From the NCBI GenBank assembly GCA_016223145.1, contig JACRPN010000005.1:277864-341863 (forward strand): a stretch of DNA of 64,000 nucleotides, read 5' to 3'. This document shows positions 1-64,000 of the stretch, piece after piece. Below the pieces are notes generated by a model, which was not told where the DNA came from, did no database searches, and saw nothing but the letters and a program-made list of their open reading frames with translations. The translations under genes were made by a program, and so were the position numbers. How positions within the stretch are numbered: the first letter of the stretch is position 1; each line of letters begins with the position of its first letter. This DNA is from Armatimonadota bacterium. Its GTDB lineage: Bacteria > Armatimonadota > Fimbriimonadia > Fimbriimonadales > Fimbriimonadaceae.

Positions 1-1398
1 CTCACCGCGCCCTGCGGCGCTCATCGAATCGATGAGGAACCGGTTGACGCTGTTGCCGATGCCGAACGTGAAAATGCGCGCGGTGCCGACGTTCTTCTGG
101 ATGGTGTCCAGGATGTTGAACTCGTCGCCGACATAACCGTCGGTATTGAACACGATGATCCGGACCCGCTTGGGATCGGCCGGGGTCTCCATGGCCTTGT
201 CGATTGCCAGCCTGAGCTGTGTGCCGCCGTTGGCCTGAAGTGCGTTGATGAACTGCAGGGCTGCCGCTCGGTTCTCCTGGGAGTTCGGCAGTGGCTTCGC
301 CCAGAGAGCGTTGCACACGTTGCGGAAGCACATCACGTTGAATGTGTCGTTGGGCCGCATGATCTGCAGCATCCGGCGCATCATCTCCTTGGATTTCTCG
401 ATAGGAAAGCCGCTCTGGCTGCCGCTCTGGTCCATCACGAAGATCATCTCCTTGGGAGAGATGTCGGAGCTCTCAATGCGCTGAGGCGGGAGCAGCGCCA
501 ACGTAAAGAACCCGCCCTTCTGAGCGTCGGCATGGGTGAAGAATGCGTCGCGGACTGAGTTGCCAGCGAGCCTGTAGCGCAGGATGAAGTCCTTGTTGGG
601 GATCTCGTCCTTCTTCGCGAGCTGGATCGCCATGCGTCCCTTGCCAACGTTGTCGGACTGGATCTGGTGCAGAACCGACTGCACTTCCTGGATCGGACCG
701 CCCGCGTCCAGGTTGACCTTCACGCTGATTCCCGCGCCGGTGCGCATGCCCTCCTTCACGATCGGCGTGCCGATCCTGTTCGGGTCGGGGGCGTTACCCA
801 TGAATCGAGGGCCCACGACCATCGGGAAATTGAACTCAAACCAATCGTCCTTGAAGCTGACGAGCTGGACGTAGCTGATCTCGACCTGCACGTCCTGGCC
901 CGGCATCACGTTGGCGACCGACTGGGTGAAGATGTTGGGGCGCTCCTGATCGAGCAGAGCGGCGGCTTGGCCCGCGTTCTTGGCGGCCTCATAAATACGT
1001 CGGGCCTCCTCGCGCCGCTTGATCTGGCCCTCGATGATGCGGTTGCCGACCGCAAAGCGCATGCGGTCCACGGCCGCGTCGGCCGGAAGCGGGAAGGTGT
1101 AGATCGCCTCGATTGGCGACTTCGATGGGTTGGTGAACGTCTGGCGAACGGTCACGCGAGCGCCGAATCCGGCGACGTCCGCGACGACTTCGGTGCCCTT
1201 CAGCGGGCAGAACGCTCCGGGGCCCTTCGGGTCCCAAATCTGCAGGGCGCCGGGATCGATGTGCCTGTCCAGGCCGGTCTGTTTGATCTCCTGGACCTGT
1301 CTCGATTCGGGGACCACGCTCACAACGGGTAAGGCATAGTTCGCCGGGGCATTGACGGTCCCTATAAGTCCTGCGGCGAGCAGTGAAATGGCAATCAT
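1..1398 (-). CDS. VIT and von Willebrand factor A domain protein, 3' end outside window
   Basis: The frame is open from an ATG at 1398 to the window edge, so the C-terminus is missing (466 codons seen). AGGAGG lies 8-9 nt before the ATG and decides this start. The N-terminus is a hydrophobic signal-like segment (MIAISLLAAGL). Residues about 50-190 read as a VIT (inter-alpha-trypsin) domain (QTFTNPS, AIYTFPLP, IEGQIKRREEA). A VWA domain follows with a MIDAS motif DQSGS at about residue 323 and a downstream NTDGYVGDE segment. VIT/VWA proteins are exported, metal-dependent adhesion or envelope proteins; the partner here is unknown. It is not followed inside the window by a sortase or any other linked gene. 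Confidence 0.88.
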   Translation of the reverse strand, partial: MIAISLLAAGLIGTVNAPANYALPVVSVVPESRQVQEIKQTGLDRHIDPGALQIWDPKGPGAFCPLKGTEVVADVAGFGARVTVRQTFTNPSKSPIEAIYTFPLPADAAVDRMRFAVGNRIIEGQIKRREEARRIYEAAKNAGQAAALLDQERPNIFTQSVANVMPGQDVQVEISYVQLVSFKDDWFEFNFPMVVGPRFMGNAPDPNRIGTPIVKEGMRTGAGISVKVNLDAGGPIQEVQSVLHQIQSDNVGKGRMAIQLAKKDEIPNKDFILRYRLAGNSVRDAFFTHADAQKGGFFTLALLPPQRIESSDISPKEMIFVMDQSGSQSGFPIEKSKEMMRRMLQIMRPNDTFNVMCFRNVCNALWAKPLPNSQENRAAALQFINALQANGGTQLRLAIDKAMETPADPKRVRIIVFNTDGYVGDEFNILDTIQKNVGTARIFTFGIGNSVNRFLIDSMSAAGRGE

Positions 1399-1949
1399 CG
1401 TTGAAATCCCTCCTAAGAACGCGGCCTGGGAAAGGCCCGCGCGGTTCTTGTTTCGCATGGTCGGACTCCTCGGCGCTCTCTCCGTTTCAGGGTCCCTAGG
1501 CCGGATGGCCGGAGGTGGTGAGCCCCCAAATGGCACGGACGAAAGCGCGCTTCAAGAGTTCGTGTTTTGCAGGAGCCAAAGCGTTCACGCGGTTCGCTCG
1601 ATTCGCAAAATCCCTCAGTCCTTGCCGAAGCCCATGGCGCCAGAAGCAAGCTCAAATGGAATCTCCAGTGGAACTCGCGCCCGCGCCGTCACGAAGCAGG
1701 AACTTCACGTGCCGCAGACTTCGGCTGCGCTGGATGGACTGATGGGGCGCGCCCTTGACGTGGCCCCAACTTGGGCTATGGCCGGCGGCCAAAGCCTCCC
1801 CTTATGCGTTCCTTTGCGCTATTGCGACTTTGCGAGAAGTCCCTGGGCCGGGACCCCAGATGCGAGGCTCGGGTTTTCGCTTGCCCACGGGCTTCAAATG
1901 CGAAACCGTGGGATAGAATCGCAACGTATCCTGAGATGAGGAGGATTCC
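1399..1949. other. 551-bp gap between divergent genes
   Basis: This gap separates the VIT/VWA gene from the thioredoxin-like gene, so promoters for both must lie here. Open frames cross it, but none has a credible start, RBS or recognisable protein. I see no RNA gene, strong terminator or repeat array. Confidence 0.5.
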
Positions 1950-2513
1950 ATGTCCCTTACACACAGGCTCTTGACCCCATTGCTGCTGCTCGCGGCAGCG
2001 CTGCCCCTCAGCGCCCGCACCGAGGACGCGCCCGCCGCCTCTTTGGTTGTCGCCGATGCCTTCGCAAAGGCAAAGATGGAAAAGAAGGTCGCAATGGTGG
2101 CGTTCCACGCCTCCTGGTGCGGCTGGTGCCACAAGATGGATTCCGTGATGAAGCGGCCCGAAATCAAGCCGATCTTTGATAAGTACTTCGTGGTCACCTG
2201 GCTGACCGTCATGGAGGGACCAGACAAGAAGAACCTGGAGAACGCCGGTGGCGACGAACTGATGAAGGCGAACGGTGGCGAAGGCCAAGGAATCCCCTAC
2301 TTCTACTTCGCCAACCCTTCGAGCCAAAAGACGATCGTCACCTCGAAGCGCCCTGCCACAGCTACCGACAAGGGTGGAAACGTGGGCTGCCCCGCGGAGC
2401 CGTTTGAGATCGCCTACTTCCTCGATATGGTCAAGAAGGCCGTTCCTAGAATCAGCCCAGCAGAACTCAAGACCCTTGAAGCGGGCTTCAAGACTGTCAA
2501 AGGCGGCGGGTAA
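1950..2513 (+). CDS. Secreted thioredoxin-fold protein
   Basis: 187 aa, with a clear RBS (GAGGAGG about 6 nt before ATG). Residues 1-22 are a signal peptide (LLLLAAALPLSA). A thioredoxin-like domain follows with the redox pair C57-G-W-C60 in ASWCGWCHKM, then a likely cis-proline loop (GIPYFYF). The SWCGWCHKMD form is typical of thioredoxin_7/DUF255-like periplasmic proteins. Expected role is thiol-disulfide exchange outside the cytoplasm; substrate not identifiable. It is convergent with the universal stress protein gene and appears to be monocistronic. Confidence 0.85.
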   Translation: MSLTHRLLTPLLLLAAALPLSARTEDAPAASLVVADAFAKAKMEKKVAMVAFHASWCGWCHKMDSVMKRPEIKPIFDKYFVVTWLTVMEGPDKKNLENAGGDELMKANGGEGQGIPYFYFANPSSQKTIVTSKRPATATDKGGNVGCPAEPFEIAYFLDMVKKAVPRISPAELKTLEAGFKTVKGGG

Positions 2514-2568
2514 TGCCCGATTCTGAGATCGGCTCCGGAGCCTGTTGGCGATGGGCCGATCCCGTGAT

Positions 2569-3489
2569 TCAGGGCCTGACCACGAGCACCGAGCACGGCG
2601 CTTGGACCGCTACCTCGTAGCTGACGCTCCCGATCAGGAACCGCTCCAACACCCCGTGCCGCGTCGCGCCGACGACCAGCAGGTCGGCAGACTTGGTCTT
2701 GGCGGTTTCGATCAGCACCTCTGCCGGCCTGCCGATGTCTGTATGCGTGCACATCTCGACACCCAACCCGGCCATCCGCTCCTGGGAATGCTGCACGACC
2801 GAAAGGGCCCGGTCCCGGTCGTATTCGTAATAGGGCAGGAACGCCGCGGGGTCCACCCCGGCAGGCACCACGTTTAGCGGTTCGGCACAGGCGCTGCAGA
2901 CCATGTCGAACGATCCAGGCCCTTCTTGAGCCAGCCAATTTTCGGCGGCTTCGGCGCCCGCAGAGCCGTCTGCGCCCAACACGACCCGAGCCTTCTCAAG
3001 TTGCTGAAGCTGCTTCAAGGAGTCGCCGACGCTGTGTCCTGCATAAGGATGAGACACTAGGACGGAGCATGTCGCTTGGTTGAGGAGCTTTCTGGCCACG
3101 CTTCCCAGCACGAAGCTCTTGATGGCGCCAAGGCCCCGGCTGCCGACGAGGATCAGGTCGACGCGTTCGGACTCCGCATGCTCAAGCAGCCTATCGCCGA
3201 TGTTGCCCTCCAGCACGACGCCCTCGGCCTTGTGGCCATGGGCGCGCAGGCGTCCGACGGCCGCCTCGACGAAGCTCTGGGCATGGTGCAGGCCGATTTC
3301 GACGATCTCACGTGCCTGCTCACCGCTGACGGCCATGCCAAGGGGTGCGACCGAAGCCACGGCAACGTGGGCGCTCGGCACGACGCTCGCCACAGACACG
3401 TCGGCGGCCCTTAGCCGTGGAGTGAGCCTGAGCGCAGCTTCGGCCAGTTGCGCGTAGTCCGAATCATCCGTTGCCAGCAGTACTTTCAT
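2569..3489 (-). CDS. Tandem universal stress protein (two UspA domains)
   Basis: 306 aa made of two UspA domains. The first starts MKVLLATDDSDYAQ and ends with the ATP-binding signature GSRGLG...GSVARKLL. The second has GATRHGVLERFLIGSVSYEV near the C-terminus. Both carry the G-x2-G-x9-G(S/T) pattern of ATP-binding Usp proteins. Cytoplasmic stress/energy-status protein; no specific ligand can be named. It lies 82 nt downstream of fahA on the same strand and may be a distal member of that transcript. Confidence 0.92.
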   Translation of the reverse strand: MKVLLATDDSDYAQLAEAALRLTPRLRAADVSVASVVPSAHVAVASVAPLGMAVSGEQAREIVEIGLHHAQSFVEAAVGRLRAHGHKAEGVVLEGNIGDRLLEHAESERVDLILVGSRGLGAIKSFVLGSVARKLLNQATCSVLVSHPYAGHSVGDSLKQLQQLEKARVVLGADGSAGAEAAENWLAQEGPGSFDMVCSACAEPLNVVPAGVDPAAFLPYYEYDRDRALSVVQHSQERMAGLGVEMCTHTDIGRPAEVLIETAKTKSADLLVVGATRHGVLERFLIGSVSYEVAVQAPCSVLVVRP

Positions 3490-3571
3490 GGCACACCTCT
3501 GGGCCGGCCAGGGGAAAGGGGTTCGCCGGTCCTTATGCGGCGCAAGCGCCAGGACTCTTTGATTTTAAGGC

Positions 3572-4846
3572 CTAGTGCTTGGCCGCTGGTCCTACTGTAC
3601 CGCGAACCTCGCCAAACTCGATGCGCAGCCCGCCCTTCCGCGCAAATGCCGTCATCGCGACCGTGTCGCCGTCTTCGAGGAACGTTCGCGTCTCTCCCGT
3701 TTCAGAGAGCTGGATCGGCCTCTGCCCTCGCCAGGATAGCTCCAGCATCGAGCCGTACGAATCCTCCCCGGGGCCACTGATCGTGCCGCTGGCGCAGAGG
3801 TCCCCCGGCTCGAGGTTTGCGCCGTTGCTGGCCATGTGGGCGATCTGCTGGGCGATGGTCCAGTAGAGGTTGCTCGTATTGGAGCGGCATATCACCTGAG
3901 GCTGAGCCATCTTTTTGGACTGTAAGGTGACTTCCAGCTGGATATCGAAGTGGCCGCTTCCGGACTGGCGCAGGTGGGGAAGAACCTCCGGGTTCTGGGG
4001 CATCCCTGCAATCCGGAACGGCTCGAGCGCGTCGAGGGTCACCACCCAGGGGCTGATGCTCGTTGCAAAGCTTTTGGCCAGGAAGGGCCCCAGAGGCTGA
4101 TATTCCCAGCGCTGAACGTCCCGAGCCGACCAATCGTTGACCAGCACCAGCCCGAGCACGTGGTCCTCGGCGTGCTCGATCGGGATCGGCGAACCCAAAT
4201 CGTTGCCCTTGCCAACCAGGAAACCCATCTCGAGCTCGAAATCCAGCTCTTTAGTTGGCCCAAAGGTGGGAGATTCGCTCGAAGCATCCTTGGTCTGGCC
4301 GTTCGGGCGCAGGATCGGCTCACCCGACACGATGACGCTCGACGCCCGCCCATTGTAGGCCACCGGAAGGTGCCGATAGTTCGGGAGCAGCGGCGGCTGG
4401 TCCGGGCGGAACATCCTCCCTACGTTCGAGGCGTGGTGGATCCCGGAATAGAAGTCCACAAAGCCTCGGACAAACGTCGGCAGGACCATTTCCAGCCCAT
4501 CTGCGGGTAGGAAACAGGCCCGCCGCAGACCCGCATTGCCTTGGAGTTCTGCCGACCCCTCCTCCAAAAGCTCGTACACGCGCCTACGGATCGGCGCGAG
4601 CGAACCGCCCACGGCCTCGGCCAGCCCCGCGACGTCGAACACCATGTCGAGGTCCAGATCTTCGATCAAGCCCGCTTCCGCAAGGGGCCGCAAGCTCAGC
4701 ACCAGATCGCCGATGCGAACCCCCAGTTCGTCCAGTCCGGTGGCGGGGTCGATGAACTTGCCAAAGGGCAAGTTCTGGATCGGGAAACCCGAACCCTCTG
4801 GCACCGGGACCCAGCTCTTCTTGTCTTCAGGAATCACGAATTTCAT
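3572..4846 (-). CDS. fahA: Fumarylacetoacetase (EC 3.7.1.2)
   Basis: 424 aa, normal length for FAH. It hydrolyses 4-fumarylacetoacetate to fumarate and acetoacetate, the last step of tyrosine/homogentisate catabolism. N-terminal SH3-like region (WVPVPEGSGFPIQNLPFGKF) is followed by the FAH catalytic domain with YNGRASSVIVSG, ELDFELEMGFLVGKGN, the metal/substrate segment VNDWSARDVQRWEYQPLGPF, and LEPGDLCASGTISGP near the end. The ATG overlaps the stop of the upstream gene (ATGA), implying translational coupling. Other homogentisate pathway genes are not in the window. Confidence 0.96.
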   Translation of the reverse strand: MKFVIPEDKKSWVPVPEGSGFPIQNLPFGKFIDPATGLDELGVRIGDLVLSLRPLAEAGLIEDLDLDMVFDVAGLAEAVGGSLAPIRRRVYELLEEGSAELQGNAGLRRACFLPADGLEMVLPTFVRGFVDFYSGIHHASNVGRMFRPDQPPLLPNYRHLPVAYNGRASSVIVSGEPILRPNGQTKDASSESPTFGPTKELDFELEMGFLVGKGNDLGSPIPIEHAEDHVLGLVLVNDWSARDVQRWEYQPLGPFLAKSFATSISPWVVTLDALEPFRIAGMPQNPEVLPHLRQSGSGHFDIQLEVTLQSKKMAQPQVICRSNTSNLYWTIAQQIAHMASNGANLEPGDLCASGTISGPGEDSYGSMLELSWRGQRPIQLSETGETRTFLEDGDTVAMTAFARKGGLRIEFGEVRGTVGPAAKH

Positions 4847-5748
4847 GCGGGCGTTCCCTCCCCGGCTTCGAGTTGCTTCAGAGACTCAAGGGGCTCTTCG
4901 ACCGAGCATGAGCCAAACGACGTGAACAGTTCGCGCGCACGGCGGACATCGTCCCACGAAGCCCTCAGATCTTCGAAGGCGAAACCCTCTGGGCCGCACT
5001 TCAGAGCCCCAAAGGTCCCCTCGTCGAGCACCACGGCAATCTCGCCGTGGGACAGATCGTTGGCCTCGTGCAAGGCGCAGGCCGCGAGCACGTTCAGAAA
5101 GCCGTGGTGCGAGATCGAAAGCGCCTCGTCCCAGTGGCGAAACGCGTGGTGCAGACCGGCCGTAAGTTTGAACTCGAGGTCCAGGTCCACGCAGTGCTTC
5201 AGAAACTCTGACAATACTTTCGAACTCGGAAAGGCGCTGGAGTCCGTTCCACCCGTCCGAGCCTTGGCCCGCAGCCAGTCCTCGCCGGCCAGCCGCGCCA
5301 GGCTCTCGGGAAAGTCGTCGGTCCATCCCAACTCGACATAAACCTCGATGGCCTCGAACGCCTGCAGGTCGGAAAGGGCGCCTGCCTGAATCTCCGCGCT
5401 CGACAGTTTGAGCTCGTAGGATTCGATCTCTCCCCAGTCGCCAAAGCTCTCATCGAAGGCCATCATCGCCTTGGCATCGGCCGCCATCAAAGCTCGGACG
5501 GTTCCCGAGCCGCCCGCCGAACCGACGACCGTCAATGGAACCGGCGCGGCCGCAGAGCCCTTGAGGGCATTGCCGAGTTCGGCAAGCCGGTGGACTGGGC
5601 AGACGAACCGAGACACGATCCAGGCCTCCGGCCCCGACTTGTGGCGCTGATAGGAAGCCACGGCTGCGTCCATCGGCAGTTTGGCCGGAGGAAAGAGCCC
5701 GGCGTAATCGATGATCCCCTGCAATGCGCTGCGAAGGCCCGTCGGCAT
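4843..5748 (-). CDS. Conserved protein of unknown function coupled to fahA
   Basis: 301 aa from the ATG at 5748 (MPTGLRSALQGIIDYAGLF). The frame stays open for 33 codons upstream, but that part is His/Pro/Ser low-complexity from a repeat tract, so I exclude it. No signal peptide or membrane segment. Recognisable blocks are YAGLFPPAKLPMDAAV, FVCPVHRLAELG, LRAKARTGG and FKLTAGLHHAFRHWDE. The stop overlaps the fahA start by 4 nt (ATGA). The coupling suggests a role beside fumarylacetoacetase, but no domain lets me name a reaction. No strong RBS is visible at 5748. Confidence 0.75.
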   Translation of the reverse strand: MPTGLRSALQGIIDYAGLFPPAKLPMDAAVASYQRHKSGPEAWIVSRFVCPVHRLAELGNALKGSAAAPVPLTVVGSAGGSGTVRALMAADAKAMMAFDESFGDWGEIESYELKLSSAEIQAGALSDLQAFEAIEVYVELGWTDDFPESLARLAGEDWLRAKARTGGTDSSAFPSSKVLSEFLKHCVDLDLEFKLTAGLHHAFRHWDEALSISHHGFLNVLAACALHEANDLSHGEIAVVLDEGTFGALKCGPEGFAFEDLRASWDDVRRARELFTSFGSCSVEEPLESLKQLEAGEGTPA

Positions 5749-5756
5749 GGCTGGAG

Positions 5757-5870
5757 TATGGCGCAAGGGGAGAGGGGACGTGAAGTGATGATGAGGTGAG
5801 GGGAGTGAGGGGAGTGAGGGGATGCGTGAGGGAGAGCGAGGATGCAAGAGGATGATTTAGGGTGACCGGG
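5757..5870. repeat. G-rich degenerate short-word tract
   Basis: A purine-rich tract containing three perfect 9-bp copies of GTGAGGGGA and then drifting variants such as GCGTGAGGGAGAGCGAGG. It resembles the other short-word arrays in this window but uses a different word. Confidence 0.7.
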
Positions 5871-5917
5871 CTGAACGGCCTCTCGACCTTCAATGCTGAG
5901 TCATTGTGTTAGGAGAT

Positions 5918-5943
5918 GCCTCCACCTCTTCCGAGGTGGAGGC
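5918..5943. repeat. Perfect 11-bp-stem hairpin, 4-nt loop
   Basis: GCCTCCACCTC pairs with GAGGTGGAGGC around the loop TTCC. No T-run follows, so it is not a standard intrinsic terminator. A second, related hairpin follows 52 nt later. Confidence 0.8.
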
Positions 5944-5969
5944 TTCAAGAGCGATTGTCCAGGTTCAAG

Positions 5970-5995
5970 GCCTCCGCCTTGGAGGAGGCGGAGGC
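5970..5995. repeat. 10-bp-stem hairpin related to the one at 5918
   Basis: GCCTCCGCCT pairs with AGGCGGAGGC across a 6-nt loop. Its outer stem shares GCCTCC with the hairpin at 5918, while the inner bases differ on both arms together. That looks like selection or templating for pairing. Confidence 0.75.
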
Positions 5996-6195
5996 GCTTG
6001 ATCTGCTTTCCCCGGACACATTGACGCAGCTTCCTATGGGAGAGTGCGGGGAGCAAAGCGACCCCGTGGAGGGGCTACTGATCTCGCCTCTCGCCTCTCG
6101 CCATTCGCCACTGACCTCTTTCACAAACTTTTCATGAGTCTATGCGTCACTTGAGGTACCGACTCGCGGAAACCCGCGGCTGGAGGTAACGCAAC

Positions 6196-6639
6196 ATGAG
6201 CAAACGACTGATGTCTCTCGCACTTGGCGCAGCGGCGCTTTTCGCCCTTGCGCTTCCGTTCACCTTGGTGGCGCGAGCCCAGGATCAGGGCGCGCAGGCG
6301 GCCCAGGGCTTTCAGGGCCAAGGCCAGGGATTCCCACCCCCGGGTGGCCAAGGGCTGCCTCCAGGGCAGGGGCCTGGCGCCGGGCCGGGCGGGTTCCAGC
6401 GCGGCCAGGGCCAGTTTCCAGGGATGATGTTGGGCCCCGGCGGCGGCGCGGCGATGGTCGAGGACAACAACTTCCTTTATGTGCTCGCCGGCAACCGGCT
6501 GCTCAAGGTGTCGAAGACTGACCTGAAGATCCTGAATGAAGCCAACCTCGGCGGCGGAATGATGCCCCCGGGCGGCCCCGGCGGTTTCCCCGCTCAGCCG
6601 GGCCAGCGCGGCGGCGGCAACCCCCCGCCTGAGAAATGA
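6196..6639 (+). CDS. Secreted Gly/Pro/Gln-rich protein
   Basis: 147 aa, with RBS GGAGG about 9 nt before ATG. Residues 1-28 are a signal peptide ending at VARAQ. Residues 30-85 are low-complexity (QGFQGQGQGF, GQGPGAGPGG). A short ordered segment follows (NNFLYVLAGNRLLKVSKTDLKIL), like a single beta-propeller blade, and then a second Gly/Pro tail. No known family recognised. Secretion is well supported; function is unknown. An octamer word array starts immediately after the stop. Confidence 0.7.
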   Translation: MSKRLMSLALGAAALFALALPFTLVARAQDQGAQAAQGFQGQGQGFPPPGGQGLPPGQGPGAGPGGFQRGQGQFPGMMLGPGGGAAMVEDNNFLYVLAGNRLLKVSKTDLKILNEANLGGGMMPPGGPGGFPAQPGQRGGGNPPPEK

Positions 6640-6640
6640 G

Positions 6641-6835
6641 GCGATAAAGGGATAAGGAGATGATGGGACAAAGGGATAGGGAATGGTCGAACGCCCCTCC
6701 TCTTGTGGCGACGAAGGGGCGATCGGAGGAGGGGGAGTCTCACGACGGCGCCTCGTCCCACCGTCCCTCTGTCCCTTTGTTCCTCCGTCCCTCCGCCTCC
6801 TCATCCCGTCCTTCTGTCCCTCAAGAACTTCACGT
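6641..6835. repeat. Opposed octamer-word arrays forming a nested inverted repeat
   Basis: From 6641 to about 6683 the sequence runs in 8-bp words of the form GATAAAGG, GATAAGGA, GATGATGG, GACAAAGG. From about 6753 to 6830 it runs in 8-bp words of the form GTCCCTCT, GTCCCTTT, GTTCCTCC, GTCCCTCC, which are reverse complements of the first set. Between them lie further opposed segments (CGCCCCT...AGGGGCG). The whole block can fold as a long imperfect hairpin. The right end runs into the 3' end of the prepilin-like gene. Confidence 0.75.
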
Positions 6836-7571
6836 GCCAATCCAGAAACAAACGATTGCGCCCGCCGAAGTGCATTGATTTGCCCTTCCATGCCGGCGGC
6901 ACGGTAGGGATTGTGCCCGGGAAGTAAGGATCGACGGCCATCTCGATCTCGGCGACACCCTGGGGGTTGCCGACCTGTGCGTTCTGGGCAGCCTGCAGGT
7001 CGCTGAGCGCCTGGTCCACCGATTTGCCCCAGAGGTTATCCAGGGGCACCGGATCGTCGGGCCGGTCGAACCGCCATAGCCAGTAGTTGGCGGCGGGAGC
7101 ATTGGCGGCGGCTGACACGGCTTGCCGAACCTGAACCGCCGTACCGAGCCCCGCCTCCGCGATCGCCGGGCATTGGAATATGCCGAGACTCCGCACGTAG
7201 GGCTCCAGCACCACTGCGGTCCAACCCGCCCTGGGGTCGGAAGGAGGCCAAGTGGTCCAAGGCCGATAGCCGCCGGGAAGGGAGAGCTTCAGGTCCCGCC
7301 GATCTGGCAGGCGATCGTCGTAGTCAGCGAGATAGAGCTCGAACGCCGTGCCCACTTGCTTGAGGTTGCTGAGACAGGCTGCCTTTTTCGCGGCGGCCTT
7401 TGCCTGGGAGAAGACCGGGACCAGGATCGCGGCGAGGATGGCGATGATCGCGATCACGACGAGGAGCTCGATCAGCGTGGAACCACGTCTCGATAGGGAA
7501 ACACCTGCTCGCTCTCCATGTACGGCCGCCACCCCGACATTATGGTCGCGCGCAGGTCCTGAGGCAGCCAT
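6801..7571 (-). CDS. Prepilin-like protein with N-terminal methylation motif
   Basis: Up to 256 aa. The type IV prepilin signature [24 protein letters not shown] (cut between G and S, Glu at +5) leads into an N-terminal helix and [21 protein letters not shown]. The C-terminus carries [16 protein letters not shown], the H-x9-DG-like end of DUF1559-type proteins. It is likely processed by prepilin peptidase and sits in the envelope as a pseudopilin. The ATG at 7571 gives a long leader (about 29 aa) without a good RBS, so the start is uncertain. The last codons overlap an octamer-word array. Confidence 0.85.
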
Positions 7572-7661
7572 GGGCAGAGTATTGAAACGCAGCGGCGAGC
7601 ATCTGGCACCCCTCTGGAGACTGTCGAGCCTCCAAACGAACCGCCCGAATCGTCGCCACCT

Positions 7662-8879
7662 TCAGGGAGCCGTCGCCGGAGGTTCCGCCGCCTGTCGGAC
7701 GGCCTCCGCCGACGGCGCAGAGCCCTTGAGCGCCGCCGCCTTGTGTCCGTGCGCGCCGGGGGGTGGAGTCTCAAGAATCCCCTTGAGCGTCATGATGCCG
7801 ATGAGCAAGACCACGGCGCACCCCGTGACGATCACCCATTGCCTGCGTGCCGGGTGGCGGGATGGCGAGCGGTCGAGCCAGGGCAGGAAGAGCATTCCCA
7901 TGCTCACCAGGCCGGGAACGATCATCGTCGCCACGACCTCCCAGCCTGCCGGCATGATCTTGAGAAGCTCATAGAGCCCAAGGAAGTACCACTCGGGCCT
8001 CGGCGCGAAGTCCGTGCCGCTCGGGTCCGCGATGGCCTCTAGCGCCGGCGGGAAAGCAAGGGCCAGATAGACCACCAACCCCATGCCGCCAAGGACAACC
8101 ACCGCGTCCTTGAAGAGCTGGACAGGATAAAACGGAACCGGCTTACCTTTCTGCGGGAGCACGGGCCCAGCGATATGGTGCTTGCGCACGAGGAAGAGGT
8201 GCAGCGCCATGAAGCCCATCAGTGCCGCCGGAAGCAGCATCACGTGGAGCGCAAAGAACCGAGTAAGCGTGAGCGCCCCGACCTCTTCTCCACCGCGAAT
8301 GAGAACCAGCAGGTCGTGGCCGACGACCGGGATGGTTGCTGCGATGCGCGTTCCAACGACCGTCGCCCAGTACGCCTTCTGGTCCCACGGCAGCAGATAG
8401 CCCGTGAACGAAAAGCCCAGGATGACGTTGAAGATCACCACGCCGACCAGCCAGGTGAGCTCGCGCGGCTTCTTGTAGGAGCCCCAGAAGAACACGCGCA
8501 GGATGTGCAGCACAGTGAAGATCACGATAATGGTCGAACCCCAAACGTGAAGTCCGCGCACGAACGACCCAAGGGCTACTTCCTCCGTGATGTGCTTGAC
8601 GCTCGCATAGGCATCGTGCGCGCTCGGCGTGTAGAACATCGCCAGCGCAAAACCCGTGATGAACTGGAACATCAGCAAGGTCATCAGGAGGTTGCCCAGC
8701 GTCTGCCACCAGCCGACGCCTGGGGGCATCGGCTCGTCGAGATTCTTTCGCACGAAGCCCCACCAACCAAGCCTGAGCTCAAGCCAGTCGCTCAGCTTGG
8801 GGCGATCGACGAGCAGTTCCTCTTCGGGCTTGAGCGGAGTCTTCTCGACTGGACGTTCGGGGGTTAGAATTTCAGCCAT
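7662..8879 (-). CDS. Cytochrome b subunit of a quinol:cytochrome c reductase
   Basis: 405 aa from the ATG at 8879, 2 nt after the Rieske stop. The frame is open further upstream but that part is out-of-frame Rieske sequence. Helix B has H-x13-H (HVWGSTIIVIFTVLH) and helix D has H-x14-H (HVMLLPAALMGFMALH), the b6-like spacing. The quinol-site motif PEWY is present (RPEWYFLGLYELLK). About eight membrane helices precede a low-complexity Ala/Pro tail. It would oxidise menaquinol or another quinol with the Rieske protein. It is the last gene of the nitrate-reductase-like operon. Haloarchaeal nar operons also carry Rieske and cytochrome b genes (narB, narC). Confidence 0.93.
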   Translation of the reverse strand: MAEILTPERPVEKTPLKPEEELLVDRPKLSDWLELRLGWWGFVRKNLDEPMPPGVGWWQTLGNLLMTLLMFQFITGFALAMFYTPSAHDAYASVKHITEEVALGSFVRGLHVWGSTIIVIFTVLHILRVFFWGSYKKPRELTWLVGVVIFNVILGFSFTGYLLPWDQKAYWATVVGTRIAATIPVVGHDLLVLIRGGEEVGALTLTRFFALHVMLLPAALMGFMALHLFLVRKHHIAGPVLPQKGKPVPFYPVQLFKDAVVVLGGMGLVVYLALAFPPALEAIADPSGTDFAPRPEWYFLGLYELLKIMPAGWEVVATMIVPGLVSMGMLFLPWLDRSPSRHPARRQWVIVTGCAVVLLIGIMTLKGILETPPPGAHGHKAAALKGSAPSAEAVRQAAEPPATAP

Positions 8880-8881
8880 GG

Positions 8882-9400
8882 TTACACGTTCTTTTGCACG
8901 AAGATCTGGCCGTTCTCGACCTTGACGGGATGCTGTTCGAGGGGTTTGGGAGGCGGTCCAGACACGACGCTGCCGTCCTTGCCGAACACGCCGCCGTGGC
9001 AAGGGCAGAAGTAGCGGTCCTTTTCGCCAACCCAGTTGATCCTGCAGCCAAGGTGGGTGCACGCGGGGTCGAAGGCGATGACCTCCTCTCCCGACCTGTG
9101 AAGGAACACGGTGTACTTGCGGTCGACCAGCGCGTAGCCGTCCTTGATCTGCATCGTGAAGGAGGCCTCGCGGGTCTGCCCGTCTTGAATCTCCGAAAGG
9201 CCCAGCACGGGCACCCACATGCCTTTGGTCTTTCTTCCCAGAGGCGATCCCAGGAAGCCCAGGACCGGCCCGAGGACGACGCCTCCGACGATCAGGTTGA
9301 TGCCGGCCACCAGCCAGCCCAACAGCTTGCGCCGGGGCGGGCCTGGCTGATCGTTGATCGAATCGATCAGGGAGTTGGATACAGGTTGTTCGTTGCTCAT
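8882..9400 (-). CDS. Rieske 2Fe-2S protein
   Basis: 172 aa from ATG at 9400 (MSNEQPVSNSLID). One N-terminal membrane anchor (LLGWLVAGINLIVGGVVLG) is followed by the Rieske fold with both cluster-binding boxes, CTHLGC and CPCHGG. It passes electrons from quinol to a c-type cytochrome. It lies 28 nt downstream of the Fe-S/cytochrome fusion gene and 2 nt before cytochrome b. There is no separate cytochrome c1 gene; the cytochrome c module inside the fusion protein is the obvious candidate acceptor (inference). Confidence 0.95.
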   Translation of the reverse strand: MSNEQPVSNSLIDSINDQPGPPRRKLLGWLVAGINLIVGGVVLGPVLGFLGSPLGRKTKGMWVPVLGLSEIQDGQTREASFTMQIKDGYALVDRKYTVFLHRSGEEVIAFDPACTHLGCRINWVGEKDRYFCPCHGGVFGKDGSVVSGPPPKPLEQHPVKVENGQIFVQKNV

Positions 9401-9428
9401 GGTCTTGTCTTGGGTGTGATGGGCGTGC

Positions 9429-11336
9429 TCAGGGGTAATAGCGAAGCTTGACGGGGCCGTCAAAGCCCGGTTCCAGCTCCCTCATCAACTGCTCCGCGAT
9501 GCGCTGCGATTTGTGGTGGCGTCCCGGCGAGGGCTCGCGACGGAAGCCGATCTCCACGCCCGATTCGACGATGGCGTCGGCCAGCTTGGTGAGGGCCACC
9601 ATGGTCGGCACGATCCAAACGTGGGCGAAACGGGTGAACGGCGCGGTGGCGAGGAGCACGAGCACGATCGCCAGGTGATAGAGGTAGATCGGCATGACCC
9701 ATCCGGTCAGGCCGGCACGTTTCATCACAAGCGTCAGAAATCCTGCGACCAGCGCGTGGAAGAGCAGCGTGACGAACAGAAAGTCCCTGCCCTGAGTCAT
9801 GCCGTTGTCGATGTACTGGTCCTTGCGGTAGCGGACCATCACGTACATCACGCCGGTCATCGCCGCCGCACCACCCAGCACCGGGAGAAGCTTCAGGGGA
9901 TCGGTGAACGGCAGTTCAGAGCGCAGAGGGTTGAAGATCTGCATCAGCACGTCTCCGAGCATCAAGGCGCAGAAGCCATAGAGGATCAGGCCGTGCATGA
10001 ACCACCGAAACTTGTCCTTTCGGTAGAGCGAGGCGACGCAGAACCCGTCCACGATCAGCGACTGGAGCAGGACCCCGAAACTCTTGCCGAGTCCGAACTT
10101 CTTCATCGCGGGCCAGAGCTGCTTGGGCGCCGAGAGCCTGATCCAGTAGATCCAGATCTTCACGCCGAAGATCAGCGCAAACAGCGTAACGAGCGAGAAG
10201 ATGATCCCGACGTTCCTGGTGCTGAGCAAACTTCCGACCTTGTACGCGATCGGGATCTGCGTCTCATCCCAGGGCTTGGCCTTGACCTCTTCAAAGATCT
10301 CGCGAAGCTGTTGGGCGGAGAGATCGGCCTCCTTGGTGGCGGGCATCATGCCCTTACCCTTTCGCACGACTTCTTCGAACTTCTCCAGCGTGACCTTGGT
10401 CTGGGCGATCGGCGGGCCTAAGCCGCCCATCGCGCTCATTCCGTGGCAGCCCATGCAGTTCGAGGTCGCGAAATGATCGGTCGTGGGACGGGTTTTCAGG
10501 TTCTCAGGTACAGGGCTCTCAGAGGTCCCCTGACCCCGACCAAGGGCCGCCATCCCGAAAAGCATCAGCAGTGCAAGCAGAGTTGCCAGCCAATGGACTC
10601 CCATGCTTCCCGACTTCGCTTTCGGCGTGGTGGGCTTTCCTGCCGGGGAATCCAGCGGCTCGGCTCGCTCGACGCCGGCACGTTGCCCAAATGTCGAACT
10701 TGCCTGTTTCGCCATCGTGCCCAAATACCGACCTGCCGGATTGGTACCGGCTTCGGGCAGGAGCTGGAACGGTGACCTTTTTGTTTCAACCACCTGCTCC
10801 TCGATGTAGGTTGAGATTTCGCTCTCGGGATTGTCCATGTCGCCGAAGATACGCGCCTTGGTGGGGCACGCCACGACGCAAGCCGGATCGAGGCCGACGT
10901 CCACGCGCTGCACGCAATAGGTGCATTTGCGCGCAACGTTCTGGTTGAGTCGTGGCTTGACGAAGTCGCGCTCGTAGGCTTCGTCTTCGTTCAAATACCA
11001 GGCGTCCTCCGCCTTCAGCACGATGTTTCCGTAGGGGCACGCCGAGACGCAGGCGCCGGTGCCGCGGCAGCGGTCCTGGTCGATGAGCACCACACCGTCA
11101 GGGCGCATGAAGATCGCCTTGTTGGGACAAGCTTTCAAGCAAGCAGGATTCTCGCAGTGGTAGCAGAGCATTGGCAGATACACGCGCTTGGCGTCGGGAT
11201 ACTTGCCAGCCTCGATGTTGAGCACCCTTGCGAAGAACACGTCCATCGGGGTGCCGTTTTCCTGCTTGCAGGCCACCGTGCAGGCATCGCAACCAATGCA
11301 GCGCGTGAGGTCGATGAGCATCGCGAGCCTTGCCAT
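9429..11336 (-). CDS. Fusion: NarH-like Fe-S protein, cytochrome c and NarI-like cytochrome b
   Basis: 635 aa in one frame. Residues 1-170 are a four-cluster ferredoxin domain. Cys ligands are C13/16/19/23, C58/61/66/70, C90/96/100 and C138/141/153/157. Position 93 is Thr where a Cys would complete a 4Fe cluster, as in NarH where Trp leaves a 3Fe-4S. Residues 247-265 form a membrane segment that looks like a signal anchor. A c-type haem motif CMGCH follows at 294-298 with a candidate Met ligand in GKGMMPATK. The rest is a polytopic NarI/DsrM-like cytochrome b with His in FMHGLILYGF, LLFHALVAG, YLYHLAIV and RFAHVWIV. Topology predicts Fe-S clusters inside and haem c outside. Its ATG overlaps the NarG-like stop by 1 nt. 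Confidence 0.93.
   Translation of the reverse strand: MARLAMLIDLTRCIGCDACTVACKQENGTPMDVFFARVLNIEAGKYPDAKRVYLPMLCYHCENPACLKACPNKAIFMRPDGVVLIDQDRCRGTGACVSACPYGNIVLKAEDAWYLNEDEAYERDFVKPRLNQNVARKCTYCVQRVDVGLDPACVVACPTKARIFGDMDNPESEISTYIEEQVVETKRSPFQLLPEAGTNPAGRYLGTMAKQASSTFGQRAGVERAEPLDSPAGKPTTPKAKSGSMGVHWLATLLALLMLFGMAALGRGQGTSESPVPENLKTRPTTDHFATSNCMGCHGMSAMGGLGPPIAQTKVTLEKFEEVVRKGKGMMPATKEADLSAQQLREIFEEVKAKPWDETQIPIAYKVGSLLSTRNVGIIFSLVTLFALIFGVKIWIYWIRLSAPKQLWPAMKKFGLGKSFGVLLQSLIVDGFCVASLYRKDKFRWFMHGLILYGFCALMLGDVLMQIFNPLRSELPFTDPLKLLPVLGGAAAMTGVMYVMVRYRKDQYIDNGMTQGRDFLFVTLLFHALVAGFLTLVMKRAGLTGWVMPIYLYHLAIVLVLLATAPFTRFAHVWIVPTMVALTKLADAIVESGVEIGFRREPSPGRHHKSQRIAEQLMRELEPGFDGPVKLRYYP
10493..10508. 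repeat. Two octamer words inside the fusion gene linker
   Basis: TTTTCAGG followed by TTCTCAGG, the same words as in the arrays at 11371 and 28217 (opposite strand there). They encode the PENLKT part of the linker between the membrane anchor and the haem c motif. Confidence 0.65.
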
Positions 11337-13984
11337 TAGCGGGTGCCTCCTGCTGGATTGGGTTGCGGAGAGTTCAGGTTGCCAGGTTCTCCGGTTTTCA
11401 GGTTTTCAGGTCGTCCTGCCTGAACACCTGAAGACCCGAATACCTGAACACCAGGCCTTCTGGTGCCTTCCGGCTTGCCGTTTTCAACCTTGCGAACGTC
11501 CACACGGGTGTCCTTCCAGTGCTGCCCGGGCGCATACACCGCGGGCAGGTAGTAATTCTCGTGAGTTGGTTTGACCTTTTGGTGCGTGTGCGGGCCGTGG
11601 TACTTGCCCTCGGAGAGGTACCGGTCCCACCAACCGTGGTCGGTGCAAAGCACTCCAGGCTTGATCGTCTCCGTTACCAGCGCCCAAAGCCGATAAGCGC
11701 CATTGTCGTTGAAGATCTCGACTTCATCGCCATCCTCGATCCCGCGCATGGCCGCGTCGACCGGGTGGATCTCTACCACCGGGCCTCTGTTCATGTTCAG
11801 CAACAACGGATTGTTGCTGTGGGTCGAGTGGACCCGCCATTTGCTGTGTGGGGTCACGATGCTCAGCGGCAATTTCTGGTCCGTCTCTGGAAGATGTGAG
11901 AACGCCGCCTTGAAGATCGGCACCGTCTCTCCCAGCTTGTGGAAGACCTCTTCTTCCTTGTAAAACTCCATCCGCCCAGTCTTCAGGAACTCGCGTTGTG
12001 CGCCCTCAGGGAAGGGATAAGCCCGGGGCGGGAAGAGTTTCAGATCGTGGAACTGCTCATCGCAGCCCACCTCGGGGTCGTGCACTTTCAACCGGACCGG
12101 GCCCGCCTTGAGCTGGTCGATGGTGATGTCCTCGACCTCTTTGCCACCACCCTTGAGCATGATGTCGATGGCTCCCCACTCGTCGAGGTCGAAGTGCTTG
12201 AGCAAGGTAGGGTCCACACGGCGGACCAGTTCGCGCACGATCCAGAACTCGGTTCGCGAGTTGTATTGCGGCTTGACCACCTCGTTTTGAATCTGAAGGT
12301 ACGGGTGGCAGGAAGTACCGACCAGTTCGGTCTTCTCCCAGAACGTCGGGCAAGGGAGCACGACGTCGGCATATTCACACGTCGGGCTCATCGAGAAGTC
12401 CAGGCACACGAAGAGGTCGAGGTTGTCGATCGACCTCTTGAGCGGCTCGGAGAACTCCGTGACCAAAGGGTTGCCGTGAGAAACGAACAGCGCCTTGACC
12501 CCATCCTTCGGATACTTGATCTTGGGATTGATGGTCTCGGTGGCCTTGCCCATCACGAAGTAGTGCATGGGCAGGGGCTTCGGCCGAACGCCGCCCGGGA
12601 ACCAGAACGGGCTCACGTCGAGGCGGAAGTGGTGCTGCCCAGAGTAGATGGAAACCGATTCGCCTGGCTTGCCGTGCGCGCCGGCGAGAGCGGAGAGCAA
12701 TAGGATCGCCCGGATCGTCAGGTCGCCGTGGAGCCGGTGGTTGAGCCCCATGCCGATGATGATCGAGCTTGGCCGGTTGGTCGCGTACTCGCGGGCAAGG
12801 TCTTTGATGGTCTGCGCTGGGATGTCGGTGAGCTTCTCGACGTTTTCCGGACGGTACTCGTCACCGGAGATGACGTCCTCGAGGAGTTGGAAGACGGGCG
12901 TAACGCGGACGCGCTTCGTCGGAAGGTCCGAGGTCCGAGGTCCGAGGTCCGAGGCGTCCGCTTGTCCCTCAGGCCCTCGGTCCCTGATCTCAACTTCCCG
13001 AGTTCCGCGGAAGCTCGGCCTAAGTTCCTTCGGGAGCGCCAGAGAGTCCATCGGCAGCTTGTAGAGGCCGTCCGCGCCCTCATCCCAGACGACGAACTCC
13101 GCGTCGGTTCCCATCCCCACGTCGGAGGCTCGGAGCCGCTGGCCGTTGTCCTCGCGCACAAGGGTCGCAGTGTCTGTAAAGGTCTTGAGGAAGTCCCAAT
13201 CCACCAGGTCTTCGTTGATGATCACCTGGCACATCGAGAGCGCGAGCGCGCCGTCCGTCCCAGGCGTGATGGGCACCCAGACATCCGCGCCCTTGGCCGT
13301 CTGGCTGCAACGCGGGTCGATGCAGTAGATCTTGCAGCCGTTGCGCTGCTTGGCATATTGGGTCAGGAATTTCGCGTCGGGAATGCGGGTCTGGAAGACG
13401 TTGCTCGACCAGAGGATCGCCGTCTTGGCGTAGCCCCAGCTCTTGGTCTCGCACTCCACGCAGTCGATGCCGACCGTGTGCGTGAAGCCCATGCTGATGT
13501 CGCCGTTGAAGTCGTACGCCGTGGCGAACGACATCCCGAGCAGCGCGGCCATGCGGACCTGCGCCCCCTTCTGCACGTAGCCCGTGCCCACCACCTGGTT
13601 GAAGAGCAGCATGTGGTCGGCGCCGTGGTCCTTGATGATCCGCTTCATGTGCCCGGCGATGTGGTCGAGCGCCTCGTCCCAAGTGGCCTCTTTCCATTGC
13701 CCGGCTCCGCGCTCCCCTTGGCGGATAAGGGGCGACTTGATGCGGTCCGGTCCATAGATCAGGTGCGTCATCGACATGCCGCGCAAGCAGCCGCGCGGGT
13801 TGTATTCCGCGCACGGATAGTCGGCGGCCGGCTTGAGATCAACGATCACATCATCGACCACGGTCGCTAGCCATCCGCACGCGCCGGTGCAATTGGGGCT
13901 GTCGGTGGTGCGCACAACCTTGGCCTCGCCTTTCGGCGGTTCGGTCTGTTGGAATCTTCCCGGGACTTTGTAGCGTGTTGCCAT
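11336..13984 (-). CDS. NarG-like molybdopterin oxidoreductase catalytic subunit
   Basis: 882 aa. Type II DMSO-reductase family: Fe-S segment with C32-x3-C36 and C66 (NCTGAC ... NPRGCLRG), Mo-ligand candidate Asp158 in AYDFNGD matching NarG Asp222, then LWSSNVFQTRIPDAKF and a C-terminal MGD-binding domain (TPHSKWRVHSTHSNN, HPVDAAMRGIEDGDEV). It is shorter than E. coli NarG (about 1250 aa) and closer to PcrA/DdhA size. There is no twin-arginine signal, so it should be cytoplasmic. Position 28, where NarG has the His ligand, is Asp. Residues about 333-354 and the last 40 are encoded by short-word repeats. Two NarK-type transporters and NnrS nearby make nitrate the likeliest substrate; chlorate, selenate or nitrite oxidation cannot be excluded. 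Confidence 0.9.
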   Translation of the reverse strand: MATRYKVPGRFQQTEPPKGEAKVVRTTDSPNCTGACGWLATVVDDVIVDLKPAADYPCAEYNPRGCLRGMSMTHLIYGPDRIKSPLIRQGERGAGQWKEATWDEALDHIAGHMKRIIKDHGADHMLLFNQVVGTGYVQKGAQVRMAALLGMSFATAYDFNGDISMGFTHTVGIDCVECETKSWGYAKTAILWSSNVFQTRIPDAKFLTQYAKQRNGCKIYCIDPRCSQTAKGADVWVPITPGTDGALALSMCQVIINEDLVDWDFLKTFTDTATLVREDNGQRLRASDVGMGTDAEFVVWDEGADGLYKLPMDSLALPKELRPSFRGTREVEIRDRGPEGQADASDLGPRTSDLPTKRVRVTPVFQLLEDVISGDEYRPENVEKLTDIPAQTIKDLAREYATNRPSSIIIGMGLNHRLHGDLTIRAILLLSALAGAHGKPGESVSIYSGQHHFRLDVSPFWFPGGVRPKPLPMHYFVMGKATETINPKIKYPKDGVKALFVSHGNPLVTEFSEPLKRSIDNLDLFVCLDFSMSPTCEYADVVLPCPTFWEKTELVGTSCHPYLQIQNEVVKPQYNSRTEFWIVRELVRRVDPTLLKHFDLDEWGAIDIMLKGGGKEVEDITIDQLKAGPVRLKVHDPEVGCDEQFHDLKLFPPRAYPFPEGAQREFLKTGRMEFYKEEEVFHKLGETVPIFKAAFSHLPETDQKLPLSIVTPHSKWRVHSTHSNNPLLLNMNRGPVVEIHPVDAAMRGIEDGDEVEIFNDNGAYRLWALVTETIKPGVLCTDHGWWDRYLSEGKYHGPHTHQKVKPTHENYYLPAVYAPGQHWKDTRVDVRKVENGKPEGTRRPGVQVFGSSGVQAGRPENLKTGEPGNLNSPQPNPAGGTR
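11371..11458. repeat. Eleven in-phase octamer words inside the NarG-like C-terminus
   Basis: In strict 8-bp phase: AGTTCAGG, TTGCCAGG, TTCTCCGG, TTTTCAGG, TTTTCAGG, TCGTCCTG, CCTGAACA, CCTGAAGA, CCCGAATA, CCTGAACA, CCAGGCCT. The left five and right four are the same word family in opposite orientations around a spacer, so the array can fold back on itself. The reading frame passes through it. Confidence 0.85.
12924..12987. repeat. Word array inside the NarG-like coding region
   Basis: Four perfect 7-bp copies of AGGTCCG (12924-12951) are followed after a short spacer by three 8-bp words GTCCCTCA, GGCCCTCG, GTCCCTGA (12964-12987). The last set uses the same GTCCCTCx word seen at 6753-6830 and 33283-33310. 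It adds about 22 residues (RDRGPEGQAD..., SDLGPRTSDL) between conserved blocks. Confidence 0.8.
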
Positions 13985-14065
13985 CGGTCGAAATCCTTCC
14001 TGGCGCAGCGCCCGTTACTCGGGCGTCCGCTATCGAATACTTTGGGGTCGAGATTGATGCGCTGC

Positions 14066-14081
14066 TATGACAGCCGTCATA
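14066..14081. promoter_or_regulatory. Perfect operator-like inverted repeat, Crp/Fnr type, site 1
   Basis: TATGAC-AGCC-GTCATA, a perfect 6-bp-arm palindrome with N4 spacing. It lies 82 nt upstream of the NarG-like ATG, in the divergent promoter region. Length and spacing match an FNR-family site (TTGAT-N4-ATCAA), but the half-site is ATGAC. Confidence 0.8.
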
Positions 14082-14135
14082 GAACGGGTGTCGAACAAAG
14101 AACCCGGCACGGTCGAACCAAGCGCTCTTGTGCGA

Positions 14136-14151
14136 TATGTCCGCCGTCATA
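14136..14151. promoter_or_regulatory. Operator-like inverted repeat, Crp/Fnr type, site 2
   Basis: TATGTC-CGCC-GTCATA, one mismatch from site 1, exactly 70 bp away. It lies 64 nt before the AlgE-like ATG at 14216, so each divergent unit has its own copy. Confidence 0.78.
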
Positions 14152-14215
14152 GTCGCGCCGGATCGCCAGCGTCAACATCGGTTTCAGGGGGTTCTGCGCC
14201 CCAAAGGAAAGACCG

Positions 14216-15376
14216 ATGCTCTTCATGTCTGATGCCCAAGCCGTCGACACCAAATTCACCCTTGAAATCAGGGAGCGCTATGAGCGCCGACTGAACAAAG
14301 ACTTCCTAACCTCTGCCGCGGACAACCGCTCCGACCTCTACTCGAGGTTCAGACCCACTCTTGAGACCAAATTCGGCAAGAACGGCACGTTCGTGCTGCA
14401 GTATCAGTTCTCGTACGACGCCGCAAGAACCCCCGCCAAGAAATTCTCAACAGAGAATCAAGACGTCAATCAGGCGTACCTGAAGATCGCCGTTCCCAAT
14501 GGCTCTTTCACCGCCGGCCGCCAGAAGATCAACATTGGCAGCGAGCGACTGATCGGCTCGCTCGAGTGGGTGAACGTGCCCCGTTCCTATGACGGGTTCC
14601 GGTTTCAGCAAGGAGCTTTCGATGCGTTCGCAATGAAGGTGGGCGTGGCCGTGCCAAAGCCGGAGAACGCCGAGATCGTTGGCCTTACCTACAAGTCCGA
14701 CCTAGGCCAGACGCTCGCCGTCTACAAGAACGACGAGAGCGCGACCGGCAAGACCCACATCTGGACCATTGACCACTCCAACAAGCTGACCTTCGGCAAC
14801 ACAGACTTCGATTACGACATTGCGGCACAGGGCGGCAAGGTCACAGGCAAGGACCACTCGGCCTGGGCGGCGCACGGCGCAGTCACGTTCCGCAAGTCGA
14901 AGACCCAACGCGCCTATGTGGAGCTCAACGCCGCGAGCGGCGGGCACAGCGCCACCAAGAGCGAGACATTCGACAACCTTTATCCCACCAACCACAAGTT
15001 CTACGGCAGCATGGATATGCAGGGCTGGAAGAACATGGTGGAGTTTGCCGCCGGATGGCAGCAATCACTGAACGCCAAGACCGATCTCCACCTTCACGCC
15101 CACCTCTTTCGGCTGATGGACGCAAAGGACGCCTGGTACGGCGCAGGCGGAGCCCCCAACAAGGGCCCGTCTGGGGTGTACAAAGACGCGACGGGCGCCA
15201 GCGGCAAGGAAGTCGGGACGGAACTTGATCTGGAGTTTGCCTACCGGCACGACGCCACGACGACGCTAAACTTCGGTATCGGCAGCTTCAACCCTGGCAA
15301 GTTCATCAAGGCGAAGAACGGCGGCTCCGCCGACAGCCAGACCTGGTTCTTCTTGATGCTTTCGAAGAAGATGTAG
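14216..15376 (+). CDS. AlgE-like outer-membrane beta-barrel (alginate export family)
   Basis: 386 aa, RBS AAAGGAAAG before ATG. The sequence is rich in alternating polar/hydrophobic strands and has the family blocks ERYERRLNKDF, YLKIAVPNGSFTAGRQ, SERLIGSLEWVNVPRSYDGFRF and ends in an aromatic-containing strand (TWFFLMLSKKM). Barrels of this family accompany nitrate/nitrite genes in several bacteria and may act as a porin for the anion (inference). Oddity: the N-terminus (MLFMSDAQA) is too short for a normal signal peptide, and no in-frame start exists before an upstream stop at 14150. Either the true start was lost or the signal is truncated. Confidence 0.75.
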   Translation: MLFMSDAQAVDTKFTLEIRERYERRLNKDFLTSAADNRSDLYSRFRPTLETKFGKNGTFVLQYQFSYDAARTPAKKFSTENQDVNQAYLKIAVPNGSFTAGRQKINIGSERLIGSLEWVNVPRSYDGFRFQQGAFDAFAMKVGVAVPKPENAEIVGLTYKSDLGQTLAVYKNDESATGKTHIWTIDHSNKLTFGNTDFDYDIAAQGGKVTGKDHSAWAAHGAVTFRKSKTQRAYVELNAASGGHSATKSETFDNLYPTNHKFYGSMDMQGWKNMVEFAAGWQQSLNAKTDLHLHAHLFRLMDAKDAWYGAGGAPNKGPSGVYKDATGASGKEVGTELDLEFAYRHDATTTLNFGIGSFNPGKFIKAKNGGSADSQTWFFLMLSKKM

Positions 15377-15491
15377 CCGAGCATTCTCAACTCCAGAAAC
15401 GCCGAGAGCGCCGGGACAATGTCCCAGCGCTCTCTCTTTATCGGGCAGCCTATCCTCTTCATGATAGGCCCTGCAACAGCGACATGCGCTG

Positions 15492-15507
15492 TATGACGTC
15501 CGTCATG
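15492..15507. promoter_or_regulatory. Operator-like inverted repeat, Crp/Fnr type, site 3
   Basis: TATGAC-GTCC-GTCATG, one outer-base mismatch. It is centred about 36 nt before the GTG at 15536, so with class II geometry (-41.5) the transcript would be nearly leaderless. Outside it lies a second inverted pair, CGACATG and CATGTCG. Confidence 0.75.
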
Positions 15508-15535
15508 TCGCCAGCTCCGGAGGACCGCCAGCATA

Positions 15536-17053
15536 GTGGGCATGAGCGCACGAGCGACCGCGAACCGCGTGCTCTTCATGAACACGCTCGCCTTCACCGT
15601 CTGTTTCGCCGTCTGGACCCTTTACGGCGTCCTCATCACCTTCATCGCTGACAACGGCCTCATCCCGCTCGACAAGGCCCAGATCGGGTGGCTGCTCGGC
15701 ATCCCCGTCCTGTCCGGCTCGCTGATCCGGCTGCCCGTCGGGATGCTCTGCGAACGGTTTGGCGGCAAGCCGGTCTACATCGGCGTGATGATCTTCTCGG
15801 CCATCTCCGTGTTCATGGTCAGCTACGCCAACAGCTTCGTCGGGCTCTTTTGGGGTGGCCTCGCCTTCGGCATTTCAGGCACGTCGTTTGCCGTCGGGAT
15901 CGCCTATTCCTCGATCTGGTTCCCCAAGAAGAGCCAAGGCACAGCGCTGGGCATCTTCGGCATGGGAAACGCCGGTTCTGGCGTCACCAGCCTGGGCGCT
16001 CCGCTCATTCTCAAGTCGCTCACGAACAACGGCGCAAACCCGGACAACTGGCGGCAGCTGCCTCAGATCTATGCCGCGGCGATGGCTGCGATGGTCGTGC
16101 TCTTCGCGCTATTCACCGTTCATCGCAAGGACGAAGCCGCGGCGCAGAAGTCTTGGGTGTCCATGCTCGAGCCGCTCAAAGACGTTCGTGTTTGGCGGTT
16201 TGGCCTTTACTATTTCCTGGTCTTCGGGGCGTTCGTCGCGCTCAGCCAATGGCTCATCCCGTACTACCTCAACGTCTATGGCATGAGCCTGGCGACCGCC
16301 GGTCTGATGGCCTCGGTTTTCAGCCTGCCCTCCGGCATCATCCGTTCGCTGGGCGGGTGGATTTCCGACCGCTTCGGCGCGCGAACCACGATGTATTGGG
16401 TGCTCAGCACCTGTGCCCTGTTCTTCTTTCTGTTGGTTGCTCCAAGGATGCGCGTGACGGCTCCCGGCGAAGGGATCCTTGCCGACCGGGCCGGCACCGT
16501 CGCCAGCGTCTCGAACGACCTGATCGTCGTCGAAGGAAAATCCGGGAAACAGGAATACAAGCTGACGCCCCAAACGATGGTTCACCTGGACGTCGATGAG
16601 GGCAACCTCGTGTTCCCGACCTTCACCAACTGGCATAAGCCCGCCGCGAAAGTCGGGGACAAGGTCAAAAAGCGCACCCTGCTCGCCAGCGGCGTGACGG
16701 AGGCCTACTTCCAGGCCAACGTTTGGATCTTCACGGCGTTCGTTTTCCTGGCGGGAATCATGATGGGCATTGGCAAGGCTGCCGTGTACCGGCACATTCC
16801 GGACTACTTCCCTCATGACGTCGGGGTTGTGGGCGGCATCGTGGGCGTCATCGGAGGTCTGGGCGGGTTCATCTGTCCGATCCTCTTTGGTTACATGCTG
16901 AAGTGGACCGGCCTCTGGACCACTTGCTGGATATTCTTGGGCCTGATCTCGGTCGTTTGCCTGGTCTGGATGCACCTTGTCATCCTCAAGATGACGCGGA
17001 ACATGAACCCGGCGGGCCCGCTCGACAGGCCTGAAGGTGAGCCGACATCCTGA
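15536..17053 (+). CDS. NarK-type nitrate/nitrite transporter with a soluble insert
   Basis: 505 aa from GTG at 15536 (GGAGGA ends 11 nt upstream); ATG at 15542 is the alternative. MFS fold with NNP-family features: GRLPVGM-like loop (LIRLPVGMLCERFGG), GISGTSFAVGIAYSSIWFPKK and FGMGNAGSGVTSLGAP, and a second-half signature VVGGIVGVIGGLGGF. Imports nitrate or exchanges nitrate for nitrite across the inner membrane. Residues about 303-395 are an extra hydrophilic domain (GTVASVSNDLIVVEG ... GDKVKKRTLLASG) between two membrane helices. It reads like a small beta-barrel/biotinyl-lipoyl-like domain and is absent from ordinary NarK. Confidence 0.9.
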   Translation: MGMSARATANRVLFMNTLAFTVCFAVWTLYGVLITFIADNGLIPLDKAQIGWLLGIPVLSGSLIRLPVGMLCERFGGKPVYIGVMIFSAISVFMVSYANSFVGLFWGGLAFGISGTSFAVGIAYSSIWFPKKSQGTALGIFGMGNAGSGVTSLGAPLILKSLTNNGANPDNWRQLPQIYAAAMAAMVVLFALFTVHRKDEAAAQKSWVSMLEPLKDVRVWRFGLYYFLVFGAFVALSQWLIPYYLNVYGMSLATAGLMASVFSLPSGIIRSLGGWISDRFGARTTMYWVLSTCALFFFLLVAPRMRVTAPGEGILADRAGTVASVSNDLIVVEGKSGKQEYKLTPQTMVHLDVDEGNLVFPTFTNWHKPAAKVGDKVKKRTLLASGVTEAYFQANVWIFTAFVFLAGIMMGIGKAAVYRHIPDYFPHDVGVVGGIVGVIGGLGGFICPILFGYMLKWTGLWTTCWIFLGLISVVCLVWMHLVILKMTRNMNPAGPLDRPEGEPTS

Positions 17054-17139
17054 CCGCAGCAGGCTCCACGCACGACTCAAGCGGAGCGGTTTGCCAATTG
17101 GACCGCCCCGCTTGACTTCGGGCGACCAATCCTGCTCCG

Positions 17140-17155
17140 TATGACGGTTGTCATA
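17140..17155. promoter_or_regulatory. Perfect operator-like inverted repeat, Crp/Fnr type, site 4
   Basis: TATGAC-GGTT-GTCATA, both 6-bp arms identical to site 1 with an unrelated spacer. It is centred about 57 nt before the ATG at 17205 of the second transporter gene. Confidence 0.8.
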
Positions 17156-17204
17156 GCCCCATCTGGCCCACGGCTTGACAATGAACCTAAGAGGTCACGC
17201 ACTT

Positions 17205-18548
17205 ATGGCAACCGAACGACGCCCCTCCGCCACTTGGCTCCCATCCTGGAATCGCGACGACGACGCGTTTATGGAGGCGCAGGGCTTTCGCATTGCCTGG
17301 CGCACGATGTGGATCACGACGTTCTGTCTGATCCTGTCGTTCTCGACCTGGTTCATGGTCAGTGTGATGGCGGTTCGCCTTCAGGGCATCGGCTTCAAGC
17401 TGGATGCCGGCCAGCTCTTCTGGCTCACCGCAATGCCTGGGCTCGCAGGCGGCACGCTTCGCATCATCCACACCTTCCTCATTCCGATTGTGGGCACGCG
17501 CCACACCATCGCGTTCTCCACCATCCTGCTGCTCTTACCCTGCATCGGCTGGTCCATGGCCGTGCAGAACCCGAACACACCCTACAGCACCCTGCTAATG
17601 CTGGCGTTCCTGGCGGGCCTTGGCGGCGGCAACTTCTCCTCGTTCATGCCGAGCACCAGCCTCTTCTTCCCGAAGCGATTGCAGGGCACGGCACTCGGCA
17701 TCCAGGCGGGCGTGGGCAACTTCGGGGTCAGCGTGGCGCAGTTCCTCATTCCGTGGGTCATCGGGCTCTCGATGTTCGCAAGCGTCGTGGGCGCGCCCCA
17801 GAACTTCACCAAGGCGGGCAAGACCACCCAAATCTATCTGCAGACCGGCGCGCTTATCTGGGCGCCTTTCATCGTGGTCGCCGCACTCATCGCCTGGTTC
17901 GGCCTCAAGAGCGTCCCGACCGCCAAGGCATCGTTGGCCCAGCAGACCGACATCTTCAAGAACAAGCACACCTGGCTGATGACCTCGCTGTACATCATGA
18001 CCTTCGGCTCGTTCTCCGGCTTTTCGGCGGCGTTCCCGCTGATGATCAAAGAACTCTACGCCAAGTTTCCGGATGGGCCCGACCCCCTAAAGTACGCCTT
18101 CCTTGGCCCGCTGGTGGGTGCTGCGTCCCGTGTGCTTTTCGGGCCGATCAGCGACAAACTCGGCGGTGCGAGGGTCACCCAGGTGTCTGGCATCGGAATG
18201 CTGCTCTGCGCTCTTGCGGTAAGCAAATACGTTCACCCGACGAGCCTGGAGGAGTTCGGCCCCTTCCTGTGGCTGATGCTCGGCATCTTCTTCTTCTCCG
18301 GGGTCGGCAACGCCTCGACCTTTAAGCAGATGCCGATGATCTTTGAGGCGCGCCAAGCCGGCGGCGTGATTGGCTGGACGTCGGCAATCGCCGCCTACGG
18401 CCCGTTCATCTTCTCGGTGCTGATCGGGGCCTCGATCAAAGGGAGCTGGACCGCTTCGTTCTTCTATGGCGTGGCCGCCTTCTACCTGTTCAATCTGGCG
18501 ATCAACGCCTACTACTATGGACGCAAGGGCGCCGAAAAGCCCTGCTGA
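17205..18548 (+). CDS. NarK-type nitrate/nitrite transporter
   Basis: 447 aa from the ATG at 17205, chosen because AAGAGGT lies about 10 nt upstream; in-frame TTG 17175 and ATG 17181 lack an RBS. Twelve predicted helices. The nitrate signature AGLGGGNFSSFMPSTSLFFPK is followed by GIQAGVGNFGVSVAQF, and the second half has FFSGVGNASTFKQMP. It is a single-domain NNP porter without the insert found in its neighbour. The two transporters are not close duplicates, so a symporter/antiporter division of labour is plausible. nnrS starts 7 nt downstream. Confidence 0.93.
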   Translation: MATERRPSATWLPSWNRDDDAFMEAQGFRIAWRTMWITTFCLILSFSTWFMVSVMAVRLQGIGFKLDAGQLFWLTAMPGLAGGTLRIIHTFLIPIVGTRHTIAFSTILLLLPCIGWSMAVQNPNTPYSTLLMLAFLAGLGGGNFSSFMPSTSLFFPKRLQGTALGIQAGVGNFGVSVAQFLIPWVIGLSMFASVVGAPQNFTKAGKTTQIYLQTGALIWAPFIVVAALIAWFGLKSVPTAKASLAQQTDIFKNKHTWLMTSLYIMTFGSFSGFSAAFPLMIKELYAKFPDGPDPLKYAFLGPLVGAASRVLFGPISDKLGGARVTQVSGIGMLLCALAVSKYVHPTSLEEFGPFLWLMLGIFFFSGVGNASTFKQMPMIFEARQAGGVIGWTSAIAAYGPFIFSVLIGASIKGSWTASFFYGVAAFYLFNLAINAYYYGRKGAEKPC

Positions 18549-18555
18549 GCTGCCA

Positions 18556-19917
18556 ATGAGATCGCAGTCCCTTCAATCCCTGCGCGTCATGCCCAACCGC
18601 TCTGCCCTAGCGGAAGGGCTGGCGCGCGCCAGCGTCGAGATCTATCGGCCGTTTTTCCTGGCAGGGGTGATCTCCGTTCTGACAGCCGGATGCCTGCTTG
18701 GGGCGGTCGCGCTGCTGGGCATCGCCCTGAACGGAAGCTACACCGCCAGCGCGTGGACACCCTACGTCCTCGCCCACGCTAACTCGCAAGTTTATGGGTG
18801 GGTGGGCTTCTTCGTCATGGGTTTCGCGCTGCAGCAGCACGCCCCGACCGTGGCCAAGAATGCCCTCTTCGAGCGGCTTGCGGCCATCTCGCTCGTCCTG
18901 ATGGCGGTTGGGATCGGTGTCCGGTTCGCCGCTGAGCCCCTCAGCAATGCCGATCCAGGAATCTGGGTCCCCATTGGTGTGGCCTCCTGCATCCTGCAGA
19001 CAATCTCAGTGTTCCTCTTCATGGGCAATATCGCCGTCACCCGGCATCGAAGCGGCCCGATGACCTGGCAGACGGCGCTTGTGTTTGCCTCCATGTTCTG
19101 GCTAGTCGTCATCGCCCTCGCAGAGCCTTACTTCTTCGCAGAGACCCACGGAGGCAGCCCGCAGGAGCGGGTCCTGTTCATCGCCGAGTGGTTCCCGCCC
19201 TATCGAGAGGCTCAATTCCTAGGCTTCGTCACCATGATGATCTTTGGTGTGGCCTGCGTCAAGATGAGCTCTTGCTTTGGCGCTGAAGGCGCTAATCCAA
19301 GACAGGGCCTGCTGGGATTCGGTTTGTGGCAGGCCGGTCTGCTGGCCCGGATGGCGGGTTGGGTCCTGGCGTTTCGCCAAGACCTTCGGCCGGATAGCCT
19401 GCTGGTCTACCGATCAGGAGGGTTGCTGCTCGCCGCGGGCGCGGTCTTCCTGATCGCCTCGACCCAGATGTTTCGGCGTCTCCAGTTTGCGGCGCCTTCC
19501 CACAAGTTCGTGCGAGGGGCATTCACCTGGCTGCTGATCGGTGGGCTGCTTATGGCCGTTGAGCCGCTGCATCTCGCCCAGATCGGCCAGCCATTCTCGC
19601 ACGCCTATACCGGCGCGATCCGTCACGCGGTAACCGTCGGGTTTATCAGCCAGATGATCCTCGGTGTTGGAATGCACGTGGTGGCGCGCATGAACGACAT
19701 GCCGGCAGAACAGGAGCGCCAGCTCTGGGCGTCCTTTTGGCTGCTGAACATAGGGAACGCACTGCGCGTCGCGCTGGAGATCGGCACCGATTATTCCGGA
19801 AGCATGTTCCTGCCGATGGGCTTCACGGGCTTCATCGAACTCACCGGCCTCCTCCTTTGGGGAGGCTATGTCGCGAAAGTCATGCTTGATTCGAGGAGGC
19901 TCAGTCGTGCAAGCTGA
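18556..19917 (+). CDS. nnrS: NnrS-family haem-copper membrane protein
   Basis: 453 aa from ATG 18556; ATG 18589 is possible and neither has a strong RBS. Starts with the NnrS-type block YRPFFLAGVISVL, then LAHANSQVYGWVGFFVMGFAL, and is membrane-embedded throughout, with conserved-looking His in helices (EPLHLAQIGQPFSHAYTGAIRHA, LGVGMHVVARM). NnrS proteins protect cells from NO-derived stress and sit in NnrR/DNR-type regulons. It is in one transcript with the NarK gene and overlaps the start of the regulator gene, so it fits nitrite/NO defence during nitrate respiration. Confidence 0.88.
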   Translation: MRSQSLQSLRVMPNRSALAEGLARASVEIYRPFFLAGVISVLTAGCLLGAVALLGIALNGSYTASAWTPYVLAHANSQVYGWVGFFVMGFALQQHAPTVAKNALFERLAAISLVLMAVGIGVRFAAEPLSNADPGIWVPIGVASCILQTISVFLFMGNIAVTRHRSGPMTWQTALVFASMFWLVVIALAEPYFFAETHGGSPQERVLFIAEWFPPYREAQFLGFVTMMIFGVACVKMSSCFGAEGANPRQGLLGFGLWQAGLLARMAGWVLAFRQDLRPDSLLVYRSGGLLLAAGAVFLIASTQMFRRLQFAAPSHKFVRGAFTWLLIGGLLMAVEPLHLAQIGQPFSHAYTGAIRHAVTVGFISQMILGVGMHVVARMNDMPAEQERQLWASFWLLNIGNALRVALEIGTDYSGSMFLPMGFTGFIELTGLLLWGGYVAKVMLDSRRLSRAS

Positions 19918-20644
19918 ACACCTAATGGCCGATGGTAGATTGAGAGACGATCGCCCGAGCGTTCGGGTAGCGATTGAGTCCTGCACCATCCTGAACGCCC
20001 TGTCTCAAGTGGAGCGCGATTCGCTGGAGCAAGGCTGCTTCATGGCCTATGCCAACCGTGGCGAGTCGATCTGGCTCGCGGGGTCGCCTTCCGAATTCTC
20101 AGGAATCGTCGCTTCGGGCTTCGTCAAGCTCACGCGCACGACACCGCACGGGCAGGAGGTGGCAGTGGACCTCCTGGGTCCGGGCCAGGCGTTCGGCCTC
20201 TTGATCGCCATCGAGGGCCGGCCGTTTCCGCTCAACGCCGTTGCGGTCACGAGTTGCTGGTACCTGAAGATTCCCACGCGCGTGCTCATGCCGATCTATC
20301 ACGCCAGCTCTCCCTTTAAGGACCAAATCGTGCACACGATTGGCCCCCGGCTCAGGCAAGCCCACCAGATGATGTCCCGGCTTTCGAGCGGCACGGTTGA
20401 AGAGCGCATCGCGGCCGTCCTTTTGATCCTCGCCGACAACTACGGGCTTCACAAGGGCGACAAGGCTCGGCTGAAGGTCCCCTTAACCAGGCAGGAAGTT
20501 GGCGAGATGGCGGGCACGACGGTGGAGACGACGATCCGCGTGATGAGCAAGTGGCAAAAGGACGGGCTCGTAACGACCCAGCGCCAGATCATCACGATCT
20601 GCTCGGTGAGCCAACTCGAGCGGCTCCTGAGCGAACACGCTTAG
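19907..20644 (+). CDS. Crp/Fnr-family transcription regulator
   Basis: 245 aa from GTG at 19907, chosen because GAGGAGG lies 7 nt upstream. It overlaps the nnrS end by 11 nt. A cyclic-nucleotide-like sensor domain (GESIWLAGSPSEFSGIVASGFVKLTR ... GLLIAIEGRPFPLNAV) is followed by a winged HTH (LTRQEVGEMAGTTVETTIRVMSKWQ). The recognition helix keeps the Glu and Arg of FNR (VETxxR) but has Ile where FNR has Ser212. The FNR N-terminal Cys cluster is absent, so it is DNR/NnrR-like rather than an oxygen-sensing Fe-S protein. It is the natural candidate to bind the four TATGAC-N4-GTCATA sites. Confidence 0.9.
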   Translation: MQAEHLMADGRLRDDRPSVRVAIESCTILNALSQVERDSLEQGCFMAYANRGESIWLAGSPSEFSGIVASGFVKLTRTTPHGQEVAVDLLGPGQAFGLLIAIEGRPFPLNAVAVTSCWYLKIPTRVLMPIYHASSPFKDQIVHTIGPRLRQAHQMMSRLSSGTVEERIAAVLLILADNYGLHKGDKARLKVPLTRQEVGEMAGTTVETTIRVMSKWQKDGLVTTQRQIITICSVSQLERLLSEHA

Positions 20645-21012
20645 GCCGTCCTTGACGCGTCGGCTGCGACGGAGCGCAGGGGAGGACGCGGCTGAATCGC
20701 GCTTCTCAACACCTGGCACGCCTCCGGGGTGCAGGCGATGGGTGCCCCCGGATCCATCGGTGTCGTTCCGACCGGTGGGGATCAGGAGACTTCCGCTCAA
20801 CCCCTGGATACCCTCTGCTGACCCCGGCAGGGCCCGTTGAGAAAGGTGTAGCCCAGGCGGCCCGACTGGGCGATTTCGGTTCAGCAACTGTAGAGCGCAA
20901 AGCCTCCGTTTCTCAACATTCGCCGGTGGGGTCGCGAGGCATACGCTAGACCGGAGGGTCGCAGAAGGCGATCTCCGTTGGGTGTCGTTGTACAAGGGCT
21001 TGGCTAGCTTTA
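20645..21012. other. Gap between regulator gene and tmRNA
   Basis: About 370 bp with no credible gene. It contains short palindromic pieces such as GCCCAG...CTGGGC (20851-20871) and a CTCAACACC/TCTCAAC style text similar to 31430-31520, suggesting a degraded relative of the hairpin island there. Confidence 0.45.
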
Positions 21013-21040
21013 GGGCGCCCTGAGCCTTCCCAGAGCGCCC
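21013..21040 (-). terminator. Hairpin just downstream of tmRNA
   Basis: GGGCGC and GCGCCC arms flank a 16-nt loop, 8 nt beyond the tmRNA 3' CCA on the minus strand. There is no U-run, so termination is only likely. Confidence 0.5.
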
Positions 21041-21047
21041 CGAAATC

Positions 21048-21398
21048 TGGTGGAGGCGGGGGGAGTTGAACCCCCTTCCAAAACCGTCGCCCCGATAGCT
21101 ACCACGAGCGTCTCCCCTGTACTTTTTCTCGGCGGCGATCTCTCCCGGGGTCGGCTGATCGACGCTCAGTTCGGTTCTTTTTCGAGGCCTTCGCTACGAA
21201 CAGAAGCTGGGCCCTTATCCGGATTTAGCGACGCCCTTAGCCCCCCTACCGGCTCGCAGGGTTAGGACGCGCGGTCGTATTACGCCGCGTAAGCGAAGTT
21301 TGTGTTCGCAGTTGCTTTTTTCCCGCTTTTTACGAGGCCAGCGGGTCCTCGGCTCGCAACCGTCGGTCGAACCGGCTCTGTCGAGCCCGTTCGCCCCC
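21048..21398 (-). ncRNA. ssrA: tmRNA
   Basis: About 351 nt. The 5' end GGGGGCGAACGGGCTCGACAG and the 3' end CGCCTCCACCA pair as a 7-bp acceptor stem (one G-U). A T-arm with GGGGG/CCCCC and loop TTCAACT lies next to the CCA, which is genome-encoded. The internal open frame gives the degradation tag ATANTNFAYAA then TAA, codons 21315-21280 on the minus strand. The Ala-Ala end needed for ClpXP/ClpAP is present. Function is ribosome rescue with SmpB. Confidence 0.96.
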
Positions 21399-21408
21399 AG
21401 TCGTCATC

Positions 21409-21414
21409 ATTATA
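21409..21414 (-). promoter_or_regulatory. Candidate -10 box of ssrA
   Basis: Perfect TATAAT on the minus strand, ending 10 nt before the mature 5' end. No convincing -35 hexamer is seen at 16-18 nt upstream. Confidence 0.55.
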
Positions 21415-21591
21415 GAACGTCGGTACTCTGCCCATGGTTCCGCAACTTTGCCGGTTGCTGGCTGGAACGATCAAGAAGCGCTGGATTCCAGTTCCTTTAC
21501 ACAATTGGGAAGTATTCCCGGCTTCAATTGGTGCTAAAGTAGCCTAAAGCGTGCTCGCGTGCGATGTCGCGCTGTTCGGAGGCCATTGGTC

Positions 21592-23202
21592 ATGAAACGG
21601 GCTTTATTTGTTCTCTTGTCGGCGGCTGTGGCTGCCACCGCCCTCTCGCAAAGTGGTGACTTCGTGCCAGGCCAGATTGTGGTCCGGTTCAAGCCAAACA
21701 CCCAGATAGCTCAACTGGTTCTCAACGCCAAGACCGGCGCCAAGGTCGTTCGCAGCGTCGAAGGGCTGGACATCGTCGCATTGCAGCTGCCCACCGCCTT
21801 AGGCGTGAACCAGGCCATCAAGACCTACGCCAGCCAGAAAATCGTCAAGTATGCCGAACCCAATGCCGTCTACTATGCCGACTTCACGCCAAACGACTCG
21901 CTGTTTGCCCAGCAGTACGCCCACAAGCGAATCCAGACCGAGCTGGCCTGGGACATTACGCAGGGGCTCAATACCGTCAAGATCGCCGTCATCGACACGG
22001 GCTGCGACATCAACCACCCTGACCTGATGGGCAAAGTGTTGCCGGGACATGACTTCGCAAACAACGACGATACGGTTGAGGACAACCAGGGGCATGGGAC
22101 GCACGTCAGTGGCGACGCCGCCGCCTCAACCAACAACTCAATGGGAGTCGCGGGGCCCGGATTCAATTGTATGGTTCTCCCGGTCAAGGCTAGCGAGTTT
22201 GGAGGCTTTACCGAGGACGCCATTATCAACTCCATCAAATGGGCCGCCGATCAAGGCGCCCACGTCATCAATATGAGCTTTGGTGGCTGGTTCCCATCGC
22301 AAGCAATTGAAGATGCCTGCAACTACGCTTGGGCCAAGGGCTCCGTGCTCGTAGCGGCGGCTGGTAACGACCCGGTGACCGACAAGCACTACCCCGCAGC
22401 CTATCCGGTCTGCATCGCCGTGGCGGCTTCGGACCAGTTTGACCGACAGTCCGACTTTACGACCTACGGCGACTGGGTGGACGTGGCGTCTCCGGGTGTG
22501 GCGATCCTCAGCACCACGGTGGGCGGCGGCTACGAGGCCTGGGATGGCACTTCGATGGCCTCGCCGGTCTGCGCGGGTGTGGTCGGCCTGATCTGGTCGG
22601 TCGCCCCTTCCTTCACGAACACCCAGATCCGTGCCCTCCTAGAGGACAACACGGACTTTGTGGGGAACTGGGTGGCTCACGGCAGGATCAACGCTTACAA
22701 GGCCGTCCTGGCAGCGCCGATCTATGTGACAGAGCCAATCCCATCGACTGCTATCGCCGTGGCGCAGGGGACGTACCTCTCCGGCGATCTCGCGACGCTG
22801 CCTACGGTGGATGACTACCTGTATCGCGTCGCCACCGTGTTCCAGAGAGGAGTCGGCTATGCGGCGACCGTCAACGTGACGTTCGATGGCGAGCCTCTGA
22901 GCGATGAAGTGAAGGGCATGACCCTGAACATCAACGCCAAAGGCGGCTCCGTATCGACGGGCATGATCTATCTGTGGGATCGAACCAAGAGCAGGTACGT
23001 CTGGATGAAGTCGTTCCCGATGGGTGTCAATTCAACGTCGATCACGACGAGCATCGAACTGCCGAAGCCCCTTTCGAAGTGGGTGGACGCCAACGGCGTG
23101 TGCAAGGTCTCCCTGCGCGCCGTTGTGCCGCAGCGGCTGGGCCAGTCGTTCGTCTTCAGCATCGACCGCGCCGAACTGACAAGAAAGATCCTCGTCCAGT
23201 AA
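21592..23202 (+). CDS. Secreted subtilisin-like serine protease (S8)
   Basis: 536 aa from ATG 21592; 11 upstream in-frame codons are excluded because MKRALFVLLSAAVAATALSQ is a textbook signal peptide. A prodomain-like region (FVPGQIVVRFKPN ... AVYYADFTPND) precedes the catalytic domain with Asp in AVIDTGCDINHPD, His in GHGTHVSGDAA and Ser in WDGTSMASPVCAG. This arrangement resembles thermitase/fervidolysin proteases. After the catalytic domain comes about 120 residues of beta-sandwich (VFQRGVGYAATVNV ... FVFSIDRAEL) that is similar to the C-terminus of the next gene product. Likely an extracellular scavenging protease. Confidence 0.95.
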   Translation: MKRALFVLLSAAVAATALSQSGDFVPGQIVVRFKPNTQIAQLVLNAKTGAKVVRSVEGLDIVALQLPTALGVNQAIKTYASQKIVKYAEPNAVYYADFTPNDSLFAQQYAHKRIQTELAWDITQGLNTVKIAVIDTGCDINHPDLMGKVLPGHDFANNDDTVEDNQGHGTHVSGDAAASTNNSMGVAGPGFNCMVLPVKASEFGGFTEDAIINSIKWAADQGAHVINMSFGGWFPSQAIEDACNYAWAKGSVLVAAAGNDPVTDKHYPAAYPVCIAVAASDQFDRQSDFTTYGDWVDVASPGVAILSTTVGGGYEAWDGTSMASPVCAGVVGLIWSVAPSFTNTQIRALLEDNTDFVGNWVAHGRINAYKAVLAAPIYVTEPIPSTAIAVAQGTYLSGDLATLPTVDDYLYRVATVFQRGVGYAATVNVTFDGEPLSDEVKGMTLNINAKGGSVSTGMIYLWDRTKSRYVWMKSFPMGVNSTSITTSIELPKPLSKWVDANGVCKVSLRAVVPQRLGQSFVFSIDRAELTRKILVQ

Positions 23203-23216
23203 GCAGTCCCAGCAAA

Positions 23217-23248
23217 CGCGCCCGCGGAAAAAGGCTTCCGCGGGCGCG
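23217..23248 (+). terminator. Strong GC-rich hairpin after the protease gene
   Basis: A perfect 13-bp stem, CGCGCCCGCGGAA with TTCCGCGGGCGCG, and a 6-nt loop begin 14 nt after the stop. A weak T-containing tail (TATTGCT) follows. The best terminator candidate in the window. Confidence 0.75.
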
Positions 23249-23361
23249 TATTGCTGTCTGGATGCTTTGAACGGGTGAACTGGTATTCTCAGCCCATCTC
23301 CGCGGGCAACGGGTTGCTCATTGCCATCTGCGGGATCAGTTGAAGGTATTCAGGGTCGTTC

Positions 23362-25392
23362 ATGAAGAAGCTAGCCATTACTCTTGTCCTCGTCGCAGGG
23401 ATTGCCGGGGTCGTCATCTCCAATTTGGGCCAAGGGAGGCAGCAGAGCGGCGTCTTGCCTGTTGTCAAGACGTTCAAAGCCGCCAAGGGCGTGAAGGATT
23501 CGACAACGCGCTTCAAACCGCAGATTGTCGATGGCATCCGCCACGTGATCGAGCGTCCAGAGAACCCCCTACCGCCACTTGCGCTCGGCAACAACTCTGA
23601 GGAGGCCACGGCACCTCACGGTGAGAACCAGGCTTACCAGCGCGTCGACAACACCCGTGCCGCACGGTTCCCAGGCATAGGCGCGACCGGCTGGGTCCCG
23701 CCAGACCCCAACCTCGCCGTAGGTTTGAACCACATCGTTGAGACCGTGAACTCCAGTGTGGCGTTTTTCAACAAATCGACCGGCCAGAAAACTTTCCAGC
23801 AAATCATGGATGGCGCAGGCGGCTTCTTCGGCTCCGTGGGCGCGACGGACTTCGTCTTCGACCCAAAGTGCTATTACGACAAGTCGTCGGGGCGCTTCAT
23901 TGTGCTTGCGCTTGAACTCCAAGACCCCACCATCTCCAAACTGCTGATCGCGGTTTCCGACGATGGCGACCCGAACGGCAACTGGTTCAAATACCGCATC
24001 GAGGCGGCGCTCACGGTCGGCTCAAACACCTACTGGATGGACTATCCGAGCCTGGGAGTCAACAAGGACGCCCTCGTCGTGTGCGGCAACATGTTCGCCA
24101 TGTCGGGCAGCAGTGGCTTTGCCGGGGTCGAGTTCGTGGTGATGACCAAGGCGCCGATGCTCACCGGTGGCGCGCCGACGGTTACCGTTTTGCGGGACGA
24201 GAACGCGGGGTCCGGCCAATGCGCCCAGATGGCGGACGCCGTCACGGACAAGATCTATGCCGCCGCCGCGGAGTCTACGAGTTCCATCCGCCTCTACGGC
24301 ATGACTTCCCTGACCAGTTCGCCGGCGATCACGTTCCAGTCCGTGGCGGTGCCCGGCTTCACTCCGCGTCAGAGGCCATCGCTGAGCACCAACGGACGCT
24401 TCCTCGACAACATCGATTCCCGCCTCTACAACGTGGCCTGGCGCAACGGAAAGCTCGTCACGGCGCATCACACACAGGTCTCCCCCGGCGACGACCGGAG
24501 CATCTGCCGGTGGTATGCCTTCAACACCAACAATTGGCCGGGCGCCGGGTCGCCCACGCTCGATCAGAGTGGCGATGTCAAGGGTTTGGGCGGCGAGGAC
24601 TACCACTTCCCGGCGATGAACATCAACCAGCTCGGCGATATCGGCATGATCTTCGCGCGCAGCAGCACGAGCATCACCGCCGACGGCATGGTGACCGCCC
24701 GACAGGCCGGCGATCCTCCAGGCACGATGGGCGCGCCGGTCATGGTGGAAACCAGCACCAACGCAAACTACGGCTCGCCGGGCGTGAACCGTTGGGGTGA
24801 CTACTATTCCACGCAGGTCGACCCTGCCGACGACACCACGTTCTGGGGCGTGGATATGGTCAGCGGGACCGGCGGCAATTGGCAGACAACGATTCACTCA
24901 TGGAGCATCGCCAACGTGCTGCCCCCGAAGGACTACGACGCGCTGACCGTCACCAAGTACGTCGGCCTCTCGTCACTTGGCGGCGTCACCGACATCCGCA
25001 AGGTCGACAGCCTTTACTTTTCGATCATCTCCGCGACGATGAAGGGCGTAGGCTACGCGGCAGGCGCCGAGGCGACCTACGCGATCGACGAAACCGCAAC
25101 CGGAGTCAAGTCGCTCAAGGTCACATGCACCAGCCGCGCCACCATGGCCACGACCGGGATGGTCTGGCTCTTCAACTGGTCGAAGAACGCCTATGAGCAC
25201 GTGGGCACCTTCCCGCTCTATGGAGTGGGCGCCAGCACGGGAACGGTGACGGTGTCGACGAACCCGGGCCGGTTCGTCAAGAGCTCAAAGGAAGTCAGAG
25301 TGCTCTTCAGAGCCCACACGCCGTCCAGACAAGCCAAGCCGTTCTCGTTGAGCATCGACCTGATGGGACTTCAAGTCGGCCCGAAGGGCTAG
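23362..25392 (+). CDS. Large secreted protein sharing a C-terminal domain with the adjacent protease
   Basis: 676 aa. Residues 1-21 are a signal segment (MKKLAITLVLVAGIAGVVIS). The body (ATGWVPPDPNLAVGLNHIVETVNSSV, FDPKCYYDKSSGRFIVLALE, SRLYNVAWRNGKLVTAHHTQV, GVNRWGDYYSTQVDP) has the repetitive beta pattern of a propeller-like fold and no catalytic motif I recognise. The last 120 residues (MKGVGYAAGAEATY ... TTGMVWLFNWSK ... PFSLSIDLMGL) match the C-terminal domain of the upstream S8 protease. A surface or matrix protein is likely. No clear RBS before the ATG. Confidence 0.8.
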   Translation: MKKLAITLVLVAGIAGVVISNLGQGRQQSGVLPVVKTFKAAKGVKDSTTRFKPQIVDGIRHVIERPENPLPPLALGNNSEEATAPHGENQAYQRVDNTRAARFPGIGATGWVPPDPNLAVGLNHIVETVNSSVAFFNKSTGQKTFQQIMDGAGGFFGSVGATDFVFDPKCYYDKSSGRFIVLALELQDPTISKLLIAVSDDGDPNGNWFKYRIEAALTVGSNTYWMDYPSLGVNKDALVVCGNMFAMSGSSGFAGVEFVVMTKAPMLTGGAPTVTVLRDENAGSGQCAQMADAVTDKIYAAAAESTSSIRLYGMTSLTSSPAITFQSVAVPGFTPRQRPSLSTNGRFLDNIDSRLYNVAWRNGKLVTAHHTQVSPGDDRSICRWYAFNTNNWPGAGSPTLDQSGDVKGLGGEDYHFPAMNINQLGDIGMIFARSSTSITADGMVTARQAGDPPGTMGAPVMVETSTNANYGSPGVNRWGDYYSTQVDPADDTTFWGVDMVSGTGGNWQTTIHSWSIANVLPPKDYDALTVTKYVGLSSLGGVTDIRKVDSLYFSIISATMKGVGYAAGAEATYAIDETATGVKSLKVTCTSRATMATTGMVWLFNWSKNAYEHVGTFPLYGVGASTGTVTVSTNPGRFVKSSKEVRVLFRAHTPSRQAKPFSLSIDLMGLQVGPKG

Positions 25393-25753
25393 GTGCCTGC
25401 CTCTCTCGCTGGGCCCGGACCATCAACAAATGCTGCTCCGGGCCCGGCCAGCACGTCTGCCTCTGGATTCGGTTGGATTCGATGGCCACTCCGTTTCCTG
25501 CAGGACCCTGAGGCTCCAGGGGCCGACCGGTTGAAGCGAGGAGCCTGCCCTCTTGCCGCCGAAGTTGGGTTACCTCCTCCCGTTGCGGGGAGGCTGTGGG
25601 CAGAGCGAACGGGGTGAGGGGGTGCGGGCCAGGAACGCCTATCTCACGGCGATGGAGCCTGCCCTGAGCCTAGCGATGGGGCAACGTCTTGGAGTGTGGT
25701 TCGCACAAACCGTATGCCGTGCAAGGGCGACCTCGTCGGCTTAGGAACAACCC
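25393..25753. other. 361-bp convergent gap
   Basis: Contains the hairpin at 25411-25445. A stretch near 25570-25625 (GCGGGGAGGCTGTGGGCAGA, GGGGTGAGGGGG) reads like a dispersed short-word tract. No gene seen. Confidence 0.5.
25411..25445. terminator. Perfect 9-bp hairpin between convergent genes
   Basis: GGGCCCGGA pairs with TCCGGGCCC across a 17-nt loop, 18 nt after the stop of the secreted protein gene. No T-run; possibly a bidirectional terminator. Confidence 0.5.
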
Positions 25754-28072
25754 CTATTCGGCCCTGCTGACGGCGTAGAGCGCCGCGACCATAAACCCCT
25801 CAGCGACAGGATACGCCTCAAAGGCCTGGGCCAGTTCTCTGGGCAGATGCTTCTCCATCGCCTTCAGTGCCCCGGGCTCATCGCCGGAGGAGAACCGATC
25901 AAGAGCAACCCGAGCCCGCTTGACGGTCTTGGTCAGGGGCTTGAGGGCCTCAATCAGGGCCGTATCCCGTGCGAAGCCCTCCAGCAAGAAAAGCCGGTAC
26001 AGCTCCATCTCGACCCCCAGCAACCGACCCGCGCCCAGCAGGCACCGCCGACGGGTGATGATGGATTTGCAGTGTCCCGCGTGCTCCAGGATCGTGCCCA
26101 GGTCCGTGATTTCACCCACGGCCCCCAGCGCGTAGGCAACCTCGCTTTCACCCTCATCGGAGAACTGTCGCAGCGAAGTCCTTAGCGCTTCCCGAGCTTC
26201 GATCAACTCGAGCTCGGCGACGGCCTCGGCCGCCGCGATCCGGTTGCTCGGATAGGGGTCCATCAGCGCATCCAGGAAGATCTGCACCGCCTGCCGTGCT
26301 CCGAGGAGGCGCAGGGCCTGGAGCGCCGAGCGGCGCAGGTCCGGATCGGCGTCCAGCGCCGCAGCCCGCATCAGCGGCTCCGTAGCGCTAGGTGACCCGA
26401 TCTTGCCGAGCGCTTTGGCCGCTGCGCGGCGCGTGAGAGCCCGGGGGCTCTCCAGATAGCGGACCAGCGGCTGCACCGCCTCCTCGTCCTGAAGCTCGCC
26501 CAGAGCTTCAAAGGTCTCCTCATCCACCAGGTCCGGGTGGTCCTCCAACATGTGGACCAGGGCAGGCACTGCCCCGGGGTCTTGCAGCTTGGCGAGCGCC
26601 TCGGCAGCCTGCCGCCTGACCCTGGGTGAAGGATCATGCAGCGCGGCAATGATCTCTTCAAGCGCCAAAGAAAGCCCCTGGGACGCTGCACGGTGGATGG
26701 CTTCCTCGCGGTGGCCGGGCGTCTCGCTCTTGGCAAGGCTCCTGAGCGCCCCATAACCCTTCGGCGTGACCTTGCGGATGTGCTTCAGGGCCTCACGGAG
26801 CCGCACCGAACCCTCCTCGCGCACCGACAGCAGCGGGAACACCGCCAGGAACCGGGCCAGCATCGCCGTCCCAAAGAGCACCTTGTAAGCGACGTCGGGC
26901 GCCCAAAAAGTGCGGTACAGCGCCATAAGTTCGCCGCCGACCAAGGGTGAGAGGCCGCCCACCAGAGCCTGAACCGCCAAGCCGACGCCGATGTAATTCG
27001 CTCGGTCCTCGGGCTTGGCCGTCGCGAGCAGGATGTTGAGCTGGCAGAGGGTGGCGCCTCCCCACATCAGGCCGGAAAAGATGTGCCCTGGGATCAAGAT
27101 TGCGGCATTCACCGTGTCCTGGCCGGGATGGCAGAACATCCACATGACGGGTGTGAGCGTGATCCCGAACGCCAGCAGGAAGAGCACCGGGCGATTTCCA
27201 TATTTGTCGGCCAGGTAGCCCCAGAACCGCGTGAATGCGACGATCCCGACCGCCTGCATCGCGCCCGCTACCGTCAGGATCTTGAACGACATGTTCAGGC
27301 TCTCGATGGCGAACGCGCTGAAGAGGTTGCCGGCAATCGTCTGGCCCACTACGAACACCGTCAGGAACGCAAGGACCTTGCGGAAGTCCCTGTCTCGGAC
27401 GGGGTTCAGCATCGCCGACAGGCCCTCGCGGATCGACTGCTTGACCGGGTTGGCCCGCGGCAGATCGTGCATACGAAGGAAGAACACGAGGCTCCCGGCT
27501 CCGCACAACGCGCCGAAGCCGAAGATGGTGGAGAACCCGACGTCAGCCGAGCCGGTGTCCTTGAAGAAGTCGAGGACCACGCCGCCGATGACGCCGACCG
27601 TCGCCCCGACGGCCGTGGCGATGATCTGCCGCCGGCCGAAATACCAGCCGCGCGAGGACGCCGGGACCAATTCTGCAAGCCAGTCGTTGTAGATCGGGTT
27701 CACAAAGAGCGAGCAGGCCGCCGCCGCCGAAACGCACACGGCGACGAGTGTCAGCTTCAGACTTGCGCCAAGCGTGACCAGCGGCAGCAGGATCAAGGGC
27801 CAATGCAGCAAGCGCCATAGGAGCCCACCCGGAAACACGAAGCGCTTGTAGCTGGAAAAGCTCCTCCCGACAATGGCGCCCGGAATCTGAAGCACGCCGA
27901 ACAGGCTGGGAAGGGCGACGAGCAGGTTGACCCAGGCGTCAGAACCGCCCAAATGCTTGACGTAGCCGACCAGAAACGTCCCGGAAACCAGCGTGCCGAA
28001 GGCGGTCGCGAGCGCCACGTCCACATTCGCGTTCTTGAGCGATTTGAGGGTTTCCAGGCGGCTCGGACCCAT
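25754..28072 (-). CDS. MFS transporter fused to HEAT repeats
   Basis: 772 aa. Residues about 1-430 are a 12-helix MFS domain (LATAFGTLVSGTFLVGYVKHLGG, PIYNDWLAELVPASSRGWYFGRRQ, FTRFWGYLADKYGNRPVLF). Residues about 435-720 are a cytoplasmic array of roughly seven HEAT/PBS-lyase-type repeats (DPSPRVRRQAAEALAKLQDP, LTRRAAAKALGKIGSP, DADPDLRRSALQALRLLGA). Substrate is unknown. The repeats would form a docking surface on the inner face of the membrane. It stands alone on the minus strand. Confidence 0.9.
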   Translation of the reverse strand: MGPSRLETLKSLKNANVDVALATAFGTLVSGTFLVGYVKHLGGSDAWVNLLVALPSLFGVLQIPGAIVGRSFSSYKRFVFPGGLLWRLLHWPLILLPLVTLGASLKLTLVAVCVSAAAACSLFVNPIYNDWLAELVPASSRGWYFGRRQIIATAVGATVGVIGGVVLDFFKDTGSADVGFSTIFGFGALCGAGSLVFFLRMHDLPRANPVKQSIREGLSAMLNPVRDRDFRKVLAFLTVFVVGQTIAGNLFSAFAIESLNMSFKILTVAGAMQAVGIVAFTRFWGYLADKYGNRPVLFLLAFGITLTPVMWMFCHPGQDTVNAAILIPGHIFSGLMWGGATLCQLNILLATAKPEDRANYIGVGLAVQALVGGLSPLVGGELMALYRTFWAPDVAYKVLFGTAMLARFLAVFPLLSVREEGSVRLREALKHIRKVTPKGYGALRSLAKSETPGHREEAIHRAASQGLSLALEEIIAALHDPSPRVRRQAAEALAKLQDPGAVPALVHMLEDHPDLVDEETFEALGELQDEEAVQPLVRYLESPRALTRRAAAKALGKIGSPSATEPLMRAAALDADPDLRRSALQALRLLGARQAVQIFLDALMDPYPSNRIAAAEAVAELELIEAREALRTSLRQFSDEGESEVAYALGAVGEITDLGTILEHAGHCKSIITRRRCLLGAGRLLGVEMELYRLFLLEGFARDTALIEALKPLTKTVKRARVALDRFSSGDEPGALKAMEKHLPRELAQAFEAYPVAEGFMVAALYAVSRAE

Positions 28073-28139
28073 CCCCCTATTGTCCCGATTCGCGGGGATC
28101 GCGGCTCAAGGCTGAAGGATTGAGCTGAGCGTTCAGGGG

Positions 28140-28200
28140 CCGCGACGCCCGACAGGCGATGGGCGAAGCATGATGAGCGATGCGCGAAGAGCGATGGGCA
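28140..28200. repeat. GCGATGGGC/GCGAAGA word tract
   Basis: Degenerate words GCGATGGG, CGAAGCAT, GCGATGCG, CGAAGAGC, GATGGGCA. Their reverse complements (TCGCGCTT, CGCCCATC, ATCGCGTA) occur at about 59180-59215. Confidence 0.65.
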
Positions 28201-28216
28201 ATGCTTTCACCCACCA

Positions 28217-28376
28217 CCTGACAACCTGACAACCCGAAAACCTGAACACCCGAAGACCTGACAACCTGAAAACCTGAAAACCTGACAACCCGAAAACCTT
28301 ACAACCCGAAAACCTGAACACCCGAAGACCTGACAACCCGAAGACCTGACAACCTGAAAACCTGAATACCTGAACA
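28217..28376. repeat. Octamer array, 20 consecutive units
   Basis: Exactly twenty 8-bp units in unbroken phase. Consensus is CCtGAaaA: positions 1, 2 and 8 are constant, 4-5 nearly so, while 3, 6 and 7 vary (CCTGACAA, CCCGAAAA, CCTGAACA, CCCGAAGA, CCTTACAA). Adjacent units differ by substitution while unit length is perfectly kept, unlike simple slippage tracts. Not a CRISPR: there are no spacers. Confidence 0.9.
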
Positions 28377-28421
28377 CCACCCACCACCCCCCACCGCCCC
28401 CCATCCCCCATAATCTCTCCC

Positions 28422-29087
28422 ATGGCGCGGCGCTATAAGCCCTGGTACGGCTTCATCATCTGGCTGGCGCGCACCGTGCTGTTCAAACTCACCGGCGGCA
28501 TTCGCGTCGTCGGGCAGGAGAACGTCCCCTTCACCGGCCCGCTGATCGTCGCCCCCAATCATTCGAGCAACCTCGATCCCGAAGCCGCCGCCGTCTGCGT
28601 GGGGCGGCAGATCACCTTCATGGCCAAGGCGCAGCTCTTCAAGGTTCCGGTCCTGGGCCAACTCATCCGTTCGCTGGGCGCGTTCCCGGTGCACCGCGGC
28701 ACCGCAGACACCGAGGCCTTGCGCCTGACCTACAGGTTGCTCGGCGAGGGGCGCGCGGTGTTGGTCTTCCCCGAGGGGACGCGGGGTGATGGCAAGCAGC
28801 TTCTTCCCGTGAGCAGGGGCATCGCCATGATCGCCAAGCGATCTGGAGCGCCGGTGCTTCCTGTCGCCATCATTGGCAATCACAAGAAGATGCCCAAAGG
28901 ACGCCCCTGGATCGGCTGGGGGCGGACGATCGTCGCTTTCGCAAAGCCCCTGAGATTTGAGGACTTCCAGGAGGGCCGATCGGAAAAGGAGGCTGGCGAG
29001 GCCCTGGCACGGGCCTGGTGCGCGGAGATCGTGAGACTCTTCAGGGAGCAGGGCGCAAAAATCGAGATGCCTGAGACGGCAGCATAG
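28422..29087 (+). CDS. plsC: 1-acyl-sn-glycerol-3-phosphate acyltransferase
   Basis: 221 aa, usual PlsC length. Acylates lysophosphatidic acid at the inner membrane in phospholipid synthesis. N-terminal hydrophobic segment (FIIWLARTVLFKLTGG), catalytic H-x4-D in NHSSNLD, substrate motif VFPEGTRGDG and PVAIIGNHKKM. ATG directly after a C-rich stretch; no clear RBS. Flanked on both sides by short-word arrays. Confidence 0.93.
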   Translation: MARRYKPWYGFIIWLARTVLFKLTGGIRVVGQENVPFTGPLIVAPNHSSNLDPEAAAVCVGRQITFMAKAQLFKVPVLGQLIRSLGAFPVHRGTADTEALRLTYRLLGEGRAVLVFPEGTRGDGKQLLPVSRGIAMIAKRSGAPVLPVAIIGNHKKMPKGRPWIGWGRTIVAFAKPLRFEDFQEGRSEKEAGEALARAWCAEIVRLFREQGAKIEMPETAA

Positions 29088-29139
29088 CGGGCGAAAGCCG
29101 CTCAATGGGGTGCAGGAAGCCTCCTTCCGGACTTCGCTC

Positions 29140-29290
29140 TTCGCCCTTCGCCCTTCGCCCCCATCCGAAGCACCTGAACACCTGCCAACCCCAACACCTT
29201 AGCACCAAAGCACCTGGCCACCCAACACCCAACACCATAACACCATAACACCTGAGCACCTGAGCACCTGAGCACCTGACAACCCCAACA
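29140..29290. repeat. CTTCGCC words then CCNNANCA octamer array
   Basis: Begins with 7-bp words (CTTCGCC, repeated three times near 29140-29160). From 29173 to 29290 about fifteen mostly 8-bp units follow: CCTGAACA, CCTTAGCA, CCAAAGCA, CCTGGCCA, CCATAACA twice, CCTGAGCA three times, CCCCAACA. Two units are 7 bp. Same grammar as 28217 with different letters in the variable core. Confidence 0.85.
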
Positions 29291-29343
29291 CCCCCGCCTG
29301 CGAAATGATCGCAAAGAACCCCAATTTCCGCTATCCTATCCCT

Positions 29344-30540
29344 ATGCTCTCGCTCCTGCTTGCTGTTTCACTGCTCCAGCCAACCGCACCGCAAGACGTC
29401 GCCCGGGCGCATGCGCTTGAGCTGCACAAGCGATATCCGCTCATCGACGGCCACAACGATCTACCCTGGTCGTTCAGGCGCGGCGGCGGCAACATCTTCG
29501 ACCAAGTCGACATCCGCAAGTTCCGGGAGGGCGGCCAGACCGACATCCCCCGGCTCCGCGCCGGCGGCTTGGGTGGGCAGTTTTGGTCGGTCTACGTGCC
29601 CGTTTCGCTGGGGGCGGATGAAGCCGTCAAAACCACGAAGGAGCAGATCGGCATCGTCTACAAACTGGCCAAGCGTTACCCGGACACCTTCGAAATCGCC
29701 TGGACCGCTGACGACGTGGAGCGGATCTTTCGATCCGGCAAGGTCGCCTCAATGGTGGGCATGGAGGGCGGCCACAGCATCAACAACTCTCTGAAGACGC
29801 TGGGAGACATGTACCGGCTGGGCGCCAGGTACATGACGCTCACCCACAGCCTGAACACCCCCTGGGCCGATAGCGCCACCGACGAGCCGAAGAGCCACGG
29901 GCTGAACGACTTCGGACGCAAGGTCGTGCTCGAAATGAACCGCCTTGGCATGCTCGTGGACCTGTCTCACGTGAGCGCCGAGACCATGCACGACGTGCTC
30001 GACGTCGCCAAAGCGCCCGTGATCTTCTCTCACTCCGGCTCTCGAGCGGTCTGTGACCATCCCCGAAACGTGCCCGACGACGTGCTTCGAAGGCTCAAGA
30101 AGAACGGCGGCGTGTGTATGGTGGTCATCTTCGGCCCGTACACGTCGCAGGCGATCGCCGACTGGAACAAAACGCGCACCGCTTACCGGCAGGGCCTGGA
30201 TCGTCAGGCCGTCGGAGTCAGCCAGATCGAAGCCAAGATGGCCGATTGGGAGAAGTCCCACCCCCGCCCCAAAGCAACCCTCAAACAGGTCGCCGACCAC
30301 ATTGACCACATCCGAAAGGTCGCTGGGATCGACTCCATCGGCATCGGGTCGGACTTCGACGGCGGGGGCGGCGTGGACGGCCTGAATGACGTCTCGCAAT
30401 ACCCAGACCTCACCGCCGAGCTCATCCGAAGGGGCTACAAGGACGAAGAGATCGGCAAGATTCTGGGCCTGAACGTCCTGCGCGTCATGCGAGAAGCGGA
30501 GCGTGTGGCAAGAGAGATGAAGGCGGCCACGACCAAATAG
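29344..30540 (+). CDS. Membrane dipeptidase (peptidase M19)
   Basis: 398 aa from ATG 29344, giving a signal peptide (MLSLLLAVSLLQPT); 13 upstream in-frame codons are excluded. Binuclear zinc residues are visible: His and Asp in LIDGHNDLPW, Glu in MEGGHSINN, His in DLSHVSAET, His in FSHSGSRAV and Asp in GIGSDFDGGGG. Hydrolyses dipeptides, probably outside the cytoplasm. Possibly co-transcribed with the membrane protein gene 19 nt downstream. Confidence 0.95.
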   Translation: MLSLLLAVSLLQPTAPQDVARAHALELHKRYPLIDGHNDLPWSFRRGGGNIFDQVDIRKFREGGQTDIPRLRAGGLGGQFWSVYVPVSLGADEAVKTTKEQIGIVYKLAKRYPDTFEIAWTADDVERIFRSGKVASMVGMEGGHSINNSLKTLGDMYRLGARYMTLTHSLNTPWADSATDEPKSHGLNDFGRKVVLEMNRLGMLVDLSHVSAETMHDVLDVAKAPVIFSHSGSRAVCDHPRNVPDDVLRRLKKNGGVCMVVIFGPYTSQAIADWNKTRTAYRQGLDRQAVGVSQIEAKMADWEKSHPRPKATLKQVADHIDHIRKVAGIDSIGIGSDFDGGGGVDGLNDVSQYPDLTAELIRRGYKDEEIGKILGLNVLRVMREAERVAREMKAATTK

Positions 30541-30559
30541 CCGTCAAGACCTCATCCAC

Positions 30560-31318
30560 ATGAAGACGCTGCGCCTGGGCTGGGTTTGGGAATCGTGGAA
30601 GTGGCTGAACCGTGCGATTTGGCCTTGGCTGTGCGCTACGGTGCTGTTGCTGCTGTTCGGCGTCGGGGAGCTTTTCACTTGGAGCTGGTTCAAGGGTCTG
30701 GTACTCAGCCGAAGCGACTGGAAACAGCCCCTCACATGGCAGGAGCTTCTGCGCCTGCTACCGTACCAACTGCCCCACTCCGCGCTTCTCTTTGCTTTCA
30801 GTTGGTGCCTATCTGCCGGGCTGATCGGAATGGCGCTCAAGCAGTTTCGGGGCCAATCAATACGCGCGGAGGACCTGTTCGCACACCTTAGGCTCTTCCC
30901 AAAGCTCGTTCCGCCGGCTATTGGAGCAGCAATCGGTTGGTGGCTGCTCTCGGTCGCACTTTGGTCGCTGGCTGGGTCGCGATGGGATTCCTGGCTCGCG
31001 ATGCCCTTTGAGAGCCTCGCATCAGGGCTCTTCATGCTCACCCTGCCGCTGATGACGGATCGGGGGCTTTCGCTGCGCGACGCCACGCAAGAGTCCGTTA
31101 GGCTGCTGGGCAGCCAGTATCCAAGGGCCGTGGCTTTTCACTTCTGGGCGTCGTTGGTCTCGTTACTCGGGGTCTTTCTATGTTGGGTTGGCGCCTTCTG
31201 GAGCTGGCCCATCCTCTACATCTCAATCGCAAGAGCCTACGCTGAGCTGGTGGGGCTGCGGGCAGAGGCTGTCCAGGAGCAACAGAGCCCGACATCTGAA
31301 CCCTCATTCCAGGTGTAG
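30560..31318 (+). CDS. Integral membrane protein of unknown function
   Basis: 252 aa, Trp-rich, with about five or six membrane helices (AIWPWLCATVLLLLFGVGEL, ALLFAFSWCLSAGLIGMAL, FHFWASLVSLLGVFLCWVGAF). The loop LPLMTDRGLSLRDATQESVRL resembles DUF975-like proteins but I cannot confirm the family. It lies 19 nt after the M19 dipeptidase gene. Confidence 0.75.
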   Translation: MKTLRLGWVWESWKWLNRAIWPWLCATVLLLLFGVGELFTWSWFKGLVLSRSDWKQPLTWQELLRLLPYQLPHSALLFAFSWCLSAGLIGMALKQFRGQSIRAEDLFAHLRLFPKLVPPAIGAAIGWWLLSVALWSLAGSRWDSWLAMPFESLASGLFMLTLPLMTDRGLSLRDATQESVRLLGSQYPRAVAFHFWASLVSLLGVFLCWVGAFWSWPILYISIARAYAELVGLRAEAVQEQQSPTSEPSFQV

Positions 31319-31427
31319 ATTCAGTTGCCCCATGGGCCGGCCCAACTCAGCGAAAGCCGAAAACCGGCCTGGAACCGGGTCCCAGTCAGCGAACGAACCC
31401 TAATGGGGACTGGTGAGGCACGCGTGG

Positions 31428-31446
31428 CCCAGGCGTCTCGCCTGGG
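31428..31446. repeat. Palindrome with 3-nt loop (TCT)
   Basis: CCCAGGCG-TCT-CGCCTGGG, perfect 8-bp stem. First of three evenly spaced palindromes. Confidence 0.8.
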
Positions 31447-31499
31447 TGACCCAGGTTCAACGACTGGAACTAATGGGCTCAGATGATGCATCTCTCAAC

Positions 31500-31516
31500 G
31501 GACCCTGAAAGGGTCC
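31500..31516. repeat. Palindrome with 3-nt loop (GAA)
   Basis: GGACCCT-GAA-AGGGTCC, perfect 7-bp stem, 72 bp after the previous one. Confidence 0.8.
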
Positions 31517-31572
31517 AAGAACGCTAGCCGGCTGTCGAAGACACCGGGCGCCGGGGGCCGCCTCGTACCTTC

Positions 31573-31589
31573 CGACCCTGGAGGGGTCG
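31573..31589. repeat. Palindrome with 3-nt loop (GGA)
   Basis: CGACCCT-GGA-GGGGTCG, 7-bp stem with one T-G pair, 73 bp after the previous one. Confidence 0.75.
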
Positions 31590-31669
31590 CAGACCGCGCT
31601 TCTTCTGGGTCCCCGACGGCGAGGGTCAGCAATCTGAACCCGGCCTGCCACCCTTCGAGCGGCTGATCG

Positions 31670-31889
31670 GGCCAGCCACTGCGTGGCCTCTTCTTGTGTG
31701 AGCCCTGACTGCCGTTAGCCCCTTTGTTGTGTGGCTACCCACTTTGTGGGTTGAATCTCAAGGCCTTGCGTTGAAGGTCGGCCAGCCACTGCGTGGCCCC
31801 TTTTTGTGTGAGTCCAAACTTCCATTAGCCCTCTTGTTGTGTGGCTACCCACTTTGTGGGTTGAATCTCAAGGCCTTGCGTTGAAGGTC
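31670..31889. repeat. Two tandem 110-bp repeats, each with two 3-nt-loop hairpins
   Basis: Copies at 31670-31779 and 31780-31889 differ at about ten positions. Each contains GCCAC-TGC-GTGGC and, 62 bp on, ACCCAC-TTT-GTGGGT. The block just before the second hairpin (TTGTTGTGTGGCTACC) is the best conserved part and recurs at 32111-32190 (inverted) and 32969-33046. Confidence 0.9.
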
Positions 31890-32110
31890 TGAGCAGACCT
31901 ACAATCCCCAAAATGCAGCCAGGCAAGAGGGTGGCCATCAATGCTCCAGGCCATGCCCACCAACTCACCTATTCTTGCTACAAGAGGCTGCCCAGTCGAG
32001 CCGCCGAACTGCGAATCTGGGGTCTGGGAGCAATATTGGGAGCCCGAATGACGCTGGTCCGGCGTACAATGGATGCGTGGCCATCCTCTCAACGTCATGC
32101 TGGGGATACA

Positions 32111-32190
32111 ACCCCGATGATCGGGGTAGCCACACAACAAGAGGTCACACGAAGGTCAGGGGTGAACGATGGAGACCACGCAATGCGTGG
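32111..32190 (-). repeat. Inverted copy of the paired-hairpin element with replaced stems
   Basis: On the minus strand: CCACGC-ATT-GCGTGG, then after 64 bp the conserved TTGTTGTGTGGCTACC core leading into ACCCCGA-TCA-TCGGGGT. Both stems differ from the other copies but remain perfectly paired around 3-nt loops. The copy lies 56 nt before the orphan gene. Confidence 0.85.
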
Positions 32191-32246
32191 GCACCCGGGA
32201 AGGGTTATGTTGTATTCGCATTGCATAAACGGCAGGTGCACCCAAG

Positions 32247-32945
32247 ATGTCTAGACTTCCAATCGGCCTTGCACGCCAGCACCGGTGGCTTGTCTTTGTT
32301 ATATTCATGCTGACTGGTGGAGGTCTGTGGATCGCTTTCGGAGGCAATTCTGTCGATTCCAGTAGCGGTGTTCAGTCCTCAAGTGCGATCGTGGCCCTTG
32401 CCGGGTCTAGAGTGTTCTCGAAGCTGTGCACTGTCACGACCTTGTCCCCAATTATGCAACACAGGATGTCGCGCATTGCTAATGATCGCGATCTATTGAA
32501 GGAGTATCGCTTCTCAACTGACCAGTTGGAGCTTCTCACTAGCATGAAATCGAGTGCAAGTGGAGCCAGTGGGCTCGCTGCATATGAGTTGGCGAGAGTT
32601 ACTGCTCAGCAGTTTCCAATGGAAGCACTTGGAGTGCCAGAGCTGCATAAGGCACTGCACCTATCGCACTCTCAGATAGCTCGCATAGATGACCTGCGAT
32701 CTACCTACAGGTTCGCCCTTAGCGATCTACGGAAGCAATCAGACTCTATGCCGCGACTGAACAGAGTGGTGCATGGGAAACAGGTTACGGAGTACGAGAT
32801 TGGTGTGGAAGGTGCTTACTGGAAAGCAACAGAGGCGATTTATGCCGTTTTGAGCACCAGACAGCTATGTGAGTGGAAGGAAGCTCTAGGCAATCCTGTT
32901 CGACTTGAGCCCTTCTTCTCTTCGGTTCGTGCAGCGCTTCCGTGA
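32247..32945 (+). CDS. Orphan membrane-anchored protein, lower GC
   Basis: 232 aa. One N-terminal membrane segment (WLVFVIFMLTGGGLWIAFGG), then a soluble, largely helical domain (STDQLELLTSMKSSASGASGLAAYELARVTAQQF, LSHSQIARIDDLRSTYRFAL). No family recognised. Base composition and codon choice are visibly more AT-rich than in neighbours (frequent TTG, AGT, ATA-type codons), suggesting acquisition. It is bracketed by inverted copies of the paired-hairpin element (32111-32190 minus, 32969-33046 plus). No transposase is linked. No strong RBS before the ATG. Confidence 0.65.
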   Translation: MSRLPIGLARQHRWLVFVIFMLTGGGLWIAFGGNSVDSSSGVQSSSAIVALAGSRVFSKLCTVTTLSPIMQHRMSRIANDRDLLKEYRFSTDQLELLTSMKSSASGASGLAAYELARVTAQQFPMEALGVPELHKALHLSHSQIARIDDLRSTYRFALSDLRKQSDSMPRLNRVVHGKQVTEYEIGVEGAYWKATEAIYAVLSTRQLCEWKEALGNPVRLEPFFSSVRAALP

Positions 32946-32968
32946 TATCCATGAGGATGTGGCCGGCT

Positions 32969-33046
32969 GGCCACTGCGTGGCCTCTTCTTGTCTGAGCCC
33001 TGACTGCCGTTAGCCCTCTTGTTGTGTGACTACCCACTTTGTGGGT
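32969..33046 (+). repeat. Fourth copy of the paired-hairpin element
   Basis: GGCCAC-TGC-GTGGCC, then 63 bp on, ACCCAC-TTT-GTGGGT, with the conserved core TTGTTGTGTGACTACC before it. Starts 24 nt after the orphan gene stop. Confidence 0.88.
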
Positions 33047-33282
33047 TGTCTCTAGCAGCTTCGCGTAGAGCGCGTAACCTCAGATCGAGAAAGTGGTTGA
33101 CTTCATTCGCCCACGCCAACCAATGAACGAGACGTCGTCACCGACACAGGCAGATCCACAGTCCCAAAGTCCTCAAAATCCAGAAGTGGCCAAGGATTTC
33201 GAGGAATCCAGGGATTCGAGCCAGCCCCAAGCTATCTCAAGAATGCCCGGACGCAGGCTAAAGACCTGCGGCTACAGTTCCG

Positions 33283-33310
33283 CGTGCCTTCGTTCCTTTG
33301 TCCCTCAGTC
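33283..33310. repeat. Three GTCCCTCx octamer words
   Basis: GTTCCTTT, GTCCCTCA, GTCCCTCC in 8-bp phase, the same words found at 6753-6830 and inside the NarG-like gene at 12964-12987. Confidence 0.7.
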
Positions 33311-33437
33311 CCTCCAACACACGTCTTGCAGGTTTATGAGATGGCTTCCAACTCTCGTGTGAGCGATCTTGGCCGAACTGAGCACGGTTGGTTCCAAAAG
33401 AAGTCTGGTTCCCCGAGGCCCCGGTATCCTACCGCCC

Positions 33438-34124
33438 ATGACCAAAGACCAGGTGATGGCGGAGCTTGAGGCGCTCGGCAGCGAAAAGATCCGCGCGATC
33501 AACGCCAAAAACGGCGCAAACGACAACCAGTTTGGTGTGAAAGCCGGCGACCTTCGCGCCATCGCCAACAAGATCAAGACCAACCACGAGCTCGGCCTCG
33601 AGCTCTGGAGCACAGGCAACTGGGAAGCCCGCATGCTATCCACCCTGGTGGTGAAGCCCAAGCAGCTCTCGGCGGAGGACGTCGACCGCATGGTCCGCGA
33701 AGTCCACCCCTCCCAGACCGCCCTGATGTCGCACCTCGCCGATTGGCTCATGACCAACGTCATCCGGCAGCACCCGGACAAAGAAGCCCTGCGCCAGAAG
33801 TGGATGGCGGACGGCGACATGATGGCGCAGCGCGCCGGCTGGAGCCTGACCACCGAGCGCGTCCTCAAGGCCCCCGAAGGCCTCGACCTCACGGCCCTGC
33901 TCGACCGAATCGAACGAGAAATGGGGAGCGCGCCAAAACTGGCAGCCTGGACGATGAACTTCTGCCTGGGTGAAATCGGCATCAAGTACCCGGAACACCG
34001 CCAACGGGTCCTCGCCATCGGCGAGAAGATCGGCGCCTTCAAGGACTATCCGACCCCCAAGGGCTGCGTCTCGCCTTATGTTCCCTTCTGGGTCAATGAG
34101 ATGGTGAAGCGGCAAGGCGGGTAA
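33438..34124 (+). CDS. AlkD-like DNA alkylation repair protein
   Basis: 228 aa from ATG 33438; 23 upstream in-frame codons have a poor codon pattern and are excluded. Begins MTKDQVMAELEALGSEKI, then FGVKAGDLRAIANKIK, which is the usual start of the HEAT-like ALK fold, with WSTGNWEARMLSTLVV and WLMTNVIRQHP further on. AlkD-type glycosylases excise alkylated purines without base flipping. Function is by family similarity; catalytic residues were not verified. Confidence 0.82.
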   Translation: MTKDQVMAELEALGSEKIRAINAKNGANDNQFGVKAGDLRAIANKIKTNHELGLELWSTGNWEARMLSTLVVKPKQLSAEDVDRMVREVHPSQTALMSHLADWLMTNVIRQHPDKEALRQKWMADGDMMAQRAGWSLTTERVLKAPEGLDLTALLDRIEREMGSAPKLAAWTMNFCLGEIGIKYPEHRQRVLAIGEKIGAFKDYPTPKGCVSPYVPFWVNEMVKRQGG

Positions 34125-34135
34125 ACCTTCCAGCG

Positions 34136-35389
34136 TTGGGCAACAAGGGGGAGGGATCACGCAATTGGGCGCCGGCCGTCGGTCCGGCTGCCTTGGCTTT
34201 GGGCTTTGGTCTGGGAGGATTCTGCCACGGCCGCCCCGAGCTTGCCGCCAATGTCGTCCCCGTGATCCAACCGATCGGCGACCTGTGGGTGAATGCGCTC
34301 AAAGTGGCCGTCTTGCCTCTTGTGCTCACCTTGATCGTTTGCGGCGTGGCGGGCCTTCCCCTCAGCGAAAACGGGAAGCGATGGACCGTGGCCTCTGCGC
34401 TTGTCTTTTTGGGGCTCCTGGTAGTGGCAGCCATCTTCGCGCTGGCGGTCGGTGTTCCCTATGTTTCGGCCCTAGGGCCCAAGCCGGAAACGACAGTCCT
34501 GGAAGTCAGTTCGGTTGCTTCAGGCGCCGTGGGCACTGGCTTTGGCGACTGGCTCGCCGGGCTCATCCCATCGCACGGCCTCGCTGCAATGGCCTCCGGT
34601 GACATGCTCCCGGTGGTTGTTCTGGCGCTGATGTTCGGTCTGGCCATGCGCCAGATCGCCGAAGAAAAGCGCAAGCCCATCCTTCAGCTTGCGGAGGGAA
34701 TCCGCGACGTCGTGCTGGTGTTCGTCGGCTGGGTGGTCAAGGCCCTGCCGATCGGCGTGTTCTGCCTCTCGCTCGCCTTTGCGTCGAAACTGGGCCTCGA
34801 GTTCGGCGCGAGCGTGCTGCATTTCATGGTCTACACGTGCGTCGCGCTCACCCTCTTCACCTTTTTGTTGGGGATCCTTGCATCGGTTTTCGGGCGGGTG
34901 CCTTGGAGCCTCTTCAGCAGGTCCGTAGCCCCGGCGCAAGCGGTAGCCATCGGCACGCGCTCCTCGCTGGCGTCCTTGCCGGCGCTCTTCCAGGGCGCGC
35001 GCGCCCTGGGGCTTCCAGACCCTGCGCATGAGATCGTGCTGCCGATGGCCGCGGCCCTGCTCAAGGTCAACCGACCCATTTCCGCCGTTTCCAAGCTGCT
35101 CTTTTGCGCTGCGATGTTCGGTGTCACACTGAGCCCTCTGGGCGTGCTGACCTTCGTGCTGACGGTGTTTCTCCTCAGCCTCGCCACACCTGGGGTTCCG
35201 AGCGCCGGGAGCAAGGTCACCCTTGGCGCCTATATGGCCGCCGGACTCCCCGCCGAAGGCATTCTGCTGCTCGACGCGACGGATTCGATCACCGACATCT
35301 TCAAGACCGTGTGCAACGTCACCGGCAACTTCGCCTCAGCAACCCTCGCGTCCCGCTTCGCCACGCGCGGCACAGAAGGGTCCGAGTAA
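34136..35389 (+). CDS. Dicarboxylate/amino acid:cation symporter (DAACS family)
   Basis: 417 aa from a TTG at 34136 (11 nt after the AlkD-like stop); no RBS, so the start is uncertain. Family blocks: FDLWVNALK-like start (IGDLWVNALKVAVLPLVLTL), serine motif TRSSLASLP, and the substrate/cation helices TPGVPSAGSKVTLGAYMAAGLPAEG and DSITDIFKTVCNVTGNFASA. The usual NMDG motif of helix 7 is replaced by KVNRP (PMAAALLKVNRP), so cation coupling or substrate may differ. Inner-membrane uptake of dicarboxylates or acidic amino acids. Confidence 0.9.
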   Translation: MGNKGEGSRNWAPAVGPAALALGFGLGGFCHGRPELAANVVPVIQPIGDLWVNALKVAVLPLVLTLIVCGVAGLPLSENGKRWTVASALVFLGLLVVAAIFALAVGVPYVSALGPKPETTVLEVSSVASGAVGTGFGDWLAGLIPSHGLAAMASGDMLPVVVLALMFGLAMRQIAEEKRKPILQLAEGIRDVVLVFVGWVVKALPIGVFCLSLAFASKLGLEFGASVLHFMVYTCVALTLFTFLLGILASVFGRVPWSLFSRSVAPAQAVAIGTRSSLASLPALFQGARALGLPDPAHEIVLPMAAALLKVNRPISAVSKLLFCAAMFGVTLSPLGVLTFVLTVFLLSLATPGVPSAGSKVTLGAYMAAGLPAEGILLLDATDSITDIFKTVCNVTGNFASATLASRFATRGTEGSE

Positions 35390-35403
35390 CCTGTGGCAAG
35401 CGC

Positions 35404-36306
35404 ATGGTCGTGTTCATCACCCTCGATGAAGGCGCGGGACATACCCTCAACTTCCTGAATCGCTACGGACGCAAGTGGTCGCGTCACCTGACGGAGCTGA
35501 CCTACTGCCAATTGGCTTCCCGTGCCGTGGCCCCACCCGGCGTCTACATCTTCTGCGATCGCGAGCGGATGCTGGAGGCTGAGCGCACGCTCGCCTGCCA
35601 ACTCTGGGACCAGCTGTCCACCTCGCCCCAAACGCATCGCCTCCTCAACAACCCGCATAAGCAACTCACTCGGTTTGAGCTGCTGCGCGCCCTGTGGCGG
35701 CAGGAAACCAACGACTTCAACGTGTACCGAGTTTGGGAGAACCGGCGTAAGGTCCGATATCCGGTCTTTGTGCGGATCGAAAACGACCACTCCGGGCCCA
35801 AGTCCAGCCTAATTTCCAGCCCGGACGCCCTGGCCAAAGTGCTGCAGCACATGAAGGCCGCCGGTGTGCCCGAGGAGTTGGCCCTGATCGTCGAGTATCA
35901 GGAAGTGAGGAGCCCAGACGGCCTCTATCGCAAGTACGGCGCCTACAGAATTGGCGGCCGCATCTTTGGGCAGCACGTGCTCATCGGCGAATATTGGAGC
36001 CTAAAAGCTCAGGATCGGATTCGCAACGAAGCGACCCAGGCCGAGAACTCCGCCTATTACCGGGACAACCCTCACCGAGAGCTCTTGATGCCCTATTTCG
36101 AGCTAGCCCACATCGAATACGGCCGGATCGACTATGGGTTCAACGGGGATCGTATCCAAATCTGGGAGATCAACGACAATCCGGCTTTCGCGACCCCGAT
36201 CCCCTCGCGCATGTCCCCAGAGTCGAAAGAGGTGACCTATGTCGAAGCGCTGGATGCGCTGGCTGAAGGTCTGACCTCCGGACCGGCGCTTGAGTTGTTT
36301 GCGTAG
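35404..36306 (+). CDS. ATP-grasp-like protein of unknown function
   Basis: 300 aa from ATG 35404; the frame is open upstream but there overlaps the transporter gene. The C-terminal block IEYGRIDYGFNGDRIQIWEINDNP has the metal-binding E-x-N pattern of ATP-grasp ligases, and LIVEYQEVRSPDGLYRKYGAYRIGGRIFG fits the central beta strands. N-terminus: MVVFITLDEGAGHTLNFLNRYG. Substrate unknown; sugar-transfer-associated or glutathione-synthase-like ATP-grasp proteins are the closest style. Starts 14 nt after the transporter gene. Confidence 0.7.
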   Translation: MVVFITLDEGAGHTLNFLNRYGRKWSRHLTELTYCQLASRAVAPPGVYIFCDRERMLEAERTLACQLWDQLSTSPQTHRLLNNPHKQLTRFELLRALWRQETNDFNVYRVWENRRKVRYPVFVRIENDHSGPKSSLISSPDALAKVLQHMKAAGVPEELALIVEYQEVRSPDGLYRKYGAYRIGGRIFGQHVLIGEYWSLKAQDRIRNEATQAENSAYYRDNPHRELLMPYFELAHIEYGRIDYGFNGDRIQIWEINDNPAFATPIPSRMSPESKEVTYVEALDALAEGLTSGPALELFA

Positions 36307-36327
36307 CGGCGGAAAGCTCGTCGGCGC

Positions 36328-38001
36328 TCAGCCCAAGATCGCCTTCGCCCTCTCGATCGCCGCGCTCAGGTTCGGCTGGATGTTCTCTTCACCCACATGC
36401 CGGTGAAACTCCGTCCGGTTCATCAGCCTCAGGGGCTGCGCCCTGGCGCCGCAAAGGATCAATTCTCTTCCCGTCTCATGAAGCCGGTCGGCCAAGTGCT
36501 CGAAGGCATGCAGCCCGGTGGCGTCCAAGGCAGTCATGTTGCGGATCCGCAGCATCACCACCTTGGGAAGCGATTCCAACTCCTCCTCGATCAGGGAGAG
36601 CTTGTCGCTTGAGCCAAAAAGGAACGGGCCGTGGATCCGATATACGGCCACGCCATCCGGAAGCTCGTTGGTCTGCAAGCTGTGCGCGAAGCCGGCTTCG
36701 ATGTACTCGGGGGTGACCCTCGATACCGACGTCGTGGTCGTCACGCGCTGAATGAAGAGGAGTGCGGCGAGCATCATACCGACCTCGACCGCGACGGTCA
36801 AGTCCGCAAACACGGTGAGCAGGAAGGTCAGCGCCCAAACCGCCACGTCGGCCTTGCTCTGCCTCAGGACCTCGGGGATTTCGCGCCACTCGCCCATGTT
36901 CCAGGCGACGGTGAGCAAGATTGCGGCGAGCACGCACAAGGGGATGTGCTCTGCCAGGCGGGACGCCGTTAGGAGCACGAGCGCCAACGTGGCGGCATGG
37001 ATCATTCCGGCCACGGGCGTCTTTGCCCCAGACCGAACGTTTGTGGCGGTTCGCGCGATGGCGCCTGTTGCCGGGAGCCCCCCAACCAGCGGGGAGGCGA
37101 TGTTGGCGATTCCCTGTGCCAGAAGCTCCGCGTTGGGACGGTGCTTGTCGCCCGCCATTTGGTCTGCGACGACCGCCGACAGTAGGGACTCGATGGCGCC
37201 CAGCATGGCCACCGTGATGGTGGGCGAGAGGAGCGGCAGGATGAGGTCGGGCCGAAACGTGGGCAAGCGCAGCGTAGGCAGGCCCGAGGGCAAAACGCCG
37301 AAACGCCCCCCCACGGTCTCGATCGGGAGCTGAAGCCACCACACGAGGCCGGTAAGCACCACGAGAGAAACCACCGACCCCGGAACCCGCCCGGCAAAGC
37401 GCGTAAAGCCGATGACGACGAGCAGCGTGGCCAGGCCGATCGTGAGCGCCTGCGGCGAGTAGGACCCGAGGCTCCCAGCGATGGCGCCCATTCGGCCCAG
37501 GAATTCACCTGGAACCTTGTCGATCTGCAGACCCAGGAAGTCCTTGATCTGGGTGCTCGCGATCAAGACCGCTATGCCGTTGGTGAACCCAATGACGACC
37601 GGACGCGGGATGAATTTGACGGCTGTCCCAAGACGCGTGACCGCCAGGAGCACCAGGACGACGCCCGCCATCATCGTGCACATGTAGAGGCCGTCGATCC
37701 CGTGTTTCGCGATGATGCCAGAGACGACGACCACGAACGCGCCAGTGGGCCCGCCAATCTGGACCTTGGAGCCGCCGAGCAGGGAAATCAGAAAGCCGGC
37801 CACGACGGCGCAGGTGATTCCTGCTTGCGGCGGCATTCCCGAGGAGATCGCAAAGGCCAGGGCCAGTGGAAGAGCGACCAGGCCGACCGTCACGCCTGCG
37901 ATGAGGTCTTGAATGAAGGTCTTCGTCCGATATTCGCTTAAGCACTCATAGGAGCGCGGCAGCAGCGAGTCGTTCGGGATGTCGAAGGGTTTCCGCCCCA
38001 T
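36328..38001 (-). CDS. SulP-family anion transporter with STAS domain
   Basis: 557 aa. SulP core: FIQDLIAGVTVGLVALPLALAFAISSG, then VQIGGPTGAFVVVV and GFTNGIAVLIASTQIKDFLG, about eleven to fourteen helices. Residues about 440-557 are a STAS domain (VYRIHGPFLFGSSDKL, RNMTALDATGLHAFEHL). Likely transports sulfate, bicarbonate or another small anion. Its ATG immediately follows the ArsR-type regulator stop (TAGATG), so the two are co-transcribed and probably co-regulated. Confidence 0.95.
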   Translation of the reverse strand: MGRKPFDIPNDSLLPRSYECLSEYRTKTFIQDLIAGVTVGLVALPLALAFAISSGMPPQAGITCAVVAGFLISLLGGSKVQIGGPTGAFVVVVSGIIAKHGIDGLYMCTMMAGVVLVLLAVTRLGTAVKFIPRPVVIGFTNGIAVLIASTQIKDFLGLQIDKVPGEFLGRMGAIAGSLGSYSPQALTIGLATLLVVIGFTRFAGRVPGSVVSLVVLTGLVWWLQLPIETVGGRFGVLPSGLPTLRLPTFRPDLILPLLSPTITVAMLGAIESLLSAVVADQMAGDKHRPNAELLAQGIANIASPLVGGLPATGAIARTATNVRSGAKTPVAGMIHAATLALVLLTASRLAEHIPLCVLAAILLTVAWNMGEWREIPEVLRQSKADVAVWALTFLLTVFADLTVAVEVGMMLAALLFIQRVTTTTSVSRVTPEYIEAGFAHSLQTNELPDGVAVYRIHGPFLFGSSDKLSLIEEELESLPKVVMLRIRNMTALDATGLHAFEHLADRLHETGRELILCGARAQPLRLMNRTEFHRHVGEENIQPNLSAAIERAKAILG

Positions 38002-38358
38002 CTAGGCCTCGCTCTCCATCGTGCGCAGCATCTCAAGCGATTCTTCCAAGTGGTTCTGGAATACCTGTTTCATGCTCGCCAAGACTTCGGCCAGCAGCGG
38101 GTCGCGCAGGCTGTAATGAACTTGGTTCCCCTCCTTGCGAGAAACGACGATCCCTTTGGACCTGAGCACGGCAAGATGCTGCGAAAGGTTGGCCTGTTCG
38201 ACGCCAACTTCATGGGCCAGATCCGACACCGAGCGCGTCCCCACCGCCAACGCCTCGACAACGTGAATGCGCGTCGGATGGGCCAAGGCCTGGAAGACCT
38301 CCGCTTTGAATCTGCGCAGCTGCTGCTGGAGGTCGAAGGTGGCGGTCGAACGTTGCAC
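38002..38358 (-). CDS. ArsR-family regulator without cysteines
   Basis: 118 aa winged HTH: FKAEVFQALAHPTRIHVVEALA, SVSDLAHEVGVEQANLSQHLAVLRSKGIV, VHYSLRDPLLAEVL. It contains no Cys at all, so neither thiol/persulfide sensing (BigR/SqrR) nor Cys-based metal sensing is possible. Likely represses the arsR-sulP pair through the palindrome at 38369-38388. Confidence 0.92.
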   Translation of the reverse strand: MQRSTATFDLQQQLRRFKAEVFQALAHPTRIHVVEALAVGTRSVSDLAHEVGVEQANLSQHLAVLRSKGIVVSRKEGNQVHYSLRDPLLAEVLASMKQVFQNHLEESLEMLRTMESEA

Positions 38359-38368
38359 GGAGCTTAGT

Positions 38369-38388
38369 ATATTCGAATGTTAGAATAT
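38369..38388. promoter_or_regulatory. Candidate ArsR operator
   Basis: ATATTC-N8-GAATAT, with an internal ATTCGAAT palindrome, 10 nt upstream of the regulator ATG. It overlaps a possible minus-strand -10 (TATACT, 38366-38371). AT-rich in an otherwise GC-rich region. Confidence 0.75.
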
Positions 38389-38464
38389 TATGGTATCAGT
38401 TCGCGAGTCGCCAAGAACACGCGAGGGGTGCAGCCCGGAAAGGCGCCGATTCGTCCGAGTAACG

Positions 38465-38827
38465 ATGAACCTTGGCTGGCTCGATGTGTGTTTGGGGGTT
38501 CGGAACGTTGCCGTATCGCGGGCTTTCTACGAGGGCCTTGGCTTTCGCCGAGTCGAAGGCGAAGACGAAGAGGGCTGGGCGGTGATGGTGCTTGCGGAAT
38601 CGCGCATCAGCCTATTCGGGGCCCAGTTTCTCGATAGCGGAAGCGTCACCCTGAACTTCCGGGGCGGGCACATCGCAGAAATCGTCGCCGCGCTCTCATC
38701 TCGGGGCCCTCGCTTCGAGAAGCAACCTCAGTGCAATCCGGATGGCAGTGGATCCGCCACCATCTTCGATCCGGATGGGTTTCGCATCTTCTTCGACTCG
38801 GCGCCCGGTGAGACCCAACTGAAGTGA
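38465..38827 (+). CDS. VOC-superfamily (glyoxalase-like) protein
   Basis: 120 aa from ATG 38465; upstream in-frame codons lie in the promoter of arsR and are excluded. Paired beta-alpha-beta-beta-beta modules: VCLGVRNVAVSRAFYEGLGF and the C-terminal block SATIFDPDGFRIFFDS, with a metal-ligand-like Glu/His pattern incomplete. Small single-domain VOC proteins include glyoxalases, dioxygenases and resistance proteins; no specific role can be given. Confidence 0.8.
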   Translation: MNLGWLDVCLGVRNVAVSRAFYEGLGFRRVEGEDEEGWAVMVLAESRISLFGAQFLDSGSVTLNFRGGHIAEIVAALSSRGPRFEKQPQCNPDGSGSATIFDPDGFRIFFDSAPGETQLK

Positions 38828-38833
38828 ACCAGC

Positions 38834-39730
38834 TCAGGGATTCAGGAACGTCCCATTCTGCAGGTCCTCCCAGGCTTTCCTGAGCTCGTCCTGGGTGTTC
38901 ATCACGATCGGCCCGCGCCAGGCCACCGGTTCTTCGAGCGGCTTGCCCGAGACCAGCAGGAACCGAATGCCTTCCTCTCCGGCTTCCAGCGTGATCTCGT
39001 CGCCGCTGGAAAAGAGCACCAAAGACCGATTGTCCGCTTCCTTCAGGAGAGCCTCCTGCCCCATGTCGTCGGTTGTTACCGGCTGCGGGTCCGACGCGTC
39101 CGCAAAGCGCCCATCGCCGGCAAAGACGTAGGCGAAAGCGTTGCGACGCGTATCCATCGGGATCGTCTTGCGCTTTCCGGCCGGAACGAAAATGTCCAGG
39201 TAGGTCGGCTCGGCGGCGATGCCGTCCACCGGGCCCCTCTTGCCCCAGAATTCCCCGCAGATGACCCGCGCGATGGTCCCATCGTCATCCACAGCCTCCG
39301 GGATCTGGCTCGACTTGATCTCCTGGTAATGCGGCGCGGACATCTTGAGCGAGGAGGGCAAGTTGGCCCAAAGCTGGAATCCGTGCATGCGGCCAAGCTC
39401 GTCGCCGTGCGGCATTTCCTGGTGAATGATGCCCCTTCCGGCGGTCATCCACTGGATGTCGCCCGCACCGATCGTTCCCCGGTTCCCCATGCTGTCGCCA
39501 TGGTCCACCGAGCCCGCCAAAACGTAGGTGATGGTCTCAATGCCCCTGTGCGGGTGCCAAGGGAATCCGGCAACGTAGTCTTTCGGGTCATCCCCACGGA
39601 AGTCGTCGAAGAGCAGAAAGGGGTCGAAATCGTGGGTGTTGCCGAAGCCAAAGGCCCTTCGCAGATGCACGCCGGCACCCTCAAGCGTGGGCTGGGCATG
39701 GACGATCTTCTTGACGGGACGGATGGACAT
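38834..39730 (-). CDS. Pirin-family protein
   Basis: 298 aa bicupin. The N-terminal cupin has the iron-binding HPHRGIETITYVL and IHQEMPHG motifs, and FDPFLLFDDFRG before them. Pirins act as quercetin dioxygenases or as redox-linked regulators; which applies here is not visible. Convergent with the VOC gene, 6 nt between stops. Confidence 0.94.
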   Translation of the reverse strand: MSIRPVKKIVHAQPTLEGAGVHLRRAFGFGNTHDFDPFLLFDDFRGDDPKDYVAGFPWHPHRGIETITYVLAGSVDHGDSMGNRGTIGAGDIQWMTAGRGIIHQEMPHGDELGRMHGFQLWANLPSSLKMSAPHYQEIKSSQIPEAVDDDGTIARVICGEFWGKRGPVDGIAAEPTYLDIFVPAGKRKTIPMDTRRNAFAYVFAGDGRFADASDPQPVTTDDMGQEALLKEADNRSLVLFSSGDEITLEAGEEGIRFLLVSGKPLEEPVAWRGPIVMNTQDELRKAWEDLQNGTFLNP

Positions 39731-39879
39731 AAATGGGGCTCTCTCCTAGACTTCCCCTGATTACGCCGGCGTTCGCGCATTCGTTCTGCCACCCGGAATG
39801 GACCGGCCCACCCAACAGCCCATAGGACATAATGGCCCTTGAATCCACCCGGCGAGGCTCGATCGCCCCGAAACATCCT

Positions 39880-40698
39880 ATGAGTTCCCAAGGCGCCACA
39901 CTGATCGTCGGAGGCAACAGCTTCATGGCGAGGAGCTTCCTGACGCGCTTCGGCACTGAGGGGAAGAGGGTGGTTTCCCACGCCGACATTGGCCAGGCAG
40001 GCCTGTTGGATGGCGTCGAGCACCTGGTGAATTTTGCCCTCGATCCCGTCTACCGCAGGGAGGCCTATAGCCCGGATCACGACATAGACCTTCGGCTCGC
40101 CGAAAGGGCCGCCGGAACCGGGATCCACTACGTAATGCTCAGCAGCCGAAAAGCCTACGCCGGGTCTTCGCAATGGGGCGCCAAAGAGTCCGACCCGACG
40201 GGTGGCGTCGATGCCTACGGCGTCAACAAGTCCATCACGGAGAAGGCCCTTCGAGGGCTGTTGGGGCTTGAAAACCTGGCCATCCTCCGCGTGGCCAATC
40301 TCATGGGCTACGAGTTCGGCGAGGGCCGCCGGTCGTTCATGGGAATGGTTCTGGGAAGCCTCAAAGAGCGCGGTTTCGTTTCCTATGACATGAGCCCGCT
40401 GGTGAGGCGGGACTTCGTGACCGATGATTTCTTTGGCGAAGTACTGGATCGCTGCCTATCTGGGCGGATCGTGGGAACCTACAATGTGGGTTCTGGGGTT
40501 CCTTTGATGGCCGGCGAGATCGCGCTCTGGATCATCGAGGGCTTTGGCTCTGGCGAGTTGCGGATCACGAACCCCAGGGTCGCTGACGAATTCGTGCTCG
40601 ACGTGAGCCGCCTGGAGTCGGACTTCGGCCTGAAACAGACCAGGGAAGACCTGAAGGCCTACTGCCTCGAACTGGGAAGAAGACTGAGAGATGCCTAA
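39880..40698 (+). CDS. NAD-dependent epimerase/reductase (SDR) in a sugar-nucleotide pair
   Basis: 272 aa from ATG 39880; an in-frame ATG at 39832 adds 16 atypical residues. Rossmann start TLIVGGNSFMARSFL, catalytic Tyr-Lys in DAYGVNKSITEKAL, and a C-terminal part like epimerases/dTDP-4-dehydrorhamnose reductases (DFVTDDFFGEVLDR, YNVGSGVPLMAGEIA). Its stop overlaps the next gene start by 8 nt. Together they likely build a deoxysugar for surface glycans. Confidence 0.8.
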   Translation: MSSQGATLIVGGNSFMARSFLTRFGTEGKRVVSHADIGQAGLLDGVEHLVNFALDPVYRREAYSPDHDIDLRLAERAAGTGIHYVMLSSRKAYAGSSQWGAKESDPTGGVDAYGVNKSITEKALRGLLGLENLAILRVANLMGYEFGEGRRSFMGMVLGSLKERGFVSYDMSPLVRRDFVTDDFFGEVLDRCLSGRIVGTYNVGSGVPLMAGEIALWIIEGFGSGELRITNPRVADEFVLDVSRLESDFGLKQTREDLKAYCLELGRRLRDA

Positions 40699-41668
40699 TA
40701 TCGTACTGACCGGCGGGGCCGGCTTCATCGGCTCGCACATCGCGGACCACCTGTTCCAAGCGTTTCCCCAAGCGACGCTCTCGATTCTTGACAAGATGAC
40801 CTATGCGGCGGACTTCCGCAACGTGTCGCATCTGATGGAAAGCAACCGAGTACGGTTGGCGGTCGGCGACATCTGCGACTACGCGTTCGTTTCCCGTTTC
40901 CTGGCCGACGCCGACCTGGTCATTCATGCCGCCGCCGAAAGCCACGTGGACAACTCGTTTGGAAACTCCCTTCCGTTCACGATGTCGAACGTCTTTGGCA
41001 CGCACGTCGTGATGGAAGCCTGCCGCCTGCACAAGGTGCCCCAAGTGATTCACGTAAGCACCGACGAAGTCTATGGCGAGGTCTTGGAGGGTGAGGTCAC
41101 GGAGTCCGCGATCCTGAACCCGACCAACCCGTATTCAGCTTCGAAAGCCGGCGCGGAGATGATCATTCGAGGGTATCTCAACTGTTACAAGATGCCGATT
41201 ACCCTGGTCCGCGCGAACAACATCTACGGCATCCGCCAGTTCCCAGAAAAGCTGATCCCCAAGTTCACCCTTTACATGCACATGGGCCGGAAGGTCCCGA
41301 TTCACGGCGACGGATCGAACCGTCGGCACTTCCTCGCCGCACAGGACTTCGCGAGGGCCGTCGAGCTGTTGATCCACCAGGGCAAACCCGGAGAAATCTA
41401 CAACATCGGCTCAGAGGACGAATATACGAACATGGAGGTTACCACCCTCCTGTGCCAGGCGCTCGGCAAGGACATCAACAGCTCGGTGCTGTTCGTCGAA
41501 GACCGCCCGTTCAACGATCGCCGCTATTCGATCTGCAGCGACAAGATCCGGGGCCTCGGGTGGAAGCCGGAACGCTCGCTGACGAAGGACATCCCCGACA
41601 TCGTCGAGTGGTACAAGGCCAACGCCGACCGCTATCGGTACTTCCTGAGCCTGGATAAGGGCCTGTAA
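40691..41668 (+). CDS. dTDP-glucose 4,6-dehydratase-like SDR
   Basis: 325 aa. GGAGFIGSHIADHL nucleotide-binding motif, HVSTDEVYGEV with the active-site TDE, YSASKAGAEM with catalytic Tyr-x3-Lys, and NNIYGIRQFPEKLIPKF typical of RmlB. Forms the 4-keto-6-deoxy sugar nucleotide. Slightly shorter than typical RmlB (about 350 aa), and no rmlA/C/D are adjacent, so a related 4,6-dehydratase remains possible. Confidence 0.88.
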   Translation: MPNIVLTGGAGFIGSHIADHLFQAFPQATLSILDKMTYAADFRNVSHLMESNRVRLAVGDICDYAFVSRFLADADLVIHAAAESHVDNSFGNSLPFTMSNVFGTHVVMEACRLHKVPQVIHVSTDEVYGEVLEGEVTESAILNPTNPYSASKAGAEMIIRGYLNCYKMPITLVRANNIYGIRQFPEKLIPKFTLYMHMGRKVPIHGDGSNRRHFLAAQDFARAVELLIHQGKPGEIYNIGSEDEYTNMEVTTLLCQALGKDINSSVLFVEDRPFNDRRYSICSDKIRGLGWKPERSLTKDIPDIVEWYKANADRYRYFLSLDKGL

Positions 41669-41674
41669 CGAACG

Positions 41675-42265
41675 CTATCGCGACGCCAATTTGACCATGA
41701 TGTCGTAGCTCGACCAGTCCAAGATCACGGCCTTGATAAAGAGCTTGACCTTCTCGTCTTGCGACATGCTGTCCGGCTTGGCGTTAGGGTCGAATGCCTT
41801 GGGGTCCAGGGTGTTTGCCGCCACCTTCATCTGGCCCTCGTTGAGGATGGACTTCATCGCATTGAAAATGTCCGTCGTGTTCTCCTCGGCGGCAAGGGTC
41901 CGGCGAATGGTGAAGGCCGAGAACAGCCTGGCGCACTGGCTCAGAACCTCTTTGGAGGGCACGGCGCCGTTCTTTGTGCCTCGCTTTACCTCGCCGTCGA
42001 TGAGCGGCTCGATTTTGACCAACTCCAGATGCTCGTTCAGCGTGATAGCGTCCTCTTTTTGCCTGGCTTTGTCGACCACCAACAGCAGCTTGTTGAGCTG
42101 CTCCTTGGTCATCGCCAATGGCAGCAAGTGGGTAAGGTGGTCCAGCGATCGCGCCTTCATCAGCACTTCGCGGCTCTTGTTCATCTTGTCTTTGCTAAGC
42201 TGCTGCGTGGCGCAGAGGTTCAGCGAGAGCAGACCGACGACGAGAAAGGTGAGAGCGTTCTTCAT
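41675..42265 (-). CDS. Small secreted protein of unknown function
   Basis: 196 aa from ATG 42265 (MKNALTFLVVGLLSLNLCATQQ, a signal peptide). The open frame upstream is shadow of the next gene and is excluded. The mature part is helical (HLLPLAMTKEQLNKLLLVVDKARQKED, SQDEKVKLFIKAVILDW), with no family recognised. Its start overlaps the upstream stop (ATGA). Confidence 0.75.
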   Translation of the reverse strand: MKNALTFLVVGLLSLNLCATQQLSKDKMNKSREVLMKARSLDHLTHLLPLAMTKEQLNKLLLVVDKARQKEDAITLNEHLELVKIEPLIDGEVKRGTKNGAVPSKEVLSQCARLFSAFTIRRTLAAEENTTDIFNAMKSILNEGQMKVAANTLDPKAFDPNAKPDSMSQDEKVKLFIKAVILDWSSYDIMVKLASR

Positions 42266-42636
42266 GGCACTTGGCTCGATTGTGACGCGTTTTCGGTGTC
42301 CCTCTGACTGGACGAAGAACCCTTTCGCGACGTTACCCCGATTGAGGCGGAAGCGAGCATTTTCGAGACCCCGGTGGTCTGGCAATGGACAAAGGCCAGC
42401 CCGGCCACAGCGATCACCAGCCAGCCCAATGGGGTGATTTCGCCTCCGCTTAGGCCGTTGACGCCTTGTAGTCCTAAGAAGCCCAGGGCAAGCGCGCCGA
42501 TGCTCGACACTAGCCAAAGGGGTCCTTCAAAGGCCCTGGGGGCAGGATGGGGCCTAGCTCGGGCCTGCCGCCTAACAAGGCTTACGCCGTAGGCGACCCA
42601 CAACCCAAAGGCAGCCATGCTCCAAACCCAAAACAC
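42262..42636 (-). CDS. Small membrane protein coupled to the secreted unknown
   Basis: 124 aa from GTG 42636; ATG 42618 is an alternative. Three hydrophobic segments (FWVWSMAAFGLWVAYGVSL, PLWLVSSIGALALGFLGL, LGWLVIAVAGLAFVHC) then a Ser-rich polar tail. Four-base overlap with the next gene supports that both are real. Function unknown. Confidence 0.65.
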   Translation of the reverse strand: MFWVWSMAAFGLWVAYGVSLVRRQARARPHPAPRAFEGPLWLVSSIGALALGFLGLQGVNGLSGGEITPLGWLVIAVAGLAFVHCQTTGVSKMLASASIGVTSRKGSSSSQRDTENASQSSQVP

Positions 42637-42701
42637 GGCTCAAGATACCCATCGGCTCGCCTCCGCGATTCAGCAGGGGCAGCGGCCGCGTCTCTAGGGG
42701 G

Positions 42702-43640
42702 ATGGTCTTGGTGTACGGCACGGTCTGCTTGGACCGAGTGCGAAGCGTCCAGCAGTTTCCGATTCCGGGCGGCTACGCAGAAGTGGAGGACGAGCAGCTT
42801 TTTCTTGGCGGAGAGGCGGCCAACACGGCCAATGCGCTCAAAACCTGGGGGGTGCCTGTCGCCCTGGACGGCAACCCGATCGGCAAAGGCGAGCTTGGCG
42901 AACTGCTGTTGCTGAAGCTCAAAGACAAAGGGCTGGACCCCTCGCGGCTCTCCCGGCAGGGGAGGACACCCGTGTGCGAGGTGTATGTGTCTCAGGACGG
43001 AGACCGCACGATGTTTGGGCTCGGGTTCAGGGACATGGGCGAGCTTGCAAAGCCGGAAACGGCCCCTTATGAAGCGGGCGCCTGGTTTACGGCGGACCCC
43101 AACCTGGGGGACGCGGCAAGGACGGCGGCGAGCCTGGCCCGTGCAGCCAGAATGAACCTATATCTAATGGACTTTATACGTTCCAACGACCCGATTCCGG
43201 TAGGGGCATTTTGGCAAAGCAGCACCGACTGGGTGGGGCGTCGTGGGGACGCGGGCGCGAACCTCGTTTGGCTCCGCGCCTGGGTGGAGCGGCACGGCTG
43301 TTTCGGGATTCTCAGCGACGGCCCATATGGCCTCTTGGCGGGCGATTCGGAGCACGGAATCGTGCATTGCCCCGCCTTTCCTTGCGAAACGCTGGTGGAT
43401 TCGACTGGCGCAGGCGACATGCTCCGCGCGGGAATGCTCTACGGATTGGTTCAAGAATGGCCCGTGGGCGAGTGCTTGGCCTTTGGGGCGGCGGCGGGAG
43501 CGATCAAGTGCGGGCACCTTGGGGCCACCAGCCATGTGCCGAGTATCGAACAGGTCAACGCGTTGATCCGCGCGCATCCCGCCATTGCGGCCGCCTATGC
43601 AAAATGCGGCGGCTTCCGAAAGGGTGGGCACGCCATCTGA
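42702..43640 (+). CDS. PfkB-family sugar/nucleoside kinase
   Basis: 312 aa. The N-terminal block MVLVYGTVCLDRV, the substrate loop FLGGEAANTANALKTWG and the ATP/anion-hole motif DSTGAGDMLRAGMLYG mark a ribokinase-like enzyme; the Asp of GAGD is the base. Substrate unresolved. It lies upstream of, but is separated from, the two alcohol dehydrogenase genes by a gene on the other strand. Confidence 0.9.
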   Translation: MVLVYGTVCLDRVRSVQQFPIPGGYAEVEDEQLFLGGEAANTANALKTWGVPVALDGNPIGKGELGELLLLKLKDKGLDPSRLSRQGRTPVCEVYVSQDGDRTMFGLGFRDMGELAKPETAPYEAGAWFTADPNLGDAARTAASLARAARMNLYLMDFIRSNDPIPVGAFWQSSTDWVGRRGDAGANLVWLRAWVERHGCFGILSDGPYGLLAGDSEHGIVHCPAFPCETLVDSTGAGDMLRAGMLYGLVQEWPVGECLAFGAAAGAIKCGHLGATSHVPSIEQVNALIRAHPAIAAAYAKCGGFRKGGHAI

Positions 43641-43664
43641 ACCCAACGGCTTTCCGACACCCGC

Positions 43665-44108
43665 TCAGGCCTTCTCCGCTCGATCTTTGATCGCGCCCAG
43701 CACGTTGTCCATGTTCTTGACCACGATCCCGTGGATGACCCGCTTGATCAGCGCGCCCAAGGTCGGAACGTTGTACTCGTAGTTGACCACGCTGTCAAAG
43801 CGGGTCCCCCCATTCTCTTCTTTGAACGCCCATGCTCCGTCCAGACGGTCGTAATCGCCCTTGATCTGCCTAAAATCGCACTTATGTGCCCCGTCGTCCC
43901 ACACGTCCTCTTGAGTCCAGCGGACCTTCAGCATGAACTGGGGAATGATGCCCACCCAATCGCTAACGATGAGTCCACCCTCACGCTCGACGATCACGAT
44001 TGATTTGACGTCCTTCATGAACTCAGGAAAGGACTCATTGTCCTTGGCGATCGCGTACACCCGTTCAAGAGGCGCGTTGACCCACACGGAGGTCTCCACA
44101 GTCGGCAT
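43665..44108 (-). CDS. SRPBCC (START-like) domain protein
   Basis: 147 aa from ATG 44108 (MPTVETSVWVNAPLERVYAIAKDNESFPEFM); 24 further upstream codons are excluded as atypical. The opening matches polyketide cyclase/COQ10-type hydrophobic ligand-binding proteins, with the final helix GALIKRVIHGIVVKNMDNVLGAIK. Likely binds a lipid-like or quinone-like ligand. Convergent with the PfkB gene. Confidence 0.85.
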   Translation of the reverse strand: MPTVETSVWVNAPLERVYAIAKDNESFPEFMKDVKSIVIVEREGGLIVSDWVGIIPQFMLKVRWTQEDVWDDGAHKCDFRQIKGDYDRLDGAWAFKEENGGTRFDSVVNYEYNVPTLGALIKRVIHGIVVKNMDNVLGAIKDRAEKA

Positions 44109-44416
44109 AAGACGAATGTACCGCCTGGATGGACCCCCGCTAGGCACAATGAAACAAAGTGCGAGGGAAGTTTTGCCCACTGTCCCAGGGTCCCATCTTG
44201 CGGCCCCAAGACACGGTCTGACGCTCTCCCACGCAGGTCTGCAGACACCGTGGACGGCCTAGAGTATTCTGGGGTCCAGAGCTTGGCTGCCTGACGCCCG
44301 GCTCGCCCCTGTTTATGGATCCCGCTTCCTCGAACCAAGCTGCAAAAGGTGGGCAAGCCGAAGGCAAAGCGCCAGCTTCGCCCGCGACGGAACCGTCTAC
44401 ACCAGCGCCGTCCCAC
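44109..44416. other. 308-bp divergent promoter region
   Basis: Separates the SRPBCC gene from the alcohol dehydrogenase operon. An in-frame ATG at 44315 would prepend 34 Ala/Pro/Ser-rich residues to the dehydrogenase, but third-position GC there is much lower than in genes nearby. I see no defined promoter box. Confidence 0.45.
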
Positions 44417-45406
44417 ATGAGGGCGCTTGTGCTCGTGGAACCAGGACGCCTCGAACTCCAAAGCGTTCCCGTCCCGGCAACGGACTTCTCCGAGATCCTG
44501 ATCAGAGTCGAAGCTGCGACCACTTGCGGGACGGACCTCAAGGCCTTCCGTCGGGGCCATCCGCAGATCCCGATGCCCGGGGTCCTGGGGCACGAGTATT
44601 CTGGCGTGGTTGCAGAAGCGGGCGTTGGGGCCCAGTTCCTCATCGGCGAGGCCGTCATGGGCGTGCACTCGGCGCCGTGCAGGCAATGCCGCTGGTGCGA
44701 AAGGGGCCAGGAAAACCTCTGCGAGTCGATCATGGAAACCAAGGTACTGGGGAGCTACGCCGAGTTTCTTCTCGTTCCTGCCCGGATCGCCAATCTCCAC
44801 GTATTCCGCAAGCCTGACACGCTATCGTTTGCGCTTGCGAGCCTGCTGGAACCGCTTTCTTGCGTCATGCAGGGCATACGGTCCTTTGCCCACAAAGAAC
44901 ACTCCGACGTGCTCGTGATCGGGCCTGGCGCCGTCGGTCTGATGTTCGTAGCCGCACTTAGGAAGCTCGGCATGGCCAGCGTGAGCCTCTTGGGCAGGAA
45001 CGAAGCGCGGCTGGAGGTCGGCGCAGGCTATGGGAGCGAGACCCTCAAGTGGGACGATGTCGGAGGCCGAACCTGGGACCTGGTGATCGAGTGCACCGGC
45101 ACCGTCGAGGTCTGGGAGCGTTCGATTGGGCTCGTTCGCCGCGGGGGCACGGCGGTGCTCTTCGGCGGTTGCCCGTCCGGAACAAAGGCCTCGTTCGATA
45201 CGAAAACGCTGCATTACGGCCAGGTGGACGTCCTTAGCCCGTTCCATTTCGGAACCGATGCGGTGCAGGACGCTCGCCGGCTCCTGCTCGATACCGCATT
45301 CGACCTCTCTCCCCTGCTCAGTGGGACCCGCACCTTGGAAGAAGGGCCCCAGGTGTTCCAGGACCTTGCAGACGGCAAGGGGATCAAGTACGTGTTCACG
45401 CCATGA
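44417..45406 (+). CDS. Zinc-dependent medium-chain dehydrogenase
   Basis: 329 aa from ATG 44417 (MRALVLVEPGRLEL). Catalytic-zinc site Cys in TTCGTDLKAF and His-Glu in LGHEYSG, structural-zinc cysteines in CRQCRWCERGQENLC, Rossmann motif GPGAVGLMFV. Sorbitol/threonine-dehydrogenase-like MDR; the substrate is probably a polyol or sugar acid. Its stop overlaps the next dehydrogenase start (ATGA). Confidence 0.92.
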   Translation: MRALVLVEPGRLELQSVPVPATDFSEILIRVEAATTCGTDLKAFRRGHPQIPMPGVLGHEYSGVVAEAGVGAQFLIGEAVMGVHSAPCRQCRWCERGQENLCESIMETKVLGSYAEFLLVPARIANLHVFRKPDTLSFALASLLEPLSCVMQGIRSFAHKEHSDVLVIGPGAVGLMFVAALRKLGMASVSLLGRNEARLEVGAGYGSETLKWDDVGGRTWDLVIECTGTVEVWERSIGLVRRGGTAVLFGGCPSGTKASFDTKTLHYGQVDVLSPFHFGTDAVQDARRLLLDTAFDLSPLLSGTRTLEEGPQVFQDLADGKGIKYVFTP

Positions 45407-46365
45407 AGCTCGCGCGCTATGTAGGAGGAGGCCGCGTGGCAATCTGCAACGAGCCCGAACCGGAACCGGCGCAAGGGGGGCTGGTGGTGGAGACCGAAGC
45501 CAGCGGACTTTGCTCCGGTGAACTCATGGACTGGTACATGGAGGGCAAGATTCCCCATGTGCTCGGCCACGAGGTCGCAGGGAAGGTTCTGTGGAGCGAC
45601 GATGAACGGTTCCCGGTCGGGTGCAGGATCGCGCCCCACCACCACGCGCCTTGCCTCAAATGCGCATTTTGTCGCCGGGGCCGCTATGTGCACTGCGACA
45701 CCTGGAAGCGAACGCGACTTATTCCCGGCGGTATGGCGGAGCGATTCCTCGTCCGAGGGGAGAATCTGGAGGACGCCCACCGGGTCGACGACTTGGATCC
45801 ACGGGACGCCGCCCTCATGGAGCCCGTCGGGTGCGTGGCCAAGTCCATCCGGAGAGCCGGGCTCGAAGCGGAGGACGAGGTTGCAGTGATCGGCCTGGGC
45901 AGTTTTGGGGTCGCTCACCTGCTTTGCCTCGACAACCCCGCAAAGGGCTATGACTTGAGCGCCAGGCGCATCGAATACGCGGCCTCGCTCGGACTCAGCG
46001 TGGGACACGTTGAGGACTCCAAACCGGCGGACGTCGTCTTCATTTGCCCGGGCAACGAAGCGGCGCTGCGACGGGCTGAGGAGATCGTTCGCCCCGGCGG
46101 CAAGATCGTGCTCTTCGCGCCTTTCCCGCCCGAAAACGAACCGCGGCTGGCTCTGAATCGCTTATACTTTTCGGATGTCAGCCTGATCCCTTCCTACTCG
46201 TGCGGTCCAGACGACACGGCGCAGGCCATCAACTGGATTCGACGGGGACGAATACGGGCTTCCCACCTGGTGAGCGACTTCGTGACGATTGAAGCGCTGC
46301 CAGAGGCGTATTTAGCCATGAAGGCCGGAGAGATTCTGAAGGCTATGGTTCTATTTGAAAGATGA
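45403..46365 (+). CDS. Second zinc-dependent medium-chain dehydrogenase
   Basis: 320 aa. Cys in SGLCSGELMDW, GHE motif in VLGHEVAGKV, structural zinc CLKCAFCRRGRYVHC, nucleotide motif GLGSFGVAH. Shorter than typical MDR enzymes in the nucleotide-binding half. It is a diverged neighbour of the preceding enzyme, not a recent duplicate. Overlaps both neighbours by 4 nt, so the two dehydrogenases and the cupin are made stoichiometrically, perhaps as a two-step oxidation/reduction. Confidence 0.9.
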   Translation: MKLARYVGGGRVAICNEPEPEPAQGGLVVETEASGLCSGELMDWYMEGKIPHVLGHEVAGKVLWSDDERFPVGCRIAPHHHAPCLKCAFCRRGRYVHCDTWKRTRLIPGGMAERFLVRGENLEDAHRVDDLDPRDAALMEPVGCVAKSIRRAGLEAEDEVAVIGLGSFGVAHLLCLDNPAKGYDLSARRIEYAASLGLSVGHVEDSKPADVVFICPGNEAALRRAEEIVRPGGKIVLFAPFPPENEPRLALNRLYFSDVSLIPSYSCGPDDTAQAINWIRRGRIRASHLVSDFVTIEALPEAYLAMKAGEILKAMVLFER

Positions 46366-46772
46366 TCACGCGATTCAAAGACTGGAGTTGGGAAGGCGTG
46401 CCCGTTCGCGCCTACAAGGCCAATCCGGCCGGCGCCGACGGCGTGACCCGGCAGACCCTCTCGGAGGGCGTGAATGGCGACTTCGAACTGCGCTATTTCG
46501 AGGTCGAGCCCGAGGGTTACACTTCACATGAGATTCACCAGCACGAACACCTGGTCGTGGTGGTCCGGGGCTGCGGCACGGTGCTTCTTGGGACCGAATG
46601 GCACGAGGTTGGCACTTTCGACGTGGTCCACGTTCCTTCCCACACGCCCCACCAGTTTCGCTGCAAAGGAACCGAACCATTCGGCATTTTGTGCGTTGTG
46701 GATAGGGTGCGGGACCGTCCGACCCATATTGGCGATGGCGCAGAGCCTTTAGGAGCGTCCGATACTCGTTGA
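46362..46772 (+). CDS. Cupin-domain protein
   Basis: 136 aa single cupin: motif 1 EIHQHEHLVVVVRGCGTVLLG and motif 2 VVHVPSHTPHQFRC, so the metal ligands His-x-His, Glu-like and His are in place. Mannose-6-phosphate-isomerase-like small cupins often pair with dehydrogenases. Overlaps the upstream gene (ATGA) and the downstream gene (TGATG). Confidence 0.88.
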   Translation: MITRFKDWSWEGVPVRAYKANPAGADGVTRQTLSEGVNGDFELRYFEVEPEGYTSHEIHQHEHLVVVVRGCGTVLLGTEWHEVGTFDVVHVPSHTPHQFRCKGTEPFGILCVVDRVRDRPTHIGDGAEPLGASDTR

Positions 46773-48064
46773 TGCGGAAAAGTCTCGTCGTCCTTGGGCT
46801 GGGAGCCTCGCTCTCGGCGGTAGCGCTTGGCCAATCTGCCTTTGGGGCGGAAAGGCTCTTTGCTGCGTTTCACCTCCAATCCCCCTCCGCACAGGCCGCC
46901 GACAAGCCCAAAAGCGAGATCGCCGACGAAGCCAGGAAGACCTATAGTGCCTGGATCGCCGAATGGAGCAAAAGGACGGGGGTCAACCTTCCCCGACGGC
47001 AGGTCAACGACCTCGAAGAGGACTATGTGACCGGAGCGACGTACATTCCCACGGTCGAGAAGGAGAACAAGCTCAGCAAGAACCAGGCGATGATGGAGCG
47101 GCTGGAGCGCATCTCAAGACCGATTGCCGATATCGCCGCCGACCTCCAGGTGAAGTGCTCCTGGGGTGATGGCAGGCTCAACCCGCTGCCCTACAAATTC
47201 CGCCTGATCGAGGGCAAGGACGTGAATGCGTTCTCTCTTCCTGGGGGGTTCATCTTCGTCTATGAGGGCTTGATGAGCTTTGTGGAGAGCGACGACGAGC
47301 TCGCCGCGGTCTTGGCGCACGAGATTTCCCACGCCTCGCTCCGGCACTTGGCGACCATGATCAGAGAGCAGAGCAAATTCGACACCTACGCGCTGCCGGC
47401 GATGCTGATCGCGATTTTGAAGGGGGGCGATGCGGGCATCGGCATCATGAGCCTGAGCCAGCTTGCCGGCATGGCAATGCAGAGCGGCTGGAGCGTCAAG
47501 GCTGAAGTTGCCGCCGACTGGGCCGGCTTCCAGTACATGCAGGCCTCGAATTACAATCCGGTCGCCGCGCTGACGTTTATGGAGCGGCTGGCGCAAAAGC
47601 AGAGAGCCCTCGACCACATCGATTGGGGCATCTATCGCACCCACCCGCCCTCGCGAGAGCGCGCCGACTACATCGGCCAGTATCTTCGCGGGGCCAAGCT
47701 CACGATCCGACGGAGTGAGGTTGCCACGTCGTTCAGGGTTGTGCTCAAGCCCGATCCCACCGGGGTCGTCGAAGGGATGTTCGGAACGCGGAGGCTCTTC
47801 CGCTTCAAGGGCTCGGACGCCGACAAGCGAGCCACCGACGCCGCGACCAAGCTGAACGACTTTTTTGACTCTGTCCCAGAGCTTTTTGAGGTTCAGGCCA
47901 CGGCAGACGGATCAATCCTCGGACGCAAGAGCTTTTTATTTCGGTACAGCGTGGAGGATGCCAGCGGCAATTCGGCGAAAGTGGAAGAACTTGCGATGGA
48001 ATCCGCGCAGGCGATCAAGCGATCGCTCTACACGTTGGCATTCCGTATCTGGGACGTGAAGTGA
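46772..48064 (+). CDS. M48-family metalloprotease, secreted or periplasmic
   Basis: 430 aa from ATG 46772, directly overlapping the cupin stop (TGATG). Signal-like N-terminus (LVVLGLGASLSAVALGQSA). The zinc motif HEISH lies in ELAAVLAHEISHASLRH, preceded by NAFSLPGGFIFVYEGLM, which is the BepA/LoiP/YggG-type M48 signature. EVAADWAGFQYM supplies the third zinc ligand Glu. Likely an envelope-protein quality-control protease. Confidence 0.93.
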   Translation: MRKSLVVLGLGASLSAVALGQSAFGAERLFAAFHLQSPSAQAADKPKSEIADEARKTYSAWIAEWSKRTGVNLPRRQVNDLEEDYVTGATYIPTVEKENKLSKNQAMMERLERISRPIADIAADLQVKCSWGDGRLNPLPYKFRLIEGKDVNAFSLPGGFIFVYEGLMSFVESDDELAAVLAHEISHASLRHLATMIREQSKFDTYALPAMLIAILKGGDAGIGIMSLSQLAGMAMQSGWSVKAEVAADWAGFQYMQASNYNPVAALTFMERLAQKQRALDHIDWGIYRTHPPSRERADYIGQYLRGAKLTIRRSEVATSFRVVLKPDPTGVVEGMFGTRRLFRFKGSDADKRATDAATKLNDFFDSVPELFEVQATADGSILGRKSFLFRYSVEDASGNSAKVEELAMESAQAIKRSLYTLAFRIWDVK

Positions 48065-48582
48065 CCGAACCCGAGGATTCGCTTGAGAATCTCGCTAGCG
48101 AGATTCTGAAAGAGCTGCTTGCCAAGTGGCCCCTTGGCTTTTCGCCTCAGCTTGTGTGGCGTAACCTCCGCGTGACCGCCGGAAGCGCGGATATGCGCTC
48201 GCGGTGTATTTCCCTCAGCCGCCTTCTTCTGACCGACGCCGACAGGCTCTCCACGACTTTGGTCCACGAGTACGCGCACATGCTCGCCATTGTACGCTCC
48301 GGCCCCTCCGCCGCAGGGCACGGCGATGCGTGGAAGAAGGCCATGCGCGACCTGGGAATGGATCCCAAGCGCACCCACAACTACCCGGTCTGCCGCAATC
48401 GGGCGCACCAAGAAGTTTCGTATCGTTGCGTGCGCTGCGGGCACCTGATCGTGCGAAAGCGACGCCTTCCTTCGAAGCGCAGATACGTTCATGCGGGTTG
48501 CGGCGGCGCCCTCCGATTCGAGGGGACGCGCCTGCGAGAACCCAGGGAAGAAGTGGATCGAACCCAGCTTGTTGCCAACTGA
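48061..48582 (+). CDS. SprT-like zinc metalloprotease-type protein
   Basis: 173 aa starting at GTG 48061 (GTGA overlap with the M48 stop). Central HEYAH motif with a downstream His (GHGDAW), and a C-terminal zinc ribbon (CVRCGHLIVRKR ... HAGCGG). Matches the SprT/Spartan-like architecture. Bacterial SprT is poorly characterised; eukaryotic relatives cut DNA-protein crosslinks. Confidence 0.88.
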   Translation: MTEPEDSLENLASEILKELLAKWPLGFSPQLVWRNLRVTAGSADMRSRCISLSRLLLTDADRLSTTLVHEYAHMLAIVRSGPSAAGHGDAWKKAMRDLGMDPKRTHNYPVCRNRAHQEVSYRCVRCGHLIVRKRRLPSKRRYVHAGCGGALRFEGTRLREPREEVDRTQLVAN

Positions 48583-48672
48583 GGTTCAGGCTCCTCCGTA
48601 GAATCCTCTACTCAGCCTTCCAGGCTTATCCGCCCTTGGCTTGTCCCTGCTGCCAAGGCGCGATGAGGGCGC

Positions 48673-50223
48673 ATGTGGATTGCCGACAGAGACCATAGCA
48701 AGCGGCTCGATGAGCGCGCGATCGAGCAGTACGACATACCGGTGCGCGTGCTGATGGAGCGCGCTGGCCTCGCCGTGTTTGAAGCGATCCGTGAGATCAT
48801 GCCGAAGGGTGGAAGGATCGGCGTGATCTGCGGTAAGGGCAACAACGGCGGAGACGGCTTTGTGGTCGCGCGTCACGCCAAGGAACACGGCTACCAAGTG
48901 GAGTGCCTTGTGGCCGCCAGCCCCGGCGACTTGACCCCCGAGGCCGAAGACCAAATGCGCGTGGCCAGAGCGCAGAGCATCGAACCGATCTTCTATGGAG
49001 ACCCCCGCTGGACGGCGCACGCTGATTCGCTGGGCGCAAAGGACCTTCTTGTGGATGCCGTGCTCGGTACGGGCATGAAGGGAATCGCGATGGGGCCCGC
49101 CCTCGAGGCCATTCAGGCGATCAACCGGAGCGGCGTGCCGACCGTCGCCGTGGATATCCCGAGCGGCATCGATTGCGACACCGGGGAGGAGCTTGGCGAG
49201 AGCGTTTGGGCGATGCGGACGGTCACCTTCGGCCAGCCCAAGCCGTTCCTGTTTCAGGGGATGGGCCTGGAGCATTCGGGCTACTGGACCGTTGCAGACA
49301 TCGGTTTCCCAGGCGCCCTGCTCCACGAAGCTACCGATGCCAGGCTGATTGACGACCACTGGGTCTGCGCCTTTCTCCCGGAGCGTTTGAGGGGAAGCCA
49401 CAAGGGGCAAAACGGGACCGTGCTGATCGTTGCCGGCAGCCGGGACATGCCGGGCGCGGCGACCTTGGCAGCGCGGGCGGCGCTTCGTTCGGGCGCAGGG
49501 TTGGTGACCGTCGCCGGAGTCGAGATGGTGTGCCGGGCCGTCGCGGCTCAAGTCCCGGAGGCCACCCTGATGCTGCTGCCCGAAGCCCCTTGCGGAGCGG
49601 TGTCCCCCCAAGGCGCGGAGCTTCTGATCAAGAGTCAGAGCCGGTTTACTGGCGCCCTCTTTGGTCCCGGACTCACGCATAACGAGCCTGTCTTGGAGCT
49701 GCTGCGCGCCATCTGGCCCGAGTGGCACGTACCCTCGGTCATCGACGCCGACGCCCTGAACTCGGTGAGCCAAGGCGTATCGCTGCCGGAGGATGACTGT
49801 GTTCTGACGCCTCACCCCGGCGAAATGAGCCGGATGCTTGAGCGCAGCATCGCTGAGATTCAGGCGGACCGCTTCCGCACCGTGGAAGCCGCCGTGGCGA
49901 GGTTTGGCAAGACGGTGTTGCTCAAGGGCCCCTACAGCATCGTCGGCGAGCCGGGCCAAGCAATGATCGTCAATCGAACAGGTAATCCGGGCATGGCCTC
50001 TGGCGGCATGGGCGACGTGCTGAGCGGCGTCATCGCCACCCTGCTCTCCCAGGACGTCCCGCCCTACCAGGCAGCAAGCTCGGGCATGTTTTGGCACGGA
50101 CTGGCCGGCGACCTTTGCGCGCAGGACGTCGGCGCGATCGGCTTCACCGCGATCGAAGTCGCCAATGCGCTGCCCAAGGCCCGTGCTACCATTACCTCAC
50201 GTTGCGAACACGAACGGCCCTAG
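48673..50223 (+). CDS. nnr: Bifunctional NAD(P)H-hydrate epimerase / ADP-dependent dehydratase
   Basis: 516 aa, typical for the fused YjeF protein. N-terminal epimerase (YjeF_N): VLMERAGLAVFEAI, GKGNNGGDGFVVARH, VDIPSGIDCDTG. C-terminal dehydratase (YjeF_C): GTVLIVAGSRDMPGAA, LTPHPGEMSRML, GNPGMASGGMGDVLSGVI. Repairs hydrated NAD(P)H. The 3' end overlaps the start of the next gene by 22 nt. Confidence 0.97.
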   Translation: MWIADRDHSKRLDERAIEQYDIPVRVLMERAGLAVFEAIREIMPKGGRIGVICGKGNNGGDGFVVARHAKEHGYQVECLVAASPGDLTPEAEDQMRVARAQSIEPIFYGDPRWTAHADSLGAKDLLVDAVLGTGMKGIAMGPALEAIQAINRSGVPTVAVDIPSGIDCDTGEELGESVWAMRTVTFGQPKPFLFQGMGLEHSGYWTVADIGFPGALLHEATDARLIDDHWVCAFLPERLRGSHKGQNGTVLIVAGSRDMPGAATLAARAALRSGAGLVTVAGVEMVCRAVAAQVPEATLMLLPEAPCGAVSPQGAELLIKSQSRFTGALFGPGLTHNEPVLELLRAIWPEWHVPSVIDADALNSVSQGVSLPEDDCVLTPHPGEMSRMLERSIAEIQADRFRTVEAAVARFGKTVLLKGPYSIVGEPGQAMIVNRTGNPGMASGGMGDVLSGVIATLLSQDVPPYQAASSGMFWHGLAGDLCAQDVGAIGFTAIEVANALPKARATITSRCEHERP

Positions 50224-51443
50224 CCCTTTGCCTCTGCCTCGCCGGCGCCCTCGCGCAAGCTCAGAAACCGCCGAGCGGACCCGTCAACGTCGTCTTCGAG
50301 AAGCCCGGTGGCCACCAGGTTTGGGTCAGTCAGTGGTACGTTCGGCCCGATGCGGATGCGATCACCAAGACCGACGACCCCTCGGCCAAGGTGGATACAA
50401 ACGTCAGCGGCAAAAGCATCAGCATCCATGTGCTCGACGAGTCCACGGGCAACCTTGCGGCCATCCACGTTGCGGACCTAAAAGGCTCGGAGTGGAAGCT
50501 GACGGCAAGGGACTACCAATTCATCGCGAAGGTCGTGGTACGCGTGGAGAGCAAAGGCAAACCGGTGGCTGCGGCAAGCGTCGAACTGGAGGACGGCAAA
50601 GGCGTCAAGTTCCCAAACCGGATCCTCGACCCCGCATCCAAGGGGGAGGCCGAGTTCTTCCAGCTCTATCCTGGCACCCTCAAGGTCAAGGTTGCCTATC
50701 GGACGAAGGCGGGCCGGCAGGAACCCTATGCTGTGTCTTTCCCGGTGGCCCATGAACGTGACAAGCCCGTGCCGGTGCTCGTCGTCGCCTTGCCCGAGGA
50801 AACCACGACCGTTTCGGATCAGACGGGCACAACGGGAAGCGCGGAGAAAGCCCCCGAGAGCGCCGCGCCTGCGGCCGCCAACCCCGATCGTGGCCTGAAC
50901 CTCGCGGTGATGCTCATCACCCTCGCCGTCCTGGGCACGGCGGGCTATTTTGCGGTGAAGTGGTTCCGCAACGACCCGCAGCGCCTCAAAGCCACCTTGA
51001 AAAAGCTCGGCGCGGAAATACCCGAGCCAATGGCCGCGCCGGATGCCAACCAGGTTTCGGTGCAGCCGGCCGCGCCACAGCCGCCCCCACAGATATTGCT
51101 GGACGACGCTGCGCCAACGCCTCTGGGCAACGCGCCTCCCATCCCTGCGGCAAGCACAGGCGGCACACCGAGTCTCGTGGGTTCTGCAGGCCAGACGCTG
51201 AAGCTCGACGAGGGGCTCTTCATCCTTGGCCGGGAGGAGGGCCTGCCGTTCAGCTTTCCGGAGGAGCAGACCCTTTCTCGCAAACACGCCGAGGTGCTGT
51301 GTGAAGCCGGTAGAGTCATCGTGACGGACCTTGGCAGCACGAACGGAACGTTCGTGAACGGCGTCAAGATCAGCAGCGAGACGGAGTTGAAACCTGGCGA
51401 TCAAGTTCAGTTCGGCGCAATGAAGTTCCGATTCGAGAGGTAA
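50202..51443 (+). CDS. Membrane-anchored FHA-domain protein with exported N-terminal half
   Basis: 413 aa from TTG 50202, inside the nnr 3' end; this start yields a signal peptide (LRTRTALALCLCLAGALAQAQ). An extracytoplasmic beta-rich domain (about 25-225) is followed by one membrane helix (NLAVMLITLAVLGTAGYFAVKWF), a Pro/Ala linker, and an FHA domain (LFILGREEGLPFSF, LSRKHAEV, DLGSTNGTFVNG). FHA binds phosphothreonine, so the protein may link an outside sensor to a cytoplasmic Ser/Thr kinase signal. No kinase gene is nearby. Confidence 0.88.
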   Translation: MRTRTALALCLCLAGALAQAQKPPSGPVNVVFEKPGGHQVWVSQWYVRPDADAITKTDDPSAKVDTNVSGKSISIHVLDESTGNLAAIHVADLKGSEWKLTARDYQFIAKVVVRVESKGKPVAAASVELEDGKGVKFPNRILDPASKGEAEFFQLYPGTLKVKVAYRTKAGRQEPYAVSFPVAHERDKPVPVLVVALPEETTTVSDQTGTTGSAEKAPESAAPAAANPDRGLNLAVMLITLAVLGTAGYFAVKWFRNDPQRLKATLKKLGAEIPEPMAAPDANQVSVQPAAPQPPPQILLDDAAPTPLGNAPPIPAASTGGTPSLVGSAGQTLKLDEGLFILGREEGLPFSFPEEQTLSRKHAEVLCEAGRVIVTDLGSTNGTFVNGVKISSETELKPGDQVQFGAMKFRFER

Positions 51444-51446
51444 CCG

Positions 51447-52922
51447 ATGGGCCAAGTGGTGTTTCGAGCGATCCTGGGAGCGGTAGCCGGAATCCTCGCA
51501 TGGCTGATCTTCGAGCCGCAGTTCGCCCGGCTCCCGGTGGACCCGACGACGGGAATCCCGCCGCGCGAGGTGTGGGGCCCGGTCGAAGTGAAGTTCATTC
51601 TCACGCTGGGGGCCATGATCGGCGCGACGGTCGGGGCGCTGAACGGCTGGATTCAAGGGAGCCGCACCCACCTCCTGCGGGGCCTCGGGCTCGGACTGTT
51701 GCTTGGCTTCTTCGGCGTCTGGCTGGGATATCGTGTCGGGAATGCCCTGCTTGCGTCCTTCTTTCCCGTCAACGTCTTCGATCAAGGGTCCAGTTTTGGG
51801 GTCAATGTGCTGGCCCGGGTCGTGGCTTTTGCGCCCATGGGATTGCTATTGGGTGGGGCCATCGGGGCGTCGGGCCTGACCGCCAGGCGATTAGTGGTCG
51901 GTGCTGTCGGCGGACTGATCGGCGCGGCCATCGGGGGTCTGATCTTCGATTCGGTTTCGGCGCTAATCGGCGGTGCGTTGCTCGACCTTCGAGCTGGTGC
52001 GACCACCACCGTGGCCGGCATCCCCCGCGAATCTGGCGAGGTCGGCCTGGGCGGCAGAGCCATGATGGCGCTGATCCTGGGAGGCGTCATCTCCCTCTTT
52101 ATCGGCATTGTGGACCGGGTGACGCGCACCGCCTGGGTCAAGCTCATCCTCGGCAAAAACGAGGGGAAAGAGTGGGTGGTTGAGGCTCCGCAGACCTTCA
52201 TCGGGCGGAGCGAAACCGCGCATATCCCCCTTCACGGAGATATGAACGTCGCGCCCATGCACGCCTGCATTTCGCGCCAGGGCAACGCATATATCCTGAT
52301 GGACGGCGGCAGCCCGATCGGCACGCTTTTGAACGGCATGAGGGTTCAGCATGCGCCGCTCTTCGATGGCGCCCAGATCCAGATCGGCCCCCATCTGCTT
52401 CACTTCATGCTGAAGCAGGGGTCTGCGCCGCAGCGTGCCGCCGAGTCGCTGCGCGGTCAGATGGCTTCCATGGCGCCCCAGGGCCAGGCTGCCTTTGCGC
52501 CCATCCCAACCCCCTATCCGGGGGGCCCTGGACTGCCCGCATCGCCCATGCCGCAGCCTTCAATGCCAAGCACCTTCCCTCCCACCGGGGCGCCCTCCCA
52601 GCCCACCCAGGTCCTATCGGCCCAACCCCTTTCGGGCGGGTGCACCCTACTGGCGCTGGACGGCCCGATTGCCGGCCAACGATTCGACATCAGGAGCCCT
52701 ATTGAGGTCGGCCGGGAGGCTCCCGGCATTCCCCTGGCGTTCGATGCGGCGGCCTCACGGCGTCACGCAAGCCTTTCGCCCGGCAACGGCGGAGTGAGCG
52801 TTCAGGACCTCGGCAGCACGAACGGCACCTTTGTGAATGGGCAGCGGATCATCACCGCTCAGGCACGAATCGGCGACGTGTTGAAGGTGGGAAGCACCAG
52901 TTTTCGAGTGGAGACAGCCTGA
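51447..52922 (+). CDS. Polytopic membrane protein with two FHA domains
   Basis: 491 aa, 3 nt after the previous stop. Residues 1-235 have about six glycine-rich helices (GxxxG style: LGGAIGASGLTARRLVVGAVGGLIGAAIGGL). FHA-1 (about 245-320: FIGRSETAHIPLHGD, MHACISRQG) is atypical, lacking the usual SRxH/NG pair. A Pro-rich linker precedes FHA-2 (GREAPGIPLAF, SRRHASLSP, DLGSTNGTFVNG). Probably works with the preceding FHA protein as a membrane scaffold. Confidence 0.88.
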   Translation: MGQVVFRAILGAVAGILAWLIFEPQFARLPVDPTTGIPPREVWGPVEVKFILTLGAMIGATVGALNGWIQGSRTHLLRGLGLGLLLGFFGVWLGYRVGNALLASFFPVNVFDQGSSFGVNVLARVVAFAPMGLLLGGAIGASGLTARRLVVGAVGGLIGAAIGGLIFDSVSALIGGALLDLRAGATTTVAGIPRESGEVGLGGRAMMALILGGVISLFIGIVDRVTRTAWVKLILGKNEGKEWVVEAPQTFIGRSETAHIPLHGDMNVAPMHACISRQGNAYILMDGGSPIGTLLNGMRVQHAPLFDGAQIQIGPHLLHFMLKQGSAPQRAAESLRGQMASMAPQGQAAFAPIPTPYPGGPGLPASPMPQPSMPSTFPPTGAPSQPTQVLSAQPLSGGCTLLALDGPIAGQRFDIRSPIEVGREAPGIPLAFDAAASRRHASLSPGNGGVSVQDLGSTNGTFVNGQRIITAQARIGDVLKVGSTSFRVETA

Positions 52923-52972
52923 ACGCTCGGCCCGAATCTGCCGAAAAAAGGTAGAGTCTGAACTCTCCTGCC

Positions 52973-54133
52973 ATGAATTATCCGCGCATCTACACGTCCG
53001 AATCCGTCAGCGAAGGCCATCCCGACAAGGTTGCCGACCAGATCTCCGACGCTCTGCTCGACGGCTTCTTGCAGCAAGACTTGGATCTCAGCGTCCCCGA
53101 CGACCGGCGCTGCCGTGTGGCCATCGAGACGATGCTCGCCCACGGCGTGGCCGTGGTTTCGGGCGAGGTCACGAGCATGGGCTATGTGAACGTTCAGGAG
53201 ATCGTCCGCGAAACCATCAAGTCGATCGGCTACGCGAACACCGAGGTCGGCTTCGACGGTGAAAACTGCGGCGTTTTGGTGGCGATCCAGCCCCAATCGG
53301 CCGACATCGCGATGGGCGTTGACACGGGCGGCGCCGGCGACCAGGGCATGATGTTCGGCATGGCGACCAACGAGACGCCGGAGCTCATGCCGCTGACGAT
53401 CTCGATCGCCCACGCGATCATGAAGCAGTCTGTGGCGATGCGAAGGAGCAACCCCGAACTCGGGTTCCGTCCCGACGCCAAGTCCCAGGTTTCGGTCATC
53501 TACGAAGGCAACAAGCCCAAGAGGATCGAGACGATCGTCGTGTCCCAGCAGCACGACGATATGCCTCAAGACGAAGTGCGACAGAGGATCGAGAAGTACT
53601 TGGTCCAACCCGTTTTGGAGCAGTACAAGGGCTACGTCGACGGGCCGATCAACTACCATTTCAACCCGACCGGCCGGTTCGTCAAGGGCGGCCCTGCCGG
53701 AGACACCGGCCTGACCGGGCGCAAGATCATCGTGGACACCTACGGCGGCATGTGCCCGCACGGCGGCGGCGCCTTCAGCGGAAAGGACCCGACGAAGGTG
53801 GACCGCAGCGCGGCCTATATGGCGCGCCACGTGGCGAAGTGCATCGTTGCGGCGGAGCTCGCCGACAAGGCCCAGGTGGCCCTTGCCTATGCCATCGGCA
53901 AGGCTGAGCCCGTGTCGGTGAACGTCGAGACCTTTGGCACCGAAAAGATCGACCCGCAGGAGATTTCCAGGCGCGTGCAAGAAGCGTTCGACATGACGCC
54001 ACGCGGCATTCTGAAGCACCTCAGCCTTCGCGATTGCCGGGCCATTTGCTATCGCGATTCGGCGCGAAACGGCCACTTTGGGAACGGCGTCTTCCCCTGG
54101 GAGAAGACCGACGACGCCGCCAAGCTGAAGTAG
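52973..54133 (+). CDS. metK: S-adenosylmethionine synthase (EC 2.5.1.6)
   Basis: 386 aa. Diagnostic blocks: SVSEGHPDKVADQISDALLD, GGAGDQGMMFGMA (ATP loop), and GGAFSGKDPTKVDRSAAYMA. Makes SAM from ATP and methionine. Followed by lipid A genes after 39 nt. Confidence 0.98.
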   Translation: MNYPRIYTSESVSEGHPDKVADQISDALLDGFLQQDLDLSVPDDRRCRVAIETMLAHGVAVVSGEVTSMGYVNVQEIVRETIKSIGYANTEVGFDGENCGVLVAIQPQSADIAMGVDTGGAGDQGMMFGMATNETPELMPLTISIAHAIMKQSVAMRRSNPELGFRPDAKSQVSVIYEGNKPKRIETIVVSQQHDDMPQDEVRQRIEKYLVQPVLEQYKGYVDGPINYHFNPTGRFVKGGPAGDTGLTGRKIIVDTYGGMCPHGGGAFSGKDPTKVDRSAAYMARHVAKCIVAAELADKAQVALAYAIGKAEPVSVNVETFGTEKIDPQEISRRVQEAFDMTPRGILKHLSLRDCRAICYRDSARNGHFGNGVFPWEKTDDAAKLK

Positions 54134-54172
54134 CCGAGACCCGAATGATGGGGTTCCCTCCATAATCTCCCC

Positions 54173-55159
54173 ATGCATCCCGGGGAGGTCTGGTACGGCA
54201 AGAACCTCAAGGCTCGTTTGACGCGCCTGTTGCTGCTCCCCTTCTCGTGGCTCTATGGCATGGGGTGGCTCGCCTATCAGGGCGTTTATCGCATTGGGCT
54301 GAAAAGGCCCAAGGAACCCCACAGCCCCGTTGTCTGCGTGGGCAACCTGAAGGTGGGCGGCTCGGGAAAGTCCCCGCTCGTGATCCACCTCGCCAAGTTG
54401 CTTCGCGAAATGGGCCATGACGTCGTGATCGGGGCAAGTGGCTACGGCTCGCCAAGGTCCGAGGGGGCGAGCGTTACCCCGGAAGGCGAACTCGACCCCA
54501 AGGAGTGGGGCGATGAGCCCGCCATGCTTCGCTGGGTGCTTCCAGGTGTCCCGTTCGTCGTCGGAAGGAATCGTGTTCGTGCGGCATGGCTGTGCCATCA
54601 GCATTATCCCAACGCAATCCTACTGATGGACGACGGGTTCCAGCACTTGCCTCTCAAAAAGCACCTCTCAATCGTCATCGACCGCCCCGGCCCCAACCGT
54701 CACTGCCTCCCGGCCGGCCCTTATCGCGAGCCGGCGTGGCTGGTCTCGCGCGCCGACCTGGTCCTGCCCGGGCGATTTTCCCTGATGGGCGAAATCACAG
54801 GCTTCGCCCATCCCTACAAGCCTGGAGCCACCCTGGAGCGCGGTTCCAAGGTCGCCCTGCTCTGCGCCCTGGGCGAGCCAACGCACTTCAGGGCAAGCGT
54901 CGAAGAATCTGGAATGACGGTCGTCCAAGCATTGTTCCTTCCGGACCACGATCCTCTGCTCGCGGGTAACCTCTTGGCTCCTTTCGAGGCCAAACTGCCG
55001 ATCGTCACCACTGCGAAGGATTGGGTGAAGCTGAAGTCGAGGCCCGACATCGGCGAAAGGGACCTTTGGATCGCCACCTATGACCTCCATGTCGAACCCA
55101 GCGACCCCTTCCGATCCTGGCTTGAAGCCAGGCTCCGGGAGTGCCAAGCGCAAACGTAA
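54173..55159 (+). CDS. lpxK: Tetraacyldisaccharide 4'-kinase (EC 2.7.1.130)
   Basis: 328 aa. N-terminal membrane-proximal helix (LLLLPFSWLYGMGWLAYQGVYR), P-loop GGSGKSPLV, GRNRVRAAW and the LpxK-specific ILLMDDGFQHLPL. Phosphorylates the 4' position of the lipid A precursor at the inner membrane. Direct evidence for lipopolysaccharide. Confidence 0.96.
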   Translation: MHPGEVWYGKNLKARLTRLLLLPFSWLYGMGWLAYQGVYRIGLKRPKEPHSPVVCVGNLKVGGSGKSPLVIHLAKLLREMGHDVVIGASGYGSPRSEGASVTPEGELDPKEWGDEPAMLRWVLPGVPFVVGRNRVRAAWLCHQHYPNAILLMDDGFQHLPLKKHLSIVIDRPGPNRHCLPAGPYREPAWLVSRADLVLPGRFSLMGEITGFAHPYKPGATLERGSKVALLCALGEPTHFRASVEESGMTVVQALFLPDHDPLLAGNLLAPFEAKLPIVTTAKDWVKLKSRPDIGERDLWIATYDLHVEPSDPFRSWLEARLRECQAQT

Positions 55160-56045
55160 GCGCGGTTTCTGGGGGAAGGTGGGGAGCTTCCTGATGGTGG
55201 GGCTGGAAGCTTGGGCTCGGCGCAAGACGGTGGAGCAGGCGGAGCGAACAGGCGCGCGGCTCGGCATGGTCTTCTTCTGGCTCTCGGCAAAGCATCGCAC
55301 CTGCGCGATGAAGAACCTCGAACTGGTGTTCCCCGAGATGAGCTTCCCGGACCGCAAAGCCCTCGCAAAGCGGGTGTTTCAGCACTTCGGCAGGGTCGCG
55401 CTCGACTTCGTGCGGACCGAGGCTCGGACCCTGGAGGAAGTGATCGCCCGCACCACGGTCCATGCCCCGGACCATCTCGCGGCGGGCCTCTCGAAGGGAA
55501 AGGGCGTGCTCAACGTCGGAATGCACTTCGGGAATTGGGAGCGGATGGTCCACTTTCTGAGCGCCGTGGGCCACCCGATGTCGGCGGTCGTCCGCGAAGC
55601 CGACGAAGCGGGGCTCGAAGCCCAGATTCGCAAGCTCCGGGAACACGCGGGCATGGATGTGCTGGCTCGGGGCAACGCCGTTCGGGCGATGCTCACTGCT
55701 CTGCGCGCCGGCAAGCAGGTCAGCCTTCTGGCGGATCAGAACGCCTATGACGCGATGGTCCCCTTCTTCGGCAAGCCCGCGGGCACGGCGCTTGGCCCGG
55801 CGGTGCTCCACCTTCGCACCGGGGCGCCAATCGTGCTGTGCTTCTATCCGCGCATCGGGCCGGGCAGGTACGAGATGATCTGGGACGCGCCGATCGACTA
55901 CTCCGAAGCTGAAGAAAAGCCCACACCAGAGGAGATCATGGAGCAGATCCACAGGCGGTTCGAAGAGATCATCCGGAAGTACCCGGAACAGTGGCTCTGG
56001 TTTCATGATCGCTGGCGCAGCGCGCGCAGGCAGGGGCTGCTTTGA
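55080..56045 (+). CDS. Lipid A acyltransferase, LpxL/HtrB family
   Basis: 321 aa if started at ATG 55080, which overlaps lpxK by 80 nt. A GTG at 55179 or ATG at 55194 would remove the overlap and a Lys/Arg-rich leader, so the start is open. The catalytic H-x4-E motif is in NVGMHFGNWERMVHFL; KNLELVFPEMSFPDRKAL and FLADQNAYDAMVPFFGKPAG-like blocks are typical of lauroyl/myristoyl transferases. Adds a secondary acyl chain to lipid A. Confidence 0.93.
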   Translation: MTSMSNPATPSDPGLKPGSGSAKRKRKRGFWGKVGSFLMVGLEAWARRKTVEQAERTGARLGMVFFWLSAKHRTCAMKNLELVFPEMSFPDRKALAKRVFQHFGRVALDFVRTEARTLEEVIARTTVHAPDHLAAGLSKGKGVLNVGMHFGNWERMVHFLSAVGHPMSAVVREADEAGLEAQIRKLREHAGMDVLARGNAVRAMLTALRAGKQVSLLADQNAYDAMVPFFGKPAGTALGPAVLHLRTGAPIVLCFYPRIGPGRYEMIWDAPIDYSEAEEKPTPEEIMEQIHRRFEEIIRKYPEQWLWFHDRWRSARRQGLL

Positions 56046-56998
56046 GCGACCCGGGCGAGAATCCTCGCTTCCTGATCAGCCGCTTGTCGGCGTTCGGCGA
56101 CGTGGTTTGCACGTTGCCGGCGGCAGGCGCGCTGAAGCGGGCGTTTCCGACCTGCGAGATTGTCTGGTTGGCGGACCCGCGCTTCAAGGCGCTTCCCGAG
56201 CGGTGCCGATTTGTGGATCAGGTAATCGCCTGCAAGCCAGGTCTCTCGCCTTCAACTTGGCCCAGAATCGAAGGGAGTTTTGACGCGGCCTTCGATCTAC
56301 AGGGGCTTCTCAAGAGCGGGCTGCTTCTTTGGAAGGCGAAGGCGCCAAAAAGGCTCGGGTTCCATTGGCAGCGCGAGTTCTCCTGGCTCATTTCGGAGCG
56401 CGTCCTGCCCGACCCGACTTCCCTGCACGTGGTAGACCAGATCGTCGACGTGGCCCGCGCTGCGGGGGGCGAAGCGGACGGGGCCGAGTTTGGGCTTGAG
56501 CCAACCCCGCACGACCTTCAGAGGGCATCCGAGTTGCTCGCTCCGCTCGAAGGTAGGCCGTTCGCCGTCCTGAACCCCGGTGGGGCCTGGGCGAGCAAGC
56601 GTTGGCCCGCCGGTCGGTTCGGCGAGCTTGCCGACGGGCTCGACGAGGCGGGCTGCGCCAGCGTTCTGATCGGTGCGCCGTCCGAGGCTGAACTGGAAGG
56701 CGGGCGACTTGTGGCAAAGGCATGCCGAAGGGCCAAACCCCTCGACCTCGTCGGCAAAACCTCGTTTGGCGATCTCGTCGGTGTCCTGAATGGGTGCGTG
56801 CTCCATGTGGGGGGAGACACCGGAAGCTCGCACCTCGCCGCGGCCCTTGGGAGGGCCGCGATCGGGCTCTACTCGGCCACTCGCCCGGAGCGCACCTGCC
56901 CGTACGGCCAGATCGAACGGTGCCTCTACGACCCATCTGCGCTCTCAAACATCGACTCGCAAGCCGTCTTGGCAAAGTGCTTGGAGGCCCTGAATTGA
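56042..56998 (+). CDS. Glycosyltransferase family 9 (heptosyltransferase-like)
   Basis: 318 aa starting at TTG 56042 (TTGA overlap). RLSAFGDVVCTLPAAGALKRAFP is the GT9 opening, FDLQGLLKSGLL follows, and the donor-site block VLNPGGAWASKRWPAGRFGELAD and HVGGDTGSSHLAAAL are in place. Transfers heptose (ADP-heptose donors) to the LPS core. Confidence 0.94.
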   Translation: MSDPGENPRFLISRLSAFGDVVCTLPAAGALKRAFPTCEIVWLADPRFKALPERCRFVDQVIACKPGLSPSTWPRIEGSFDAAFDLQGLLKSGLLLWKAKAPKRLGFHWQREFSWLISERVLPDPTSLHVVDQIVDVARAAGGEADGAEFGLEPTPHDLQRASELLAPLEGRPFAVLNPGGAWASKRWPAGRFGELADGLDEAGCASVLIGAPSEAELEGGRLVAKACRRAKPLDLVGKTSFGDLVGVLNGCVLHVGGDTGSSHLAAALGRAAIGLYSATRPERTCPYGQIERCLYDPSALSNIDSQAVLAKCLEALN

Positions 56999-57741
56999 GG
57001 CTGTTCGACCTCGATCCCAAGCTTCGATGGCTCTTCGCTATGACGCATCCGGACGATGAGCTCTCCATTTGCTGCTGGATCAAGAGGCTCACCGATGCCG
57101 GTGTCGAGGTCTGGCTGAGCTGGACCCATAGCACGCCAGAAAGGGAGGAGGAGGCCCTTGAGGGAGCCCGACGCCTGGGCATCCCGCGTGAGCGTCTCCG
57201 GTTTCACCGAGCCGCTGACGGCAAAGTGGCCTGGGAGATGACGCGGCTCCTAACGCATTTCAGAGCCATGATTCGAGAGATCCGCCCAGACCGATTGGTG
57301 TGCGGCGCTTTCGAGCAGGGCCACCCCGACCACGACGCGACCAATGTTCTCGTCAACCGCAGCTTCGATGGCCCCGTACTGGAGACCCCGTTCTATCACA
57401 CCTATGGGCATGTGATCCAGACCATCAATCGCTTTTCGGATCCTGAGCGGGCGGAGATCCTGGAGCTGTCGGAAGCGGAGTTTCGCTTCAAGCAGGCACT
57501 CTCCCGCGCCTACCCCAGCCAGAGGATCGGAGACCTTTTGGTCTGGTTCGAGCTTTGGGACCGCCTCACGGGGCAGGGCGGCCAACTGGGCCATTTCGAG
57601 AGCCTCAGGCTTCAAACCCATCGCGACTTTCACACGCCCCAGGCGCCCGGCGAGATGCAGCCTCGGGTCTTGAGGTCGCGAAAGTGGCGCGAGTGGGTCG
57701 CTGCGCTCGAAGCGTTCGAAGAGTCCATTGGCGGTGAGTGA
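56995..57741 (+). CDS. PIG-L/LmbE-family deacetylase
   Basis: 248 aa starting at TTG 56995, TTGA overlap with the GT9 stop. Zinc motifs MTHPDDELSI (HPDDE type) and GHPDHDATN (HxxDH type). Family members remove N-acetyl groups from GlcNAc-type sugars. Position inside the LPS run suggests a core or lipid A sugar as substrate. Confidence 0.88.
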   Translation: MRLFDLDPKLRWLFAMTHPDDELSICCWIKRLTDAGVEVWLSWTHSTPEREEEALEGARRLGIPRERLRFHRAADGKVAWEMTRLLTHFRAMIREIRPDRLVCGAFEQGHPDHDATNVLVNRSFDGPVLETPFYHTYGHVIQTINRFSDPERAEILELSEAEFRFKQALSRAYPSQRIGDLLVWFELWDRLTGQGGQLGHFESLRLQTHRDFHTPQAPGEMQPRVLRSRKWREWVAALEAFEESIGGE

Positions 57742-57747
57742 GGTTCT

Positions 57748-59052
57748 ATGCGGCAGTCCTCCACCCATGAGATCGCACTGAGCCCCGACCAGGAGGCTGC
57801 CCTCCAGACCCTCCTTGCGCCGATGTGGCCGGCGCAATGCCTCTTCCTTACGGGGAGGGCGGGCACGGGCAAGTCGACGGTTCTGCGGCGCTTTGTCGAG
57901 GAGACCGACTGCAACGTGGTCGTGCTCGCGCCGACGGGCCTTGCCGCCATCAATGCGGGCGGCCAGACCATCCACAGCTTCTTTCGTATCAAACCTGGGC
58001 CGCTCGAACTCGACGACCCCGAAGTCCCACAGTTTCGGCCGGGGCACCCGATTCGAAAAGTGATCGAGGAAGCACACGTGCTCGTGCTCGACGAAATCTC
58101 GATGGTTCGGGCTGACCTGCTCGACGGAATCGACCAGGCGCTGAGAAAGAACTCCAAGCAAAGCCGAGAGCCTTTTGCGGGCAAGCGCATCCTGTTTGTG
58201 GGAGACCTTTGGCAGTTGCCGCCGGTCGTGTCCAATCCAGCAGAGCAAGAGATGCTGGATGCCAGATATGGAAGCGAGTTCTTCTTCGACTCCCTAGTGG
58301 CGCAAAGGGCGCCCATGCTCGCGATCGAATTGGAGACCATCCACCGCCAGGCGTCTGACCCCGCGTTCATGGACGCCCTAAACCTGCTTCGTTCGGGGGA
58401 TTCCGAATCGCTCCCGCTTTTCAATGAGCGGGTCGTCTATGGCGGTGGGCCCCCCGACGTGCTTCGGCTCACGGCCACCCGCGCTCGGGCGGCGTGGATG
58501 AACTCTCTTCGACTCTCCGAAATCGTCGGCCCGGCGAAACTCTATTCGGCGGACATCGTCGGGACGCTCCGCGAAGAAGAACTCCCTGCCGAGCGATTGC
58601 TGAATCTCAAAGTTGGAGCTCGCGTCATGTTTACGCGCAATGGGACTGAGTGGGTCAACGGCTCGCTTGGCGAAGTCGCGGGATTGGGCGAGGGCTATGT
58701 CCAGGTCCGCCTCGATGAGGGTACGACCGTCGAAGCAGAGCCGGTCACATGGGAAAAGAGGAGCTACACCTGGAACGCGCTGGAGCGAAAGATCGGGAGC
58801 GAGCTGGTAGGGTCGGCCACTCAGATCCCATTGCGTCTGGCCTATGCGGTGACGATCCACAAAGCGCAGGGGCTGACGTTCGACAAGGTTCATGTCGACT
58901 TCGACCGGCGCGCCTTCGGCCACGGCCACGCCTATGTGGCGCTCTCGCGCTGCCGCAGTTTGGCTGGGCTCACGCTGGAGCGGCGGCTCACGGAGGCGGA
59001 ACTCCAGACGAGCGAGCGCGTGAGGTCGTTCGCGAGGGGTCTGGGGCTGTAG
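57748..59052 (+). CDS. PIF1-like SF1 helicase
   Basis: 434 aa. Walker A GRAGTGKSTVLRRF, motif Ia APTGLAAINAGGQTIHSFF, Walker B VLVLDEISMV, motif III FVGDLWQLPPV, and C-terminal VTIHKAQGLTFDKV plus YVALSRCRSL. This is the short bacterial PIF1/RecD2-like form, expected to unwind DNA 5'-3' during replication or repair. It lies 6 nt after the PIG-L gene though functionally unrelated. Confidence 0.94.
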   Translation: MRQSSTHEIALSPDQEAALQTLLAPMWPAQCLFLTGRAGTGKSTVLRRFVEETDCNVVVLAPTGLAAINAGGQTIHSFFRIKPGPLELDDPEVPQFRPGHPIRKVIEEAHVLVLDEISMVRADLLDGIDQALRKNSKQSREPFAGKRILFVGDLWQLPPVVSNPAEQEMLDARYGSEFFFDSLVAQRAPMLAIELETIHRQASDPAFMDALNLLRSGDSESLPLFNERVVYGGGPPDVLRLTATRARAAWMNSLRLSEIVGPAKLYSADIVGTLREEELPAERLLNLKVGARVMFTRNGTEWVNGSLGEVAGLGEGYVQVRLDEGTTVEAEPVTWEKRSYTWNALERKIGSELVGSATQIPLRLAYAVTIHKAQGLTFDKVHVDFDRRAFGHGHAYVALSRCRSLAGLTLERRLTEAELQTSERVRSFARGLGL

Positions 59053-59286
59053 GGGGCGGGGCGTTAGGCATTGGGCGTTAAGGCCTTAGGGCATTCGGTG
59101 ATCGGTACTCAGGTGTTCAGGTCGCACGGATCCTCGGCCCAGGTCTTCGGATGCTCAAGTTCTCAGGCTCGGGGTGACCGGCATCGCGTATCGCGCTTCG
59201 CCCATCGCGTCTACCACGTCGCCCAACGCCCCAATGCCCCAATGCCTTCCCCCAAATTCCCAGCATCCCAATCCCGATGAAATACG
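59053..59286. repeat. Mixed short-word tract before pilB
   Basis: Contains several word families in sequence: GGCGTTAGGCATTGGGCG type, then TACTCAGG/TGTTCAGG/TCGCACGG octamers (59106-59137), TTCTCAGG, then ATCGCGTA/TCGCGCTT/CGCCCATC (59180-59215), and CCCCAATG twice (near 59231-59247). No gene. Confidence 0.75.
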
Positions 59287-59364
59287 GTGTTGGGTCCTGT
59301 GGGCCGCGCCGATCCTTTCCGTGGCAGGAGGAGTTGCCATCCCAATTGGCAACAGGACACGGAT

Positions 59365-61098
59365 ATGGTCAATGGCGCAAAGCAACGTTTAGGAGAACTG
59401 CTTGTCTCGCAGAAGCTGATCACGCAAGACGAGCTCAACACCGCACTCGAAATTCAGCTCGAAACCTCGGCGGCCCTTGGTGGCATTCTCATTTCGCTCG
59501 GCTTCATCTCGGAGGACATGCTCCTTCGCGTGCTCGCCGCACAGATGGGCGTCAGCCCCTGGAACCTCGCTAAGGAGCCGCCCCACGAGAGCGTGCTTCA
59601 GCTCCTGAAGAAGGAGGTCTGCGAGACGCACCAGATGCTCCCCGTGCGTGAGCAGGGCGAACTCCTGACGCTTGCCATGCGCAACCCGCTGGATGTCGAG
59701 GCGATCGACCTTGCGCGAAACCTCACCAAGAAGCGCATCGTGCCCGTCCTCGCCAACCCTGAGCGGCTCGCCAAGGCCATCGAGGAGAACATCATCGACG
59801 CCAAGCAGTCCCAGATGGATACTCTCGTGGACCAGGCGATCAAGGAACACGGCGACCACAAGCCCAAAAAGCGTGAAAAGCAGATTCTCACGGAAGCCGA
59901 CACGCGCCCCGTCATCGCGGTTGTCAACCAGATCCTCACTCAGGCGATCCGTCTCGGCGCGAGCGACATCCACATCGAACCGCGCGGCAACCGCCTCGAG
60001 GTCCGCTTCCGTGTGGATGGCCACCTGCGAAAGGTTCGTGACTTCCCGCTCGACGTCATGCCGATGCTCACCGCGCGCCTCAAGATCATGTCCGAGCTCG
60101 ACATCGTCGAGACCCGCCTGCCGCAAGACGGGCGCACGACCGTGGGTGTCGACGGCCGGAATGTGGACATGCGCGTCTCCGTGGTGCCCAACTACAACGG
60201 CCAGCGGGTCGTCCTCAGGCTCCTTGACCGTGCGTCGCAGCTCCACAAGATGGAAGCTCTTGGCTTCTCGCCTCTGCAGCTTTCGATGTTCCGCGGGCTG
60301 ATCGAACGGCCCTACGGCATGATCCTGGTGACCGGACCCACAGGCTCCGGCAAGACGACCACGCTCTACGCGGCGCTCAACGAAATCAAGGACATTACGT
60401 CGAACATCATGACCGCCGAAGACCCTGTCGAATTCGACATCGACGGCATCAGCCAATCGCAGGTTAACGAGAAGATCGGCTTGACGTTCCCCACGGTACT
60501 GCGCTCGATTCTCCGCCAGGATCCGGACGTCATCTTCGTCGGAGAAATCCGCGACAAGGAGACCGCCGAGACCGCCATTCGCGCCTCGCTCACCGGCCAT
60601 CTGGTGCTCAGCACGCTTCACTGTAACGATGCGCCCGGCGCCATTCCGAGGCTGCTCGACATGGGTGTGGAGCCCTACCTGCTCAGCACGTCGCTGATCG
60701 GCGTCACGGCGCAAAGGCTGCTCCGCAAGATCTGCCCGCACTGCAAGGAGGAGGCGCCTGACTCCTTCGTTCTGAACGCCATGGCCTCCGGATTTGGCCT
60801 CGAGGCCGACAAGCAGTGGCGCGGCAAAGGCTGCCCAAAGTGCCAGCACACCGGCTACAAGGGACGCATCGCCGTACAGGAGATTCTGCCGATCATGCCC
60901 GACGTTGCCGAAGCCATCGCCGAACACAAGGCGCTCGACACGGTCAAGTTCCTTGGGGCCAAGGCAGGCTATGAGCCGCTCCAGTTGGACGCGATGCGAC
61001 GGGTGATCGAGGGCGTGACGACTCTGGATGAGGCGCGCCGCCAGGTGGCCTTCGCCCAGGCAGGCATCGAAACGCCGTTCCTGAAGTTGGCGGCGTAG
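59365..61098 (+). CDS. pilB: Type IV pilus / type II secretion assembly ATPase
   Basis: 577 aa from ATG 59365; the frame extends upstream into the word tract and is trimmed. MshEN-type N-domain (GELLVSQKLITQDELNTAL, LISLGFISEDMLLRVL), ASDIHIEPRG, Walker A GPTGSGKTTTLYA, Asp box EDPVEFDIDGI, Walker B DPDVIFVGEIRD, His box TGHLVLSTLH, and tetracysteine CPHC ... CPKC. PilB versus GspE cannot be settled from one gene. It likely drives assembly of prepilin-like proteins such as the one at 6801. Confidence 0.95.
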   Translation: MVNGAKQRLGELLVSQKLITQDELNTALEIQLETSAALGGILISLGFISEDMLLRVLAAQMGVSPWNLAKEPPHESVLQLLKKEVCETHQMLPVREQGELLTLAMRNPLDVEAIDLARNLTKKRIVPVLANPERLAKAIEENIIDAKQSQMDTLVDQAIKEHGDHKPKKREKQILTEADTRPVIAVVNQILTQAIRLGASDIHIEPRGNRLEVRFRVDGHLRKVRDFPLDVMPMLTARLKIMSELDIVETRLPQDGRTTVGVDGRNVDMRVSVVPNYNGQRVVLRLLDRASQLHKMEALGFSPLQLSMFRGLIERPYGMILVTGPTGSGKTTTLYAALNEIKDITSNIMTAEDPVEFDIDGISQSQVNEKIGLTFPTVLRSILRQDPDVIFVGEIRDKETAETAIRASLTGHLVLSTLHCNDAPGAIPRLLDMGVEPYLLSTSLIGVTAQRLLRKICPHCKEEAPDSFVLNAMASGFGLEADKQWRGKGCPKCQHTGYKGRIAVQEILPIMPDVAEAIAEHKALDTVKFLGAKAGYEPLQLDAMRRVIEGVTTLDEARRQVAFAQAGIETPFLKLAA

Positions 61099-61101
61099 GT
61101 G

Positions 61102-61674
61102 TTAGGGCCGCGTCGAGCGCTTCAGGCGCTCGACGCGGCCAAGAAACTCCTCGAAGCGCTGCAATGAGCCGACGGATTCGGCCCAGACCCGAATGCGTTC
61201 AAGGTCGACCGCTTCGGCCAGAGCGACAGCAGCGGCCGCAAGTCGGGCGGATGGGTCGCGCCGCTGATAGAAGAAGTCCCAGCTAAGCCGATCACGGACA
61301 CAGTCAAACGGGGTGAGCACGTTGAGTGTGAGCCCGTCGCGCGCGATCGTCTTGAAGTCGGTGAGAAGCTCGTCGCCAATGAGGAGTTCGTCGTTCGGAA
61401 AATCCAAGGTTACGAGTTGGCCATCGCAAACAAAGATGCGGCCCGAGCTTACATATCCGAGCTCCTGGAGAACTTCCTCTCGTACGTCTTCCTTTCCCCA
61501 GAAGCTGGCGATGAAGTCAACGTCTGACGACATGTATGCTTCAGGAGCATAGATGCTCGCGGCGCTTCCACCACAGAGCACCGCAGTGATTCCTCTCCGA
61601 TCGAGGGCGGTGCAGACCTTGAACGCAACGGCCTCAAGATCGTCTTTGGGCGTCACACGCAGCTCGGAACTCAA
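61102..61674 (-). CDS. Nucleotidyltransferase-like protein of a two-gene cassette
   Basis: 190 aa. CGGSAASIYAPEAYMSSDVDFI is a GGS...DxD motif of DNA-polymerase-beta-like nucleotidyltransferases (MNT/AbiEii type). The rest (FPNDELLIGDELLTDF, NVLTPFDCVRDRLSWDFFYQRRDPSARLAA) fits AbiEii-like or UTase-like proteins. Its ATG overlaps the stop of the winged-helix gene (ATGA). Possible toxin of a type IV-like toxin-antitoxin pair; not shown. Confidence 0.78.
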   Translation of the reverse strand: MSSELRVTPKDDLEAVAFKVCTALDRRGITAVLCGGSAASIYAPEAYMSSDVDFIASFWGKEDVREEVLQELGYVSSGRIFVCDGQLVTLDFPNDELLIGDELLTDFKTIARDGLTLNVLTPFDCVRDRLSWDFFYQRRDPSARLAAAAVALAEAVDLERIRVWAESVGSLQRFEEFLGRVERLKRSTRP

Positions 61675-62018
61675 AGAGGTTTCCCTCTCTTTCGTGGCCT
61701 GCGGCGACGTCTCTCCACAGACGTTTCCAGATCCGGCTCCTTCCAGATCATTGCCGCAAGAAGCGCACGAAGCTCGCGCAATAGGGGATAGCGGACGTTC
61801 CAGCTATAGACACGTTCTCTTCCCACCGGCCCAGAGACGAGCAGGCCGTCCATTTCCAGTCGGTCGAGTGTTAGCTGCATGGATGACAAGGGCACTCTGA
61901 GCACCAACGCAAGCTCGGTCGCGTAGCTTGACTCAAGGAGCTGGAGCGCCAGCAAGGCGCCCGTTCTCCTGGTGGAACCAAAGAGCGCAGACTTGACCAC
62001 AGGTCCAATATTCGACAT
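61671..62018 (-). CDS. Winged-helix DNA-binding protein, cassette partner
   Basis: 115 aa from ATG 62018 (MSNIGPVVKSALFGSTRR); longer upstream frame is excluded because it crosses the palindromes. wHTH: YATELALVLRVPLSSMQLTLDRLEMDGLLVSGPVGRERVYSWN. Arg/Lys-rich tail (ERRRRRPRKRGK). Likely autoregulator of the pair through the palindromes around its start. Confidence 0.82.
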   Translation of the reverse strand: MSNIGPVVKSALFGSTRRTGALLALQLLESSYATELALVLRVPLSSMQLTLDRLEMDGLLVSGPVGRERVYSWNVRYPLLRELRALLAAMIWKEPDLETSVERRRRRPRKRGKPL

Positions 62019-62047
62019 GTTTCTGTCGATAATACCATAATTATGGT
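62012..62047. promoter_or_regulatory. Two palindromes over the cassette promoter and start
   Basis: ACCATAA-TTATGGT (62034-62047) is a perfect 14-bp palindrome 16 nt upstream of the ATG. TCGACA-N6-TGTCGA (62012-62029) spans the ATG itself. Region is AT-rich relative to its surroundings. Confidence 0.78.
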
Positions 62048-62094
62048 GATTCAGGCAGAATTCTGACGATTCACGTGTTGAATCAAGTGCAGTT

Positions 62095-63480
62095 CTACCG
62101 AGGGCGCGGCGGGATGGGCTCATCACCCCGGTCCGGCTTTACATTCGGGTCCCTTCTCCACCTCAGATCAATCCGTCCATGCGGCGGAAAGCCCTTGCTG
62201 AAAAGCTCATAGTGCCCGAACCGGTCAGGGAGGTATTGGAATGTGCCGTTGGCAAAGGTGTCGCGCCATTCCGCGGCAGGCGCGTCGAGCTTAGAAAGGT
62301 CCTTGGGCATCCGCCCTTCGTCCCACTTGAACGAGAGGATACGGGCATGAAGCCGCAGCAACCGCAGCTGCGTGCGGGTCTTTGCTTCCGCATTCGCGAG
62401 CTGGGGCAATATGGCGATGGCACCCCCCGCAAGCTGATCGGCCAGTTCGGCGCTCGATCTCGGAGGCTTAGGGCTGTAACCCGACGCCGACATCCCCTGC
62501 GCCTCCAACCCTGATATCCAAAGCTCCTCTGACCCTTTGAGAACGGAAACGCCGGTTCTCAGGCTCTCTGCGTATTTGGCTTTCGCCCGTTCTACGATGA
62601 CGGGCCACTCGGCTTGGCTAACGGCCAAGATCGCCTTTCGCCAATCTTCATCGTAGATCTCTGACTGCGCTGCCTCACTAGGCCTTGCGGCCATCTGACG
62701 CAGCGAAGACTCGAACCGGTGGGCTTCGGCCTCGACGGCCTCGAAAATCCGGGCATCCCACTGCGGAAGTTGGGCGAGGGCTTTCGTAAGCGATCGGCAG
62801 TCCGGCGACGAAAGCTGATCGAGGTGCTTTTCAAACTCGGCAAGCACGATGCCGGACATGGCGAGCGACACCAGCCTCGCAACATAACCATCCTGCGGCA
62901 CGTGGTGCGCCATCGAAAGGCAAACGATGAGGCTGTCGGTGCCCGCGTTCGATTTGCCCTGGGCGAAGTAAGCATTCGCCTCGCAGGCGAAGAACTTGGC
63001 GAGAAGCTTCATTCGAGCCAGAAAGGTGTTTCGAAGCTCGCTGTCAGGTGGGAGTGCCCGAACAGGCTTGCCGTTTCCGCGCCTGACCAACTCCTTCACT
63101 TGATCCAGACCGGCGAGGGCGACGCGGCTGGCCTCAAGCACCGAAGTCTTGCGAAGATCGCCAAACGGGAGCTTCGAGAGCCCATCAAGCTCCTCTTTCG
63201 AGGCAAACTCTGCGCCCGATGGAGACATCTTGTAGCCGAGCCAGTTCTGGAAATCCCCAAAGCGGCTTCTCGCCACCATGTCGGTGGCAAGGACGTATTC
63301 CTCCATCCCGTTCTGCCCGGTCGGATTCGGAAAGAGCTTGGGAAACAGCGGGGCATTCAGTTCGGCGAGCTGCGCCGAGCTTGCAGGACTTGGGTCCTTC
63401 TGCACCTGGCCAGGCGATTCAAGCAAGAAACAGGACCAGCCAACCAAGGCTGTCGTCAAGCATAGGGCGAAGAGCTTCAA
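62095..63480 (-). CDS. Secreted protein of unknown function
   Basis: 461 aa. Signal peptide MKLFALCLTTALVGWSCFLL; the Cys is not in a canonical lipobox. The body is mostly helical with a few ordered blocks (LFPKLFPNPTGQNGMEEYVLATDMV, VCLSMAHHVPQDGYVARLVSLAMSG, ILSFKWDEGRMPKDLSKLDAP, FQYLPDRFGHYELFSKGF). The last part, ending in a folded strand-rich segment, resembles secreted proteins common in Planctomycetes/Armatimonadetes, but I recognise no family. Confidence 0.75.
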   Translation of the reverse strand: MKLFALCLTTALVGWSCFLLESPGQVQKDPSPASSAQLAELNAPLFPKLFPNPTGQNGMEEYVLATDMVARSRFGDFQNWLGYKMSPSGAEFASKEELDGLSKLPFGDLRKTSVLEASRVALAGLDQVKELVRRGNGKPVRALPPDSELRNTFLARMKLLAKFFACEANAYFAQGKSNAGTDSLIVCLSMAHHVPQDGYVARLVSLAMSGIVLAEFEKHLDQLSSPDCRSLTKALAQLPQWDARIFEAVEAEAHRFESSLRQMAARPSEAAQSEIYDEDWRKAILAVSQAEWPVIVERAKAKYAESLRTGVSVLKGSEELWISGLEAQGMSASGYSPKPPRSSAELADQLAGGAIAILPQLANAEAKTRTQLRLLRLHARILSFKWDEGRMPKDLSKLDAPAAEWRDTFANGTFQYLPDRFGHYELFSKGFPPHGRIDLRWRRDPNVKPDRGDEPIPPRPR

Positions 63481-63573
63481 CGTTCATCCCTCCAGCAGCT
63501 TCAGTATGGGCGGATTCTTGCGGATGAGGGCAACGAATATGGCCGATTTGACTAGGGTTATGTGGGGCCGCGC

Positions 63574-63601
63574 AACACCTAACACCTAACACCTAACACC
63601 T
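63574..63601. repeat. Four tandem AACACCT heptamers
   Basis: Four perfect 7-bp units of AACACCT. Telomere-like in look only; the replicon is bacterial and the tract is internal. Confidence 0.85.
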
Positions 63602-63769
63602 ACGGGGCCGTTGACCCTTCGCTCATCGTTCCTGGCCCCTCACCCGGTTCGCCATGGTCACCGACCTCTCCCCCTTTTGGGGCGAGGTGGGTTCCTTCGC
63701 CCCTCGCCCAATCCCAACGCTCCAATGCCCTTCGCCTCTCGCCTCTCGCTTCTCGCCCGTTGAGAATGG

Positions 63770-63824
63770 CCCTAATGCCCTAATGCCCTAATGCCCTAAT
63801 GCCCCAATGCCTAATGCCCCAATG
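63770..63824. repeat. CCCTAATG octamer array
   Basis: CCCTAATG four times, CCCCAATG, CCTAATG (7 bp), CCCCAATG. The CCCCAATG variant also occurs twice near 59231-59247. Confidence 0.88.
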
Positions 63825-63854
63825 CCATTCGCCCTTCGCCTCTCGCCGAAAATC

Positions 63855-64000
63855 CTGGAGTTGGCCTATAAGCCGGATTCTGTCTTTGTGCGACGATTTG
63901 TCTCTGCGGCCGACCCGGGGGCTCCGCGGGCCGCCTCAACGCCCCCCTATTCGGCCTTGCTTCCAGCGGGGTTTGCCCCACCGCCGGTTACCCGGACGGC
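63855..64000 (-). ncRNA. rnpB: RNase P RNA, 3' part; continues past the window
   Basis: On the minus strand the sequence carries the conserved bacterial RNase P segments GGCAAACCCC, GCAAGGCCGAATAGG and, near the 3' end, GACAGAATCCGGCTTATAGG. Order and spacing agree with the 3' third of class A RNase P RNA. The 5' part is beyond position 64000, so the P1 partner and the exact 3' end cannot be set. Catalytic RNA that matures tRNA and tmRNA 5' ends. Confidence 0.95.

Follow-up and report, generated by a model that had tools for sequence, protein, structure and literature searches.

The closest described systems are Crp/Fnr-family regulators with palindromic operators, published as CTTGATnnnnATCAAG for DNR, ctTTGcgnnnncgCAAag for NnrR and, for HcpR1, as wyTTGACnnnnGTCAArw or wTGTGAnnnnnnTCACAw (PMC1274295). 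Their choice of half-site is described by a two-residue code, whereby CRP positions 180 and 181 pair with half-site bases 3 and 6, and the FNR pair, Val180/Glu181, belongs with T in third and A in sixth place (PMC1274295); FNR Ser212 (CRP position 184) is, in addition, reported to be among the three FNR residues responsible for the major contacts with the FNR box (PMC4505428). The operator family discussed here matches none of the published FNR, DNR, NnrR and HcpR motifs, as the preliminary description of this DNA had held, nor that of NssR (PMC1274295). Armatimonadetes go unmentioned in the anammox Crp/Fnr meta-regulon paper (PMC8510549), and text searches of the literature for ATGAC, ATGAT or TATGA palindromes returned no paper, which is weak evidence of novelty given that logos and subscription papers are invisible to a text search.

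The window, that is, the whole stretch of 64,000 nucleotides (64 kb) analysed, comes from an Armatimonadota bacterium of the family Fimbriimonadaceae and has the gene content originally assigned to it: a molybdoenzyme set on the minus strand and, on the plus strand, an outer-membrane barrel, two NarK transporters, NnrS and a Crp/Fnr regulator (Table 1). The protein that fuses a 4Fe-4S subunit to cytochrome c and a NarI-like membrane part looks, together with the Rieske protein and cytochrome b, like a molybdoenzyme-bc complex; in several relatives (loci L084, L088, L091) the fusion is two genes. Inserted between two stretches of NarK-1 that match MFS transporters are some 90 residues (~303-392), soluble and reading like a small barrel-sandwich (lipoyl-like) domain; relatives of NarK-1 are of similar length (~490-515 aa), and the insert may be conserved. 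Positions 6801-7571 encode a prepilin-like protein, recognisable by its N-terminal signature.

Table 1. Genes, operators and predicted -10 elements of the island (window coordinates).
Feature	Position	Strand	Basis or remark
Cytochrome b (b6/petB type)	7662..9218	-	PF00033; open frame, true start further in
Rieske protein	8882..9463	-	PF00355
4Fe-4S subunit fused to cytochrome c and NarI-like membrane part	9429..11336	-	Domain searches
Molybdopterin oxidoreductase, DMSO-reductase type II/NarG-like	11336..13984	-	PF00384, PF01568; TIGR03479 459 bits, under cut-off
Predicted -10 CAAAGT, molybdoenzyme promoter	14039..14044	-	A at -11, T at -7 if site at -41.5; predicted start point near 14032
Operator, perfect, TATGACAGCCGTCATA	14066..14081	.	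Predicted class II site, molybdoenzyme operon; kept before 23/25 molybdoenzyme orthologues
Operator, 1 mismatch, TATGTCCGCCGTCATA	14136..14151	.	Predicted class II site, barrel gene
Predicted -10 CAACAT, barrel promoter	14173..14178	+	Offset from site; predicted start point near 14185
Outer-membrane barrel (alginate-export family)	14216..15376	+	PF13372
Operator, 1 mismatch, TATGACGTCCGTCATG	15492..15507	.	Predicted class II site, NarK-1
Predicted -10 CAGCAT, NarK-1 promoter	15529..15534	+	Predicted start point 15541, ATG 15542
NarK-1 nitrate/nitrite MFS transporter	15542..17053 (frame from 15536)	+	Domain searches
Operator, perfect, TATGACGGTTGTCATA	17140..17155	.	Predicted class II site, NarK-2/nnrS/regulator
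Predicted -10 GACAAT, NarK-2 promoter	17177..17182	+	Predicted start point 17189, likely ATG 17205
NarK-2 nitrate/nitrite MFS transporter	17205..18548	+	TIGR00886 304 bits
NnrS	18466..19917	+	PF05940; open frame from 18466, true start probably further in
Crp/Fnr-family regulator, presumed binder of the four operators	19907..20644	+	Recognition helix TVETTIR

A four-site family of TATGAC-N4-GTCATA operators is confirmed. Scanning of the window recovered the two perfect and two one-mismatch sites first noticed by eye, with constant 4-nt spacers of unrelated sequence, placed before the molybdoenzyme operon, the barrel, NarK-1 and the NarK-2/nnrS/regulator unit. The claim that the 64 kb hold no further site also stood, since tolerating up to two mismatches adds position 33749 alone (two mismatches); at this threshold dinucleotide shuffles of the window gave a mean of 0.33 matches and never the five of the real sequence. 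Both perfect copies present in the 3.87-Mb genome lie within the window, four one-mismatch sites lie outside it, and neither this genome nor those of the family showed many equal copies scattered in unrelated places.

The regulator, used alone as query against named genomes, gave no match. Alignment of the molybdoenzyme identified named relatives within Armatimonadota, for the most part Fimbriimonadales/Fimbriimonadaceae MAGs, and there the question of conservation received a clear answer: the sites are strongly conserved before orthologous genes. A sample of 85 family genomes (Armatimonadota, Fimbriimonadales, Fimbriimonadaceae) contains 87 perfect TATGAC-N4-GTCATA sites, distributed over 45 genomes, and a single copy of the reversed control pattern. 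The FNR-like T version (TTTGAC; 20 sites, its own control 10) and the CRP-like G version (TGTGAC; 12 and 9) are hardly enriched in the same genomes, so that the A version alone stands out. An unbiased scan of the 300 bp before 25 molybdoenzyme orthologues, which started from no prior motif and counted every inverted repeat whose 5-bp arms stand 0-12 apart, ranked TATGA-N6-TCATA first (16 of 25 promoters), with its shifted forms next and unrelated repeats in at most three; 23 of the 25 have a site when mismatches are allowed. The consensus deduced from the relatives is TATGAY-N4-RTCATA, arm position 6 being C in 78% and T in 20% of cases, and at least three genomes otherwise scored as having the regulator only (L076, L077, L080) carry TATGAT-N4-ATCATA sites that the strict pattern misses. 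As position 6 is thus C or T, what truly sets the motif apart from an FNR/DNR-type site is a single base, A for T; the original contrast of ATGAC with TTGAT holds for this base, but the inner C is not distinctive, given that HcpR1 sites have TTGAC. A true FNR box (TTGAT-N4-ATCAA) and a true CRP box (TGTGA-N6-TCACA) were both rejected on these grounds, consensus and unbiased scan alike having A, the first of the five bases in the FNR comparison, in place of T or G. Phylum-wide, the sites are concentrated in Fimbriimonadales, with pockets in a few other families. Two records deserve mention for their names: Acidobacteria bacterium SZAS-17 (L196) has a 69% identical molybdoenzyme in a genome without a perfect site, through transfer or misbinning, and Methanoregulaceae archaeon SJ84 (L180, G294), whose site positions agree with those of G065, resembles a Fimbriimonadales genome and probably has a mislabelled title.

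The first genes after the sites in the fetched loci belong to few families, namely molybdoenzyme catalytic subunits (a NasC-like one included), NarK, NnrS and the barrel, with barrel and NarK orthologues preceded by sites as in the window, and further NrfC-like iron-sulphur protein, MoaA, MoeA, MobA-like and NapC/NrfH-like proteins, NrfA (cytochrome c552), CcmF/ResB, multihaem cytochromes and the regulator itself; in other families of the phylum, Hcp also follows sites (L150, L163, L167). These families make up one nitrogen-oxide/molybdenum set, as befits a nitrogen-oxide regulon, and some perfect sites are singletons with no evident nitrogen-oxide target. The proposed check, whether matches precede denitrification genes, gave nitrogen-oxide genes, but the regulon is one of nitrate reduction/ammonification and molybdenum cofactor synthesis, not denitrification proper. 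The nrfA gene of the window's genome lies on another contig (C20:24812-26032), with a one-mismatch site upstream at C20:26308. Other near matches in this genome (contigs C4, C6, C8, C14) have no convincing nitrogen-oxide target. Another one-mismatch site (C9:12730; L203:1501-2071) stands about 50 bp before a gene for a regulator of the Rrf2 family, to which NsrR belongs, and has T-7 only; a link to NO stress is possible by analogy. In one genus, four genomes (L137:2311, L049:1501, L050:1501, L052:1501) have a perfect site without a -10 in the interval from mutS to a 130-aa gene, and three of the four are without a close regulator homologue.

New in this analysis is the presence, at class II distance from the putative operator, of a -10-like element. 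With sites picked by pattern and oriented to their target genes, an A/T-rich element shows up at positions 30-35, counted from the middle of the site, A31 and T35 being its strongest bases. A site centre at -41.5 would place this pair at -11 and -7, the bases that matter most in the sigma-70 -10 element. Among 125 promoters, taken as one for each genome and gene family, A-11 and T-7 occur together at the class II offset in 74 (59%; binomial p 3e-63, a value inflated by the kinship of the genomes), and at other offsets in a mean of 4.9% (sd 2.6%, maximum 14%). Promoters whose start codon is at least 55 bp away retain the -10 at this offset in 48% of cases, so the start codon does not by itself create the signal. 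Each of the four window sites has a -10 at the class II offset that faces its own gene, and 14066 and 14136, judged by the -10 that faces each gene, are predicted to serve one divergent gene apiece; the nrfA site of the same genome has no -10 at this offset. The predicted arrangement, an operator at -41.5 next to a -10, is that of a class II activator. Moreover, start-codon positions peak at 42-43 from the site centre, or +1/+2, which suggests that many target mRNAs are leaderless, probably that of NarK-1 in the window among them. Leaderless mRNAs are known in several further phyla, where a TAnnnT box precedes the start codon by about 12 bp (PMC3160421).

The linked regulator scores above the cut-offs for PF00027 and PF13545, the domains of the CRP/FNR superfamily, and its AlphaFold model (pLDDT 91.7) has the Crp/Fnr fold, with GlxR, CRP of Mycobacterium tuberculosis and NtcA as best structural matches. 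In its recognition helix E207, I210 and R211 are invariant among 26 aligned homologues (39-57% identity), and more distant homologues (~27-40% identity) that lie near sites in other parts of the order and phylum keep E-x-x-I-R, which agrees with the earlier reading that the FNR Glu and Arg are retained and the Ser changed, here to Ile. No FNR four-cysteine set is conserved among the 26 homologues, the protein scores 56 bits with the NCBIfam FNR model PRK11161 (cut-off 228), and the cAMP-contact residues of Escherichia coli CRP (E72, R82, S83) are not kept; aligned to GlxR, the cAMP-contact Glu is Leu and Arg-Thr-Ser is Phe-Pro-Leu. The two-residue code does not account for the operator, as Val180 and Glu181 are present, yet base 3 is A instead of T; from comparison between families, Ile at FNR position 212 would favour A over T. 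Among 113 genomes of the order, 47 have both regulator and perfect site, 13 the regulator only, four the site only and 49 neither (odds ratio 44, Fisher p 3e-15, with independence overstated because genomes are related). A second-copy homologue without the E-x-x-I-R pattern (L106:15077-15886) has a very different helix.

The operator, its conservation, the gene set behind it, its co-occurrence with the regulator and the -41.5/-10 geometry, established from sequence, are jointly best explained, with high probability, if these are operators of the linked Crp/Fnr protein acting as a class II activator, and we infer that this protein is the binder and that it activates. Its dimer would bind TATGAY-N4-RTCATA centred at -41.5, stand in for the -35 element and recruit RNA polymerase to a weak -10 (A-11, T-7), turning on nitrate/nitrite transport, the NarG-like molybdoenzyme complex, nnrS and its own operon, probably nrfA in the same genome and, in relatives, cofactor synthesis, NrfH-like proteins and Hcp. 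The signal would be a nitrogen oxide, and its sensing would involve neither cAMP nor an iron-sulphur cluster of the FNR type; that the signal is most likely NO is a guess with about an even chance of being right. Sites near start codons, some less than 30 bp away, are what one might expect of a repressor that blocks the promoters until a nitrogen oxide appears, but a site at -41.5 whose -10 lies at a constant distance, with nothing to suggest a separate -35, has class II activator geometry as for FNR/CRP, on which ground the unlikely repressor was rejected.

Who reads the palindrome can be asked more widely. There is some chance, which we rate as clearly short of even, that one operator is common to several paralogous Crp/Fnr regulators with different signals (e.g., oxygen and nitrogen oxides) in a joint anaerobic/nitrogen-oxide network: many relatives have two to four homologues, nearly all with E-x-x-I-R, the pairing of sites with same-helix paralogues is ambiguous in several of them, and distant paralogues also adjoin sites (L113, L114, L115). 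The window's genome, however, has a single homologue at E<=1e-20, and the other Crp/Fnr protein there that passes the family cut-off differs in the helix (TVREVVSR), so one regulator suffices in this genome; that other protein has Ser at the Ile position, hence Ile is not simply a genome-wide trait. It is very improbable that a different DNA-binding protein is responsible: four genomes that lack a close homologue of the linked protein do hold five sites, but in three of these genomes the site is the mutS/small-gene one without a -10, and strong co-occurrence, sites before the regulator gene and Crp/Fnr geometry (TGA-N6-TCA core) point to the linked protein. Chance palindromes or a repeat element, for which just the small motif size speaks, are next to inconceivable in view of the window and genome scans, family counts set against control, unbiased promoter scan, co-occurrence and -10 offset, and were rejected because sites with unrelated spacers and flanks are conserved before orthologous genes.

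A regulator, an operator and a regulon are thereby supplied for an order known mostly from uncultured genomes, the Crp/Fnr recognition code gains one letter with a candidate residue named, and the fixed -41.5/-10 geometry makes start points and regulon members predictable in any relative from sequence alone. We lean towards a separate branch of Crp/Fnr nitrogen-oxide activators in several Armatimonadota lineages that reads A at the base read as T by FNR and as G by CRP, via Ile (FNR 212/CRP 184) as a third specificity residue beyond the two-residue code, with many targets leaderless. FLP of Lactobacillus casei is a Crp/Fnr protein whose half-site has C or A before TGA, but its spacing and flanks differ from those of the present operator, and we know of no nitrogen-oxide regulon for it. 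CRP/GlxR share the fold, GlxR being the best structural match, and the TGA-N6-TCA core, and differ in that R180 is Val here, the cAMP-contact residues are replaced and A stands for the G of TGTGA. E. coli FNR has the equivalents Glu209 and Arg213, the TVET helix start and the class II -41.5 geometry in common with this system, whereas Ser212 is Ile, the four-cysteine set is absent and the half-site is ATGAY instead of TTGAT. NnrR of alpha-proteobacteria likewise controls nnrS, through a consensus that differs from this operator, and HcpR1 of delta-proteobacteria has sites before hcp, as in some relatives here, and the core TGAC-N4-GTCA, the difference being TATGAY. DNR of Pseudomonas and beta-proteobacteria resembles the regulator in having no FNR-type cysteine set, linked nitrogen-oxide genes including nnrS and a palindrome with a 4-nt spacer, but the operator here has A for the first T of TTGAT, and DNR targets nir/nor/nos whereas the targets here serve nitrate reduction/ammonification. 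The best reading is a branch of Crp/Fnr nitrogen-oxide class II activators with a new operator, one that would work like DNR and HcpR and is classed as neither.
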